The notes beneath the pieces were generated by a model. It worked only from the letters and a program-made list of their open reading frames with translations, searched no databases and had not been told where the DNA came from. A DNA stretch of 48,049 nt, taken from positions 1 to 48,049 of IMG/VR virus record IMGVR_UViG_3300000117_000046; one strand, written 5' to 3'. Of this stretch, positions 1 through 48,049 are shown piece by piece. This DNA comes from a virus. The position numbers and the translations under genes are program-made. Position 1 is the first letter of the stretch. Each line of letters opens with the position of its first letter.

Positions 1-57
1 TATTGTTTAACAATGTTTATCACTATGCACAGTTACCTAGAAATGGGCGAAGACTAA
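1..57 (+). CDS. C-terminal end of an unidentified protein (partial)
   Basis: Frame 1 is open from the first base to a TAA at 55-57 and gives 18 residues ending in LEMGED. The next gene starts 33 bases later. This may be the tail of a gene cut by the window edge. The stretch is too short to identify and could be a chance open frame. Confidence 0.4.
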   Translation, partial: YCLTMFITMHSYLEMGED

Positions 58-76
58 TCGTGGTCTATACATTCAA

Positions 77-83
77 CTAAATA
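77..83 (+). promoter_or_regulatory. Weak late-promoter-like motif
   Basis: CTAAATA lies 7 bases before the ATG at 90 and resembles the TATAAATA late element found upstream of structural genes in this window. One or two bases differ from consensus. No Shine-Dalgarno sequence separates it from the start codon, as at the gp25 gene. Confidence 0.3.
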
Positions 84-89
84 GTAGGT

Positions 90-251
90 ATGAGTGAGCA
101 CGAATACTGTGGCACACCAGATTGTTGTGGTGAGTGTGAAACAGAGAATAATAACACAACAATGGAGAATACAATGAGCATTAAAGAAATTATGGAAGAA
201 ATAGAAAAGTTAAAAGCAAGAGTAAAAGAATTAGAAGATAAATCAAACTAG
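90..251 (+). CDS. Small Cys-cluster and coiled-coil protein
   Basis: A 53-aa protein of unknown function. Residues 7-16 hold four cysteines (C7, C12, C13, C16) that could bind a metal. Residues 30-52 are a charged Glu/Lys helix with heptad-like Ile/Leu spacing, suggesting a short coiled coil. Internal ATGs at codons 25 and 29 are alternative starts; the one at codon 25 has a purine-rich upstream but would drop the Cys cluster. It precedes the oxygenase at 266 by 14 bases. I do not recognise the family. Confidence 0.5.
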   Translation: MSEHEYCGTPDCCGECETENNNTTMENTMSIKEIMEEIEKLKARVKELEDKSN

Positions 252-265
252 AAAATTTTTAGATT

Positions 266-814
266 ATGATAGAAGCGTTTAGTCCATACTTTGGACCTTT
301 GATATTGAAATTTAAGTGTCCAGAAAATATCGTCCAATCTATCCAAGATATTTCGGAGATTGAACGGAAACGGAATCCAAAAAATCGTAGAGTTCTCGGT
401 GAATTTGATGACGAGAGACCTGAAGACTTTGTCGCTCTTCGTTGGCGTTTACCTATAGAGACGAGACTGAAAGAATTTATTGATGTCTATTTGAAAGAGG
501 CAAATGTGGATCGCTCTTATGAGATTGAAAGTTTATGGGTCAATGTTCAAAAGCGTGGCGAGTATCAACCTCATCACAAACATAGTGGCGATATCTCTTA
601 TAATTTAATACTTGACCAACCAAAAGGTTTAGGTGAGAGTGGTGTGTTATACTTCTCTTACGGAGAAAAACAAGCATTTAATAAAACACTATATAGAGTT
701 GAACCAGAGAGAGGTGACTTAATACTCTTCCCTAGTTGGGTAACGCATTATGTTTATCCAACAACAAGTACACAAGAAAGGATTACCGCAGCCGGTAATA
801 TAAATTTAACATGA
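266..814 (+). CDS. 2OG-Fe(II) oxygenase-like protein
   Basis: A 182-aa protein with the double-stranded beta-helix signature of 2-oxoglutarate/Fe(II) dioxygenases. A His-rich strand QPHHKHSGD at 102-109 supplies the proximal ligands (probably H104/H106). The distal His is H161 in FPSWVTHYV, and R172 is the likely 2-oxoglutarate anchor. The pattern resembles the TIGR02466 type common in marine phages. Its stop overlaps the next start (ATGA at 811-814), so the two are probably translated together. The substrate is unknown; hydroxylation of protein or a small metabolite is the usual activity of the fold. Confidence 0.75.
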   Translation: MIEAFSPYFGPLILKFKCPENIVQSIQDISEIERKRNPKNRRVLGEFDDERPEDFVALRWRLPIETRLKEFIDVYLKEANVDRSYEIESLWVNVQKRGEYQPHHKHSGDISYNLILDQPKGLGESGVLYFSYGEKQAFNKTLYRVEPERGDLILFPSWVTHYVYPTTSTQERITAAGNINLT

Positions 815-1515
815 TACATTTTCCAACAAACGTAATAGATAATTTTTGTGACAACCCAGACGAAGTGGTCAAAATGGCAAAGTCTGATAAAATAGAATGG
901 CACAAACATGAGAGTGGTAACTGGCCGGGTATGAGGTCACAAGCGTTACATGTATTAGACAAAGAGTTTTGGGCAAACATGATTAAGAAATATTTAAATG
1001 TCTTTTGGACAAATGATGAAATGAACTCACAAGATATTCGTTTTGAAGCAAGTAGTTTCTTTCAGCGTATTTCAAGTGAATACACAAATGGTTGGATACA
1101 TTCTGACTTTCCAGATGTTCACACAACGATACTCTATCTGACACCAAACGCAGACCCTAAATCAGGTACGGCAATATACATGCCAAAAAATATTAATACA
1201 CAAGTAAAACATACAGATATAAAACAAAGTTATTATCGTGGAGAAATCAGTAAAGAGGAACAACAACCTTACCTTGAAGAACACAATAAAGGTTTCATTG
1301 AAGATTGTTTCTTTGCCAATAAGTATAATCGTCAGATAGGTTTTGATAGTCGTTTATGGCATGGCGTTAAAGAGTTTGATACAAACACAAAAGAAGAACG
1401 ATTAACAATTGTTACATTCATTCACAAAGTTATTGCACACGGACTACCAATGAACAGAATGAGAAATGTGCCGTTGACAAGAGATTTAAATTTACCACAA
1501 CTAGATATAGTATAG
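811..1515 (+). CDS. 2OG-Fe(II) oxygenase-like protein (DUF6445-like)
   Basis: A 234-aa protein. WIHSD at 95-99 gives the HxD iron motif (H97, D99). SRLWHGV at 180-186 gives the distal His H184, and R197 in the last core strand would bind the 2-oxoglutarate carboxylate. A long insertion (about 125-175) separates the ligands, as in DUF6445-like proteins. It overlaps the preceding oxygenase by four bases. It ends an overlapping pair and is followed by an 88-base gap. The function is inferred from the fold only. Confidence 0.7.
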   Translation: MIHFPTNVIDNFCDNPDEVVKMAKSDKIEWHKHESGNWPGMRSQALHVLDKEFWANMIKKYLNVFWTNDEMNSQDIRFEASSFFQRISSEYTNGWIHSDFPDVHTTILYLTPNADPKSGTAIYMPKNINTQVKHTDIKQSYYRGEISKEEQQPYLEEHNKGFIEDCFFANKYNRQIGFDSRLWHGVKEFDTNTKEERLTIVTFIHKVIAHGLPMNRMRNVPLTRDLNLPQLDIV

Positions 1516-1603
1516 AAAATTTATTTACACATATTGAACAGAATATGGACAAAACTCTTATATATAGCATGCTGCTCTTTCAGACCCCCAACCTTAACCA
1601 CCT
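1516..1603 (+). promoter_or_regulatory. Intergenic leader with promoter-like boxes and an inverted repeat
   Basis: This is the only sizeable gap in the left accessory operon. TTGAAC (1534-1539) and TATATATA (1559-1566) could form a weak sigma70-type promoter with long spacing. CATATT (1530-1535) and AATATG (1542-1547) form a perfect inverted repeat across the -35 box, a possible operator. The final 30 bases before the ATG at 1604 are C-rich and contain no Shine-Dalgarno sequence, unlike most leaders here. Confidence 0.35.
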
Positions 1604-1930
1604 ATGAAACTCCTCTCGGCCAAACATATAGAGTTTCCTGAATACCACAAGGTCTACAATCTGAGTATGCTCGGCAACAAAACAGATTATCACAACCCAA
1701 ACGATAAACAAAAACACAATCTATCAAAGTTATTTGAAAGTTTAGATAAACATGGTATGACACACCCTATCATTATATCTTGGAACGCATACTCTGTATC
1801 TGTAGGTCATCAACGAGTATGGTATGCTAAATCAAAAGGGTACACACACATAGATTGTTACCATGTAGAAAATCAAACACAATGGGAAAAAGTTTTTAAT
1901 TATACAGCGAATGAGGAATATTTAAAATGA
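1604..1930 (+). CDS. ParB/sulfiredoxin-fold domain protein
   Basis: A 108-aa stand-alone ParB-like N-terminal domain. GMTHPIII at about 51-58 matches the GxxxPIxV strand and VSVGHQRVWYAKSKGYTHI the G-H-x-R box of the ParB/Srx fold. There is no DNA-binding helix-turn-helix or CTPase dimer domain, so it is unlikely to be a partition protein. The fold also serves as nuclease, free-serine kinase and sulfiredoxin, so the reaction is open. A diverged copy lies at 2973-3326. The stop overlaps the next gene (ATGA). Confidence 0.65.
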   Translation: MKLLSAKHIEFPEYHKVYNLSMLGNKTDYHNPNDKQKHNLSKLFESLDKHGMTHPIIISWNAYSVSVGHQRVWYAKSKGYTHIDCYHVENQTQWEKVFNYTANEEYLK

Positions 1931-2412
1931 TTGAAGTCAATAATTTTTTACCACAAGATGAGTTTGATAAATTAAAAACATTAATTACAAAGGAAGAATT
2001 TCCTTGGTATCATATTCAATCTATGGTAGCAGATAAGAAAGATAACTTAGGTTACTTTACTCATTCTTTCTATAATAATAATTCTATTAACAGTAATTAT
2101 TATTCTGACTACATAGTACCAATACTGAACAAACTTAATGCAAAGGCAGTTGTTGAAGTACGCTCTAATTTATTTCCATCTGTGTTCTTTAATAAATCAG
2201 AATGGCATGTTGATAGAACTTTTAATTGCAAGACGGCAATATTATATTTAAATACTTGTGATGGTGGTACAGAATTTAAAATGAACATACATAAATTTAT
2301 TCAAGCGGAAGAAAACAAAATGGTAATCTTTAATTCTAGTTTAGAACATAGAGCATGTACATCAACGAATACAGATTATAGATATATCATTAACTTTAAC
2401 TATTATGATTGA
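1927..2412 (+). CDS. 2OG-Fe(II) oxygenase-like protein
   Basis: A 161-aa protein with SEWHVDRT at 91-98 (H94, D96 iron ligands), distal H141 in SSLEHRAC and R152 as the likely 2-oxoglutarate anchor. This is a compact 2OG/Fe(II) dioxygenase core without extra domains. It overlaps the ParB-like gene upstream by four bases and the methyltransferase downstream by eight, so all three are likely coupled in translation. The substrate is unknown. Confidence 0.75.
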   Translation: MIEVNNFLPQDEFDKLKTLITKEEFPWYHIQSMVADKKDNLGYFTHSFYNNNSINSNYYSDYIVPILNKLNAKAVVEVRSNLFPSVFFNKSEWHVDRTFNCKTAILYLNTCDGGTEFKMNIHKFIQAEENKMVIFNSSLEHRACTSTNTDYRYIINFNYYD

Positions 2413-2980
2413 AGTAAGAAAAACAAAAGACTATAAGTCTATGCTCTTTAATGATGAGTTTATACAAGGTCGTGTTAATGCGTCTGGACAAATATCTTTA
2501 TTGTATATGAAAGAAATAATGAAAGTGTTTAATCATGTAGAGAATATACAACATGTTTGTTTACTAGGTCTTGGTGCAGGTAATTTACATACAGAAATAT
2601 ACAATAAGTTTCCAGATGTACACATAGATACAGTTGAAATAAATCCAGAAGTTATAGAAATTGCACACAAAGAATTTAATTTACCAAAGTCAAAACGCCT
2701 TCGTATTATACAAGGTGATGTCCATGATTATATACATGAAGTACATAACTATGATGTAGTGATTGTTGATGTATATGACGCAGATGGTCAAGTGATGTTA
2801 GACAATCGTTGGTTACGACAACAAGGTAAATGTATTGTCTATAATAGTTTAGTCAATAAGGACACTTATGTAAGTTATATGACTGAACTAAATACTTTGT
2901 ACGATAGAGTACACGAACAATATAAACCTAAACTCTCAAGCGAGGAGTATAATCATATCGCATTTTGTTTTAATGACTAA
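2405..2980 (+). CDS. Spermidine-synthase-like SAM-dependent transferase
   Basis: A 191-aa Rossmann-fold protein. LLGLGAGN at 53-60 is the nucleotide-binding motif I, VEINP at 77-81 carries the acidic ribose-binding residue, GDVHDYI at 104-110 is motif III and DVVIVDVYD at 117-125 is motif IV. The layout resembles the polyamine (spermidine/spermine) synthase superfamily. It is shorter than spermidine synthase and lacks its N-terminal beta domain, so it may be a methyltransferase instead. It is embedded in the oxygenase/ParB operon, overlapping both neighbours by eight bases. Confidence 0.7.
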   Translation: MIEVRKTKDYKSMLFNDEFIQGRVNASGQISLLYMKEIMKVFNHVENIQHVCLLGLGAGNLHTEIYNKFPDVHIDTVEINPEVIEIAHKEFNLPKSKRLRIIQGDVHDYIHEVHNYDVVIVDVYDADGQVMLDNRWLRQQGKCIVYNSLVNKDTYVSYMTELNTLYDRVHEQYKPKLSSEEYNHIAFCFND

Positions 2981-3326
2981 AAAAATATTACACGCAAAAG
3001 AAATTACTCACCCAGACTTGTATCAAATATTAGATTTAAAAGATGTAACTTTTAAATGGGACAAAGTACAAGGCAGTTGGACAAGTTTCGCAGATAGTCA
3101 AGGCATTAATTATAAAAAATTATTTGATGACATGGCAGAAAACGGTATGAAACATCCTGTAATGGTACGAAAACTCAATGAAATATATCGTAAATGGCAG
3201 GCAGGTGGTCGTAGAATTATATGGGCAAAGTTAAATGGTTATACACATATAGGTGCATATGTTTTAAAAACACAAGAACAAGTTGATGAAATATATGCGG
3301 CTCAATATGATGAAAGTTATAAATAA
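2973..3326 (+). CDS. ParB/sulfiredoxin-fold domain protein, paralogue of the 1604 gene
   Basis: A 117-aa protein sharing with the 1604-1930 product the strand GMKHPVMV, the box GGRRIIWAK and GYTHI, and a C-terminal tail ending ESYK (EEYLK in the other). The Gly-His-x-Arg box reads GGRR here, so the His is lost. As in its paralogue there is no HTH or dimerisation domain. It ends the left accessory operon. The late promoter for the porin lies in its last codons. Confidence 0.6.
   Translation: MTKKILHAKEITHPDLYQILDLKDVTFKWDKVQGSWTSFADSQGINYKKLFDDMAENGMKHPVMVRKLNEIYRKWQAGGRRIIWAKLNGYTHIGAYVLKTQEQVDEIYAAQYDESYK
3318..3325 (+). promoter_or_regulatory. T4-type late promoter for the porin cassette
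   Basis: A perfect TATAAATA overlaps the last codons of the preceding gene. With T4 spacing, transcription would start near 3331, 87 bases before the porin ATG and two bases before an 8-codon ORF. Confidence 0.6.
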
Positions 3327-3332
3327 TACACC

Positions 3333-3359
3333 ATGAAAAATTTACGAGGTACATATTAA
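3333..3359 (+). CDS. Possible leader peptide (8 aa)
   Basis: ATG to TAA encodes MKNLRGTY. It sits almost exactly at the predicted late transcript 5' end and directly abuts a stem-loop. It has no Shine-Dalgarno sequence. It may be a regulatory leader peptide or a chance ORF. Confidence 0.25.
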   Translation: MKNLRGTY

Positions 3360-3394
3360 ATCCCATTCAGGGATTGATTATAATTTTTATAATC
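3359..3394 (+). promoter_or_regulatory. Two consecutive hairpins in the porin 5' leader
   Basis: AATCCC (3359-3364) pairs with GGGATT (3370-3375) across a 5-base loop. GATTATAA (3376-3383) pairs perfectly with TTATAATC (3387-3394) across TTT. They directly follow the short ORF and precede the Shine-Dalgarno AAGGAG at 3407-3412. They could stabilise the mRNA or control porin translation. Confidence 0.5.
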
Positions 3395-3417
3395 TATAAT
3401 TCAAAAAAGGAGAATAC

Positions 3418-4275
3418 ATGTTAAGATTAATTACTGCTACGGTAGTTGGTATCGTTTTGCTTGCTTACACAGCAAACGCTGCTGAGATTAAACCGTATGG
3501 TACTTTTAACTACAAGTTTTCGCATGATGAAAACGCCTCTGGTGTTGCATACGACAAACTTGAAAACAACGGATCAAAATTAGGTATTGATTTTTCAGAA
3601 CCTAGTATTGAAGGTAGTTCTATTTCAGCAATTGCAAAATTGGAAGTTGGACTAGACGTTGACGATAGTGGTTCAGACACATTTGATTCCAGACTAGCAT
3701 ATGTTGGTTTAGAAAATAATGGTGTTGCAATTACTGTAGGTAGACAAGCTCATGCTTCAGTATCTCAAACAGATAACTTTCAAGTATATGGTAACAATGC
3801 TGTATTTAAATATGCAGATAGGTCATCTAATACAATCAAACTAAGCAATGGTACAGTTAGTGCAATGGCAATGGTTGATGGAAGTAACGGCAAAAATGGT
3901 GTTGATGTTTATGAATGGAATATTTCTCATTCAATAAAAGACATTAACTTATCTGGTGGTTACGCTGACGATAGAGTTAACGATATCTCATATTGGGCTG
4001 CAGGTGCATCCACAACTGTAGGTGACTTTACAGTCGCTTCAACTTATTCAATCTATGACGCTGCTACTGACTTAGTTGGTATGGAAGCAACAGTAGGTTG
4101 GAAAGCATTAACAGTTGGATACGGAGATAAAGAAGGTACTGGTACTTACATGACTTATGGTGTAAACCATAACATGACAGAAAGTCTAAGTGTCTATGCA
4201 GAAATGCAACAAGACGATTTAGATACTGGTACTGATTTACAACACTACTCATTTGGAACAAAGTTTGTATTCTAA
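3418..4275 (+). CDS. Outer-membrane porin (Gram-negative general porin type)
   Basis: A 285-aa beta-barrel protein. Residues 1-21 form a signal peptide (Lys/Arg-poor start, hydrophobic core, cleavage after AxA at 19-21), so it is exported. The mature part opens with EIKPYGTFNYKF, the usual first strand of OmpC/Porin_4-type porins, and contains SRLAYVGLENNGVAITVGRQ, the porin strand motif near the constriction loop. It consists of alternating strands and ends in Phe (KFVF), the BAM recognition signal. At about 264 mature residues it is short, implying small loops. The Shine-Dalgarno is AAGGAG, 5 bases from the ATG. A phage porin could replace a receptor to block superinfection or alter nutrient uptake; the role is inference. 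Confidence 0.8.
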   Translation: MLRLITATVVGIVLLAYTANAAEIKPYGTFNYKFSHDENASGVAYDKLENNGSKLGIDFSEPSIEGSSISAIAKLEVGLDVDDSGSDTFDSRLAYVGLENNGVAITVGRQAHASVSQTDNFQVYGNNAVFKYADRSSNTIKLSNGTVSAMAMVDGSNGKNGVDVYEWNISHSIKDINLSGGYADDRVNDISYWAAGASTTVGDFTVASTYSIYDAATDLVGMEATVGWKALTVGYGDKEGTGTYMTYGVNHNMTESLSVYAEMQQDDLDTGTDLQHYSFGTKFVF

Positions 4276-4308
4276 ATAGTAATAACATAAAAACAAAGGA
4301 GAAATCTA

Positions 4309-4467
4309 ATGTCAAAATGGATAAAAGATATATCTGCTTGGAAAGATTATGGTCTAATTTTATTAGCTGTAGTTCTTTTTACAGGTATCATGGCACCCCT
4401 TACAATAATTAAATGGGGTCTAATTGCTTGGATCGCTGCTAACTTATGGCAGAGATACAAAGCATAA
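4309..4467 (+). CDS. Small membrane protein, two hydrophobic segments
   Basis: A 52-aa protein with a Shine-Dalgarno AAAGGAG 8 bases upstream. A Trp/Lys-rich amphipathic start (1-14) is followed by a hydrophobic segment at about 15-33 (GLILLAVVLFTGIMAPL) and a second at about 34-47, then a basic end (QRYKA). It follows the porin by 33 bases and precedes another small membrane protein by 17, so the three probably share a transcript. The function is unknown; a holin-like or envelope-accessory role is possible. Confidence 0.6.
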   Translation: MSKWIKDISAWKDYGLILLAVVLFTGIMAPLTIIKWGLIAWIAANLWQRYKA

Positions 4468-4484
4468 TATAAAAGGAAAATTAA

Positions 4485-4640
4485 ATGATTAGGAAATTAA
4501 TATACGTTATTATAGTAATAGTAGCGTTTACTCTTGGTCACCACTATGGCGAAGACGCCGCTAGTTTAGTAGATAATGTACCTTTACCAAAAGTTACAAT
4601 TGAAATGCCAGCGACAGAAACACCTGCCGTAGTTGAATAG
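4485..4640 (+). CDS. Small single-pass membrane protein
   Basis: A 51-aa protein with AAAAGGAAAA upstream as ribosome site. Residues 1-17 (basic start then IYVIIVIVAFTL) form one membrane segment or uncleaved signal anchor. The remaining acidic, Pro/Thr-rich tail would be periplasmic. Last gene of the porin cassette; a bidirectional terminator starts 11 bases after its stop. No recognised family. Confidence 0.55.
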   Translation: MIRKLIYVIIVIVAFTLGHHYGEDAASLVDNVPLPKVTIEMPATETPAVVE

Positions 4641-4650
4641 ATTAAAATAA

Positions 4651-4701
4651 AAAAAAGGACATCCTCACTTTTGTTTCAAAGGTACTTGGATGTCCTTTTT
4701 T
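4651..4701 (+). terminator. Bidirectional intrinsic terminator with nested hairpin
   Basis: GGACATCC (4657-4664) pairs with GGATGTCC (4688-4695), extended by an A-run before and a T-run after, so it can end transcripts from both strands: the porin cassette (plus) and the 5372-4855 pair (minus). The 23-base loop contains a second hairpin, ACTTTTG with CAAAGGT across TTT (one G-T pair). The loop sequence recurs at 4768-4794. Confidence 0.8.
4664..4690. repeat. 27-base hairpin-forming repeat, copy A
   Basis: This copy lies inside the terminator loop. It differs from copy B (4768-4794) at only a few positions, sharing CTCACTTTT, TTTCAAAG and TACTTG in register. Neither copy is in a gene. Confidence 0.6.
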
Positions 4702-4711
4702 AATTTTGTAC

Positions 4712-4728
4712 GAACATTTAAAATGTTC
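4712..4728. repeat. 17-base palindrome
   Basis: GAACATTT and AAATGTTC flank a central A, forming a perfect inverted repeat ten bases after the terminator, in noncoding DNA between the two copies of the hairpin repeat. A protein-binding site is possible. Confidence 0.5.
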
Positions 4729-4740
4729 TATGTTGCCTGT

Positions 4741-4854
4741 CCCATAGTGCTAGACAGATTACTCACTCTCACTTTTATTTCAAAGATACTTGAGCTTTCA
4801 CCTATACGTCTGTACAACGCCCCACAGGATAAAAACCGTTAGGTCTTATACTTG
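4741..4854. other. Noncoding stretch with copy B of the repeat
   Basis: No gene is seen between 4641 and 4854. This part holds copy B of the hairpin repeat at 4768-4794, closed by CTCA/TGAG, and a short CTGTC...GACAG inverted repeat (4737-4741 with 4753-4757). It would be transcribed as the 3' untranslated region of the minus-strand pair. It might encode a small structured RNA, but I cannot assign one. Confidence 0.35.
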
Positions 4855-5118
4855 TCACATATCAGCAACAACTCCTTTCGTTGGTGTTATAACTTGGTCA
4901 AAGTACGCCCAATATTCGCCTTCACTTTCACCAAACGTTACATCTTTATAACCTATAGAACCTAAGTAACCCATATCAGTATCGTACTCTTTTAGTTTGA
5001 TACCTAACTCACCAGCAGGGTCTGACGTAGTAAGTCCTATAGAAATGTCTGTAATAATTCCGTCTCTATTGATACCTCTCTTGGAGATTTCAACTTTATC
5101 ACCTATCTTAATTATCAT
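4855..5118 (-). CDS. Small SH3/KOW-like protein
   Basis: An 87-aa protein beginning MIIKIGDKVEISKRGINRDG, a beta-barrel start like the SH3/KOW fold (GDKVxI...G.I). The rest is predicted mainly beta, with a Gly/Tyr-rich middle. The start overlaps the stop of the upstream minus gene (TAATG at 5118), so the two are translationally coupled. The function is unknown. Its orientation, opposite to all neighbours, suggests expression at a different time. Confidence 0.6.
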   Translation of the reverse strand: MIIKIGDKVEISKRGINRDGIITDISIGLTTSDPAGELGIKLKEYDTDMGYLGSIGYKDVTFGESEGEYWAYFDQVITPTKGVVADM

Positions 5119-5372
5119 TATGCCGCCTCCAACATTGACATTGGTACTCTATAACTTCTACCAAGCATATTTACTACACACCTAGATTGATTAATCTTAG
5201 TAATTACACCAGGAGTTTTTTTAGTCTTTTGTACAACAAACACTTTTTGTCCTACAGATAGAGAAGATTTAGCATTCATAACTTTAACATCACTAATAAA
5301 ACTAGAAAGTTCATTCAGTTCAGTTAAAGACAGTTGTTGGATGCCAGCCTTGATTAGTTGGATTTTGTTCAT
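5118..5372 (-). CDS. Small conserved phage protein with SH3/Tudor-like end
   Basis: An 84-aa protein. Residues 1-30 form a helix (LIKAGIQQLSLTELNELSSF) and residues 39-84 a small beta barrel: SVGQKVFV...GVITKINQSRCVV...YRVPMSML. This helix-plus-barrel layout occurs in small uncharacterised proteins of marine T4-like phages. AAAGG lies 8 bases before the ATG on the minus strand, and a good sigma70-like promoter precedes it at 5403-5431, so it is probably an early or middle gene. It may bind nucleic acid; this is inference. Confidence 0.65.
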   Translation of the reverse strand: MNKIQLIKAGIQQLSLTELNELSSFISDVKVMNAKSSLSVGQKVFVVQKTKKTPGVITKINQSRCVVNMLGRSYRVPMSMLEAA

Positions 5373-5402
5373 AATATAACCTTTCGTTTTAAATATAGAT
5401 AT

Positions 5403-5431
5403 ATCCTATCACATAAATACTTTAAAGTCAA
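5403..5431 (-). promoter_or_regulatory. Sigma70-like promoter with extended -10
   Basis: On the minus strand, TTGACT (5431-5426), a 17-base spacer and TGA-TAGGAT (-10 at 5408-5403 with the TG extension) form a strong host-type promoter. The start would lie near 5396, about 24 bases before the ATG at 5372. It is the clearest non-late promoter in the window. Confidence 0.7.
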
Positions 5432-5512
5432 GCATTATTTTGACTTTATTTCAAGGTGCGACAGAATGTCTCAGTTTTGTTCACTATTTGTTCTTTTTGA
5501 AAGGAGAATATT

Positions 5513-5653
5513 ATGGGATTTTTAACTAAATTATGGACTATGACAGATAGTCTATGGAAACCTAAACCGTTAGTATTGACGAAAGACATGGAAGTCAAAC
5601 CTAAGAAGAAAAAGAAATCAACTAAAAAGAAATCAACTAAAAAAAGGAGTTAA
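5513..5653 (+). CDS. Small protein with a polylysine tail
   Basis: A 46-aa protein. The N-terminal half is hydrophobic and Trp-containing (GFLTKLWTMTDSLW); the C-terminal half is a Lys/Ser/Thr tail with two KKKST-like repeats. The Shine-Dalgarno AAGGAG at 5501-5506 is well placed. The ribosome site of the next gene (AAAAAGGAG) is encoded in its last codons. Unknown function; the basic tail suggests contact with DNA or RNA. Confidence 0.6.
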   Translation: MGFLTKLWTMTDSLWKPKPLVLTKDMEVKPKKKKKSTKKKSTKKRS

Positions 5654-5654
5654 C

Positions 5655-5777
5655 ATGAATTGCGACAACTGTGGTCATCCTTCTCATTGTGGAACACCCT
5701 TAATGAAGACCAATGAGGGTAGTGAGTATGAAGTTTGTAAACATTGTAGATGTGAGGAGTGTACTCCAAAGGAATAA
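5655..5777 (+). CDS. Small zinc-ribbon-like Cys-rich protein
   Basis: A 40-aa protein with CxxCxH (C3, C6, H8), C12, then CKHC (C28, C31) and CEEC (C33, C36). The spacing suggests one or two bound zinc ions. AAAAAGGAG lies just upstream. Comparable short Cys-rich proteins occur in marine T4-like phages, but no function is known to me. It is followed after three bases by the next ORF. Confidence 0.6.
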   Translation: MNCDNCGHPSHCGTPLMKTNEGSEYEVCKHCRCEECTPKE

Positions 5778-5780
5778 ATT

Positions 5781-6050
5781 ATGCCAAGAATGAGGGAGTT
5801 TACCTTTAATAATGGAAAAGAAGATAAAATAATAGAAGCAATGTCTTATAAGAAAGCCGTGAAGTCTTATCAGTCAAGTGCAAATAGAAAAGAAGACGGC
5901 GATACAGTTAACGTTTACTGGTTAAGTAAAAAAGGTAAAGAAGAAAGTCTAGTACAGAAATTACCTTTAGGTAGAAAAATTAGGCAAGCGGAAATAATTG
6001 AAAGAGAAAAGGCGGCACTTAAAGCGGCTAAAGAAGCAGGTAGTAGATAA
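5781..6050 (+). CDS. Hypothetical basic/helical protein
   Basis: An 89-aa protein with AAAGGA 8 bases before the ATG. The N-terminal half resembles a small alpha/beta domain (FTFNNGKEDKIIEAMSYKKA); the C-terminal 30 residues are a charged Lys/Glu/Ala helix. The stop overlaps the next start (TAATG at 6050). The family is not recognised. Its position just before the PAAR tip gene suggests late expression. Confidence 0.6.
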   Translation: MPRMREFTFNNGKEDKIIEAMSYKKAVKSYQSSANRKEDGDTVNVYWLSKKGKEESLVQKLPLGRKIRQAEIIEREKAALKAAKEAGSR

Positions 6051-6193
6051 TGGCAAAATTAGCAAAATCATTTGTACCTCATGTTTCAACACCTAAGAAG
6101 ACTAGTCAAGGTAAACGAAAAGGTGTATCTTTCTCTACTATGAACAAAGCTAAGAAACGAGATTTCAAAGCATACAAAGGACAAGGTAAATAA
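6050..6193 (+). CDS. Conserved small basic protein
   Basis: A 47-aa, strongly basic protein. The end, STMNKAKKRDFKAYKGQGK, matches my recollection of a short basic protein conserved in cyanophage-like T4 relatives, usually unannotated. The start overlaps the previous stop and the stop touches the ATG of the PAAR gene, so the three are probably coupled. A DNA- or RNA-binding role is possible from the charge alone. Confidence 0.6.
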   Translation: MAKLAKSFVPHVSTPKKTSQGKRKGVSFSTMNKAKKRDFKAYKGQGK

Positions 6194-6493
6194 ATGGGTC
6201 AACCAGTTATACGTTCAGGTTTAGATAGTCATGCTGGGCATGCCAGTCCTACTCCTAACCCTTTTCACAAAACAGCATACACAGGTGGGTCACCTAATGT
6301 TAATACTAATGGCGCTGCCACTATTCGTAAAGGTAAAGACGCCACTTCTTGTGGAGACCCTGCTACAGGTGGGTCAACTACTGTATTTGTAAACGGTAAA
6401 GGTATTCACAGGAGTGGTGACGCAACAGGTGGTCATGGTAGTTGGGTACCAAATAACGCAACAGGTGGAAGTTCTAACGTAAACGCTGGATAA
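6194..6493 (+). CDS. PAAR-domain tail spike tip protein
   Basis: A 99-aa protein made of the Gly-rich PAAR repeats that fold into a sharp cone on the tip of contractile-tail spikes (T4 gp5.4). Visible features are MGQPVIRSG at the start, several GGS/GGH turns, and His/Cys residues (for example C53, H72, H80) that could bind the tip metal. It would sit on the central spike and pierce the outer membrane. It lies immediately before the wedge gene 25. Confidence 0.8.
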   Translation: MGQPVIRSGLDSHAGHASPTPNPFHKTAYTGGSPNVNTNGAATIRKGKDATSCGDPATGGSTTVFVNGKGIHRSGDATGGHGSWVPNNATGGSSNVNAG

Positions 6494-6497
6494 TCTT

Positions 6498-6505
6498 TAT
6501 AAATA
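6498..6505 (+). promoter_or_regulatory. Late promoter giving a leaderless gp25 mRNA
   Basis: A perfect TATAAATA ends six bases before the ATG at 6511. T4 late transcription starts six bases after the last A of this element, i.e. on the A of the start codon. No Shine-Dalgarno sequence is present. Confidence 0.7.
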
Positions 6506-6510
6506 GTCGT

Positions 6511-6954
6511 ATGGCTATTACACAATCAGGTTATAGAGACGCTCAAACTACTAATGCTTCAAGTAGAAGTGTTAGATTATATAAGGATTTAGCATTATCT
6601 TTTGAGAGAAATGATAATACTAAAGATATAATAGTTAAGAAAGACATAGAGGCAGTGAAACAATCTGTCAGAAATCTTATATTAACTAATCATTTTGAGA
6701 GACCTTTTCATCCTGAGATAGGATCAAATGTTACAGCAGTATTATTTGAACCAATGAACCCTATCACAGCAAATAGTTTAACAAGAGTAATAGAAGAAAC
6801 AATTGTAAACTTTGAACCAAGAGCAAGACTAGTATCTGTTAATGCTATTCCTAATCTGGCACAAAACGCTTACAATGTAACAATAAGTTTTTATGTAGTG
6901 AACATACCAGGCGAGTTGGTAGAGTTAACTACACTACTAGAAAGAAGTAGATAA
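6511..6954 (+). CDS. 25: Baseplate wedge subunit gp25
   Basis: A 147-aa homologue of T4 gp25 (132 aa), the wedge protein that primes sheath polymerisation. The family-defining EPR core-binding motif is at 102-104 (NFEPRARL). ERPFHPEIGS at 63-72 and the strand YNVTISFYV at 121-129 also match the family. The start follows a late promoter by six bases with no ribosome site. The stop overlaps the gp6 start (TAATG). Confidence 0.9.
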   Translation: MAITQSGYRDAQTTNASSRSVRLYKDLALSFERNDNTKDIIVKKDIEAVKQSVRNLILTNHFERPFHPEIGSNVTAVLFEPMNPITANSLTRVIEETIVNFEPRARLVSVNAIPNLAQNAYNVTISFYVVNIPGELVELTTLLERSR

Positions 6955-8810
6955 TGGCAACGAACAAAAAACTAGAAGTAACAGATTTAGATTTTGATAC
7001 AATCAAAACTAATCTTAAAAAATTTTTAAGACAACAAGACCAATTTACTGATTATGACTTTGAAGGTTCTACAATCAGTTCATTGTTAGATGTTCTAGCA
7101 TACAACACACACTACAACGGCGTTTATGCCAATGTTCTTGCCAATGAAATGTTTTTAGATAGTGCTGATATGAGAAACAGTATTGTCTCACATGCTAAAC
7201 ATGTAGGTTACACACCAAGAAGTGCAACAGCACCTTATGCTGATGTTGACTTAGTTGTCAATAATGCTACTGGTGCAACTTTAACTGCCGCTCAAGGTAC
7301 AACATTTACATCTACAGTTGATGGCGTGTCTTACAATTATATTGTAAAAGAAGATACTACAACTACACCAGTTGATGGTGTTTATACATTTAAGAATTTA
7401 AATTTATATGAAGGTACTTTAGTTACAAACAAATATACAGTTAACACAGCAGACGCCAATCAGCGTTTCTTAATTAAGAATGATATGGCAGATACAACAA
7501 CTTTATTAGTTAAAGTTCAAAACAGTTCATCTGATACTACTACAACAACATATGTATTGTCAACAGACTTAGTAGATGTATCAAGTACATCAACAGTTTA
7601 TTTTTTAGAAGGTGCTGAAGACGAACAGTATGAAGTTATATTTGGTGATGGTGTTTTAGGTAAAGCATTATCAACAGGTAATATTGTTTCACTCACATAC
7701 ATAGTTACTAATGGTTCAGATAGTAATGGTGCTAGTTCATTTGCATTATCTGGTAATGTAGGTGGTTTTACTGATGTCAGTTTAACTGTAAACACAAACA
7801 GCGTTAACGGTGCAGACCCGGAAAGTCCGGCAAGTATTCGTTTCAACGCACCAAAACAATATGCCACACAAAATAGGGCAGTAACGGCGAAAGACTATGA
7901 AAGTAAAGTTAAATCAATTTATTCAAATGCTAAATCAGTTCAAGTATGGGGTGGTGAAGATAATGAAACACCCGTTTATGGTAGAGTATATATCTCTATC
8001 AATCCTGTTGCTGGTGCTACACTTACAGAAGCAACTAAGTCAGATATTATAACTCAACTAAAAAATTTTAATGTTGCAAGTATCACACCTGTAATTGAGA
8101 ATCCAGAAACAACATTTATACAACCAACTGTAACTGTAAGGTATGACGCTAAGTCAACTACTAACACAGCTGAAAGTATTAAGTCATTAGTACAAACAGC
8201 AATAACAAATTTTAATACAGATAACTTACAAGAGTTTGACCAAGTATTCAGACATTCTAAATTTATTGAAACAGTAAACAAAGCAGACGATAGTATTTTA
8301 TCAAACATCACAACACTTAAATTACACAAAGCATTTACTGCTACAGTATCAAGTTCAACAACATATACAATTAGTTTTAATAACGCATTATATAATCCAC
8401 ACTCTGGTCACAATTCAGACATGGGTGGTATATTATCTTCTTCTTCGTTTAAAGTATCTGGTGATACTACAAATGATTATTTTTTAAATGATGACGGACA
8501 AGGTAATATAAGATTGTATTATGTCGCAGGTGGTGTTAATGTTTACACAAACAATACACAAGGTACAATAAACTATACAACAGGAAAAATAACTTTAAAT
8601 AGTTTACATATTTCTGAGGTTGGTAATGTTGACGGTGCCACTTCTACTACCATTAGACTAACAGTAGTACCTAATTCAGTTGATGTAGTTCCAGTTCGTA
8701 ATCAAGTTATACAAATAGATGAAACAAATGCTACTGTGGTTGTAACTGCTGATGACTACGATACTACATCAGGTATAGGATACACAACAGCGACAAACTA
8801 TGCGAGTTAG
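6954..8810 (+). CDS. 6: Baseplate wedge subunit gp6
   Basis: A 618-aa protein (T4 gp6 is 660). The N-terminal part is the conserved gp6/J-like helical segment: FDTIKTNLKKFLRQQDQF, then FEGSTISSLLDVLAYNTHYN and ANEMFLDSADMRNSIVSHAK. A central beta region contains GDGVLGKALSTGN and APKQYATQNRAVTAKDYE, typical of the baseplate_J/gp6 core. Gp6 dimers form the inner ring of the baseplate around the hub. Directly downstream of gp25 and overlapping it by one base. Confidence 0.9.
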   Translation: MATNKKLEVTDLDFDTIKTNLKKFLRQQDQFTDYDFEGSTISSLLDVLAYNTHYNGVYANVLANEMFLDSADMRNSIVSHAKHVGYTPRSATAPYADVDLVVNNATGATLTAAQGTTFTSTVDGVSYNYIVKEDTTTTPVDGVYTFKNLNLYEGTLVTNKYTVNTADANQRFLIKNDMADTTTLLVKVQNSSSDTTTTTYVLSTDLVDVSSTSTVYFLEGAEDEQYEVIFGDGVLGKALSTGNIVSLTYIVTNGSDSNGASSFALSGNVGGFTDVSLTVNTNSVNGADPESPASIRFNAPKQYATQNRAVTAKDYESKVKSIYSNAKSVQVWGGEDNETPVYGRVYISINPVAGATLTEATKSDIITQLKNFNVASITPVIENPETTFIQPTVTVRYDAKSTTNTAESIKSLVQTAITNFNTDNLQEFDQVFRHSKFIETVNKADDSILSNITTLKLHKAFTATVSSSTTYTISFNNALYNPHSGHNSDMGGILSSSSFKVSGDTTNDYFLNDDGQGNIRLYYVAGGVNVYTNNTQGTINYTTGKITLNSLHISEVGNVDGATSTTIRLTVVPNSVDVVPVRNQVIQIDETNATVVVTADDYDTTSGIGYTTATNYAS

Positions 8811-8813
8811 TAA

Positions 8814-11800
8814 ATGGCAAAATTTGACAAAAAAATAAGTAACTTAGTTTCACGGCAGTTACCTGCCCATATACAGGCAAATCATCCACTATTAGTAGAG
8901 TTCGTAAAACAGTATTATGTTTTTATGGACTCAGCACAAATCACTTTATCAAGTGTTAGTGCCTCTGACCAAATATTATTAGAAGCTGCAACTGGTGGGT
9001 TTGTTGCCTTAAATGCAACTAACGAATTTGGTAAAGACGAAGGTGATTATATTCTTAGTGAACAAGAGAGTATAGGTGAGTTTACAAAAGGTGAAACTAT
9101 TACAGGTGCCACTTCAGGTCAAACGGCAACTATACTTGCTGAAGATACAGACGCATTAAAATTATATGTTACAGAAAATAGTTTATTCGTAACAGGTGAA
9201 ACTTTAACAGGTAGTACATCTGGTGCTCAAGGTGTTATATCAAGGTACAGACCAAACCCTAACGCACACTTAACACAACTGTTAGAGTATGCAGACGTTA
9301 ACGATACTATAGATGATTTCTTTAAACAATTTAGAAATACATTTTTACAAACTTTACCAAACACACTTACAAATGGTTTAGATAAAAGACAACTAACAAA
9401 AAATATTATATCATTATACAAAGCAAAAGGTACAAAAGCGGCAAATGAAATATTTTTCCGTGCCTTGTTTAATGAAACTCCAGAATTATATTACCCTACA
9501 GTAGATATGATGAGAGTATCAGACGGTAACTTTGATACTGAACAAATAATTAAAGCAACACTATCAGCACCGTCTGATGGTAACATGAACAATCTAGTAG
9601 GTAAAACAATTACACAAGCAGATATAGTAGGTAATGATACAGTAGATATTGCCAGTTCAGTTGTTGAGAAGGCAACAATATCTACGATATCGTTAAATGG
9701 TGTTTCGCATGATGTTGCTACATTTGTTTTAAATAAAGATAGTACATCTGGTTCATTTTCAAGTAGTGGAGGTGACGGATTAGTTTTAGATACAGCTGCT
9801 GATGAAAATGATAATATAATTTTAGATGGTACAGATAGTTCATCTACAAATGCAGGTGATAGATTAATACAAAATACTAAATCAATATTTTTTGGTACAG
9901 ATAATACAGATAGTGATGTTACTATAGAATGTAATGTTGAAAGTATATTAGATGATGTATCAGTAAATAGTGGTGGTCAATATTACTCTGTAGGTGAAAA
10001 CATAAACTTTACAAAAGAAAAAGGTGGTACAGGTGCCATTGCACAAATAGAACAAGTTACATATGGTGTTATTGATAGTGTACAAATAGAAAATGGTGGT
10101 TCAGGTTACGCAGTAGGTGACGCATTATCAGTTACAAATCCTACAAGTGGTGATGGTCTTGCAGGTACAGTTGCAGTTGTCAATGGTGGTTTTACTTTAG
10201 AAGGTGATACACATGATGACGGTATTCTTTTATTAGAACAAGGTACAGGTTTTCAACTTGTTATGGAAGCAGCGACAAACAGTTCTTCAAATGATATAAC
10301 AAAAATTAGATTATCAAATAAAGGTGGTGGTTATCTATCATTACCTACAGTATCAGTAACTTCAACTGGTGGTTCAAATGCTCTTGTATATCCTGTATCT
10401 TCAAGTATAGGTAAAGCATTATCTGCTAAAGTTATTGACCATGGATTTAGATATGAGACAGCACCTGAAGTATCGCCAAAACTTCACATACAAATAGATA
10501 CGCTATCAAGTAACTTCACTTCTGGTGAAACAATCACAGCTTCGTCTGAGGATTATATGGCGTTAGAGGCATATGAACAAATAGATTTCCCAATATTACT
10601 AGAAGACTTTAGACAAGCAGTAATTAGATTAGAAGATTTTGAAAGAGGTGACTTAGTTACGGAAGATGGCGAACAATTTGCATTAGAAGAATTTGTATCA
10701 GGCGCCGTACCAGAAAGTGCAAGTCCAGATTTCTTACGAGACGAAACAGATAACGACAGAATTGTATATAACGAATATGTATTAAAAGATAATACAGATT
10801 ATATTGTGTTGAATGGCACAGATGGTTCATCTACAAATGCAGGTGGTAAAATACAAAGAGACGACCAAGAAACAGCGTCAGGTACTTTTGAAACTTTTGA
10901 CGCAGCTACAAACATTCTTACACTAAAAGAAACTACAGGTACTTTTGATGACAAAGTTACAATCACAGGTTCTACATCAGGTGAAACGGCAAGAGTAAGA
11001 AACTATAATCCACAAGATACAAAAGCAAGTATGACTGCCACAGTAGGTACTGCCATAGAAACAGATGGTAGTAATACAGGTGTTGATGGACAGTTATCAG
11101 AAAGTACAAAGAAAGTACAAGACAGTTTATACTACCAAGATTATTCATACATTATTAAAGTTGGAGAAAGTATTACTGAATGGAGAGATTATCTTAAATC
11201 TGCCATACACCCTGCCGGTTTTTATTTCCAAGGGGAAGTTGCAATCAAAACACAATTGAATGCTAAGATGAAAACTGGATATACTAGAATATCCGGTCTT
11301 ACTGAAACAGATGAAGTTGTTGAAATACTATCTGTTATCTTTAGTGAGAAGATTGGTAGAAGACTTGGTACGCCAACTGATGGTACAAGTGTAAGAAGTA
11401 CACCTCAATTAGGTATAGAGGGTAGTGCTTCATTTGGTACTACAAGAGACGTTACACTTAATCAGGAGATTACACTTAAAACAAATCAACAAACTCAACA
11501 ACAGTTTAGGTCTACAGATATTAAACAAGGTCTAGTATATGCAGGTCCTCGTATGAAAACTATAGGCAATTTAGTCTCAGGTGCATTTGACCATACACCA
11601 GATAGAATGTTATTAAATGGTACTGATGGTTCATCTACACATGGAAATGACGGATTAATATTAGAAGACGGTGGAGATATGAAACAAGAATTAGGTCTAC
11701 GAGATATGGATAGCGGTATCACAATTGCCACTATAAATAGTATTAAATTAACAGGAACAGGTAATACATCATTTGATGGTGAGGCAAATAGAATAGATGA

Positions 11801-11864
11801 TTTCAGTACAGGTCTTAAAACTAACTTTACTATACCTGCTCAAATAAAAACCTCGCTTGGTTAA
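8814..11864 (+). CDS. Baseplate wedge protein, gp7-like
   Basis: A 1016-aa protein with the size (T4 gp7 is 1032 aa) and map position of gp7. The segment at about 180-235 (KRQLTKNIISLYKAKGTKAA, then FRALFNETPELYYP) resembles the C-terminal helical region of T4 gp7, where the DAVARFFES...YKFLFKVLYNEE stretch occurs. Most of the rest is beta-rich and repetitive: TGETLTGSTSG-type turns (near 95, 122 and 720) and three copies of LNGTDGSSTNAG. IHPAGFYFQGEV near 800 matches the HPVGFGFIAI stretch of gp7. The N- to C-order differs from T4, so it is gp7-like rather than a strict equivalent. Confidence 0.65.
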   Translation: MAKFDKKISNLVSRQLPAHIQANHPLLVEFVKQYYVFMDSAQITLSSVSASDQILLEAATGGFVALNATNEFGKDEGDYILSEQESIGEFTKGETITGATSGQTATILAEDTDALKLYVTENSLFVTGETLTGSTSGAQGVISRYRPNPNAHLTQLLEYADVNDTIDDFFKQFRNTFLQTLPNTLTNGLDKRQLTKNIISLYKAKGTKAANEIFFRALFNETPELYYPTVDMMRVSDGNFDTEQIIKATLSAPSDGNMNNLVGKTITQADIVGNDTVDIASSVVEKATISTISLNGVSHDVATFVLNKDSTSGSFSSSGGDGLVLDTAADENDNIILDGTDSSSTNAGDRLIQNTKSIFFGTDNTDSDVTIECNVESILDDVSVNSGGQYYSVGENINFTKEKGGTGAIAQIEQVTYGVIDSVQIENGGSGYAVGDALSVTNPTSGDGLAGTVAVVNGGFTLEGDTHDDGILLLEQGTGFQLVMEAATNSSSNDITKIRLSNKGGGYLSLPTVSVTSTGGSNALVYPVSSSIGKALSAKVIDHGFRYETAPEVSPKLHIQIDTLSSNFTSGETITASSEDYMALEAYEQIDFPILLEDFRQAVIRLEDFERGDLVTEDGEQFALEEFVSGAVPESASPDFLRDETDNDRIVYNEYVLKDNTDYIVLNGTDGSSTNAGGKIQRDDQETASGTFETFDAATNILTLKETTGTFDDKVTITGSTSGETARVRNYNPQDTKASMTATVGTAIETDGSNTGVDGQLSESTKKVQDSLYYQDYSYIIKVGESITEWRDYLKSAIHPAGFYFQGEVAIKTQLNAKMKTGYTRISGLTETDEVVEILSVIFSEKIGRRLGTPTDGTSVRSTPQLGIEGSASFGTTRDVTLNQEITLKTNQQTQQQFRSTDIKQGLVYAGPRMKTIGNLVSGAFDHTPDRMLLNGTDGSSTHGNDGLILEDGGDMKQELGLRDMDSGITIATINSIKLTGTGNTSFDGEANRIDDFSTGLKTNFTIPAQIKTSLG

Positions 11865-11872
11865 ACTGAGCG

Positions 11873-11880
11873 TATAAATA
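11873..11880 (+). promoter_or_regulatory. Late promoter for gp8
   Basis: A perfect TATAAATA 19 bases from the gp8 ATG. The predicted start at 11886 gives a 13-base leader that contains the Shine-Dalgarno CGGAG at 11889-11893. Confidence 0.75.
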
Positions 11881-11898
11881 GTTTATGACGGAGAAAAA

Positions 11899-13287
11899 AT
11901 GCCAGCAATAATAACAAAAGATTTCAGAATACAAAACGCTAATCAGTTCAAAGAGAGTTTTGACGAGAGCGCAGACACATATTATCTTGCAATAGGTAGA
12001 CCACAAGCGTTTGCCAATGACCAAGCATTCAATGATGGTACAGATACATCACCACCAACACCAGTTGATAGTGTAGGTAGTGTAGATTACTATGTTTATG
12101 ATGATTTAATGAGTGCAAAAAAGATTACAAGTTCAAATGTATCAGCAGTAATACCAAGAAGAAACTGGACAACTGGTACAACTTACGACTATTACAGACA
12201 TGATTATGGAGAAATAAACTCCGCTGGTTCAGCAATTGCTGCTAATTCAGGTGCAACAACTTTACATGACGCAACTTTCTATGTAATGAATAGTACCTTT
12301 GATGTATATAAGTGTATAGACAATAATGGTGATAGTGCTTCAACAGTAGAACCAACTGGTAATAAAACAACTAGTGTGTTCTCAACTGGAGACAGTTACA
12401 AATGGAAATACATGTACACATTAACTGCTTCTGAACAAGCAAACTTCATGTCAACAGATTTTATTCATTGTTCAACTGAAAGTACAGACTACTCAACTAC
12501 TGCTGGTGCAATAGAAAATGCTAAAGTAACGGCAGGTGGGTCATCAGGTACTAATGGTACATATACTAATGTTGATATTCGTGGTGATGGTTCAAGTGGT
12601 AAATGTACAATAGTTGTAGGATCAAATTCAGTAACAAGTGTAACAATCACAACTGCTGGGTCTGGTTATACTTTCGCAAGTGTTAAGGCAAGTGACTTTG
12701 GTAATGTATCAGGCGCAGATATAGATTTCATAATCTCACCTCCAGGCGGACATGCAACAGATGTTATCGCTGAGTTAGGTGGATTCTTTGTAATGATGAA
12801 TGTTGACTTTTCAACAGATGAAAGTGGCGAGTTCAATACTTCAAATGATTTTAGAAGAATTGCTCTATTAAGAAACCCAACTGATAGTACAACAGGTGCA
12901 ACAGCAACTGCTTCAACACTAGACGCAACTAAATCAATTACTTTCTCTGGCACACCAGGTACTTTTCAAGCAGATGAAAAGATTACACAAGCAAGTACAG
13001 GTGCTGTAGGTTATGTTGTTGATTATAATTCTACAACAAAAGTTTTAAGATACATACAACCACAATTTGCAAACCAAGGTATTGATACAAACCAAAATGT
13101 AACGGCTTTCTCTGGAACGAATACAGTAACAGGCGGTACTTCAAGTGCAACAGGTACGCCAAGTTCACATGATGTTACTCCTGAACTAACGGCAGATACA
13201 GGTGATATTCTGTACATAGAAAACAGAAAACCTATTAGTCGTGCTTCAGACCAAACGGAGAATGTAAAGTTAATAGTAGAGTTTTAG
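11899..13287 (+). CDS. 8: Baseplate wedge subunit gp8
   Basis: A 462-aa homologue of T4 gp8 (334 aa). AIGRPQ at 31-36, AVIPRRNW at 83-90 (T4 AVIPRRDW), GDSYKWKYMYTL and the C-terminal YIENRKPISRASDQTENVKL (T4 YMENRPPIIMAMDQTEEINI) match closely. About 130 extra residues lie in Gly/Thr-rich loops in the second half. Gp8 joins gp7 and gp10 in the wedge. Ribosome site CGGAG; own late promoter. Confidence 0.9.
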   Translation: MPAIITKDFRIQNANQFKESFDESADTYYLAIGRPQAFANDQAFNDGTDTSPPTPVDSVGSVDYYVYDDLMSAKKITSSNVSAVIPRRNWTTGTTYDYYRHDYGEINSAGSAIAANSGATTLHDATFYVMNSTFDVYKCIDNNGDSASTVEPTGNKTTSVFSTGDSYKWKYMYTLTASEQANFMSTDFIHCSTESTDYSTTAGAIENAKVTAGGSSGTNGTYTNVDIRGDGSSGKCTIVVGSNSVTSVTITTAGSGYTFASVKASDFGNVSGADIDFIISPPGGHATDVIAELGGFFVMMNVDFSTDESGEFNTSNDFRRIALLRNPTDSTTGATATASTLDATKSITFSGTPGTFQADEKITQASTGAVGYVVDYNSTTKVLRYIQPQFANQGIDTNQNVTAFSGTNTVTGGTSSATGTPSSHDVTPELTADTGDILYIENRKPISRASDQTENVKLIVEF

Positions 13288-13296
13288 GAGATTTAA

Positions 13297-16200
13297 ATGG
13301 CAACAAACTTTAACGTCTCTCCTTACTTTGATGACTTTTCAGAGGCAAAGAATTTTCATAGAATATTATTTCGTCCTGCTTTTGCAGTTCAAGCAAGAGA
13401 GTTAACACAACTACAAACTATCTTACAAAACCAAATTGAAAGATTTGGTGAACATATGTTCAAAGATGGTAGTATGGTAATACCAGGCGAGATAGCACTT
13501 AACACAAAATACGAATATGTTAAATTAGCAAGTCATTCTACTTCAACAGTTTCTAACTTACAAGATTTAATTGTAACAGGTTCTACTTCAGGTATTACAG
13601 CAACAGTTGTAAACACAACTGAAGCAACATCAACAGCAGCTGCAACAATCTATGTTTTATATACTGCCTCAGGTACAGACAATGCAACTAAAAGATTTAC
13701 TGAGGGAGAAACTTTAACATTTACATACAATAGCACATCTTCAACGGCAGTTGTAGGTACTTCAGGTACTTCATTACCAACAGATAGTAACGCAACTGGT
13801 TTTGCTAGTTCAGTAAATGTTCAAGCAGGTGTATATTTTATTAATGGTTTCTTTGTTGCAAATACTGAACAGACTTTAATACTAGACCCGTATTCAAACA
13901 CACCAACATATAGAGTTGGTTTCAATGTAACAGAAAGTTTTGTTACACCGTCAGACGATAGTTCATTAAATGATAACGCAGCCGGTTCATCTAACGTAAA
14001 TGCTCCTGGTGCTCACAGATTTAAAACATCATTAACGTTAGTTAAAAAACTTATAACTGAAACAGATGATGAAAACTTTGTAGAGTTACTAAGAACAGGA
14101 TCAGGTAATGTTGAAACAATTGTACAAAGAACAGATTACAATATACTAGAAGAAACATTAGCAAGAAGAACGGCAGATGAAAGTGGTGATTATGTTACTA
14201 AATCATTTGACATAGATATAAGAGAACACAAAAATGACGGATCAAATCGTGGTATATATTCTGCTGATGGTTCAAGTTTATATAATGGATTAAGTTCAGC
14301 TAACTCAGAAGCTAGATTAGCAATTGGTTTATCTCCTGGTAAAGCATATGTTCAAGGTTATGAAATAGAAACAACAGGACAAAAATTTGTTACAATAGAA
14401 AAAGCAAGAGACTTTGATACAATACAAAACTCTACTACAAGATTAGCAATAGGTAATTTTGTTGAAGTAACAAATGTACATGGTACGCCAGATATAGGAA
14501 CAGTATCAGGTGAAACAGAAGCGTTTAAAGAATTACAATTATATAAAAATATAAATGCTGTCAGAGGTACAAATCTATCTACAACTAATGTTGATGTAGA
14601 ACAAATTGGTAGAGCAAAACCTAGATACTTTGAATACAAATCAGGTACTGCTGGTGCAACATTAACAAACACATCTTCAATTTATAAATTAGGTTTATTT
14701 AATGTTGATATGTTTACACATGTTGGTGTTACAAGTTCAGTTGAATTTGATACAGGTGAAACTCTAACTGGTGGTACTTCAGGTGCAACTGGTGTTGTAG
14801 AGGCAATATCATCTAACACATCAACGGATCCTGACCAGTTTATAACTGAGGACGGATTTAACCTTGTTGATGAAACAGATGGTGATGATTTAATTTTAGA
14901 ACAATCTGTATTTACAACAGTTGTATTAAGTAATGTATCAGGTTCTTTCGCAACTGGTGAAACTATAACAGACGAAAGTTCAAATAGTGGCGTAATAGTA
15001 TCAAACACACCAGAAAGACAAGGTGTAACAGAATTTGATTTTGCACAAGTTAAGTCAGTTGGTATGACTGGTTCGCCAAACTTTACTGCTGATACAGTAT
15101 TAACAACTACAGCTGCAAATGAAAGAGATGAAAGTAATATAACTATAGGCGGACTAATTAATATAGACGCAAACTCAAATGTAATAAAAGGTAACAACAC
15201 AGAATTTAATTCAGACTTAAAAGTTGGCGACAACATTGTGTTTGAAGATAACAATGGTAATCAACAAAGTGGATTTGTTGGTGCTATTGCAGATGATAAA
15301 ACAATAACATTAACAGCAAATGTAACAGTTGCTGTAACATCAGCGTCAACACAAAGAAGAAGAACAAAATTACAAAACATTAATACTACTTCTCTAGTAT
15401 ATAAATTACCTGAGAATGTTATCAAAACATTAAAGACTACAGACAATGCAGGTATCACAGATACAAGTCATAAAGTTAGAAGACAATTTGTTGAAACTTT
15501 ATCATCATCTGGTGTTGCTACATTCTCTGCCGGTGCAAACGAAACATTTGACGCACACTCAGAAGCAGATTACACATTATCAATAATGACTGCCGGTGCA
15601 AGTGCAGGTGCTATAGGTGATATAGTGAGTTTATCAGGCAACAACCATGAAGGTGACGCCATATTCACATTAACTGGTAGTCCATCAGGTCGTCAAGTAC
15701 AAATAGATTTAGGTGCTAACTATGCAACTGCTAAAGTTAAATTAATTACAACAATAACTAAATCAGTTGCAGGTGAAAAAACAAAAACATTAATTTCAGA
15801 CCAAACACAAACAGTTTCTACACAAGCATTAGCTGAAGAAAAAACAATCAGTTTAGGTAAAGCAGACGCATATGCTTTAACAAGTGTTTATATGTCGCCT
15901 GACTTTAGTACGGCAGCAACAACAAGTCATACTGATATTACAGATAGATTTACATTAGATACAGGTCAAAGAGATAGTTTCTATGATATTGCTAGAATAG
16001 TAAGAAATGACGGTGCTCAATTACCAACTGGTAGATTGTTAATTACTTTCCAATACTTTACACACGGTACAGGTAACTACTTCTCAGTAGATAGTTATTC
16101 TGGTGTTGTAGATTATGAAAACATTCCTTTTTTTGAAAGTCCAACAAAAGGTAGAATAGAATTAAGAGACGCATTAGACTTTAGACCTAGAGTAGCGGAC

Positions 16201-19200
16201 AATAGTGAAGTTGTAGGTTATGGTAATGTAGATAGTATTGGTGCAAAAAATTATACTGGAGGCGGTGCTTCAACAGTTGATATGCCAAAACCTAGTTCAG
16301 ACGCAACATTAGACTTTGAATTTTATTTAAGTAGAATAGATGGTATCTTTGTAACTAAAGACGGTCTATTTAAACAAGCAAAAGGTACTCCAGCAATTGA
16401 TCCTCAAAGAGCAGAAACAATTGATGACGCAATGCCTTTATATTATCTAACTTTACCACCATACACTTTCTCTACAGATGATGTAGCAGTAACAGTAGTT
16501 GATAATAGAAGATATACAATGAGAGACATTGGTAAGTTAGAACAAAGAATTAAAAATATAGAATACTATACTCAGTTATCTCTACTAGAACAACAAGCAG
16601 TTAATACACAAATACAAGACGCAGCTACAGGTTTAGATAGATTTAAAAATGGTATTGTAGTAGATAGTTTCAAAGGTCATAATGTTGGTGATACTTTATC
16701 AAGTGAATATAGATGTTCAGTTGATATGTCAGAAGGTGAGTTAAGACCAGAACATAATACAAACGTTGTAAAACTTATTGAGTTAGCCGCAAATGATACA
16801 GGCGCAGAAAGAACAACTGCTGGTTATCAAAAAACAGGTGACTTAATAACTTTACCATATACTCATTCTAAGTTAACTGAAAATCCTTATGCAACTAAAT
16901 CAGTTAACTGTAATCCATTCTTAGTATTTCAATATCAAGGTGATGTTGCATTAACACCAGATGTTGATGAATGGTACGATACAACTAGAAGACCTGATTT
17001 AATTGTAAACGATAATAACTTATTTGATACAATGACTAGTCTTGCAGGAACAAATAACAATTTAGGTACAGTTTGGAATAACTGGCAAACTAACTGGTCT
17101 GGTCGTTGGTCGTCTTCAGGTTCTTCAAGTAGAAGAATGGGCGATACAATTCATACAACTACTAGTACAATAGGCGGAGATATTACAACAAGAAGTAGAA
17201 CAGGTATTACTAGAGAAATTTCAGGTTCAAATGTTGTAAGACAATCTTTTGGTGAAAGAATTGTTGATGTTGCGTTCATACCTTTTATTCGTTCTCAAAC
17301 AATTTCATTCTCAGGTACAAGATTAAAACCAAACACAAGAGTTTATCCTTTCTTTGATAATGTAAATGTATCAACACATGTAACACCATCTGGTGGTGTA
17401 TTAGGTGGTAACTTAGTTACTGGTACAACAGGTACAATTGAAGGAACATTTACAATACCAAATACAGCAAGTGAAAGATTTAGAACAGGTGATAGAATAT
17501 TCAGATTAACAAGTTCATCTTCAAATAGTTCTACAGATGATGATGTAGATACTTTTGCTCAAGGTACATATACTGCTCGTGGTTTACAAACAACTACACA
17601 AGAAACAGTACAGTCAACTAGAGTACCAATTATTGGTAGACAAACTGTAACTGAACAAGATACAAGAAGAACAACAGATAGTTTTTCAGTATCACAAACA
17701 ACACAACAAATTCAAAATAATCCAGACCCATTAGCACAAACGTTTAGTGTTGATGAAGCAAGTGGTGTATTCTTATCTAAAGTTGATATATACTTTGAAG
17801 AAAAAGATGATACAGTTCCAATTAAAGTTTATCTAGTAGAAACTATTAATAGTAGACCTGGTCAAAGAATACTTCCTTTCTCAGAGGTTACGCTTCAATC
17901 AAGTGAAGTTCTTACAAGTGCAACTGCTTCAACAGCAACAGTTGTAACATTCCCATCTCCTGTATATTTACAAGGTGGTAAAGAATATGCAATCATATTA
18001 AAACCTAACAGTCAAAAATATAAAGCATGGGTAAGTAGATTAGGTGATACAGATGTTGGTGGTACAAGACGAGTAACACAACAACCTTTATTTGGTTCTT
18101 TATTCCGTTCTCAAAATGCAAAACTGTGGACAGAAGACCAAATGGAAGATTTAAAAATTACTTTATACAAAGCTGCATTTGATACAACTACAAACGGTAC
18201 ATTGTCACTAACAAATGATGATATTGAAACTAAGACACTTGATAACAATGCTATTGAAACAAATGCTACTTCCGGTTCAGGTACAACATTTGGTGATAAC
18301 CCAGCGATAATTAAAATTAATCATAGACATCATGGCATGAATGATAATAAACCAAGTAAGGTTACAATCTCTGGTCTTGGTGGTTCAACTGACTATAATG
18401 GTATTCAAGGTAGTGTTATTAATGGTACGCATGATGTAGGTAATGTAACTGAGGATAGTTATACAATTACACTAACTGGTGATACAGCAACATCAACTGG
18501 TAGTGTTGGTGGTTCATCTATAGTTGCAACACAAGATAGAGCATTTGAAAGTATTATGCCTAAAATTGGTATGATGAATTTTCCAGATACTACTACTGAA
18601 CATAAAATTAAAACTACTTCAACAACATCAATAGATGGCACAGAAGCGTCATATTCAACTGATAGTGCATTTACAAATATTGTACCAAATGAAAACTTTT
18701 ACTTTACAAGTGCTAGAGCAGTTGCAAGTTCTATAAACGAAACAACTCACTTATCAGGTACAAAATCTTTATTCTATGATATTGTATTACAAACGGCAAA
18801 TGCTAATGTATCTCCTGTGATTGACTTAGCAAGAACAAATATTTTCTGTACACATAACAGATTAGATAATCCAACTTCTAGTAATAGAACAGGATTTGTT
18901 GCAGAAACAGACCCAACTGGTGGTAATGCGGCTGCTAAATATATTACAAAAGAAATTTCTTTAGAAAACCCAGCAACAGCATTAGATATTAGAATAGCTG
19001 CTAGTGTTTTCCCAACATCTTCAATTGAAGTTTTTAGAAAAGTTAAGTTTGAAGGTGATGATAGACAAATGAAAGATATACCTTATGTACAAATGACACA
19101 ATCTAATACAGCAGTAAGTGCTGAAGGTAGAAGTCAATCACCGTACAATGCAAACTTCAAAGAAGATTTTTCTGACTTTGAGTTTAGTGAAGAAGGTATT

Positions 19201-19302
19201 AATGAGTTTGCAACATTCAAAATTAAAATAGTTATGAAAGGAACTAACCCAGCATATCCTCCTCGTATAACAGATATGAGAGCGATTGCGTTAGCAGTAT
19301 AA
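13297..19302 (+). CDS. Giant DUF4815-type virion/baseplate protein
   Basis: A 2001-aa protein, the largest in the window, with GGAG 9 bases before the ATG. The start (SPYFDDFSEAKNFHRILFRP, then AVQARELTQLQTILQNQIER) is the DUF4815 signature of marine T4-like phages. A conserved core around 1060-1170 contains NRRYTMRDIGKLEQRIKNIE, a helix or coiled coil. The middle carries GETLTGGTSGATG-type turns also found in the gp7-like protein. The C-terminal end (ITDMRAIALAV) is typical of the family. It occupies the T4 gene 9-12 position and may replace gp9/gp10/gp11 functions such as fibre attachment; that is inference. Confidence 0.75.
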   Translation: MATNFNVSPYFDDFSEAKNFHRILFRPAFAVQARELTQLQTILQNQIERFGEHMFKDGSMVIPGEIALNTKYEYVKLASHSTSTVSNLQDLIVTGSTSGITATVVNTTEATSTAAATIYVLYTASGTDNATKRFTEGETLTFTYNSTSSTAVVGTSGTSLPTDSNATGFASSVNVQAGVYFINGFFVANTEQTLILDPYSNTPTYRVGFNVTESFVTPSDDSSLNDNAAGSSNVNAPGAHRFKTSLTLVKKLITETDDENFVELLRTGSGNVETIVQRTDYNILEETLARRTADESGDYVTKSFDIDIREHKNDGSNRGIYSADGSSLYNGLSSANSEARLAIGLSPGKAYVQGYEIETTGQKFVTIEKARDFDTIQNSTTRLAIGNFVEVTNVHGTPDIGTVSGETEAFKELQLYKNINAVRGTNLSTTNVDVEQIGRAKPRYFEYKSGTAGATLTNTSSIYKLGLFNVDMFTHVGVTSSVEFDTGETLTGGTSGATGVVEAISSNTSTDPDQFITEDGFNLVDETDGDDLILEQSVFTTVVLSNVSGSFATGETITDESSNSGVIVSNTPERQGVTEFDFAQVKSVGMTGSPNFTADTVLTTTAANERDESNITIGGLINIDANSNVIKGNNTEFNSDLKVGDNIVFEDNNGNQQSGFVGAIADDKTITLTANVTVAVTSASTQRRRTKLQNINTTSLVYKLPENVIKTLKTTDNAGITDTSHKVRRQFVETLSSSGVATFSAGANETFDAHSEADYTLSIMTAGASAGAIGDIVSLSGNNHEGDAIFTLTGSPSGRQVQIDLGANYATAKVKLITTITKSVAGEKTKTLISDQTQTVSTQALAEEKTISLGKADAYALTSVYMSPDFSTAATTSHTDITDRFTLDTGQRDSFYDIARIVRNDGAQLPTGRLLITFQYFTHGTGNYFSVDSYSGVVDYENIPFFESPTKGRIELRDALDFRPRVADNSEVVGYGNVDSIGAKNYTGGGASTVDMPKPSSDATLDFEFYLSRIDGIFVTKDGLFKQAKGTPAIDPQRAETIDDAMPLYYLTLPPYTFSTDDVAVTVVDNRRYTMRDIGKLEQRIKNIEYYTQLSLLEQQAVNTQIQDAATGLDRFKNGIVVDSFKGHNVGDTLSSEYRCSVDMSEGELRPEHNTNVVKLIELAANDTGAERTTAGYQKTGDLITLPYTHSKLTENPYATKSVNCNPFLVFQYQGDVALTPDVDEWYDTTRRPDLIVNDNNLFDTMTSLAGTNNNLGTVWNNWQTNWSGRWSSSGSSSRRMGDTIHTTTSTIGGDITTRSRTGITREISGSNVVRQSFGERIVDVAFIPFIRSQTISFSGTRLKPNTRVYPFFDNVNVSTHVTPSGGVLGGNLVTGTTGTIEGTFTIPNTASERFRTGDRIFRLTSSSSNSSTDDDVDTFAQGTYTARGLQTTTQETVQSTRVPIIGRQTVTEQDTRRTTDSFSVSQTTQQIQNNPDPLAQTFSVDEASGVFLSKVDIYFEEKDDTVPIKVYLVETINSRPGQRILPFSEVTLQSSEVLTSATASTATVVTFPSPVYLQGGKEYAIILKPNSQKYKAWVSRLGDTDVGGTRRVTQQPLFGSLFRSQNAKLWTEDQMEDLKITLYKAAFDTTTNGTLSLTNDDIETKTLDNNAIETNATSGSGTTFGDNPAIIKINHRHHGMNDNKPSKVTISGLGGSTDYNGIQGSVINGTHDVGNVTEDSYTITLTGDTATSTGSVGGSSIVATQDRAFESIMPKIGMMNFPDTTTEHKIKTTSTTSIDGTEASYSTDSAFTNIVPNENFYFTSARAVASSINETTHLSGTKSLFYDIVLQTANANVSPVIDLARTNIFCTHNRLDNPTSSNRTGFVAETDPTGGNAAAKYITKEISLENPATALDIRIAASVFPTSSIEVFRKVKFEGDDRQMKDIPYVQMTQSNTAVSAEGRSQSPYNANFKEDFSDFEFSEEGINEFATFKIKIVMKGTNPAYPPRITDMRAIALAV

Positions 19303-19303
19303 T

Positions 19304-19522
19304 ATGGCATATTTAAAAGTAGAAGGTCATCAACATATTGTAAGAGATACAAGTTCTAATGGTATAATAAATACTGATAAGAATGCTTATCAAATACATG
19401 TAAATCGTATTAGAGAAGCAAGAAAATCTAGTAACGATTTAAGAAATGCGGTAAGAGATATAAATAATTTAAAACAAGAAATGTCTGAAATAAAAGGACT
19501 TTTATTAAAACTGGTAAAATAA
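19304..19522 (+). CDS. Small coiled-coil structural-region protein
   Basis: A 72-aa protein between the giant baseplate protein (1-base gap) and the first fibre (1-base gap). Residues 1-27 (YLKVEGHQHIVRD...NTDKNAY) are followed by a long charged helix with heptad pattern to the end. No ribosome site is visible at its start, so it probably depends on coupling to the upstream gene. Short proteins of this kind recur in marine T4-like phages; a fibre-linking role is possible. Confidence 0.6.
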   Translation: MAYLKVEGHQHIVRDTSSNGIINTDKNAYQIHVNRIREARKSSNDLRNAVRDINNLKQEMSEIKGLLLKLVK

Positions 19523-19523
19523 T

Positions 19524-21404
19524 ATGGCAGCAAGACAAGTAGCAGCAGACGCAACGATAGAACAATTAAGAACAACTTTTAATACTCTATCAGCAACAGA
19601 CTTTGGTGATATATCTGCTTTAAATTCATCTATTAGTGCAAGTAACCTTGTAGCGGCGATGAACGAGTTAGAAGGTGAAGTAACTCCTTTCTCAGCAGCT
19701 TTTATTGCAACACAAACAGATTTAGGTGCCGCTCCAGCAACTGGTGACAGTATAGTTATTAGAGACGCTGATGCTAGTGCATTGAAAGAAATGACTATTG
19801 CTAATTTATTTACTAGTCCAGCAATAGATACAATTACTGCCGGTACATTTACATTAGACGCTTCAGCAGATGTTAATATAGACGCTGGTGGCGGAGATAT
19901 TATTTTAAAAGATGACGGTACTGAATTTGGTAGATTAACAAACAATGCAGGTCAATTATTAATTAAATCAAGTTCAAGTGCTACAACAGCATTATCATTA
20001 AATGGTGCCAATGTTACTGTTGCAGGTAACTTAACAGTATCAGGTACTACAACAACTGTGGATTCATCTACTGTTAATTTACAGACTGGATTTATATTTG
20101 AAGGTTCAAGTGCTGATAGTTTTGAAACAACATTAACAGCAACTGACCCAACAGCAGATAGAACAATTACTTTACCAGATTTAACAGGTACAGTATCATT
20201 AACGAGTGCAACAGAAACTTTAACAAATAAAACTTTAACATCACCAGTTCTTACAACACCTATATTTACAGGTGCAACTGACCAAAGAGGTTCATTTGTA
20301 TTTGAAGGTAGTACAGCAGACAGTTTTGAAACAACTGTAAGTGTTGTTGACCCAACAGCAGATAGAACAATAAACTTTCCAAATGTTTCTGGTACTGTTT
20401 TAACAACAGGTAATTTTTCTGATATTACAGCAATAGGTGTTCAATCAGGATCAATTGTATTTGAAGGTTCAACAGCAAACAGTTTTGAAACAACTTTAGC
20501 AGTAACAGACGCTACTGCTGATAGAACAATTACATTACCAGATTTAACTGGTACAGTTTCTTTGACTACAGCAACTGAAACATTAACAAATAAAACACTT
20601 ACAACTCCAGTAATCGTTGAAGCTACTTCAGGTTCAACTATAACACTTAACGCTACAACTGATATTGTATTAGACGCTGATGGCGGTGATGTGTTCTTTA
20701 AAGATGATGGAACAACTTTTGGTAGTGCAACAAACACTTCAGGTAACTTGATTATCAAATCAGGTACTACAACAGCATTAACATTTAGTGGTGCTAATGT
20801 TGCAGCTGCAGGTACATTAAGTGCAACAACAATTACTGCTTCTACTGGACTAGAAACAAAAAATGGTGCTACTGGTGCCGGTTTTGTTAAGTTCTTTGAA
20901 GATAGTGATAACGGTACTAACGCTGTAACACTTTTAGGTCCTGCTTCAACAGGTGATATTGATATTACATTACCAACTCAAGCAGGTACAGTTGTTGTTT
21001 CTAATACAACTGATGGTAATGATGTTCAACTAGATAGTTTAGGATTGAATACTGCTGCCTCTGGTACTGCTGGAGAGTTGAGAGCAACAAATGATATAAC
21101 TGCCTTTTATAGTTCAGATGTATCATTGAAGGAAAATATTGTAGAAATACCATCTGCCTTAGATATGGTAGATAAAATAAGAGGAGTTTTCTTTGATTGG
21201 AAAGATGACTATATAGAAAGTAAAGGCGGCGAAGACGGATACTTTATGAGAAAACATGATGTAGGTTTAATTGCACAAGAAGTTGAGGCAGTTTTACCTG
21301 AGATTGTAGGTACTAGAAAAGATGGTATCAAGGCAATCAAGTATGACAGATTGACTGCTTTACTATTGCAAGCGATTAAAGAATTGCAAGCGAAAATTAA
21401 ATAA
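19524..21404 (+). CDS. Tail fibre with C-terminal S74 intramolecular chaperone
   Basis: A 626-aa fibre. The body contains three VFEGSTADSFETT modules and related DIVLDADGGDVFFKDDGT modules, which form beta-rich repeats. Residues 530-626 are a Peptidase_S74 chaperone: S531-D-V-S-L-K536 fits the Ser/Lys self-cleavage dyad, followed by FFDWKD, GLIAQEVEAVLPEIV and KYDRLTALLLQAIKEL. Such domains trimerise fibres and are then released. Its last 190 residues are nearly duplicated at the end of the 27078 gene. Probably a host-recognition fibre. Confidence 0.8.
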   Translation: MAARQVAADATIEQLRTTFNTLSATDFGDISALNSSISASNLVAAMNELEGEVTPFSAAFIATQTDLGAAPATGDSIVIRDADASALKEMTIANLFTSPAIDTITAGTFTLDASADVNIDAGGGDIILKDDGTEFGRLTNNAGQLLIKSSSSATTALSLNGANVTVAGNLTVSGTTTTVDSSTVNLQTGFIFEGSSADSFETTLTATDPTADRTITLPDLTGTVSLTSATETLTNKTLTSPVLTTPIFTGATDQRGSFVFEGSTADSFETTVSVVDPTADRTINFPNVSGTVLTTGNFSDITAIGVQSGSIVFEGSTANSFETTLAVTDATADRTITLPDLTGTVSLTTATETLTNKTLTTPVIVEATSGSTITLNATTDIVLDADGGDVFFKDDGTTFGSATNTSGNLIIKSGTTTALTFSGANVAAAGTLSATTITASTGLETKNGATGAGFVKFFEDSDNGTNAVTLLGPASTGDIDITLPTQAGTVVVSNTTDGNDVQLDSLGLNTAASGTAGELRATNDITAFYSSDVSLKENIVEIPSALDMVDKIRGVFFDWKDDYIESKGGEDGYFMRKHDVGLIAQEVEAVLPEIVGTRKDGIKAIKYDRLTALLLQAIKELQAKIK

Positions 21405-21424
21405 TAACTAACGGAGAATAAATC

Positions 21425-21661
21425 ATGGCTGAGAAAGCAAAAGAACAACCTAAAGATATTAATTTAGATATGGAACACCTTACAGTAAAAGGTAAGATAC
21501 ATGCTGAACAATATAATAATCTTAGAGCACAAAAAATCCAACATCAAGTTGAAATAGAAAAAATAGATGTCCTATTGGCATACTATACTAAAGTTATTCC
21601 AACTGAGGTGTTACCTGAAGACCAAAGACCAAAAAAAGAAACTGAAAAGAAAGATAAGTAA
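21425..21661 (+). CDS. Small helical protein in the fibre region
   Basis: A 78-aa charged, Lys/Glu-rich protein. LTVKGKIHAEQYNNLRAQKI begins a helix continuing to about 62 with heptad-like spacing (coiled coil), then a Pro/Lys tail. CGGAG lies 11 bases upstream of the ATG. It sits between two fibre-type genes. A chaperone or linker for fibres is possible, but the family is not recognised. Confidence 0.55.
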   Translation: MAEKAKEQPKDINLDMEHLTVKGKIHAEQYNNLRAQKIQHQVEIEKIDVLLAYYTKVIPTEVLPEDQRPKKETEKKDK

Positions 21662-21662
21662 T

Positions 21663-21670
21663 TATAAATA
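21663..21670 (+). promoter_or_regulatory. Late promoter for the 21689 gene
   Basis: A perfect TATAAATA two bases after the preceding stop codon. Predicted start 21676 gives a 13-base leader with AAGGAG at 21678-21683, the same geometry as at gp8. Confidence 0.75.
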
Positions 21671-21688
21671 GTCCCATAAGGAGAAATT

Positions 21689-22027
21689 ATGGCAGCTATT
21701 ACTAATCTACTAATTGAACAAGGTGCAAACTTTTCAAGTACAATAACGCTTTTCAATGATGACGACACAGTATTTAACCTGACTGATTACACAGCTGCAG
21801 GTCAAATACGAAAGTCTTACTCATCAAGTTCAGCGTCAGCTACATTTTCAATAGCGTTCTCTGCTGATAGGTCAGCAGGACAAATAACACTTTCTTTAAC
21901 TCCTACTCAGACTGCTGCTTTAGAAGAAGGAAGATATGTTTACGATATTGAAGTTACTTCAAGTGATAGCGTTGTAACAAGAGTTATACAAGGTACCGTA
22001 ACTGTGAGTCCAAATGTCACACGGTAA
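21689..22027 (+). CDS. Small beta-sandwich structural protein
   Basis: A 112-aa protein made of predicted beta strands (FSSTITLFNDDDTVFNLT, then AAGQIRKSY and GRYVYDIEVTS...RVIQGTVTVSP), an Ig-like arrangement seen in small tail-associated proteins of marine phages. The strong ribosome site AAGGAG and its own late promoter imply abundant synthesis. It sits between fibre genes and could be a fibre connector or virion decoration; which one is unknown. Confidence 0.6.
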   Translation: MAAITNLLIEQGANFSSTITLFNDDDTVFNLTDYTAAGQIRKSYSSSSASATFSIAFSADRSAGQITLSLTPTQTAALEEGRYVYDIEVTSSDSVVTRVIQGTVTVSPNVTR

Positions 22028-22051
22028 TATATTATGTCATAAAGGGGTATT

Positions 22052-25000
22052 ATGGCAATTAAAGCAAAGATAACATCAACTAATAGTGCAGGTCCTCAAA
22101 AGGTATCAGTAACAGTACCCGCTTCTGGCGGTACAGTAACAAGTGTTACTGCTATAGGTGATTTAACAGATGTTATTGCTTCATCATTACCTGACGGTGC
22201 TATTTTACAATATTTAACTTCCTCAGGTAACTGGGTATCCACAGCATTAGTAGATGATGATACATTCCCTTCATCAACAGCAACAGCAAAAAGTTTACAC
22301 TCTGGCGAAAGTCTTAGAAATTTTATTTTAGATGGTACATCAACACTTACTAACAAGACAATAGATTTAGACGCCAACACCTTAACAGGTACAATAACAG
22401 AATTTAATAGTGCATTACAAGGTGCTGACTTTGCTACTTTAGCAAATACAGAAACATTTACAAATAAAACTTTAACTCAACCAAAGATTGCTGAAATAGT
22501 TTCCTTATCAACTGGTGGTATTACACTAGACGCTGATACTGATATTGTATTAGACGCTGATGGTGCAGATATAATTTTAAAAGATGGTGGTAGTGAGTTT
22601 GGTAGATTTACAAACTCATCTGGTGAATTAGTAATTAAATCAAGTTCAAGTGCTACAACAGCATTAACATTTAGTGGTTCAAGTGCCACATTAGCAGGTA
22701 ACTTAACAGTTACAGGTACATCTACATTCAATGGTGGTACAATTAATCTTGGTGACGCAGCTACAGATACAATTGCTTTCAATGGTACAATTACTGGCAG
22801 TTTAGTATTTGAAGGTAGTACAAGTGATAGTTTTGAAACTACATTAACACCAGGTAATCCAACTGCTGATATTACACTTACATTACCATCAAGCGCTAGT
22901 GATACACTTGTAGGTAAAGCAACTACTGATACACTTACAAACAAATCAATAGATTTAGCAAACAATACTATAACAGGTTCAGTTGCAGAATTTAATAGTG
23001 CATTACAAAGTGATAGTTTCGTTACACTTACAGGTTCAGAAACTTTATCAAACAAACAGTTTACAAATCCAGTTATAGCACATATAGACGGTACTGGTGG
23101 TATAGAATTAGACGCAGTACAAGATATTACTTTAGACGCAGGTGGTGGAGATATATTTTTAAAAGATGATACAGCTGCTTTTGGTGCATTAACAAATAGT
23201 TCAGGTAACTTAATAATTAAATCTGGTACTACAACTGCTATGACATTTAGTGGTGCTAATGTAACTATGGCAGGTAATGCTACAGTTGCAGGTAACTTAA
23301 CAGTTCAAGGTACTACAACTACAGTTGACAGTTCATCTATAAATGTTCAGAATGCTTTAGTCTTTGAAGGTGCAACAGCAGATAGTTTTGAAACAACATT
23401 AACTACAGTTGACCCTACAGCAGATAGAACAATATCATTACCAAATGCAACAGACACATTAATAGGTAAAGCAACTACTGATACATTAACAAATAAAACT
23501 TTAACAACTCCTGTAATTGCAGAAATAGATTCCAATGCTTCTATAACTTTAGACGCTGCTACTGATATTATATTAGACGCAGGTGAACAAGATATTATTT
23601 TAAAAGATGACGGTACTGAGTTTGGTAGATTTACTAATAGTTCAGGTGAGTTAGTAATTAAATCAGGTTCAAGTTCTACAACGGCAATCTCAATGTCAGG
23701 TGCCAATGTTACGATTGCAGGTAATTTAGTAGTAACTGGTGCAACAGAAAATGATGGCAATATAACAATTGGTGACGCTGCTACAGATACTATTACTTTT
23801 GGTGGTACTATTCAAGGTAGTTTAGTCTTTGAGGGTAGTACAGCAGACAGTTTTGAAACAACTTTAACACCAGGTAATCCTAGTGGAGATATTACTCTTA
23901 CATTACCGTCAAGTGCTACAGATACTATAGTTGCAAGAAACACTACAGACACATTAACAAACAAAACTTTAACAAGTCCAACAATCAATGCAGGAACATT
24001 AAGTGGTGCATTTACTGGAACGGCAGACTTAACAGGACTAGTTCTTTCAGGTGCAAGTCCTCTTGTTTTTGAAGGTTCAACAAATGATAGTTTTGAAACA
24101 ACTTTAGCAGTTACAGACCCTACAGCAGATAGAACAATTACTTTACCTAACTCTACAGGTACTTTAGTTGTAACTGCTGATGTATCTGGTGACGCTACAA
24201 TGGCAACATCTGGTGCATTAACATTAGCAACAGTCAATAGTAACACAGGTAGTTTTGGTAGTACAACATCAATACCAGTTATAACAGTCAACGCAAAAGG
24301 TCTTGTTACTGCCATGTCAACAGCTACAATTGTAACAACATTAACTGTAGCCGCTGATAGTGGTTCAGATGACGCTGTTTCTTTGGCAACTGACACACTT
24401 AATTATGAAGGTGGTGCAAACATTACAACAACAGTTTCTAATAACAATATAGCGATTGCCTTAGACGCTTCTCCATCAGTAACAGCATTAACAACAAGTG
24501 CTAATGTAAACGTTGGTGGTAGCATTGTATTTGAAGGTAGTACAGCAAATAGTTTTGAGACAACACTTACAGTTACAGACCCAACAGCAGATAGAACAAT
24601 AACTTTCCCTAACAATACAGGTACAGTTGCGTTAACAAGTGATATTACTGGTGGTGGTCAAGCAGGTTCATTTACAAATTTAACATCTTCAGGTAATACT
24701 ATACTTGGTAACGCTACCTCAGACACAGTAACATTCAATGGTAGAATAGCGTCACACTTTGTACCTAGTGCTGATGATACATATACTTTAGGTACTGCTT
24801 CTTTAAAATGGGCAGAATTACATGTATCAGGAAGTACAATCTTTTTAGGTGGCGCACAATTAACTGCTAGTGGAACAACAGTAGTATTACCGGCGAATAG
24901 TACAGTAGGTGATAGAGCAATACCTGACGCAGATCCTACTACAGGTATTGTAACAAGAAAAGTACCATTATTTACAAAAGCAGGTGGTCTATCTTCAGCA

Positions 25001-25114
25001 GCAAAAACTTTTACTTTTAAAGCGTCTGGTTCATCTGATAGAGTTTTTGATACATTTACTAAAGAAGATGGCGCAGGAATAACAACACAAGAGAGAGCAT
25101 TATTTTCATTTTAA
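22052..25114 (+). CDS. Repetitive tail fibre/structural protein
   Basis: A 1020-aa fibre-type protein with AAAGGGG 8 bases before the ATG. It contains five VFEGSTADSFETT modules followed by DPTADRTITLP-type strands, alternating with ITLDAATDIILDAGG/DDGTEFGRFTNSSG modules. The last 120 residues are unique (FVPSADDTYTLGTASLKWAE...), resembling a fibre tip. There is no S74 domain. Shares repeat units with the genes at 19524, 25139 and 27078. Likely a long fibre or one of its segments. Confidence 0.7.
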   Translation: MAIKAKITSTNSAGPQKVSVTVPASGGTVTSVTAIGDLTDVIASSLPDGAILQYLTSSGNWVSTALVDDDTFPSSTATAKSLHSGESLRNFILDGTSTLTNKTIDLDANTLTGTITEFNSALQGADFATLANTETFTNKTLTQPKIAEIVSLSTGGITLDADTDIVLDADGADIILKDGGSEFGRFTNSSGELVIKSSSSATTALTFSGSSATLAGNLTVTGTSTFNGGTINLGDAATDTIAFNGTITGSLVFEGSTSDSFETTLTPGNPTADITLTLPSSASDTLVGKATTDTLTNKSIDLANNTITGSVAEFNSALQSDSFVTLTGSETLSNKQFTNPVIAHIDGTGGIELDAVQDITLDAGGGDIFLKDDTAAFGALTNSSGNLIIKSGTTTAMTFSGANVTMAGNATVAGNLTVQGTTTTVDSSSINVQNALVFEGATADSFETTLTTVDPTADRTISLPNATDTLIGKATTDTLTNKTLTTPVIAEIDSNASITLDAATDIILDAGEQDIILKDDGTEFGRFTNSSGELVIKSGSSSTTAISMSGANVTIAGNLVVTGATENDGNITIGDAATDTITFGGTIQGSLVFEGSTADSFETTLTPGNPSGDITLTLPSSATDTIVARNTTDTLTNKTLTSPTINAGTLSGAFTGTADLTGLVLSGASPLVFEGSTNDSFETTLAVTDPTADRTITLPNSTGTLVVTADVSGDATMATSGALTLATVNSNTGSFGSTTSIPVITVNAKGLVTAMSTATIVTTLTVAADSGSDDAVSLATDTLNYEGGANITTTVSNNNIAIALDASPSVTALTTSANVNVGGSIVFEGSTANSFETTLTVTDPTADRTITFPNNTGTVALTSDITGGGQAGSFTNLTSSGNTILGNATSDTVTFNGRIASHFVPSADDTYTLGTASLKWAELHVSGSTIFLGGAQLTASGTTVVLPANSTVGDRAIPDADPTTGIVTRKVPLFTKAGGLSSAAKTFTFKASGSSDRVFDTFTKEDGAGITTQERALFSF

Positions 25115-25125
25115 CACTAAAAGGA

Positions 25126-25133
25126 TATAAATA
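25126..25133 (+). promoter_or_regulatory. Late promoter giving a leaderless fibre mRNA
   Basis: A perfect TATAAATA ends six bases before the ATG at 25139, so the expected start is the A of the start codon. No Shine-Dalgarno sequence lies between. Same geometry as the gp25 promoter. Confidence 0.7.
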
Positions 25134-25138
25134 GTATT

Positions 25139-27028
25139 ATGGCAGATAAAGTACCAATAAGGACGGTCTTTGACAGTAGTGGAAACGCTACTGGATTAGC
25201 AGAATACCAATCAGGTGAAACAGTAGGTTTCGTACACGGTGGTACAGGTTTAGCCGCTATAGGAAGTGCCGGTCAAGTTTTAAGAGTAAATTCAGGTGCA
25301 AACGGTTTAGAATACGGTGACGGTTTTTCTGCTAACGCAATCACATTAGACGCTGCTACAGACATTACATTAGACGCTGGTGGCGCAGATATTATTTTAA
25401 AAGATGACGGTACTGAATTTGGTAGATTTAGTAACTCATCAGGACAACTTGTCATTAAATCAAGTGGTAGTGCTACTACTGCTATTTCAATGTCAGGTGC
25501 AAATGTTACCATTGCAGGTAACTTAACAGTTACAGGTACAACTGAGGGTGATAGTAATATTACTTTAGGTGACGCCGCTACAGATACAGTAACCTTTGGT
25601 GGTACTATTTCAGGTAGTTTAGTATTTGAAGGTTCAAGTGCTGATAGTTTTGAAACTACTTTAGTACCAGGTAATCCAAGTGCTGATATTAGTTTAACAT
25701 TACCCGCTACTGCTAGTGATACATTAGCAGGTATTGCTTCAACACAAACTCTTACAAATAAAACATTAACAACACCTGTTATCGCTGAGATAGATAGTGG
25801 TTCAACAATTACACTTGACGCTACTACAGATATTAATTTAGACGCAGATGGCGGCGATATAATATTAAAAGACGGTGGTACTGAGTTTGGTAGATTTACA
25901 AATTCTGGTGGACAACTAGTAATTAAATCTAGTTCTTCAGCAACAACTAATATGACAATGAGTGGTGCTAACACCACAATTGCAGGTAACTTAACAGTTA
26001 CAGGTACATCAACATTCAATGGTGGTACAGTTAATCTTGGTGATAGTGCTACAGATACAATTGTCTTTAATGGTCTTGTATCAGGAAGTATTGTCTTTGA
26101 AGGTAGTAACGTAGATAGTTTTGAAACTACTTTAACTCCAGGTAATCCAAGTTCAGATATTACATTAACATTGCCAAGTGCCTCTAGTGATGTACTAGTT
26201 GGTCGTGCAACAACAGACACATTAACAAATAAAACAATAACAAGTCCAACAGTTTCAGGTTTAACATTATCAGATAGTGCAATCAGTTTTGAAGGTTCTA
26301 CTGCTAACTCATTTGAAACTTCTTTAACTGTAACAGACCCTACAGCAGATAGAACAATCACATTACCAAACGCAACTGGTACTCTTATATCTCATGGAAT
26401 GTTTAGTGGTGACGCTACAGTAGCAACAAGTGGTGCAGTTACATTAGCGACAGTAAATAGTGATACATCAGCAGTTGGTAGTACAACTGTTATACCAGTA
26501 ATTACTGCTAACGCAAAAGGACTTGTAACATCTATAGGTACTGCCTCTATATCTACTCTATTAACAGTAGGTGCAGATAGCGGTTCTAACGATACAATAA
26601 CAGTAGGTACTGATACACTAGATTTCTCTGGTGGATCAAACATTACAACAACAGTTTCAAACAATGATATCTCAATCGCCTTAGACGCAAGTCCAAGTGT
26701 GACTAACTTAACAGTTGGTGGTAACATTGTATTTGAAGGTTCAACGGCAGACAGTTTTGAGACTACATTAGCAGTAACAGACCCAACCGCTGATAGAACA
26801 ATCACAATACCTAATAAATCAGGTACTGTGGCAATGACAAGTGATACATCATTCCCACAATCAACATTAACTGAACACCCAGCGGCGCAAGGAAATGCTG
26901 ATTTAGCAGGAGGTGAAACACCTTTTGAAGCAATCGTTGACGCATTCCAGGTTATTACATCTAATTTGTATGACCACATGGAACCTAGAGGTGAAGTAGT
27001 TACAGTTGATTTAGGAAGTGTAGCATAA
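25139..27028 (+). CDS. Repetitive tail fibre protein
   Basis: A 629-aa protein. The N-terminus VPIRTVFDSSGNATGLAEYQ followed by HGGTGLAAIGSAGQVLRVNS is a typical fibre start in marine T4-like phages, probably the virion-attachment end. The body holds four FEGSTADSFETT modules and the shared aspartate-rich strands. The C-terminal 55 residues (EHPAAQGNADLAGGETPFEA...) are unique and non-repetitive. There is no S74 domain. A leaderless late promoter precedes it. Confidence 0.7.
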   Translation: MADKVPIRTVFDSSGNATGLAEYQSGETVGFVHGGTGLAAIGSAGQVLRVNSGANGLEYGDGFSANAITLDAATDITLDAGGADIILKDDGTEFGRFSNSSGQLVIKSSGSATTAISMSGANVTIAGNLTVTGTTEGDSNITLGDAATDTVTFGGTISGSLVFEGSSADSFETTLVPGNPSADISLTLPATASDTLAGIASTQTLTNKTLTTPVIAEIDSGSTITLDATTDINLDADGGDIILKDGGTEFGRFTNSGGQLVIKSSSSATTNMTMSGANTTIAGNLTVTGTSTFNGGTVNLGDSATDTIVFNGLVSGSIVFEGSNVDSFETTLTPGNPSSDITLTLPSASSDVLVGRATTDTLTNKTITSPTVSGLTLSDSAISFEGSTANSFETSLTVTDPTADRTITLPNATGTLISHGMFSGDATVATSGAVTLATVNSDTSAVGSTTVIPVITANAKGLVTSIGTASISTLLTVGADSGSNDTITVGTDTLDFSGGSNITTTVSNNDISIALDASPSVTNLTVGGNIVFEGSTADSFETTLAVTDPTADRTITIPNKSGTVAMTSDTSFPQSTLTEHPAAQGNADLAGGETPFEAIVDAFQVITSNLYDHMEPRGEVVTVDLGSVA

Positions 27029-27033
27029 TAGAT

Positions 27034-27050
27034 TATAAATAGTATAAATA
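27034..27050 (+). promoter_or_regulatory. Two overlapping-phase late promoters in tandem
   Basis: Two perfect TATAAATA elements lie nine bases apart (27034-27041 and 27043-27050). Predicted starts are 27047 and 27056, the latter leaving a 22-base leader with AGGAG for the fibre at 27078. Confidence 0.75.
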
Positions 27051-27077
27051 TAGCATAGAATTAACTAGGAGAAAAAT

Positions 27078-30000
27078 ATGCCAACAGCATTACAATTAAG
27101 ACGAGGATCAACGTCTCAAAATAATAGTTTTACAGGTGCTGTAGGTGAGGTAAGTGTAGATACTGATAAAGATACTCTTAGAGTCCATGATGGCTCGACA
27201 GCAGGCGGTTTTGAAGTAATAACGGCAACTGCTACACAAACACTCACAAACAAAACCTTAACGAGCCCAAATATTTCAGGCGCCTCTTTCACAGGTGCAA
27301 GTTTCACTTTTGAAGGTGCAACAGATGACAGTTTTGAAACAACTCTAACAGTTGTAGATCCAACAGCTGACAGAACAGTAACTATTCCAAATGCAACTAC
27401 TACACTAGTTGGTACGGATGTTTCACAAACTCTTACGAACAAAACTTTAACTACACCAGTTATCGCTGAGATAGATAGTGGTGGTAGTATAACTTTAGAC
27501 GCAACAGCAGATATTATATTAGACGCTGATGGTGCTAACGTAACTATAAAAGACGGCGGTACAACAACATTAGACTTTGTTAGTAACGGTGCAACAGATA
27601 TTACACTAGACGCTCCAGGCGATGTTAAAATAGACGCTGATGGCGGAGACATAATCTTTATGGATGGTGGTGCTGTCTATGGTAGTGCAACAAACAATTC
27701 AGGTAACTTGATTATCAAATCAGGAACTACAACAGCTGCAACATTTAGTGGTGCAAATGTAACATTGGCAGGTACAGTTGCTTCAGGTGCAATTACATCA
27801 TCTGGTTCATTTACTGGTACTCAAGCAATATTATCAAATGCAAGTCCATTAGTATTTGAAGGTGCAACAGCAGATAGTTTTGAAACAACTATTGCAGTTA
27901 CAGACCCAACAGCAGATAGAACACTTACATTACCAGACGCAACAGACACATTAGTGGGAAGAGCAACAACAGATACGTTGACTAATAAAACACTAACTAC
28001 TCCAGTTATTGCTGAAATAGATAGTGCTGGCAACTTTACAGTTGACGCAGCTACAGATATCATATTAGACGCAGATGGCGGAGATGTTTTCTTAAAAGAC
28101 GCTGGTACTACTTACGGTTCATTGACGAACACAGGCGGTAACTTGATTATAAAATCAGGTACAACTACTGCTATGACCATGTCAGGTGCAAACGTAACAA
28201 TCGCAGGTAACTTAACAGTATCAGGTTCTACAACTACAGTTGATAGTTCAACAGTTAACTTACAAACAGGTTTCGTTTTTGAAGGTTCAACAGCAGACAG
28301 TTTTGAAACAACACTAGTTGCTACTGACCCAACAGCAGATAGAACAGTAACTATACCAGATTTAACTGGTACAGTTTCTTTAATAACTGCTACAGAAACA
28401 TTAACAAATAAAACACTTACAACTCCCGTAATTGCAGAAATAGATAGTGGTTCAACAATCACACTTGACGCAACTACAGACATTATCTTAGACGCTGATG
28501 GTGATAACATCACTTTGAAAGCGGGTGGTACAACTGCCTTAGATTTTGTTTTAAATGGTACAACTGATATTACATTAGACGCTCCAGGTGATATTAAGAT
28601 AGACGCTGATGGCGGAGATATTTTCTTCCTAGACGCAGGTACTACTTATGGTAGTGCAACTAATAACTCTGGTAACTTAATTATAAAATCAGGTACAACT
28701 ACAGCTGCAACATTTAGTGGTGCAAATGTAACATTAGCAGGGACAGTTGCTTCAGGTGCAATCACATCATCAAGTACAGTAACAGCAACAGGCGCAGTAT
28801 TAAGTGGTTCTGTAGTATTTGAAGGTGCGACAAACGACAGTTTTGAAACAACATTAGGTGTAGTTGATCCAACTGCTGACAGAGCAGTCAACATCGCCAA
28901 TGTTGCAGGTACATTACAACCATTTGCTGCTGCTTCAACAGACGCAATCACAGCAACACCGGCAGAATTAAATTTAATTGACGGTGGTACTGCTAGAGGC
29001 ACAACAGCAATTGCAGACGGTGATGGTGTACTAATCAATGACGGCGGTACAATGAGAATGACTACAGTTGAAACTCTTGCTGCCTACATGGATGACGAAA
29101 TTACAGCAATGCCAAATCTTGTGACAACAGGTGCATTAAACTCAGGTTCAATCACATCAGGTTTTGGTACTATAAACAACGGTTCATCTACAATCACAAC
29201 TACAGGTCAGATAACTGGTGGTATTATTCAATCTACTAACAACATGTTAATAGGTGCAGGTTACTCACTTGTATTTGAAGGTTCAACAAATGATAGTTTT
29301 GAAACAACATTAGGTGTAGTTGACCCAACTGCTGATAGAACAGTTAATATTGCAAATGTAGCAGGTACTTTACAACCTTTTGCTTCTGCTAGTACAGACC
29401 AAATTACGGCAACACCGGCAGAAATTAATTTAATAGATGGTGGTACTGCTAGAGGTACTACTGCTGTAGCAGACGGTGATGGTATTTTAATCAACGATGC
29501 TGGTACAATGAGAATGACGACTGTTCAAACTGTTTCAGCGTATATGTCTGCTGAAAGTGTTGGTGGTTCAAACATAGTTACTACTGGTGCATTAAACTCA
29601 GGTTCAATCACTTCAGGTTTTGGTAACATAGATAACGGTTCATCTACATTAGATACAGGTGCCTTAACGGCAACTACAATTGCAGGTACAACAATTACTG
29701 CTTCTACTGGAGTAGAAACAAAGAACGGTGCTACAGGCGCAGGTTTTGTTAAATTCTTTGAAGATAGTGACAACGGTACTAATGCAGTAACTTTAGTAGG
29801 TCCTGCTTCAACAGGTGATATAACGATTACTTTACCAACTCAGGCAGGTACAGTTGTTGTATCAAACACAACAGACGGTAATGATGTACAGTTAGACAGT
29901 TTAGGTCTTAATACTGCCGCTTCAGGTACTGCTGGTGAGTTAAGAGCAACAAACGATATTACTGCCTTCTACAGTTCAGATATAGCGCTTAAGGAAAACA

Positions 30001-30284
30001 TTATCAACATTCCTTCTCCACTTGAAATGATTAAGAAAATCAACGGTGTATTCTTTGATTGGAAAGATAGTTTCATTGAGAGTAAAGGTGGCGAAGACGG
30101 ATACTTTGTAAGAAAAAGAGATGTTGGTGTTATCGCACAAGATGTTGAAAAAGTTATGCCAGAAATCGTTGGTACAAGACCAGACGGTATCAAAGCAGTT
30201 AAATATGACAGACTAGTATCAGTATTGATTGAAGCTGTTAAAGAATTAACAGACGAAGTTACAGAATTAAAGAAAAAACAATAA
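27078..30284 (+). CDS. Long tail fibre with C-terminal S74 chaperone
   Basis: A 1068-aa fibre. The start (PTALQLRRGSTSQNNSFTGA, then GEVSVDTDKDTLRVHDG) is the common trimeric-fibre attachment motif of phage fibres. Five VFEGATADSFETT modules follow. Two tandem copies of a roughly 130-residue unit (VFEGATNDSFETT ... NLIDGGTARGTTAIADGDG ... TTGALNSGSITSGFG) lie at about 578-710 and 730-860. Residues 966-1068 are Peptidase_S74 with S967/K972 as the self-cleavage dyad. The ribosome site is AGGAG. Likely a receptor-binding long fibre; two tandem late promoters suggest high output. Confidence 0.8.
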   Translation: MPTALQLRRGSTSQNNSFTGAVGEVSVDTDKDTLRVHDGSTAGGFEVITATATQTLTNKTLTSPNISGASFTGASFTFEGATDDSFETTLTVVDPTADRTVTIPNATTTLVGTDVSQTLTNKTLTTPVIAEIDSGGSITLDATADIILDADGANVTIKDGGTTTLDFVSNGATDITLDAPGDVKIDADGGDIIFMDGGAVYGSATNNSGNLIIKSGTTTAATFSGANVTLAGTVASGAITSSGSFTGTQAILSNASPLVFEGATADSFETTIAVTDPTADRTLTLPDATDTLVGRATTDTLTNKTLTTPVIAEIDSAGNFTVDAATDIILDADGGDVFLKDAGTTYGSLTNTGGNLIIKSGTTTAMTMSGANVTIAGNLTVSGSTTTVDSSTVNLQTGFVFEGSTADSFETTLVATDPTADRTVTIPDLTGTVSLITATETLTNKTLTTPVIAEIDSGSTITLDATTDIILDADGDNITLKAGGTTALDFVLNGTTDITLDAPGDIKIDADGGDIFFLDAGTTYGSATNNSGNLIIKSGTTTAATFSGANVTLAGTVASGAITSSSTVTATGAVLSGSVVFEGATNDSFETTLGVVDPTADRAVNIANVAGTLQPFAAASTDAITATPAELNLIDGGTARGTTAIADGDGVLINDGGTMRMTTVETLAAYMDDEITAMPNLVTTGALNSGSITSGFGTINNGSSTITTTGQITGGIIQSTNNMLIGAGYSLVFEGSTNDSFETTLGVVDPTADRTVNIANVAGTLQPFASASTDQITATPAEINLIDGGTARGTTAVADGDGILINDAGTMRMTTVQTVSAYMSAESVGGSNIVTTGALNSGSITSGFGNIDNGSSTLDTGALTATTIAGTTITASTGVETKNGATGAGFVKFFEDSDNGTNAVTLVGPASTGDITITLPTQAGTVVVSNTTDGNDVQLDSLGLNTAASGTAGELRATNDITAFYSSDIALKENIINIPSPLEMIKKINGVFFDWKDSFIESKGGEDGYFVRKRDVGVIAQDVEKVMPEIVGTRPDGIKAVKYDRLVSVLIEAVKELTDEVTELKKKQ

Positions 30285-30296
30285 GGAGAATATAAT

Positions 30297-31190
30297 ATGG
30301 CAACGCCAAGTGGACAGATAGGTTTATCAGAAGTAAACGAAGAATTAGGTGTTTCACCTACATCTACTGCTATTAATATGGGTTCAACACCTGTAAGAGC
30401 ATTAGCAGGTATACCTTCAGGTGCAATCGCAATGTCTGATTTGCAAAGTAAAACTAACGAATATACATTTACATGGTTAGTTGTTGCAGGTGGCGGCGGC
30501 GGCGGAGAGAACCAAGGTTCAGGTGCCGGTGCAGGTGGTTTCATTTCAGGTTCAATTGAAAACGCACCAGGTATTTCTTATTCTGCTTCAATTGGTGGCG
30601 GTGGTTCACCAAACACAGGTTTTACAAGTAGAGGTAACTCAGGTAGTAACTCATCATTTCACACAACAACATCAACTGGTGGCGGATATGGTGCTGCTGA
30701 AAACCCAGGTATTGGAGGTCCAGGAGGTTCTGGTGGCGGTGGTCGTCAAGGACAATCTGCCGGTTCAGGTATTGGTGGTCAAGGTAATCCAGGTTCAGTA
30801 GGTCAAGGTGGTGGCGGCGGCGGTGCCGGCGGCGGTGCAGGTCAAAGTGGTTTGGGTGTAAATGGTGGTAACGGTTCAACATTCCCTGGTGATGGTATCA
30901 CTTATGCAGGAGGCGGCGGTGGTTGGCGTCCTGGTTCAGGTTCAGGTGGTAATGGTGGCGGCGGAAATGGCGGTGCTCCGGGAGGACAAGCTGCTCAATC
31001 AGGTCAAACAAATAGAGGCGGCGGAGGCGGCGGGTTAGGTCATTGGGACCAAAACGCAGGTTCTGGTGGTTCAGGTAGAGTTGTTATTGCATATCCAGGT
31101 ACTACACAAAAAGGTTCAGGTGGAACACAATCAATTGTTTCATCTAATAGAGTTCATAGTTTTAATAGTCCAGGAACATACACAAGTTAA
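30297..31190 (+). CDS. Glycine-rich tail-fibre adhesin-like protein
   Basis: A 297-aa protein with AAGGAG upstream. Residues 1-50 (GQIGLSEVNEELGVSP..., SGAIAMSDLQSK) are a marine-phage structural N-terminus. From about 60 to 270 it is packed with polyglycine runs, resembling the polyglycine-helix sandwich of T4-like gp38 adhesins. It ends with GRVVIAYPG and a short beta tail. The GGC/GGT runs make a clear local GC rise. It directly follows the S74 fibre, the position expected of a fibre-tip receptor binder. Confidence 0.65.
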   Translation: MATPSGQIGLSEVNEELGVSPTSTAINMGSTPVRALAGIPSGAIAMSDLQSKTNEYTFTWLVVAGGGGGGENQGSGAGAGGFISGSIENAPGISYSASIGGGGSPNTGFTSRGNSGSNSSFHTTTSTGGGYGAAENPGIGGPGGSGGGGRQGQSAGSGIGGQGNPGSVGQGGGGGGAGGGAGQSGLGVNGGNGSTFPGDGITYAGGGGGWRPGSGSGGNGGGGNGGAPGGQAAQSGQTNRGGGGGGLGHWDQNAGSGGSGRVVIAYPGTTQKGSGGTQSIVSSNRVHSFNSPGTYTS

Positions 31191-31202
31191 GGAGAATATT
31201 TA

Positions 31203-31784
31203 ATGGCACATTTCGCTGAGTTAGACAAAGACAATAAAGTTTTAAGAGTATGTACAGTAGATGACAGCAATGTATCTGCTGATATGGCAGTTGATGGAGA
31301 AACTTGGTGTGCTAATAATATTCCAGAAGATCCTACTATTACATATGTAGATGGTGCTTATCCAGGTATTGCATGGAAACAAACATCTTTTAATCACAAT
31401 TTTAGAAAAAGATTTGCAGGTCCTGGTTGTTATTTTGTAGATGATAGTGGTACAGGATACTTTACAACACCAAAACCTTATGCAAATTGGGTATTAAATA
31501 CAACTGACGGTGCATATTATCCACCAGTTGCATTACCTACTATAAAAGATTATTCTGAGGGTGACCAAAAGTTTGAATATCGTATTACATGGGACCAAGA
31601 CAATACAAGATATATTGCTGTTAAAGTTGTAGGTACTGAAAATCCATACTGGAGAATAAACACTACTAATCTTAATGCACAAAGAACTAATTACGAAGAC
31701 ACAACATACGAAAGTGTAACTGATCCATCATCTGATTTAACACAGATAAGAGTTTGGGACGCAGACGCTAATAGTTGGTCTTAA
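31203..31784 (+). CDS. Marine-phage tail-associated protein
   Basis: A 193-aa protein with AAGGAG upstream. MAHFAELDKDNKVLRVCTVD and FRKRFAGPGCYFVDD followed by PKPYANWVLN form a two-part signature seen in many marine T4-like phage proteins encoded near fibres. The C-terminal half is beta-rich and Trp/Tyr-containing. Function unknown; probably a fibre or baseplate accessory. The stop overlaps by three bases the stop of the convergent gene on the other strand. Confidence 0.6.
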   Translation: MAHFAELDKDNKVLRVCTVDDSNVSADMAVDGETWCANNIPEDPTITYVDGAYPGIAWKQTSFNHNFRKRFAGPGCYFVDDSGTGYFTTPKPYANWVLNTTDGAYYPPVALPTIKDYSEGDQKFEYRITWDQDNTRYIAVKVVGTENPYWRINTTNLNAQRTNYEDTTYESVTDPSSDLTQIRVWDADANSWS

Positions 31785-32203
31785 TTATTAAAAGTTACAT
31801 CATATCCTGTAACTTTATCATTTCTAATAGAATATCTCATTAAAGACGGAAAACTAATAAGTGTTCCCTCAACTACATCTATAATTTTTTCTTTACCATT
31901 TAATGTAAGTGTAAGTTTGTTATCATGCCAAAAATATAAAAATGTATAATGTGAATGACGTATTTCTGATTTACCTAATTTATAATCATCTGTCCAGTAT
32001 TTGACATAATCAGTCCATTTACTTTCAAAATAATTCATTACATTTTTTGTGTACTTATCATGTGTAAGTACAAAAATTTCCCACCACGGTTTGTCTTCTT
32101 TCATTAACTTTAAAAAGTCATCTTTTTGTAAATAATGTTCTTCTACTTTTTGAACATAGATTGGAAATTCAAAGTGTATTATATCTCTACCTGCTATTTT
32201 CAT
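31781..32203 (-). CDS. Degenerate 2OG-oxygenase-fold protein
   Basis: A 140-aa protein with AAGGAAA before its ATG. EIRHSHYTFLYFW at 80-92 looks like the proximal His strand of the TIGR02466-type oxygenases encoded next to it. In the matching distal strand (GTLISFPSLMRYSIRNDKVT) the iron-binding His is replaced by Arg123. It is therefore likely a non-catalytic relative or has changed chemistry. It is the last gene of a minus-strand run and overlaps the previous one by 17 bases. The homology is my reading of short motifs. Confidence 0.5.
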   Translation of the reverse strand: MKIAGRDIIHFEFPIYVQKVEEHYLQKDDFLKLMKEDKPWWEIFVLTHDKYTKNVMNYFESKWTDYVKYWTDDYKLGKSEIRHSHYTFLYFWHDNKLTLTLNGKEKIIDVVEGTLISFPSLMRYSIRNDKVTGYDVTFNN

Positions 32204-32828
32204 TTTTTCCTTTTATATACGGTCTTGCTGAATTAGGTAATCCTAATATAGGTCTGCCGTCAAACTCGTTGTCTTTTGATTGTGGGTCATTAGCGTCATT
32301 ATAATGTAAGAATACTTGACCACAACTTTCGCCATAAAACTTTTCTCTCCAATGTTCTAATTCTGTTCCTCTATACATCAAACAATCGCCTGGTTCTAAA
32401 TCTATTCTGATACCAGGATTGTTTTGACCACCTGTATTATCAACATAGATTGGCCAAGCGTCACCACCTAAATTCATAGTAGCAGAAACAGCACATGATG
32501 GTCTATCTTTGTGTCTATGTAATTCGTTACCATAAACATATAATCTTGTATATGTGTATGTTTCAATAAGTTTCATATCTATTTCTTTTTCTAATTTTGA
32601 TTTTGTTTCTACAAGTAAAGTGGTCATTAGTACATCATCATAGTTTGCCCAAGCATCCACTTGTTGGTCTGTTAATGCACCCCAATGGTCATTAAATGGT
32701 GATACTAATTTGTTTTCATGTAGAAATTTAAATACACGCCTCTTATTTAAAAGATAACGATAACATAAATTTGCCATGTCTGGACTAATTAAATTTTTAA
32801 TTACTTGATAGTGGTCTGTTTTAAACAT
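32187..32828 (-). CDS. 2OG-Fe(II) oxygenase-like protein
   Basis: A 213-aa protein. YVYGNELHRHKDRPSC at 97-112 gives the HxD motif (H106, D108). Distal His H159 is in GTELEHWRE. The core strand LEPGDCLMYRG at 145-154 is the usual double-stranded beta-helix turn. The C-terminal 35 residues are a basic tail outside the fold. It overlaps the upstream gene by eight bases. Substrate unknown. Confidence 0.7.
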   Translation of the reverse strand: MFKTDHYQVIKNLISPDMANLCYRYLLNKRRVFKFLHENKLVSPFNDHWGALTDQQVDAWANYDDVLMTTLLVETKSKLEKEIDMKLIETYTYTRLYVYGNELHRHKDRPSCAVSATMNLGGDAWPIYVDNTGGQNNPGIRIDLEPGDCLMYRGTELEHWREKFYGESCGQVFLHYNDANDPQSKDNEFDGRPILGLPNSARPYIKGKNENSR

Positions 32829-33390
32829 AAGATATCCAACCTGTTATAATATATTTTTCTTGTGATGGTGATGGTATACCCCTATGAGTATGCATCCAAC
32901 CTCCTGGCCAAATGAGAGTTAATCCTTTTCTTGGTTCTACAAATCTTCTTTGATAGAAAAACTCCGTTTCGCCTTCATCTTTAACATCATTTAAATAAGT
33001 CATAAAGACTAAGTGTCTTTTACTAGTATAGTCAGCACCAGTTCTTTCATCTGGTACAAAATTTTGTTCATAGTGCCATTGTTTAAAACCACCACCTGGT
33101 GGGTAATATTGTATATTAAAGTCTTCTCTAATATCAAATTCAGGACAAGCACGATTTGCCCATACATATGTTTCACAATAACGCCTTGCTAAACTTCTTA
33201 TTTCATTAATGTAATCTTTAATAAGTTTATTTGTATAAATGTTAACATGAACATCTTTACTATCTTTTTGACTTTTATCTACAGATTTATAACCTACTTT
33301 ACCTGAAATTTTTTCTGAGTTACGGTGATGTTCTATTAATGCGTCACACATACTATCATCTATTTTATATTCGCCTATAAAGTTTGTCAT
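32821..33390 (-). CDS. Prolyl-4-hydroxylase-like 2OG-Fe(II) oxygenase
   Basis: A 189-aa protein of the P4H type. YYPPGGGFKQWHYEQN at 95-110 carries the iron motif as H106-Y-E108 (HxE rather than HxD). VFMTYLNDVKDEGETEF at 128-144 is the P4H core strand. H167 (or H169) in GGWMHTHRG is the distal ligand and K179 the likely 2-oxoglutarate anchor. P4H relatives hydroxylate proline in proteins; here the target is unknown. The Glu in place of Asp deserves checking. Overlaps both neighbours. Confidence 0.75.
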   Translation of the reverse strand: MTNFIGEYKIDDSMCDALIEHHRNSEKISGKVGYKSVDKSQKDSKDVHVNIYTNKLIKDYINEIRSLARRYCETYVWANRACPEFDIREDFNIQYYPPGGGFKQWHYEQNFVPDERTGADYTSKRHLVFMTYLNDVKDEGETEFFYQRRFVEPRKGLTLIWPGGWMHTHRGIPSPSQEKYIITGWISYV

Positions 33391-33944
33391 ACTATTTTAT
33401 ACTCATCTAAATCTGTTATTACAAAATTACCTGATACACTATATCTTTCTACATCTGTTTTCATAACCTTGTGAGGTAAACTTGACTTAAATATTAGTAG
33501 TGTTCCTCTTTGAACAGGCATATCAAAACTTTTCATATTGTATATATTATATTTATTATAGATAGGTTTATATAATTCTTCTTGTCCAAATGATTGAAAC
33601 TGACAACTTGTACCTTTGTCTATGTAAAGAACAAAACTATATGTACTATTCATATGATAATGTACTTCGCCTTGTTGACCTGGCATAAATTTTGTACTCC
33701 ACATTCTTGTCATTTTGATAGGTGTTTGATAGTGCATAAGATTATCATTAAAATCTTTTACATGGCGTTCTATATCTCTAGTTACATCTGGTAATCTATC
33801 CCATATCATATCATCAACAGATTGAAAACCATCTGGTTCAATACTTTTATATTCTAAGTCTTTAATAATTTGTATATCACTTTCATGTAAATGTATCTTT
33901 GTATATGCAAGTGGTTTAGAAAAGAGTGGTTGTATCTCAAGCAC
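33387..33944 (-). CDS. 2OG-Fe(II) oxygenase-like protein (HxH type)
   Basis: A 185-aa protein. QGEVHYHMNSTYSFVLYID at 91-109 has an HxH at H95/H97, distal His H158 in FKSSLPHKV and R167. The His-x-His followed by the SxVxY strand is the arrangement of a large group of phage TIGR02466-like proteins. Overlaps its neighbours by four and eight bases. The substrate is unknown. Confidence 0.7.
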   Translation of the reverse strand: MLEIQPLFSKPLAYTKIHLHESDIQIIKDLEYKSIEPDGFQSVDDMIWDRLPDVTRDIERHVKDFNDNLMHYQTPIKMTRMWSTKFMPGQQGEVHYHMNSTYSFVLYIDKGTSCQFQSFGQEELYKPIYNKYNIYNMKSFDMPVQRGTLLIFKSSLPHKVMKTDVERYSVSGNFVITDLDEYKIV

Positions 33945-34473
33945 GACTAATCTCCTCTAGTTTACTGCCGTCTATATCTTTAAATTCTAAGTTGAATGAT
34001 ACTATTGTTTTTGTTTTATCATTTTGTACAGGTGGTGCTCTGTGTATCATAAAAGACGGAAACATAACTATATCTCCTTCTTCACAGTTTAAATTCATCA
34101 CTTCATTATTCCATACTTGCGTTTTTGCAGTACCGTCAAACTGTACATAGTAAACACCTGTGTAACTACGACCATGTATATGCCAACCGTGTGTAGAGTT
34201 TTTAGCATACTGTTGAAACCATATCTCAAATAATTCAAAGTCTTTATAACCTGCTAAGTTTGTCATTTTCAACATTTCTGGCATGAAATAAGGTAGTAAT
34301 TTTTTTACCCACGGTCTTTCATAATCACCAGAATTTGCCCAATCTGACCTTGTAATATCATCATTATAATAATCATTAGATTGTTTAATAGATTGTGCTT
34401 CTGCTGTATCTATAAGTTCTAATATATTGTTTCTAATTTGTTTATGTTCTTTTATTTTGCCGTAAAATATCAT
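33937..34473 (-). CDS. 2OG-Fe(II) oxygenase-like protein (TIGR02466 type)
   Basis: A 178-aa protein. STHGWHIHGRSYTGVYYVQF at 93-112 contains the family strand with H98/H100. FPSFMIHRAPP at 138-148 gives distal H144, and K155 in the last strand KTIVSFNLEF may bind 2-oxoglutarate. This is the clearest TIGR02466-like member in the minus-strand run. Overlaps its neighbours by eight and four bases. Confidence 0.75.
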   Translation of the reverse strand: MIFYGKIKEHKQIRNNILELIDTAEAQSIKQSNDYYNDDITRSDWANSGDYERPWVKKLLPYFMPEMLKMTNLAGYKDFELFEIWFQQYAKNSTHGWHIHGRSYTGVYYVQFDGTAKTQVWNNEVMNLNCEEGDIVMFPSFMIHRAPPVQNDKTKTIVSFNLEFKDIDGSKLEEISRA

Positions 34474-35060
34474 CTATAAGGTTGTCCTAAACTCCATATT
34501 ACTAAACTTTGACGAATGCCTGATGTAACAGGTGTAACTCTATGTTTTACAAAAGACGGAAAGATACAAATAGACCCTTTTGGTTTTATCTGATCCACAG
34601 TAAACTCGCCATGTGGTGTAACAAACTGTAAATCACCACCCTCATATTCATTTGGGTGACATAACTGTACTGAACAAGATAGTTTTCTTATATTACCTTG
34701 TTCATTAGGTTTTGCACCTTGGTCTTCATGCCAATGATAATACTGATTTAGTTTGTACTTTGTAAACTGACATGCTTCTGACCAATGCCAATCAAAATTC
34801 CAACCAGCATTTTTATTTGCTTGTTGTATCCAAGGGTGTATCTCGTTATATATCCACTCATCATCTATCCAAGTGATATAACTGTCTCTATGTGATAAAT
34901 TTTTCTGAGCTGCTTGAGGGTTATTCTTTATGTCTTCCTCAGTCAAGTTTCCTGTCACACCTAGTCGTTCCTGGTGCTGTTGAGCAGTTTTTATTATATC
35001 ATCACATACAATTTCTGGTATAACACCTGAGAAATAGTAATAATAATTTTCCAGTATCAT
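34470..35060 (-). CDS. PKHD-type 2OG-Fe(II) hydroxylase
   Basis: A 196-aa protein and the first gene of the minus-strand run. YYHWHEDQG at 107-115 gives HxD (H111, D113). FPSFVKHRVTPVTSGIRQSL at 167-186 gives distal H173 and the 2-oxoglutarate anchor R183, the classical PiuC/PKHD-type hydroxylase ending. It is the most canonical oxygenase in the window. Its start lies 32 bases from the divergent gp13 start, so promoters for both sit in that short gap. No clear Shine-Dalgarno sequence precedes it. Confidence 0.8.
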   Translation of the reverse strand: MILENYYYYFSGVIPEIVCDDIIKTAQQHQERLGVTGNLTEEDIKNNPQAAQKNLSHRDSYITWIDDEWIYNEIHPWIQQANKNAGWNFDWHWSEACQFTKYKLNQYYHWHEDQGAKPNEQGNIRKLSCSVQLCHPNEYEGGDLQFVTPHGEFTVDQIKPKGSICIFPSFVKHRVTPVTSGIRQSLVIWSLGQPYR

Positions 35061-35076
35061 ATAGGTATATATAATG

Positions 35077-35084
35077 CATAAATA
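35077..35084 (+). promoter_or_regulatory. Late promoter for the neck gene block
   Basis: CATAAATA (one base from consensus) ends nine bases before the gp13 ATG. The predicted start near 35090 leaves only three bases of leader and no Shine-Dalgarno sequence. It lies in the divergent gap between the oxygenase run and gp13. Confidence 0.65.
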
Positions 35085-35092
35085 GTAGTATT

Positions 35093-35920
35093 ATGGCACA
35101 AAATAACCCAATAACAAGTAGAGAAACACTTAAACAATACTGCCTAAGAGCATTAGGTAAACCTGTTATTGAAATCAATGTAGAAGACGACCAAGTAGAA
35201 GATAGAATAGACGAAGCAGTACAATACTTTGCTCAGTATCATTATGACGGTTCTGAAAGAATGTATTTAAAATATCAAGTTACAGCTGACGATATTACTA
35301 GAGCAAGAAGTAACGAAACATTATCTACAGTCACAGATACAGCAGATTCCACAGTAACATCAAGTTTTAAAGAAGGTAAAAATTATATACCTATGCCTTC
35401 AAATGTAATGTCAGTATTACAAGTATTTCCTTTTACAGACAAGGCGGCATTAAATTTATTTGATGTCAGATATCAATTAAGATTAAATGACTTGTATGAT
35501 TTTTCATCTACAAGCATTATACACTACGATATGACATTAAGACATTTAGATATGTTAGACCATATTTTAACAGGTGAAAGACCAATTAGATACAATCAAC
35601 ACAAAAACAGATTGTATATAGATATGGATTGGGCACATGATGTCAAAGCAGGTGATTACTTAATCATTGAATGCTATCGTAAGTTAGATGGTTCTACATT
35701 TACAGATTTATTTGATGACATATTCTTAAAAAAATATTTAATTCAATTAATCAAAAAACAATGGGGTACAAACTTATCTAAATTCCAGGGAGTTGCAATG
35801 CTGGGTGGTGTTCAAATGAATGGTGAACAAATTTACTCTCAAGCACAAGAAGAAATCAACAAACTAGAAGAACAAATACAGTTAAGTTTTGAGTTACCAC
35901 CAAACTATATGGTAGGTTAA
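35093..35920 (+). CDS. 13: Neck protein gp13
   Basis: A 275-aa homologue of T4 gp13 (309 aa), which with gp14 closes the filled head and joins it to the tail. SRETLKQYCLRALGKPVIEI followed by VEDDQVEDRIDEAVQYF is the recognisable N-terminus; the C-terminal half contains KKYLIQLIKKQWGTNLSKFQ and LGGVQMNGEQI, also family features. First gene of the 13-14-15 block, nearly leaderless on its late transcript. Confidence 0.9.
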   Translation: MAQNNPITSRETLKQYCLRALGKPVIEINVEDDQVEDRIDEAVQYFAQYHYDGSERMYLKYQVTADDITRARSNETLSTVTDTADSTVTSSFKEGKNYIPMPSNVMSVLQVFPFTDKAALNLFDVRYQLRLNDLYDFSSTSIIHYDMTLRHLDMLDHILTGERPIRYNQHKNRLYIDMDWAHDVKAGDYLIIECYRKLDGSTFTDLFDDIFLKKYLIQLIKKQWGTNLSKFQGVAMLGGVQMNGEQIYSQAQEEINKLEEQIQLSFELPPNYMVG

Positions 35921-35923
35921 TAA

Positions 35924-36796
35924 GTGAAAAATACATATTTCTCACATGGTACACACTCAGAAAAAACTCTTTATGAAGATTTAATCATAGAGCAGTTAAA
36001 AATATTTGGGCACGAAGTACATTATCTTCCTAGAACAACTGTAACGGAAGATAAAATATTAGGTGAAACACCTGATAGTAAGTACACAGAAGCGTATCAA
36101 ATAGAAATGTATATAGAAGATGTAAACGGTTTTGCCGGTCAAGGTGATTTAATTGGTAAGTTTGGTTTAGATATGAAAGACGAAATAACTTTCGTTGTTA
36201 GCAGGCGTTCATTTGAGTTATTAGTTGACCAACCATCAAATACAATTTCAATAAACAGACCTAGAGAAGGTGACATTATCTACATGCCAACCTTCAAAAA
36301 GTTTTTCCAGGTAGACTTCGTTGAAGACGAAGATCCAATGTATCAGATTAATGATTTACCTATTTTCAAACTTAAAACATCTGTTTGGGATTACAGTATG
36401 GAACTTGTTGATACAGGTATTACTGAGATTGATGAAAAATTAGAAGACGAGAATTTAGATTTATTACAAAATCAAATAACACTAGAGATTGGTACAACAT
36501 CATCAGGTAAATTACTTGCTGAAGTAACTGACGGTAATATTGAGACATTGTTAGCAGAGACAGGCGACTTAATTGTTGACGAAGTTGATGGCGACAATAT
36601 CATACTGGAAGATGACCCTAATTTTGTTGACTATATAGTGTTAGAAGATAGCAACACAACAAACATGGCGGCTGATAGACCAGGCGCCGACAATATATCT
36701 TTTGATGATGAAGCAGGATTAAATGACAACGATACAAACAATGATATCTTTGACTTCACAGAAAAGAATCCATTTGGTGACCCAAGTGACTTATAA
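35924..36796 (+). CDS. 14: Neck protein gp14
   Basis: A 290-aa homologue of T4 gp14 (256 aa), partner of gp13 at the neck. The start is GTG three bases after the gp13 stop. The conserved part includes EKTLYEDLIIEQLKIFGHEV followed by HYLPRTTV, then FGLDMKDEITFVVSRRSFEL. The C-terminal 70 residues are an acidic extension (DEVDGDNIILEDDPNFVDY) whose DNIILE pattern recurs in the gp7-like and DUF4815 proteins of this phage. Confidence 0.9.
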   Translation: MKNTYFSHGTHSEKTLYEDLIIEQLKIFGHEVHYLPRTTVTEDKILGETPDSKYTEAYQIEMYIEDVNGFAGQGDLIGKFGLDMKDEITFVVSRRSFELLVDQPSNTISINRPREGDIIYMPTFKKFFQVDFVEDEDPMYQINDLPIFKLKTSVWDYSMELVDTGITEIDEKLEDENLDLLQNQITLEIGTTSSGKLLAEVTDGNIETLLAETGDLIVDEVDGDNIILEDDPNFVDYIVLEDSNTTNMAADRPGADNISFDDEAGLNDNDTNNDIFDFTEKNPFGDPSDL

Positions 36797-36806
36797 GGAG
36801 TAAATA

Positions 36807-37622
36807 ATGTTTAAAGACGCACAATACCATGAACTAATTAGAAAAACGATAGTAGCGTTTGGTACATTGTTTAATGATTTGTACATATATCGTAGAGCGA
36901 GTACAGGAAAAGTAAATCAAAAGATGAAAGTTCCACTTGCATACGGACCAAAACAAAAGTTCTTAGCTAGAATTGACCAAGACAGTACAAGAGGCGCTGA
37001 TGATGTAAAATCAACGGCACTTACTTTACCACGAATTGGTTTTGAATTAACAGGTCTTACATATGACCCTAGCAGAAAACTAAATCGTATTCAAAAGTTT
37101 AAGAAAGTAAAAGGCGCAGATACTAAGTCAATGACTAATGTTTATATGCCTGTACCTTACAATGTTTCTTTTACATTGTTTACTATGGCAAAAAATAGTG
37201 AAGACGCTTTACAAATTGTAGAACAAATATTACCAATGTTTCAACCTGACTATACAGTATCATTAAATGTAATGCCAAGTTTAGATATCGTAAGAGACGT
37301 TCCAATTATTCTTAATGATGTAACATACGAAGACAGTTATGACGGAACTTTTACAGACAGACGAGTTTTAATGTACACTTTATCGTTTACAGCGAAGATG
37401 TACTTATATGGACCTGTAACAAGTACAAAAGTTATTAAACAAGTTCAAGTAGACCAATATACAAATACAAGCACAGCAACGGCGAAAAGAGAACAACGAT
37501 ATGTTGTTACTCCTAATCCTACAACTGCTGACGCTGATGATGATTTTGGTTTTAGTGAAACACGTTCTTTCTTCCAGGATGCTGACAACTATGATCCTGA
37601 AAGTGGTACTGATAAAGAATAA
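36807..37622 (+). CDS. 15: Tail completion / sheath terminator gp15
   Basis: A 271-aa homologue of T4 gp15 (272 aa), the hexamer that caps the tail tube and sheath and binds the neck. The N-terminus (FKDAQYHELIRKTIVAFGTL) and LPRIGFELTGLTYDPSRKLN followed by PYNVSFTLFTMAKN are well conserved. The ribosome site is AAGGAG. In T4 the next gene is 16; here an oxygenase intervenes. Confidence 0.9.
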   Translation: MFKDAQYHELIRKTIVAFGTLFNDLYIYRRASTGKVNQKMKVPLAYGPKQKFLARIDQDSTRGADDVKSTALTLPRIGFELTGLTYDPSRKLNRIQKFKKVKGADTKSMTNVYMPVPYNVSFTLFTMAKNSEDALQIVEQILPMFQPDYTVSLNVMPSLDIVRDVPIILNDVTYEDSYDGTFTDRRVLMYTLSFTAKMYLYGPVTSTKVIKQVQVDQYTNTSTATAKREQRYVVTPNPTTADADDDFGFSETRSFFQDADNYDPESGTDKE

Positions 37623-37639
37623 TACATAATTTTTTTATT

Positions 37640-38191
37640 ATGACTGAGATAAAAATACACGATGGTGTTTTTGATAAGAAATGGGTTGACGATTTAGCTT
37701 ATCACTTATCAACAAATGTTTCATGGATTGCTGACAATATTGCAGGAAGAAATTCTTGGCCGTATGGTCATCACGGCACTCATAGACTTATGGGTAGAAC
37801 TTTCTATAGATATAAAAATAGAAAAGATGTTACCATATATCAAAAAGAATGTTTTGAAGATTTAACAAAGGCAATAGAACACTTAAATCCAAACTTTGAA
37901 TTAGTAGAGATATTTGCTAATATGCAATTTATGGGTATGAATGGTTCTTTTCATAAAGATAGTAACAATGGTGATCCTAATTACAAATCTTATGTTATGA
38001 TGTTAACATGTGATAATTTACCTAACGAATATATAGGAGGTGAATTTATTGTAAAAGACGGAGAGACTGTACCATTTAAACAAGGTAGAATAATAGAATT
38101 AACAGGTGATGTATTACACAAAGGTATGGCATTTAATATACCTAACACACCTAGGTTCTCAATAAAGTTTGGCGGATATGAAAAAAGTTGA
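37640..38191 (+). CDS. 2OG-Fe(II) oxygenase-like protein between 15 and 16
   Basis: A 183-aa protein. GSFHKDSNNG at 102-111 gives HxD (H105, D107), distal His H160 in GDVLHKGM, and R172 in the strand PRFSIKFGG. The core YIGGEFIVKDGETVPFKQGR is typical of the fold. No ribosome site is visible before its ATG; the leader is a T-run. Its last 14 bases overlap the gp16 start. The substrate is unknown. Confidence 0.75.
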   Translation: MTEIKIHDGVFDKKWVDDLAYHLSTNVSWIADNIAGRNSWPYGHHGTHRLMGRTFYRYKNRKDVTIYQKECFEDLTKAIEHLNPNFELVEIFANMQFMGMNGSFHKDSNNGDPNYKSYVMMLTCDNLPNEYIGGEFIVKDGETVPFKQGRIIELTGDVLHKGMAFNIPNTPRFSIKFGGYEKS

Positions 38192-38591
38192 AGATAAATT
38201 AAACGAGTTATTAGATATAACTGAAACTAAGCAAGAGATTGTTCAAACAACAACTGCTGTACCTAGACCTAATGAAAAAGAAGATATCACTAGTGATTAT
38301 AAGTATAGTAGAGAAAACTTATATAATCTAGTAGAACGAGGACAAGACGCAATAGATGGTATATTAACACTTGCAAAAGAAACAGACCATCCAAGAACAT
38401 ATGAAGTTGCAGGTCAATTAATTAAGAATGTGGGAGAGGTAACTGAAAAGTTACTACAATTACAAGAGAAGATGAAGAAGTTAGGGGAAGAAACAAAAAA
38501 AGGACCTAGCAAAGTTGAAAATAATCTCTTTGTTGGGAGTACAGCAGAATTGCAGAAACTAATAAAAGATAATAAGAATGATAAAAATTAA
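38178..38591 (+). CDS. 16: Terminase small subunit gp16
   Basis: A 137-aa protein if started at the ATG at 38178; a TTG nine bases earlier (38169) is in frame and would add three residues. Homologous to T4 gp16 (164 aa): ENLYNLVERGQDAIDGILTL and PRTYEVAGQLIKNV align with the central coiled coil, and NNLFVGSTAELQKLI with the C-terminal VFMGSPTELMDEI. It regulates packaging by gp17. Its end overlaps the next oxygenase by 14 bases. Confidence 0.85.
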   Translation: MKKVEDKLNELLDITETKQEIVQTTTAVPRPNEKEDITSDYKYSRENLYNLVERGQDAIDGILTLAKETDHPRTYEVAGQLIKNVGEVTEKLLQLQEKMKKLGEETKKGPSKVENNLFVGSTAELQKLIKDNKNDKN

Positions 38592-39159
38592 TGAAGAACG
38601 ATTATGGGAAACTCCACTCTTTAATACTAACATTGGTGTTGACAAAGAAATATTAGATTATCTTATAAACAATAAAGATAAGATACAAGACACTAATGAA
38701 GACCCTAACGGTGCATGGGTTAGTAAAACAGACTTAGATTTTCCTCCTTTAAAAGAAACAATCAAAAGTTTTTGTCGTAGTCTATTTGCCTTAAATGTAA
38801 CTGAAATTACTTTTACAAATATGTGGGCAAACATGTTAAAAAAAGGTGAGTATCATTTATTACATAGTCACAATGAGCATACAATGTCAGGTGCATATTA
38901 CTTACAAACACCTGTAAACTCAGGACAAATATATTTCAAAGACCCAAGACCACAAACTAATTCGTGGACACAAAAATTTATAGATAAAGGTAACATGAGA
39001 TTTTATACACCTAAACCAGGTGACTTATTCATGTGGCCGAGTTTCTTAGAACATGGTACTACACCACATGGTGCAGATGAAGAAAGAATAATGTTAAGTT
39101 TTGATTTAAGATTTAACGGACCAGGATACAAATATGGACACAATGGATACAACGGCTAA
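38578..39159 (+). CDS. 2OG-Fe(II) oxygenase-like protein (TIGR02466 type)
   Basis: A 193-aa protein. YHLLHSHNEHTMSGAYYLQ at 92-110 holds H96/H98 in the family His strand. WPSFLEHGTTPH at 153-164 gives distal H159, and R170 lies in ERIMLSFDLRF. Inserted between gp16 and the halogenase, overlapping both (14 and 26 bases). The substrate is unknown; a link with the adjacent halogenase is possible from gene order only. Confidence 0.8.
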   Translation: MIKINEERLWETPLFNTNIGVDKEILDYLINNKDKIQDTNEDPNGAWVSKTDLDFPPLKETIKSFCRSLFALNVTEITFTNMWANMLKKGEYHLLHSHNEHTMSGAYYLQTPVNSGQIYFKDPRPQTNSWTQKFIDKGNMRFYTPKPGDLFMWPSFLEHGTTPHGADEERIMLSFDLRFNGPGYKYGHNGYNG

Positions 39160-40537
39160 AAAAATATTAGTAATGGGTGGTGGTACTGCTGGTTGGTTAA
39201 CGGCACTATATCTAACTAAAACTTTTCCTCAACATCATATTACATTAATGGAAAGTAAACCTATTGGTATCTTAGGTGCAGGTGAAGGTTCAACACCACA
39301 TCTAGTAGCGTTTCTGAATATGTTAGGTGTAGATTTAAACGAATTACTTAAAGAATGTAAAGGTACAATTAAACAAGGTATCTCATTTGAAAACTGGAAT
39401 GGTGACGGTGAGAAATACTTTCATCCTTTTGCAGTACAAAATAAATATAAACATTTTAGTATAGACAATTTATTTGGTTATGATAGTTATGATTATTATT
39501 TAAAACATTTAATTCACAGAAAAATGCCTTTGAAAGAGAATACTTATGCGTCTATACAATCATATAAGAATGTTGTTGATACAGATAATATAGATAACTC
39601 TATACACTTTGACGCACACCTTTTAGCAGATTATCTTAAAAAAATTACAAAAGTTGATAAACATATCTATGATGAAATTAAAACTACACAACAAGACGAA
39701 CATGGTAATATAACTAAAATAAATAATGTAGAATGTGATTTAGTTTTTGATTGCACAGGTTTTCGTAGAGAGTTAATTGGTAAGTTATATAAGTCAGAAT
39801 GGAAAAGTTATCAGGATTGTTTACCAATTAAGAGAGCAATACCTTTCTTTTTACCACCTGAAGATAAACCTTACACACAAGCAATCGCAATGAAATATGG
39901 TTGGGTATGGAAGATACCTTTACAACATAGATGTGGTGCAGGTTATATATTTGATAGTGATTATATAACAGACGAAGAAGCATTTGCTGAAGCAAAAGAA
40001 ATGTTTCCTGATATAGAATATACAAGAACAATAAAGTTTGACGCAGGTAGATTTAAACAAACATGGATAAAAAATTGTATTGCAGTAGGTTTATCTTCTG
40101 GTTTTACAGAACCACTTGAAGCAACATCTATTTGGATGGCAACTGAACAATTAAAATTACTTGAAACATTTATTGACATTATGTTTACAAATGATGAAGA
40201 TACTAAACAAGATTATAACGAAGTTATTGCAAATAATAATGATATGGTTATGGAGTTTTTACACTATCACTATATGACTAAAAGAGACGATAGTCCTTTT
40301 TGGAAAGAGTTTAGAAATAAAAACAATTTACCTGACTTTAATGTTAAGTTATCTAAAATACAAAAAGGTAATTTAAGATGGTATCATACAACAGGTGAAA
40401 AGATTACATCAACATTTAATCTTATGTCATGGTTGCATGTAGGCGAAGGTCTAGGTCTTATCAAAGATATAAGTATTAAAGGGTATGAAAATTTAAACCC
40501 AACAGTAGAAGAATATGGCAGACACTTACCTAGGTAA
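39134..40537 (+). CDS. Flavin-dependent (tryptophan-type) halogenase
   Basis: A 467-aa member of the tryptophan halogenase family. The FAD motif GGGTAG is at 15-20, GEGSTP at 50-55, and ECKGTIKQGISFENW places K80 at the catalytic Lys of RebH/PrnA (K79). WVWKIP at 257-262 is the WxWxIP halogenase signature, and TEPLEATSI at 325-333 the conserved cofactor/halide segment. It is shorter than RebH (about 530 aa), mainly in the substrate region. A cyanophage relative (VirX1) has been shown to halogenate, preferring iodide. No flavin reductase gene is seen here. It lies between gp16 and gp17 and overlaps gp17 by 23 bases. Confidence 0.9.
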   Translation: MDTMDTTAKKILVMGGGTAGWLTALYLTKTFPQHHITLMESKPIGILGAGEGSTPHLVAFLNMLGVDLNELLKECKGTIKQGISFENWNGDGEKYFHPFAVQNKYKHFSIDNLFGYDSYDYYLKHLIHRKMPLKENTYASIQSYKNVVDTDNIDNSIHFDAHLLADYLKKITKVDKHIYDEIKTTQQDEHGNITKINNVECDLVFDCTGFRRELIGKLYKSEWKSYQDCLPIKRAIPFFLPPEDKPYTQAIAMKYGWVWKIPLQHRCGAGYIFDSDYITDEEAFAEAKEMFPDIEYTRTIKFDAGRFKQTWIKNCIAVGLSSGFTEPLEATSIWMATEQLKLLETFIDIMFTNDEDTKQDYNEVIANNNDMVMEFLHYHYMTKRDDSPFWKEFRNKNNLPDFNVKLSKIQKGNLRWYHTTGEKITSTFNLMSWLHVGEGLGLIKDISIKGYENLNPTVEEYGRHLPR

Positions 40538-42152
40538 TCCTAATTTAAAAGCGGCTAATCAAAAGATACGCTTTACAAAAAAACAAGTAAGAGAGTTTCT
40601 TGCTTGTCAGGAGAATCCTGTTTACTTTATAGAAAACTACATTAAGATTGTTACACTAGACCACGGTCTACAACAATTCAAAATGTATAACTTTCAAAAA
40701 GAAATGGTAGATACTTTCCATGATAATCGTTTTAGTATTTGTAAACTACCAAGACAAACTGGTAAGTCAACAACAATTATATCTTATCTATTACATTATG
40801 CTATCTTTAACGCAAACACAAATATTGCCATACTTGCAAACAAAGCTGCGATTGCAAGAGACCTATTAGGTCGTTTACAACTTGCATATGAGAATTTACC
40901 TAAGTGGTTACAACAAGGTGTTATAAACTGGAACAAAGGTAGTTTAGAATTAGAAAATGGTAGTAGAATACTTGCAGCTGCTACATCATCAAGTGCCGTA
41001 CGGGGTGGTTCTTATAATGTAATATTCTTAGATGAGTTTGCTTATGTACCAAATAACATTGCAGAGCAATTTTTTAGTTCAGTTTATCCTACAATATCTT
41101 CTGGTAAAAGTTCTAAAGTAATGATTGTATCTACACCACATGGTATGAATATGTTTTACAAAATGTGGAATGACGCAACACACAAACGAAATAGTTATGT
41201 ACCTATTGAAGTGCATTGGTCAGAGGTACCAGGTAGAGACGAGAAGTGGAAAGATGAAACAATAAAGAACACAAGTGAACAACAGTTTAGAACGGAGTTT
41301 GAATGTGAGTTCTTAGGTAGTGTAGATACATTAATTAATAGTTCTAAGTTAAGAGTGTTATCACATAACCCACCAATTCAATCTAATGCAGGTTTAGATA
41401 TACACGAAATGCCACAAAAAGGTAGAAGATATGTTGTTACAGTTGATGTTGCAAGAGGCACAGTCAATGACTATTCTGCTTTTATAGTTACAGACGCAAG
41501 TCAAATACCTTACAAAGTAGTTGCAAAGTATAAGAACAATGAAATTAAACCTTTACTCTTTCCTCAAGTAATTCATAAGATTGCAAAGTCATATAACAAT
41601 GCAGAAATATTAGTTGAAGTAAATGATATTGGTGGTCAAGTTGCAGACACTTTACAGTTTGATTTAGAATACGACAATCTGATTATGGTTAATCAAAGAG
41701 GTCGTTCAGGTCAAATTGCAGGTACAGGATTTAGTGGTAAGAAATCACAACTAGGATTGCGTACAACTAAGGCGACAAAGAAAATAGGTTGTTCAAATTT
41801 AAAAGCAATGATAGAATTAGATAAGTACATAATCCAAGATTTTGATATAATCTCAGAATTATCAACTTATGTATTAAAAGGTAAAGAAAAATACGAAGCA
41901 GAGGAAGGTAGTTCAGACGACTTAGTAACTTGCCTTGTTATGTTTGCCTGGTTGTCAAACCAAATGTATTTTAAAGAGTTAACAGACCAAGATATACGAG
42001 CAAGACTTGTAGATGAACAACAAAATCAAATGGACCAAGACATGGCGCCATTTGGATTTGTAGATGACGGAATAGAAAGTCCTGAGGGAGAAACATATAA
42101 GGACCCATATGGGACTAGTTGGAGTCCTGTCAAATACAAGAGAGGTTGGTAA
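40515..42152 (+). CDS. 17: Terminase large subunit gp17
   Basis: A 545-aa packaging motor (T4 gp17 is 610). Walker A PRQTGKST at 79-86, Walker B VIFLDE at 169-174 and the coupling motif STPHG at 206-210 form the ATPase. The RNase H-type nuclease has D311 (VTVDVARG), E368/D371 (EVNDIGG) and D468/D469 (SSDDLVT). It cuts the concatemer and pumps DNA into the prohead. Its start lies inside the end of the halogenase gene. A late promoter for gp18 follows. Confidence 0.95.
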   Translation: MADTYLGNPNLKAANQKIRFTKKQVREFLACQENPVYFIENYIKIVTLDHGLQQFKMYNFQKEMVDTFHDNRFSICKLPRQTGKSTTIISYLLHYAIFNANTNIAILANKAAIARDLLGRLQLAYENLPKWLQQGVINWNKGSLELENGSRILAAATSSSAVRGGSYNVIFLDEFAYVPNNIAEQFFSSVYPTISSGKSSKVMIVSTPHGMNMFYKMWNDATHKRNSYVPIEVHWSEVPGRDEKWKDETIKNTSEQQFRTEFECEFLGSVDTLINSSKLRVLSHNPPIQSNAGLDIHEMPQKGRRYVVTVDVARGTVNDYSAFIVTDASQIPYKVVAKYKNNEIKPLLFPQVIHKIAKSYNNAEILVEVNDIGGQVADTLQFDLEYDNLIMVNQRGRSGQIAGTGFSGKKSQLGLRTTKATKKIGCSNLKAMIELDKYIIQDFDIISELSTYVLKGKEKYEAEEGSSDDLVTCLVMFAWLSNQMYFKELTDQDIRARLVDEQQNQMDQDMAPFGFVDDGIESPEGETYKDPYGTSWSPVKYKRGW

Positions 42153-42163
42153 ATCTTGCGTAT

Positions 42164-42171
42164 TATAAATA
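42164..42171 (+). promoter_or_regulatory. Late promoter for tail sheath gp18
   Basis: A perfect TATAAATA. The expected start is G42177, which is the first base of the hairpin at 42177-42194. Confidence 0.75.
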
Positions 42172-42176
42172 GAAGT

Positions 42177-42212
42177 GAGATTAACAATAATCTCAAATTA
42201 ATATATTAATTT
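42177..42212 (+). promoter_or_regulatory. 5' hairpin and palindrome in the gp18 leader
   Basis: GAGATTA (42177-42183) pairs perfectly with TAATCTC (42188-42194) across ACAA. An 18-base perfect palindrome AAATTAATATATTAATTT follows at 42195-42212. The Shine-Dalgarno GAGGAG comes after both. A stem at the very 5' end can protect an mRNA from decay, which would suit the highly expressed sheath. Confidence 0.6.
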
Positions 42213-42232
42213 AATTAAGAGGAGAAAACAAG

Positions 42233-44218
42233 ATGGCTTTTTTAGTTTCACCTGGTGTTCTCGTAACAGAAAAAGACCTTACTAACGTAGTACCAGCTGT
42301 ATCATCATCTATTGGTGGTTTAGTTGTAGTTAGTGAGAAAGGTCCAATGGATGAGATTACTTTAATCTCAAGCGAAGATGAGTATGTTAGCACGTTTGGT
42401 AAACCAGACGCTAACACTTTTGAATATTTTTTTACGGCAGCCAACTTTTTACAATACGGAAATGCCTTAAGGGTAGTAAGAGCAGTCACTGGTAATCTGA
42501 ACGCAGGTTCAAGTTCAGGTTTACAAGTTAAAAATACGACTGACTACTTAGACAATTATAGCGACGGTTCTGGTTCAGTAGGCTCATGGCTTGCAAGAGA
42601 AGCAGGAACTCAAGGTAACAACTTAAAAGTATCTATGTGTACGAATAGCAATGCATATGCAAGTGCTGGTGGTGCTTCTAACTTAGTAAATGACGCTTCA
42701 GCGGCAATTGGTGATACTACTATCACAATTGATGACGCTGGTGGAGATAAAATCCAAGCAGGCGACATTATTGAGTTTGGAGATATCTCTGGTAACTTCA
42801 ATGCAGCTCCTTCAGGACAATACTACAAAGTAACAAGTGTTGATGGTGCAGTTCTAACCATTGCAAGATTTAATCCTGCAACTGGTTCAACTGAAACTGG
42901 CGGATTAAGACACGCTGTTACTGATAACGCATACTTTAGAAGATTTTGGGAATACTATTTCAATTTCTCAGCTGCACCAACATCAACAGATGATGTTGTA
43001 AACGCAGGTGGTTCTAATGATGAGTTACATATTGTAGTTGTTGACGAAGATGGCGGTATTTCAGGCACAGCAGGTACTATATTAGAAACACACGAAGGAT
43101 TATCACAAGCTTCAGACGCTAAAGACGCTCAAGGTGATTCCAATTATTATGTTGACGCTCTATACAATAGAAGTCAATATATTTACTGGATGGACCACGA
43201 TACAACTTTAGCAAATGCAGGTAGTTCAAAAGTAGGTCAATCATTTGATAATACTGGTGCTCAAACTATTTCAGTTTTCAGTTCTAGTCTTACAGGTGGT
43301 ACAGACGATAACGCACCAACAAACGCTGAATTAGCATTAGGTTACGATAAATTTGCTGATGCTGCTTCTGTTGATGTTAACTTACTTATGACTGGTCCTT
43401 CACAAACAGGTGCTGACGCAACTGGAGATACCAAAGCAACTAAAGTTATTGACATAGTTGAAGCAAGAAAAGATTGTGTAGCATTTATTTCACCTGCTAG
43501 AGCAGATGTTGTAAACGTAAGCGATCCTATTGCACAAACTGTTAATGTTAAAGCTTTTGCAGACGGTCTTGCTTCAAGTTCATATGCAGTTATTGATAGT
43601 GGATACAAATACATGTACGACAAATACAACGGCGTATATAGATATGTTCCATTAAACGGTGACATTGCTGGACTTTGTGCTAGAACAGACGCAGTTGCTG
43701 ACAGTTGGTTCTCACCGGCTGGGTTTACAAGAGGTCAGATTAGAGGTGCAGTTAAACTTGCCTTTGATCCTAACCAAGCGCAAAGAGACGACTTATACAA
43801 AGCAAGAGTAAATCCTGTGGTAACATTCCCAGGACAAGGTACTGTATTGTTTGGTGATAAGACAGCTCAAGCGAAACCTAGTGCTTTTGACAGAATAAAT
43901 GTTAGAAGATTGTTCATAACTATGGAAAAGGCAATATCAACTGCTGCTAAATTCCAACTCTTTGAGTTCAATGATGAATTTACAAGAGCGAATTTCAGAA
44001 ACTTGATAGAACCGTTCCTTAGAGACGTACAAGGTAGACGTGGTATCACAGACTTTAAAGTAGTGTGTGATGAAACAAACAATGTAAGTGCAGTTATAGA
44101 TAGAAACGAATTTGTTGCAGACATATTTGTCAAACCAAATCGTTCTATTAACTTCATTAAACTTAACTTCGTTGCTACAAGAACAGGCGTTGCCTTTTCT
44201 GAAGTAGCAGGCGCATAA
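42233..44218 (+). CDS. 18: Tail sheath protein gp18
   Basis: A 661-aa contractile sheath protein (T4 gp18 is 659). The N-terminus (FLVSPGVLVTEKDLTNVVPA) and DEYVSTFGKPDANTFEYFFT are conserved. The C-terminal domain contains NVRRLFITMEKAISTAAKFQ followed by FEFND, then KPNRSINFIKLNFVATRTGV, the handshake region of all sheaths. The ribosome site is GAGGAG. It has its own late promoter and a structured leader. Confidence 0.95.
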   Translation: MAFLVSPGVLVTEKDLTNVVPAVSSSIGGLVVVSEKGPMDEITLISSEDEYVSTFGKPDANTFEYFFTAANFLQYGNALRVVRAVTGNLNAGSSSGLQVKNTTDYLDNYSDGSGSVGSWLAREAGTQGNNLKVSMCTNSNAYASAGGASNLVNDASAAIGDTTITIDDAGGDKIQAGDIIEFGDISGNFNAAPSGQYYKVTSVDGAVLTIARFNPATGSTETGGLRHAVTDNAYFRRFWEYYFNFSAAPTSTDDVVNAGGSNDELHIVVVDEDGGISGTAGTILETHEGLSQASDAKDAQGDSNYYVDALYNRSQYIYWMDHDTTLANAGSSKVGQSFDNTGAQTISVFSSSLTGGTDDNAPTNAELALGYDKFADAASVDVNLLMTGPSQTGADATGDTKATKVIDIVEARKDCVAFISPARADVVNVSDPIAQTVNVKAFADGLASSSYAVIDSGYKYMYDKYNGVYRYVPLNGDIAGLCARTDAVADSWFSPAGFTRGQIRGAVKLAFDPNQAQRDDLYKARVNPVVTFPGQGTVLFGDKTAQAKPSAFDRINVRRLFITMEKAISTAAKFQLFEFNDEFTRANFRNLIEPFLRDVQGRRGITDFKVVCDETNNVSAVIDRNEFVADIFVKPNRSINFIKLNFVATRTGVAFSEVAGA

Positions 44219-44235
44219 TAGAGAGGAAATAAAAA

Positions 44236-44763
44236 ATGGCAAACGTATCAGACTTTATCTCCAAACTAAAAGGCGGCGGAGCAAGACAAAATCAGTTTAA
44301 GGTTACAATGCCTTTCCCTGGTTTTGCTTCTGTGGGTGGCGAAACTGAGAACATGTCGTTCTTATGTTCAGCAACTCAGCTTCCAAGTTCTGAGTTAGGA
44401 GAATTAACTGTAAACTTTAGAGGTAGACCAATACATATGGCTGGTGATAGAACATTCCAAACTTGGAGTACAACTATTATCAACGATACTTCTTTTGATA
44501 TCAGAAATGCTATTGAAAGATGGTCAAATGGTATTAACAACCATAGTGACAACGAAGGTTTAAACAACCCTACTGACTATCAAGTGGACGCATTTATTGA
44601 CCACTTAGATAGAAATGGTAATACAATCAAATCGTACACATTTAGAGGATTATTTCCTTTAACAATAGGTACAGTTGATTTAAACTATGATCCAGTAAGT
44701 GCGTTAGAGACTTTTGAATGTACATGGAGATACCAATACTGGGAAAGTAACACTACAACGTAA
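44236..44763 (+). CDS. 19: Tail tube protein gp19
   Basis: A 175-aa tail tube monomer (T4 gp19 is 163). NQFKVTMPFPGF, ENMSFLCSATQLPSSELGEL and GRPIHMAGDRTFQTWSTTII are the recognisable strands; the end, LETFECTWRYQYWE, matches the family terminus. GAGAGGA lies 9 bases upstream. Follows the sheath gene by 17 bases as in T4 and is followed by a strong stem-loop. Confidence 0.92.
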   Translation: MANVSDFISKLKGGGARQNQFKVTMPFPGFASVGGETENMSFLCSATQLPSSELGELTVNFRGRPIHMAGDRTFQTWSTTIINDTSFDIRNAIERWSNGINNHSDNEGLNNPTDYQVDAFIDHLDRNGNTIKSYTFRGLFPLTIGTVDLNYDPVSALETFECTWRYQYWESNTTT

Positions 44764-44772
44764 TGTTGTGAA

Positions 44773-44800
44773 TTTATAGCGGTCTCCGGGCCGCTATAAA
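44773..44800 (+). promoter_or_regulatory. Perfect 10-bp stem-loop overlapping the gp20 promoter
   Basis: TTTATAGCGG (44773-44782) pairs perfectly with CCGCTATAAA (44791-44800) across an 8-base loop. It lies ten bases after the gp19 stop. No T-run follows, so it is not a canonical intrinsic terminator. It could shield the 3' end of the gp18-gp19 mRNA. Its right arm includes most of the late promoter. Confidence 0.7.
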
Positions 44801-44802
44801 TA
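44795..44802 (+). promoter_or_regulatory. Late promoter for portal gp20
   Basis: A perfect TATAAATA, six of whose bases belong to the stem at 44773-44800. Predicted start 44808 leaves a 25-base leader with AAGGAG. Confidence 0.7.
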
Positions 44803-44832
44803 GAAATAAAAGATAATGAAAAGGAGAATGTA

Positions 44833-46356
44833 GTGGCAGAATTTTTTGGCTTTGAAATCAAAAGAGCAAGCACCAAGAACACTAGTCAATCGTTTACAGC
44901 GCCAACAGCAGATGATGGCGTTCAAACAATTATGGGTGGTGGACATTATGGTACTTACTTAGATATTGAAGGAAAAGTAAACAACGAAGCAGATTTAATT
45001 AGAAGGTATAGAGAGGTTGCTATGCAACCTGAGTGTGACCAAGCGATTGAAGATGTTATCAATGAAGGTATAGTAATTGATGACAATAGAGAAACAATCA
45101 GATTAAACATGCATACAGTACCTTTTGGTACATCAATCAAAAAAAAGATAGAAGAAGAATTTAATAATATTCTTTCGTTATTGGAATTTGAGCAAAAAGG
45201 ACATGACATATTTCGTAGATGGTATGTTGATGGCAGAATAGTATATCATAAGATAATAGACCCTAAAAATATAAAAGCAGGTATTACTGAATTAAGATAT
45301 ATTGATCCTAGAAAAATTAAGAAAGTTCGTAAACCTAAGAAGACTGAGGGCGCACAAACTTTTAGACCTAAAGACCAAAACGCACCACCAGTTGTAGATT
45401 TTGAAGAATTTTATATTTACAATGAGAAAGGTGTACAACCGGGAGCAAGTTCAACACAAGGTTTAGCAATTAGTAAAGATAGTATTGCTTTCTGTCCGTC
45501 AGGAATGATTGACCAACAAAGAAACATGATACTATCACATTTACATAAGGCGATTAAACCTGTCAATCAATTAAGAATGATTGAAGATAGTATTGTTATA
45601 TACAGAATATCCAGAGCGCCTGAAAGAAGAATATTTTACATTGATGTAGGTAACTTACCAAAAGCAAAAGCAGAGCAATACCTAAAAGATGTAATGAACA
45701 GATATAGAAACAAACTTGTCTATGACGCAAGTACAGGTGAAATAAGAGACGATAGACAATACATGTCTATGTTAGAAGACTTCTGGTTACCAAGACGAGA
45801 AGGTGGTAGAGGTACAGAAATTACTACACTACCAGGTGGTTCTAACTTAGGTGAAGTAGAAGATATCAAATACTTTCAAAAGAAACTTTACAAGTCATTA
45901 AATGTTCCTGTATCCAGATTAGAAGCTGAAGGTAGTTTCAATATGGGTAGAGCGACTGAGATTAATAGAGACGAATTAAAGTTTAGTAAATTTGTTGATA
46001 GACTAAGAACAAGATTTAATTCTTTATTCCATGATTTATTGAAAACACAATTAATACTAAAAGGTATTGTTACAATAGAAGATTGGGAAAACAGTTTAGC
46101 AAGAACAATCAGATACAACTATGTAAATGACGGTTACTATGCTGAAATAAAAGAAGCAGAAATGTTTAAAGAAAGAATGGAAATTTATCGTAACTTGAAA
46201 GATAGTGAAATGATAGGTAACATTTATTCTAAAGAGTGGGCAATGAAGAACATTTTGAAAATGACTGACATTGACATTGATGAAGAACAAACAAAAATAG
46301 AAAAAGAAAAGGAGGCGGAAGCGCCACCAGAAGGAGAAGATGATGGACAATTCTAA
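44833..46356 (+). CDS. 20: Portal vertex protein gp20
   Basis: A 507-aa portal (T4 gp20 is 524). The start is GTG with AAGGAG seven bases upstream; an ATG three bases earlier runs straight into TAG. EADLIRRYREVAMQPECDQA and VINEGIVIDDN, then LRYIDPRKIKKVRKPKK, YRISRAPERRIFYIDVGNLP and the segment GEIRDDRQYMSMLEDFWLPR are strongly conserved. The dodecameric ring is the site of packaging and neck attachment. Its end overlaps gp67 by 17 bases. Confidence 0.95.
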   Translation: MAEFFGFEIKRASTKNTSQSFTAPTADDGVQTIMGGGHYGTYLDIEGKVNNEADLIRRYREVAMQPECDQAIEDVINEGIVIDDNRETIRLNMHTVPFGTSIKKKIEEEFNNILSLLEFEQKGHDIFRRWYVDGRIVYHKIIDPKNIKAGITELRYIDPRKIKKVRKPKKTEGAQTFRPKDQNAPPVVDFEEFYIYNEKGVQPGASSTQGLAISKDSIAFCPSGMIDQQRNMILSHLHKAIKPVNQLRMIEDSIVIYRISRAPERRIFYIDVGNLPKAKAEQYLKDVMNRYRNKLVYDASTGEIRDDRQYMSMLEDFWLPRREGGRGTEITTLPGGSNLGEVEDIKYFQKKLYKSLNVPVSRLEAEGSFNMGRATEINRDELKFSKFVDRLRTRFNSLFHDLLKTQLILKGIVTIEDWENSLARTIRYNYVNDGYYAEIKEAEMFKERMEIYRNLKDSEMIGNIYSKEWAMKNILKMTDIDIDEEQTKIEKEKEAEAPPEGEDDGQF

Positions 46357-46549
46357 CCCAACAAGAGATATGATTGACGCTTTGGAAAAAGGCGATAAGT
46401 TAAGTGCTGAGAAAGCATTTAAGTCTGCTTTATCAGATAAAGTAGGAACTGAATTAGATGACAAGCGTAAAGACGTTGCGTCAACAATCATGGCAAAGGA
46501 ACCAGAAACGAATGATAACGCTGAGCAATCTACGGAAATTGACGACTGA
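46340..46549 (+). CDS. 67: Prohead core protein gp67-like
   Basis: A 69-aa acidic protein directly after gp20, as T4 gp67. MIDALEKGDKLSAEKAFKSA and LDDKRKDVAS resemble the short helical start of gp67 (IEAIKSNDLVAARKLFAEAM). The acidic C-terminus is shorter than the poly-Asp/Glu tail of T4. It would be part of the scaffold core and be cleaved by gp21. Overlaps gp20. Confidence 0.7.
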   Translation: MMDNSNPTRDMIDALEKGDKLSAEKAFKSALSDKVGTELDDKRKDVASTIMAKEPETNDNAEQSTEIDD

Positions 46550-46760
46550 AAAAACAGACCATAGAAGGTCACCAGTCTATAAAAAACTAGCGCCAAAAGC
46601 AAAAGAGGCGGTAGATGATGTATATGCTCAGATGGAAAAAACACCTGGTAAAGTGTTAATGAATTTTAGTAAAGTTATGAAAGATGTTACTAAAAAATAC
46701 AAAGTACAACAAAAAGATATTGTTGCTTATTTCAAAAAAGAAACAGGCATAACCATATAA
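46512..46760 (+). CDS. Basic protein in the gp68 position
   Basis: I prefer the ATG at 46512 (82 aa), which has AAGGA 11 bases upstream. An upstream ATG at 46458 would give 100 aa but overlap gp67 by 92 bases. The protein is basic and helical: HRRSPVYKKLAPKAKEAVDD and MKDVTKKYKVQQKDIVAYFK. T4 gp68, another core component, occupies this place. The sequence match is not clear to me, so the assignment rests on position. Confidence 0.5.
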   Translation: MITLSNLRKLTTEKTDHRRSPVYKKLAPKAKEAVDDVYAQMEKTPGKVLMNFSKVMKDVTKKYKVQQKDIVAYFKKETGITI

Positions 46761-46772
46761 AGGAGAGTAAAA

Positions 46773-47177
46773 ATGGCAATAGTAAACGCAAGAAATTTAG
46801 TAGATAGTGAAACGAGAACAGTAAGAATGTTTGAGATTAACAATGCTACTAACTCAAATGTAGTATGTGTGGACGCAAGTGCATTAAGAGGTCACTCGTC
46901 TAACCCAACACTACACATAAGAAGTATTAAATGGAATACAACGGCAGCAACAAGTGATATATCATTATTATTTGACGCAAGTTCAAACGACCATGCTATA
47001 TCAATACATGGTAGTGGCGAGTATGGGTTTCATGGTAAACAACCATTGATAACAAATCCAGAAAGTTCAGGCGTAACAGGTGATATTTTAATTACCAACG
47101 CTAGTGCTGCTACTGGTACAATAATAATTGAAGTAACCAAAGCAAAAGGTTATACTGCCTCAGGACAGACTAGATAA
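46773..47177 (+). CDS. Small beta-rich structural protein, first of a paralogous pair
   Basis: A 134-aa protein with AAGGAG 8 bases upstream. Predominantly beta: VRMFEINNATNSNVVCVDAS, then IRSIKWNTTAATSDISLLFD and a C-terminal SGVTGDILITNASAATGTII. It aligns along its length with the next gene's product (SVNTTDPKGSVEILFEG, PTGDILFS). Lying between core and protease genes, it is likely a virion head protein such as a decoration protein; that is inference. The stop overlaps the next start (TAATG). Confidence 0.55.
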   Translation: MAIVNARNLVDSETRTVRMFEINNATNSNVVCVDASALRGHSSNPTLHIRSIKWNTTAATSDISLLFDASSNDHAISIHGSGEYGFHGKQPLITNPESSGVTGDILITNASAATGTIIIEVTKAKGYTASGQTR

Positions 47178-47563
47178 TGGCTGATACAGTATCAACACAA
47201 ACTATAACAGACGTTGCAGGTTCTAAAACTGTAATGAAGTTTACGAACAAATCTGATGGTACAGGAGAGAGTTTAGTAGAGAAGATGACAAGTGCAAACT
47301 TAAATCACTTATCAACTTCTACTAAAATTGCTAGAGTGATTTATAGTGTAAACACTACGGACCCAAAAGGGTCCGTAGAAATCCTATTTGAAGGAACTAC
47401 TAACGCAACGGCGCTGTTTTTATCTGGTCAAGGCACGATAGACTTACAGACGCCGGCAATACAAATAGCTAACAATGCAGGGACACCTACAGGTGATATT
47501 CTGTTTTCTACGCATAATTTTGTGAATGGAGACAGTTATTCTATCATTTTAGAGGTGCGATAA
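47177..47563 (+). CDS. Small beta-rich structural protein, second of a paralogous pair
   Basis: A 128-aa protein sharing the pattern of strands and the TGDI(L) turn with its upstream neighbour, indicating an old tandem duplication. Its coding sequence includes a perfect 10-bp inverted repeat (47355-47378) encoding part of TTDPKGSVE. Probable capsid or head-associated protein from context; no family recognised. A late promoter for gp21 lies directly at its end. Confidence 0.55.
   Translation: MADTVSTQTITDVAGSKTVMKFTNKSDGTGESLVEKMTSANLNHLSTSTKIARVIYSVNTTDPKGSVEILFEGTTNATALFLSGQGTIDLQTPAIQIANNAGTPTGDILFSTHNFVNGDSYSIILEVR
47355..47378. repeat. Perfect inverted repeat inside a gene
   Basis: CTACGGACCC (47355-47364) and GGGTCCGTAG (47369-47378) flank AAAA. 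The stem is GC-rich in an AT-rich region and would form a very stable RNA hairpin within the reading frame. Confidence 0.75.
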
Positions 47564-47571
47564 CATAAATA
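47564..47571 (+). promoter_or_regulatory. Late promoter for prohead protease
   Basis: CATAAATA directly after the preceding stop codon. The expected start at 47577 coincides with the Shine-Dalgarno AAAGGA (47577-47582), leaving a 14-base leader before the gp21 ATG. Confidence 0.65.
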
Positions 47572-47590
47572 GGACTAAAGGAATAAACAT

Positions 47591-48049
47591 ATGAAACTAA
47601 TTACAGAGGAACTTACTGACGTTCAGTTGATTGCAGAAGCAGACGAAAACGGCAAAAAGTCACACAAAATCAAGGGGATATTCATGCAGGCGAATATTAA
47701 GAACCGTAATGGTCGTGTTTATCCACAAGAAGTTTTAGAAAACGAAGTAAACAGATATAGAAAAGAATTTATCAATAAAAAGAGAGCATTTGGTGAGTTA
47801 GGACATCCTGACGGACCAACTGTAAACTTAGAGAGAGTATCACACATAATTACATCATTAGAAGGCGACGGCAAAGGCAACTATGTTGGCGAAGCAAAAG
47901 TGACTGATACACCTTATGGTAAGATTGTGAAGTCTTTGATAGACGAAGGCGCACAACTAGGAGTTTCGTCAAGGGGCATGGGTTCCTTGGAGAATAAAGG
48001 CGGTACTAACTATGTAAAATCAGACTTTTACTTAGCGACTGCTGCTGAC
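47591..48049 (+). CDS. 21: Prohead core protease gp21 (partial, 3' end beyond window)
   Basis: The first 153 residues are present. FMQANIKNRNGRVYPQEVLE at 31-50 and KKRAFGELGHPDGPTVNLER at 63-82 are the family signature. H72 and S126 (in GVSSRGMGS) are the likely catalytic His and Ser of this herpesvirus-assemblin-like serine protease. It cleaves scaffold and capsid proteins during head maturation. A late promoter and AAAGGA precede it. Confidence 0.92.
   Translation, partial: MKLITEELTDVQLIAEADENGKKSHKIKGIFMQANIKNRNGRVYPQEVLENEVNRYRKEFINKKRAFGELGHPDGPTVNLERVSHIITSLEGDGKGNYVGEAKVTDTPYGKIVKSLIDEGAQLGVSSRGMGSLENKGGTNYVKSDFYLATAAD

Follow-up and report, generated by a model that had tools for sequence, protein, structure and literature searches.

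Layout of the fibre–gp13 interval

The window, the whole 48,049 nt stretch analysed here (positions 1 to 48,049 of IMG/VR virus record IMGVR_UViG_3300000117_000046), carries six minus-strand ORFs between its fibre genes and gp13 (Table 1), with successive overlaps of 4, 8, 4, 8, and 17 nt. The late genes around this island are on the plus strand throughout. The ox1 stop codon overlaps that of the plus-strand f193 ORF by 4 nt, and the ox6 and gp13 starts are 32 nt apart. The original prediction, made from the sequence of the window, was of a coupled six-gene minus-strand operon opposed to nearby late genes, interrupting the fibre-to-gp13 transition and with oxygenase motifs in five genes. The recomputed overlaps (4–17 nt) and the position between fibre genes and gp13 bear this out, and an oxygenase-type metal motif is found in ox2, ox3, ox4, ox5, and ox6 and is absent from ox1; Pfam matches above cut-off are limited to genes 3–6.

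Table 1. Features of the island and its borders (window coordinates).
Feature	Position	Strand	Description
Glycine-rich fibre-tip protein	30297..31190	+	PF21722 (6.7e-18, above cut-off); phrog_2295
f193, long form	31203..31784	+	Small protein by tip, convergent with ox1; phrog_7759 (1.7e-36)
ox1	31781..32203	-	140 aa; probable inactive paralogue of ox4/ox5
ox2	32187..32828	-	213 aa; phrog_2954; 2OG-oxygenase fold by model
ox3	32821..33390	-	189 aa; PF13640 oxygenase
ox4	33387..33944	-	185 aa, GTG start; PF13759-type putative oxygenase
ox5	33937..34473	-	178 aa; PF13759-type putative oxygenase
ox6	34470..35060	-	196 aa; first gene of operon; PF13640 oxygenase
Divergent promoter core	35058..35085	.	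28 nt; conserved spacer motifs
gp13 neck protein	35093..35920	+	Right border of cassette; phrog_211 (9.4e-44)

Over the island the window DNA is 99.8% identical to Pelagibacter phage HTVC008M (I899_gp067-072), essentially the same phage, so these genes already have annotations: one hypothetical protein, a ferrochelatase (a wrong name, see below), and four 2OG oxygenases, with no link made to the tip. More than 12 IMG/VR contigs keep the gene order and coupling, at protein identities of about 40–100% and dN/dS well below 1; the island is therefore real rather than a chance arrangement. All six ORFs are oxygenase-family and there is nothing else in the interval; the island has no recombinase or endonuclease gene of its own, as a transposon or homing element would.

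The suggestion that the island is a swappable cassette held when the fibre–gp13 interval was compared across relatives: depending on the phage, it is inverted, absent, or replaced. In the close relatives L015, L017, L019, L020, L023, L024, and L027 (gp13 84–91% identical) a fibre gene abuts gp13 and the island is absent; the island is carried inverted in L009–L012, L028, L100, and L161–L169; and in Mosig and the Synechococcus phages S-RSM4 and S-RIM44 this junction is occupied by oxygenase clusters that are co-oriented. Cassette members are also exchanged one at a time (ox4 of L009 is swapped for a 23% identical allele), and ox5 is missing from cassettes L010, L011, L096, and L097. Among 115 distinct cases of the module, 96 run in the direction of the fibre genes and 19 are inverted, so the minus strand of this island looks incidental.

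The sole conserved promoter-like element of the island is of late type, TATATATA-N5-ATG, with the same geometry as at other late genes here. The minus-strand TATATATA is at 35066–35073, 5 nt before the ox6 ATG, and a plus-strand CATAAATA precedes gp13 at 35077–35084; the 28 nt core is identical in eight of nine distinct island-bearing spacers, with one substitution in L028. Scans of 30200–36000 for sigma-70 promoters and terminators gave no excess over shuffled sequences. With only a late-type motif in the spacer and the module mostly co-oriented elsewhere, these sequences do not support the idea that the opposite strand reflects different timing or deliberate antisense. A pelagiphage transcriptome study covers HTVC022P and HTVC027P (PMC12753301).

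Predicted enzymes

Genes 2–6 are predicted non-haem Fe oxygenases: the 2OG-Fe(II) superfamily fold is assigned to ox2 by structure model and to ox3–ox6 by Pfam, and an HxD/E...H triad is present in ox2, ox3, and ox6 and not in ox1. By sequence, ox6 (PF13640, 3.1e-13; PDB 3dkq, 9e-9) is nearest to PKHD-type (PiuC/YbiX) and prolyl 4-hydroxylases (P4H), with H111, D113, H173, and R183 (HxD...H...R) invariant in 19 homologues, and ox3 (PF13640, 9.8e-10; PDB 3itq/5hv0, both P4H, 7e-4) is nearest to prolyl 4-hydroxylase, with H106, E108, H169, and K179 (HxE...H...K) invariant in nine. The remaining pair, ox4 (PF13759, 5.6e-10) and ox5 (PF13759, 2.1e-10), have a three-His site, HxH...H rather than HxD, invariant across 23 sequences.

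The database name of ox2 makes it a ferrochelatase or haem enzyme, which its fold and invariant residues rule out. Its structure model (pLDDT 90.6) has a 2OG-oxygenase fold nearest to prolyl hydroxylases; the best Foldseek matches are 6t8m (PHD, 1.8e-9) and 4iw3 (P4H-EF-Tu, 5.8e-9), with TM-scores of only 0.5–0.6, and each match listed is either a 2OG oxygenase or a related protein that is uncharacterised. The closest folds, the bacterial prolyl 4-hydroxylase acting on EF-Tu and collagen P4H, are cellular enzymes, while the substrate of the phage protein is putative. H106, D108, and H159 (HxD...H) are invariant in 44 homologues, none of which matches the Pfam ferrochelatase family; NCBIfam likewise gave no such match for the window ox2. 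The name endonuclease V for phrog_274 is probably also misleading.

The structure model of ox1 was unusable (pLDDT 37), and a profile comparison was taken instead (hhalign against ox4/ox5, 80.4% over 125 columns). Its metal triad is lost, with Tyr124 in place of the distal His and the first His not conserved in L100. Confined to HTVC008M and its nearest relatives, ox1 is probably a shortened, inactive paralogue of ox4/ox5.

Linkage to the fibre tip and tip composition

The original prediction overlooked that the island is physically linked to the gene for the glycine-rich tip, and it overlooked the proline content of the tip. This gene, f193, and the operon are present or absent as a set: oxygenase clusters adjoin a PF21722 glycine-rich tip gene, usually also f193. 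In scans seeded by f193, and so not selected by oxygenase, oxygenases are nearby in 67 of 69 loci with long f193 and 4 of 56 with short f193 (p 9e-28). Where long f193 is followed by 3.5 kb of sequence, oxygenases are found at 44/44 loci (38/38 deduplicated), ox6 always and ox2 in 41. When the window tip was used as the seed instead, only near relatives were recovered. Clusters without f193 (Mosig, S-RIM44, L022, L151/L152) are also near a glycine-rich protein, and PF21722 tips stand beside the clusters of S-RSM4, S-SM1, S-RIM44, Mosig, and HTVC023P. HTVC008M-clade relatives without the island have no glycine-rich tip upstream of gp13 within the contig sequence compared. Podophages, pelagimyophages, and cyanophages all show this pairing, which occurs in either orientation; at four loci a halogenase lies inside the module.

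By analogy with Pam3 and S16, the PF21722 protein would be the fibre tip contacting the receptor. Salmonella phage S16 gp38 and cyanophage Pam3 gp24 have a Gly-rich loop domain with proposed receptor contact (PMC9608196), but no oxygenase partner has been described for them, unlike the island-linked tips. A PDB sequence search with the HTVC008M tip gave no match, and literature searches found no described link between oxygenases and phage fibres.

Tip proline was compared in the f193-seeded set, which replaced designs with unlinked tips from truncated contigs and then with a proline-poor seed. Tips near oxygenases have 6.6% proline vs. 2.4% in those without (p about 2e-25, for loci that are not phylogenetically independent and groups whose habitats and lineages partly differ). 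Glycine is equal in the two; genome GC is lower in the linked group, and the proline difference holds within GC bins 0.36–0.40 and 0.40–0.44. Linked tips are also enriched in Lys (2.2x) and Cys (5x) and depleted in Tyr, so the two classes may differ for other reasons. Individual phages range from 6–11% in the main tips of Mosig, S-RSM4, S-SM1, HTVC023P, and HTVC033P to 0.7% in Melnitz, which has no oxygenases. S-RIM44 is an exception, with oxygenases, halogenases, and proline-poor tips (1.2–2.5%); one HTVC023P tip with 1.9% proline adjoins an oxygenase; and HTVC008M's own tip is at the low end (3.8–4.6%).

Eight of the nine prolines in the Gly-rich stretch of the window tip are in x-Pro-Gly, the collagen P4H site (PMC9189910), as are the majority of prolines in HTVC008M-clade tips. 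Across all linked tips there is no Pro-Gly enrichment beyond composition; collagen-type enrichment was rejected as a general trait, being confined to this clade.

Possible functions of the island

On balance, and with modest confidence, the island is read as a tip-maturation operon travelling with a particular receptor-binding tip, its prolyl-hydroxylase-like enzymes modifying that tip. A leaderless promoter of its own would drive late transcription of the operon, and the enzymes would hydroxylate proline, possibly lysine too, within the Gly-rich loops prior to assembly of the virion, which could alter tip stability or binding specificity. In such a scheme ox1 may be a non-catalytic partner and f193 may assist in folding the tip or capping it. 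The inverted orientation in the HTVC008M clade would be incidental, needing only a new promoter. This reading is favoured because the fold and sequence neighbours of ox2, ox3, and ox6 are protein hydroxylases, and because of the f193-seeded linkage and the proline-rich linked tips. Counted against it are S-RIM44, the 1.9% HTVC023P tip, the low-end proline of HTVC008M's own tip, the lack of Pro-Gly enrichment over all linked tips, the shifts in Lys, Cys, and Tyr, the partly different habitats and lineages of the two groups, the HxH in ox4/ox5, and some 15 more oxygenase-like ORFs distant from the tip in HTVC008M.

More tentatively, many marine tailed phages may carry hydroxylases, sometimes with a halogenase, that mature their own tip in collagen-like fashion and tune host recognition, which could explain why their 2OG oxygenase genes are so numerous. 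In marine cyanophages and pelagiphages, few unexplained genes are as common as these, and earlier interpretations have invoked DNA repair, 2OG/nitrogen, or haem metabolism. The genes themselves were known; the linkage of oxygenase clusters to the fibre tip is new here. It gives a specific, checkable substrate and, if true, adds enzymatic oxidation to the ways in which phages alter host recognition.

Alternatively, the oxygenases could act in host metabolism or on some other target, and adjoin the tip only through block exchange of the host-recognition region. The VrlC-gp14 region is a known hypervariable host-recognition cluster in pelagimyophages (PMC7029224, which in its accessible part discusses fibres and glycosyltransferases rather than tip-linked oxygenases), with the island at its gp13 end; the distant HTVC008M oxygenase genes and the exchange of single members fit as well. 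Hitch-hiking is unlikely: proximity alone predicts no proline rise in the tip, nor the same pairing in three phage groups and both orientations.

It is distinctly unlikely that the substrate is f193 or a halogenase product rather than the Gly-rich tip, or that the proteins are non-catalytic assembly factors. Long f193 is indeed the tightest partner (67/2 vs. 4/52, with vs. without oxygenases), ox1 has no active site, and halogenases occur within the module, but some clusters have no f193, the catalytic residues of ox2, ox3, and ox6 are invariant, and the proline shift is in the tip.

A role in auxiliary metabolism, whether by using up 2-oxoglutarate or by redirecting nitrogen, iron, or haem pathways, is very unlikely. 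It has been put forward for cyanophages via 2OG/NtcA (PMC3037559) and for HTVC023P-type podophages, where adjacent members of the ox6 and ox2 families were read as 2OG-oxygenase and "ferrochelatase" pairs in haem/iron metabolism (PMC9599517); in Mosig, a haem oxygenase and a bilin reductase adjoin the cluster. The haem argument falls because the "ferrochelatase" itself has an oxygenase fold, here with a tip gene adjacent, and tip linkage and proline content are left unexplained. Comparably improbable, if anything more so, is alteration of host LPS/O-antigen sugars to block superinfection: the pelagimyophage variable region also holds glycosyltransferases (PMC7029224) and ox5 weakly matches a carbohydrate-cluster oxygenase (E 0.015), but the cassette has no sugar genes and it is tip composition that tracks the oxygenases. 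Least probable is AlkB/TET-like nucleic-acid modification or repair, a frequent annotation of phage 2OG oxygenases (PMC11288001) that very weak ox2 profile matches to TET-like dioxygenases (E 0.056) might suggest, since prolyl hydroxylases are the folds nearest ox2, ox3 and ox6 match P4H/PKHD enzymes, and the genes are located with tip genes.

The oxygenase cassette between fibre genes and gp13

The window, 48 kb from IMG/VR, shares 99.8% identity with Pelagibacter phage HTVC008M. In that phage, four of the six island genes (I899_gp067-072) are annotated as 2OG-Fe(II) oxygenases, one as ferrochelatase, and one as hypothetical. As originally noted, six minus-strand ORFs (ox6 to ox1 in operon order) lie between the fibre genes and the neck protein gene gp13, overlapping serially by 4, 8, 4, 8, and 17 nt. 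The further proposal of a swappable cassette was borne out among phages with gp13 84–100% identical: the island is present in some and missing from others. The ordered, inverted operon occurs in virus contigs L009-L012, L028, L092-L100, and L159-L169; in L015, L017, L019, L020, L023, L024, and L027, which lack it, a fibre gene is directly upstream of gp13. Single members are also exchanged, with L009 ox4 only 23% identical in an otherwise near-identical cassette. The isolate Mosig has an oxygenase cluster at the same junction but on the gp13 strand, as do Synechococcus phages S-RSM4 and S-RIM44; that of S-SM1 sits behind the tail fibres. L073 and L076 carry unlabelled minus-strand genes (95–297 aa), differing from the island genes, near and upstream of gp13, and in Mosig, a SAR11 phage, genes for a haem oxygenase and a ferredoxin-dependent bilin reductase separate the cluster from gp13 (see table).

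Ox3-ox6 score above Pfam cut-offs for PF13640 or PF13759. The nearest PDB match to ox6 is a PKHD-type hydroxylase (3dkq, 9e-9), those to ox3 are prolyl 4-hydroxylases (7e-4), and ox4 and ox5 have the motif HxH...H. The window ox2 protein matched nothing in Pfam or NCBIfam. Its PHROG label, ferrochelatase, is wrong: its AlphaFold2 model (mean pLDDT 90.6) is nearest to prolyl hydroxylases (best PDB structure matches 6t8m, 4iw3, and 4j25; E ~1e-9, TM ~0.57), and H106, D108, and H159 are invariant in an alignment of 44 homologues. Ox1 aligns full-length with the ox4/ox5 profile (80% probability); its first His is variable and Tyr occupies the distal His position, so it is probably inactive, and comparison with its L100 counterpart (dN 0.18, dS 0.58) indicates that it is under purifying selection. 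In L092, ox6 is shortened to 149 aa, possibly by a frameshift or sequencing error.

Linkage to a glycine-rich fibre tip

On its fibre side the island adjoins a glycine-rich tip protein (PF21722) and a small protein, f193 (phrog_7759). The trio tip-f193-ox6...ox2 recurs in HTVC023P-type podophages, S-SM1, and S-RSM4, and in podophage group L109, L129, and L139, with the oxygenases again inverted. In a scan seeded with f193, all 44 long-f193 loci with enough flank (38/38 deduplicated) had oxygenases; in a second, seeded with short f193, 69 of 80 loci had a glycine-rich tip within 4.5 kb, and one an oxygenase. Overall counts with and without oxygenase were 67/2 for f193 of at least 138 aa and 4/52 for shorter f193 (p 9e-28, assuming independent loci, which they are not). 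As a control, 24 of 29 gp13-centred loci have neither f193 nor oxygenases. Oxygenase clusters without f193 also have a glycine-rich protein nearby.

Tip composition was compared at loci picked by f193, rather than by tip or enzyme. Proline makes up 6.6% of glycine-rich stretches near oxygenases (98 tips, 63 loci) vs. 2.4% without (71 tips, 45 loci; p 2e-25, assuming independence of phylogenetically related loci), the two sets differing in habitat; glycine is 34–35% in both. Codon bias might produce such a difference, but GC is lower in linked loci (0.39 vs. 0.46), opposite to that explanation, and the difference persists inside GC bins. Lys and Cys are also enriched in linked tips, and Tyr depleted. 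Isolates mostly fit this pattern: tip proline is 6.3% in Mosig, 5.9% in S-RSM4, 6.3% in S-SM1, 6–7% in HTVC033P, and 8–11% in f193-side tips of HTVC023P; Melnitz, without oxygenases, has 0.7%. S-RIM44 is an exception, with an oxygenase cluster yet 1.2–2.5%, as is one HTVC023P tip at 1.9%. Tip prolines in the HTVC008M clade are mostly in x-Pro-Gly (8/9 in the window), the collagen P4H site (PMC9189910), although Pro-Gly is not enriched beyond composition across all linked tips.

Such oxygenases have been assigned to DNA repair (PMC11288001), 2OG/nitrogen (PMC3037559), and haem-linked metabolism (PMC9599517); our literature search found no paper tying them to the tip. Since these protein-hydroxylase-like enzymes are inherited with the tip and tied to proline-rich tips, they are best explained as putative tip-modifying enzymes, with chemistry, substrate, and timing inferred. 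The S-RIM44 exception, habitat differences, kinship of loci, and many oxygenases elsewhere in the genome weaken this reading. Glycine-rich tips of Pam3 and S16 have been proposed to contact receptors (PMC9608196).

Promoter-like elements and other oxygenases

Relatives without the island have TATAAATA and an AAGGA ribosome site upstream of gp13. In island carriers, the ox6-gp13 spacer contains a 28-nt core that hardly varies, with TATATATA 5 nt ahead of the ox6 ATG and CATAAATA ahead of gp13. HTVC008M has 21 exact copies of TATAAATA, 10 within 45 nt upstream of ORF starts (0.6 expected). A stricter late-type pattern, [T/C]ATA[A/T]ATA-N5-start, is found there seven times, always at a real ORF start, including that of ox6; with the geometry of T4, transcripts would start at the ATG itself, which suggests leaderless late mRNAs. 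These elements point, by inference, to late, possibly leaderless transcription.

Coordinates of promoter-like and oxygenase-associated features
Feature	Location	Remark
[T/C]ATA[A/T]ATA, exactly 5 nt before start codon	HTVC008M L003:6280, 7562, 18916(-); L001:6533, 25161, 35082(-); L004:20361	Late-type motif
phrog_274	window 1927-2412; L002:3477-3959; L045:3187-3687	Named DNA endonuclease V (cyanophage denV)
Shortened ox6	L092:1827-2276	
Haem oxygenase, bilin reductase	Mosig L005:10711-11947	
Oxygenase-like ORF	HTVC008M 146752-147282	Record end
Oxygenase and halogenase	window 38578-40537	Between terminase subunits

HTVC008M has ~21 oxygenase-like ORFs, one inactive-looking; that at the record end is missing from the annotated gene list. 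Phrog_274 looks like a 2OG oxygenase rather than endonuclease V: both His ligands are conserved, in HTVC008M the protein corresponding to the window's phrog_274 matches PF13640 (1.3e-7), and no pyrimidine-dimer glycosylase match was found. Between the window's terminase subunits, genes for a flavin-dependent halogenase of the tryptophan type and an oxygenase overlap, and halogenases also lie within the tip-oxygenase modules of L186, L191, L207, L232, and S-RIM44.
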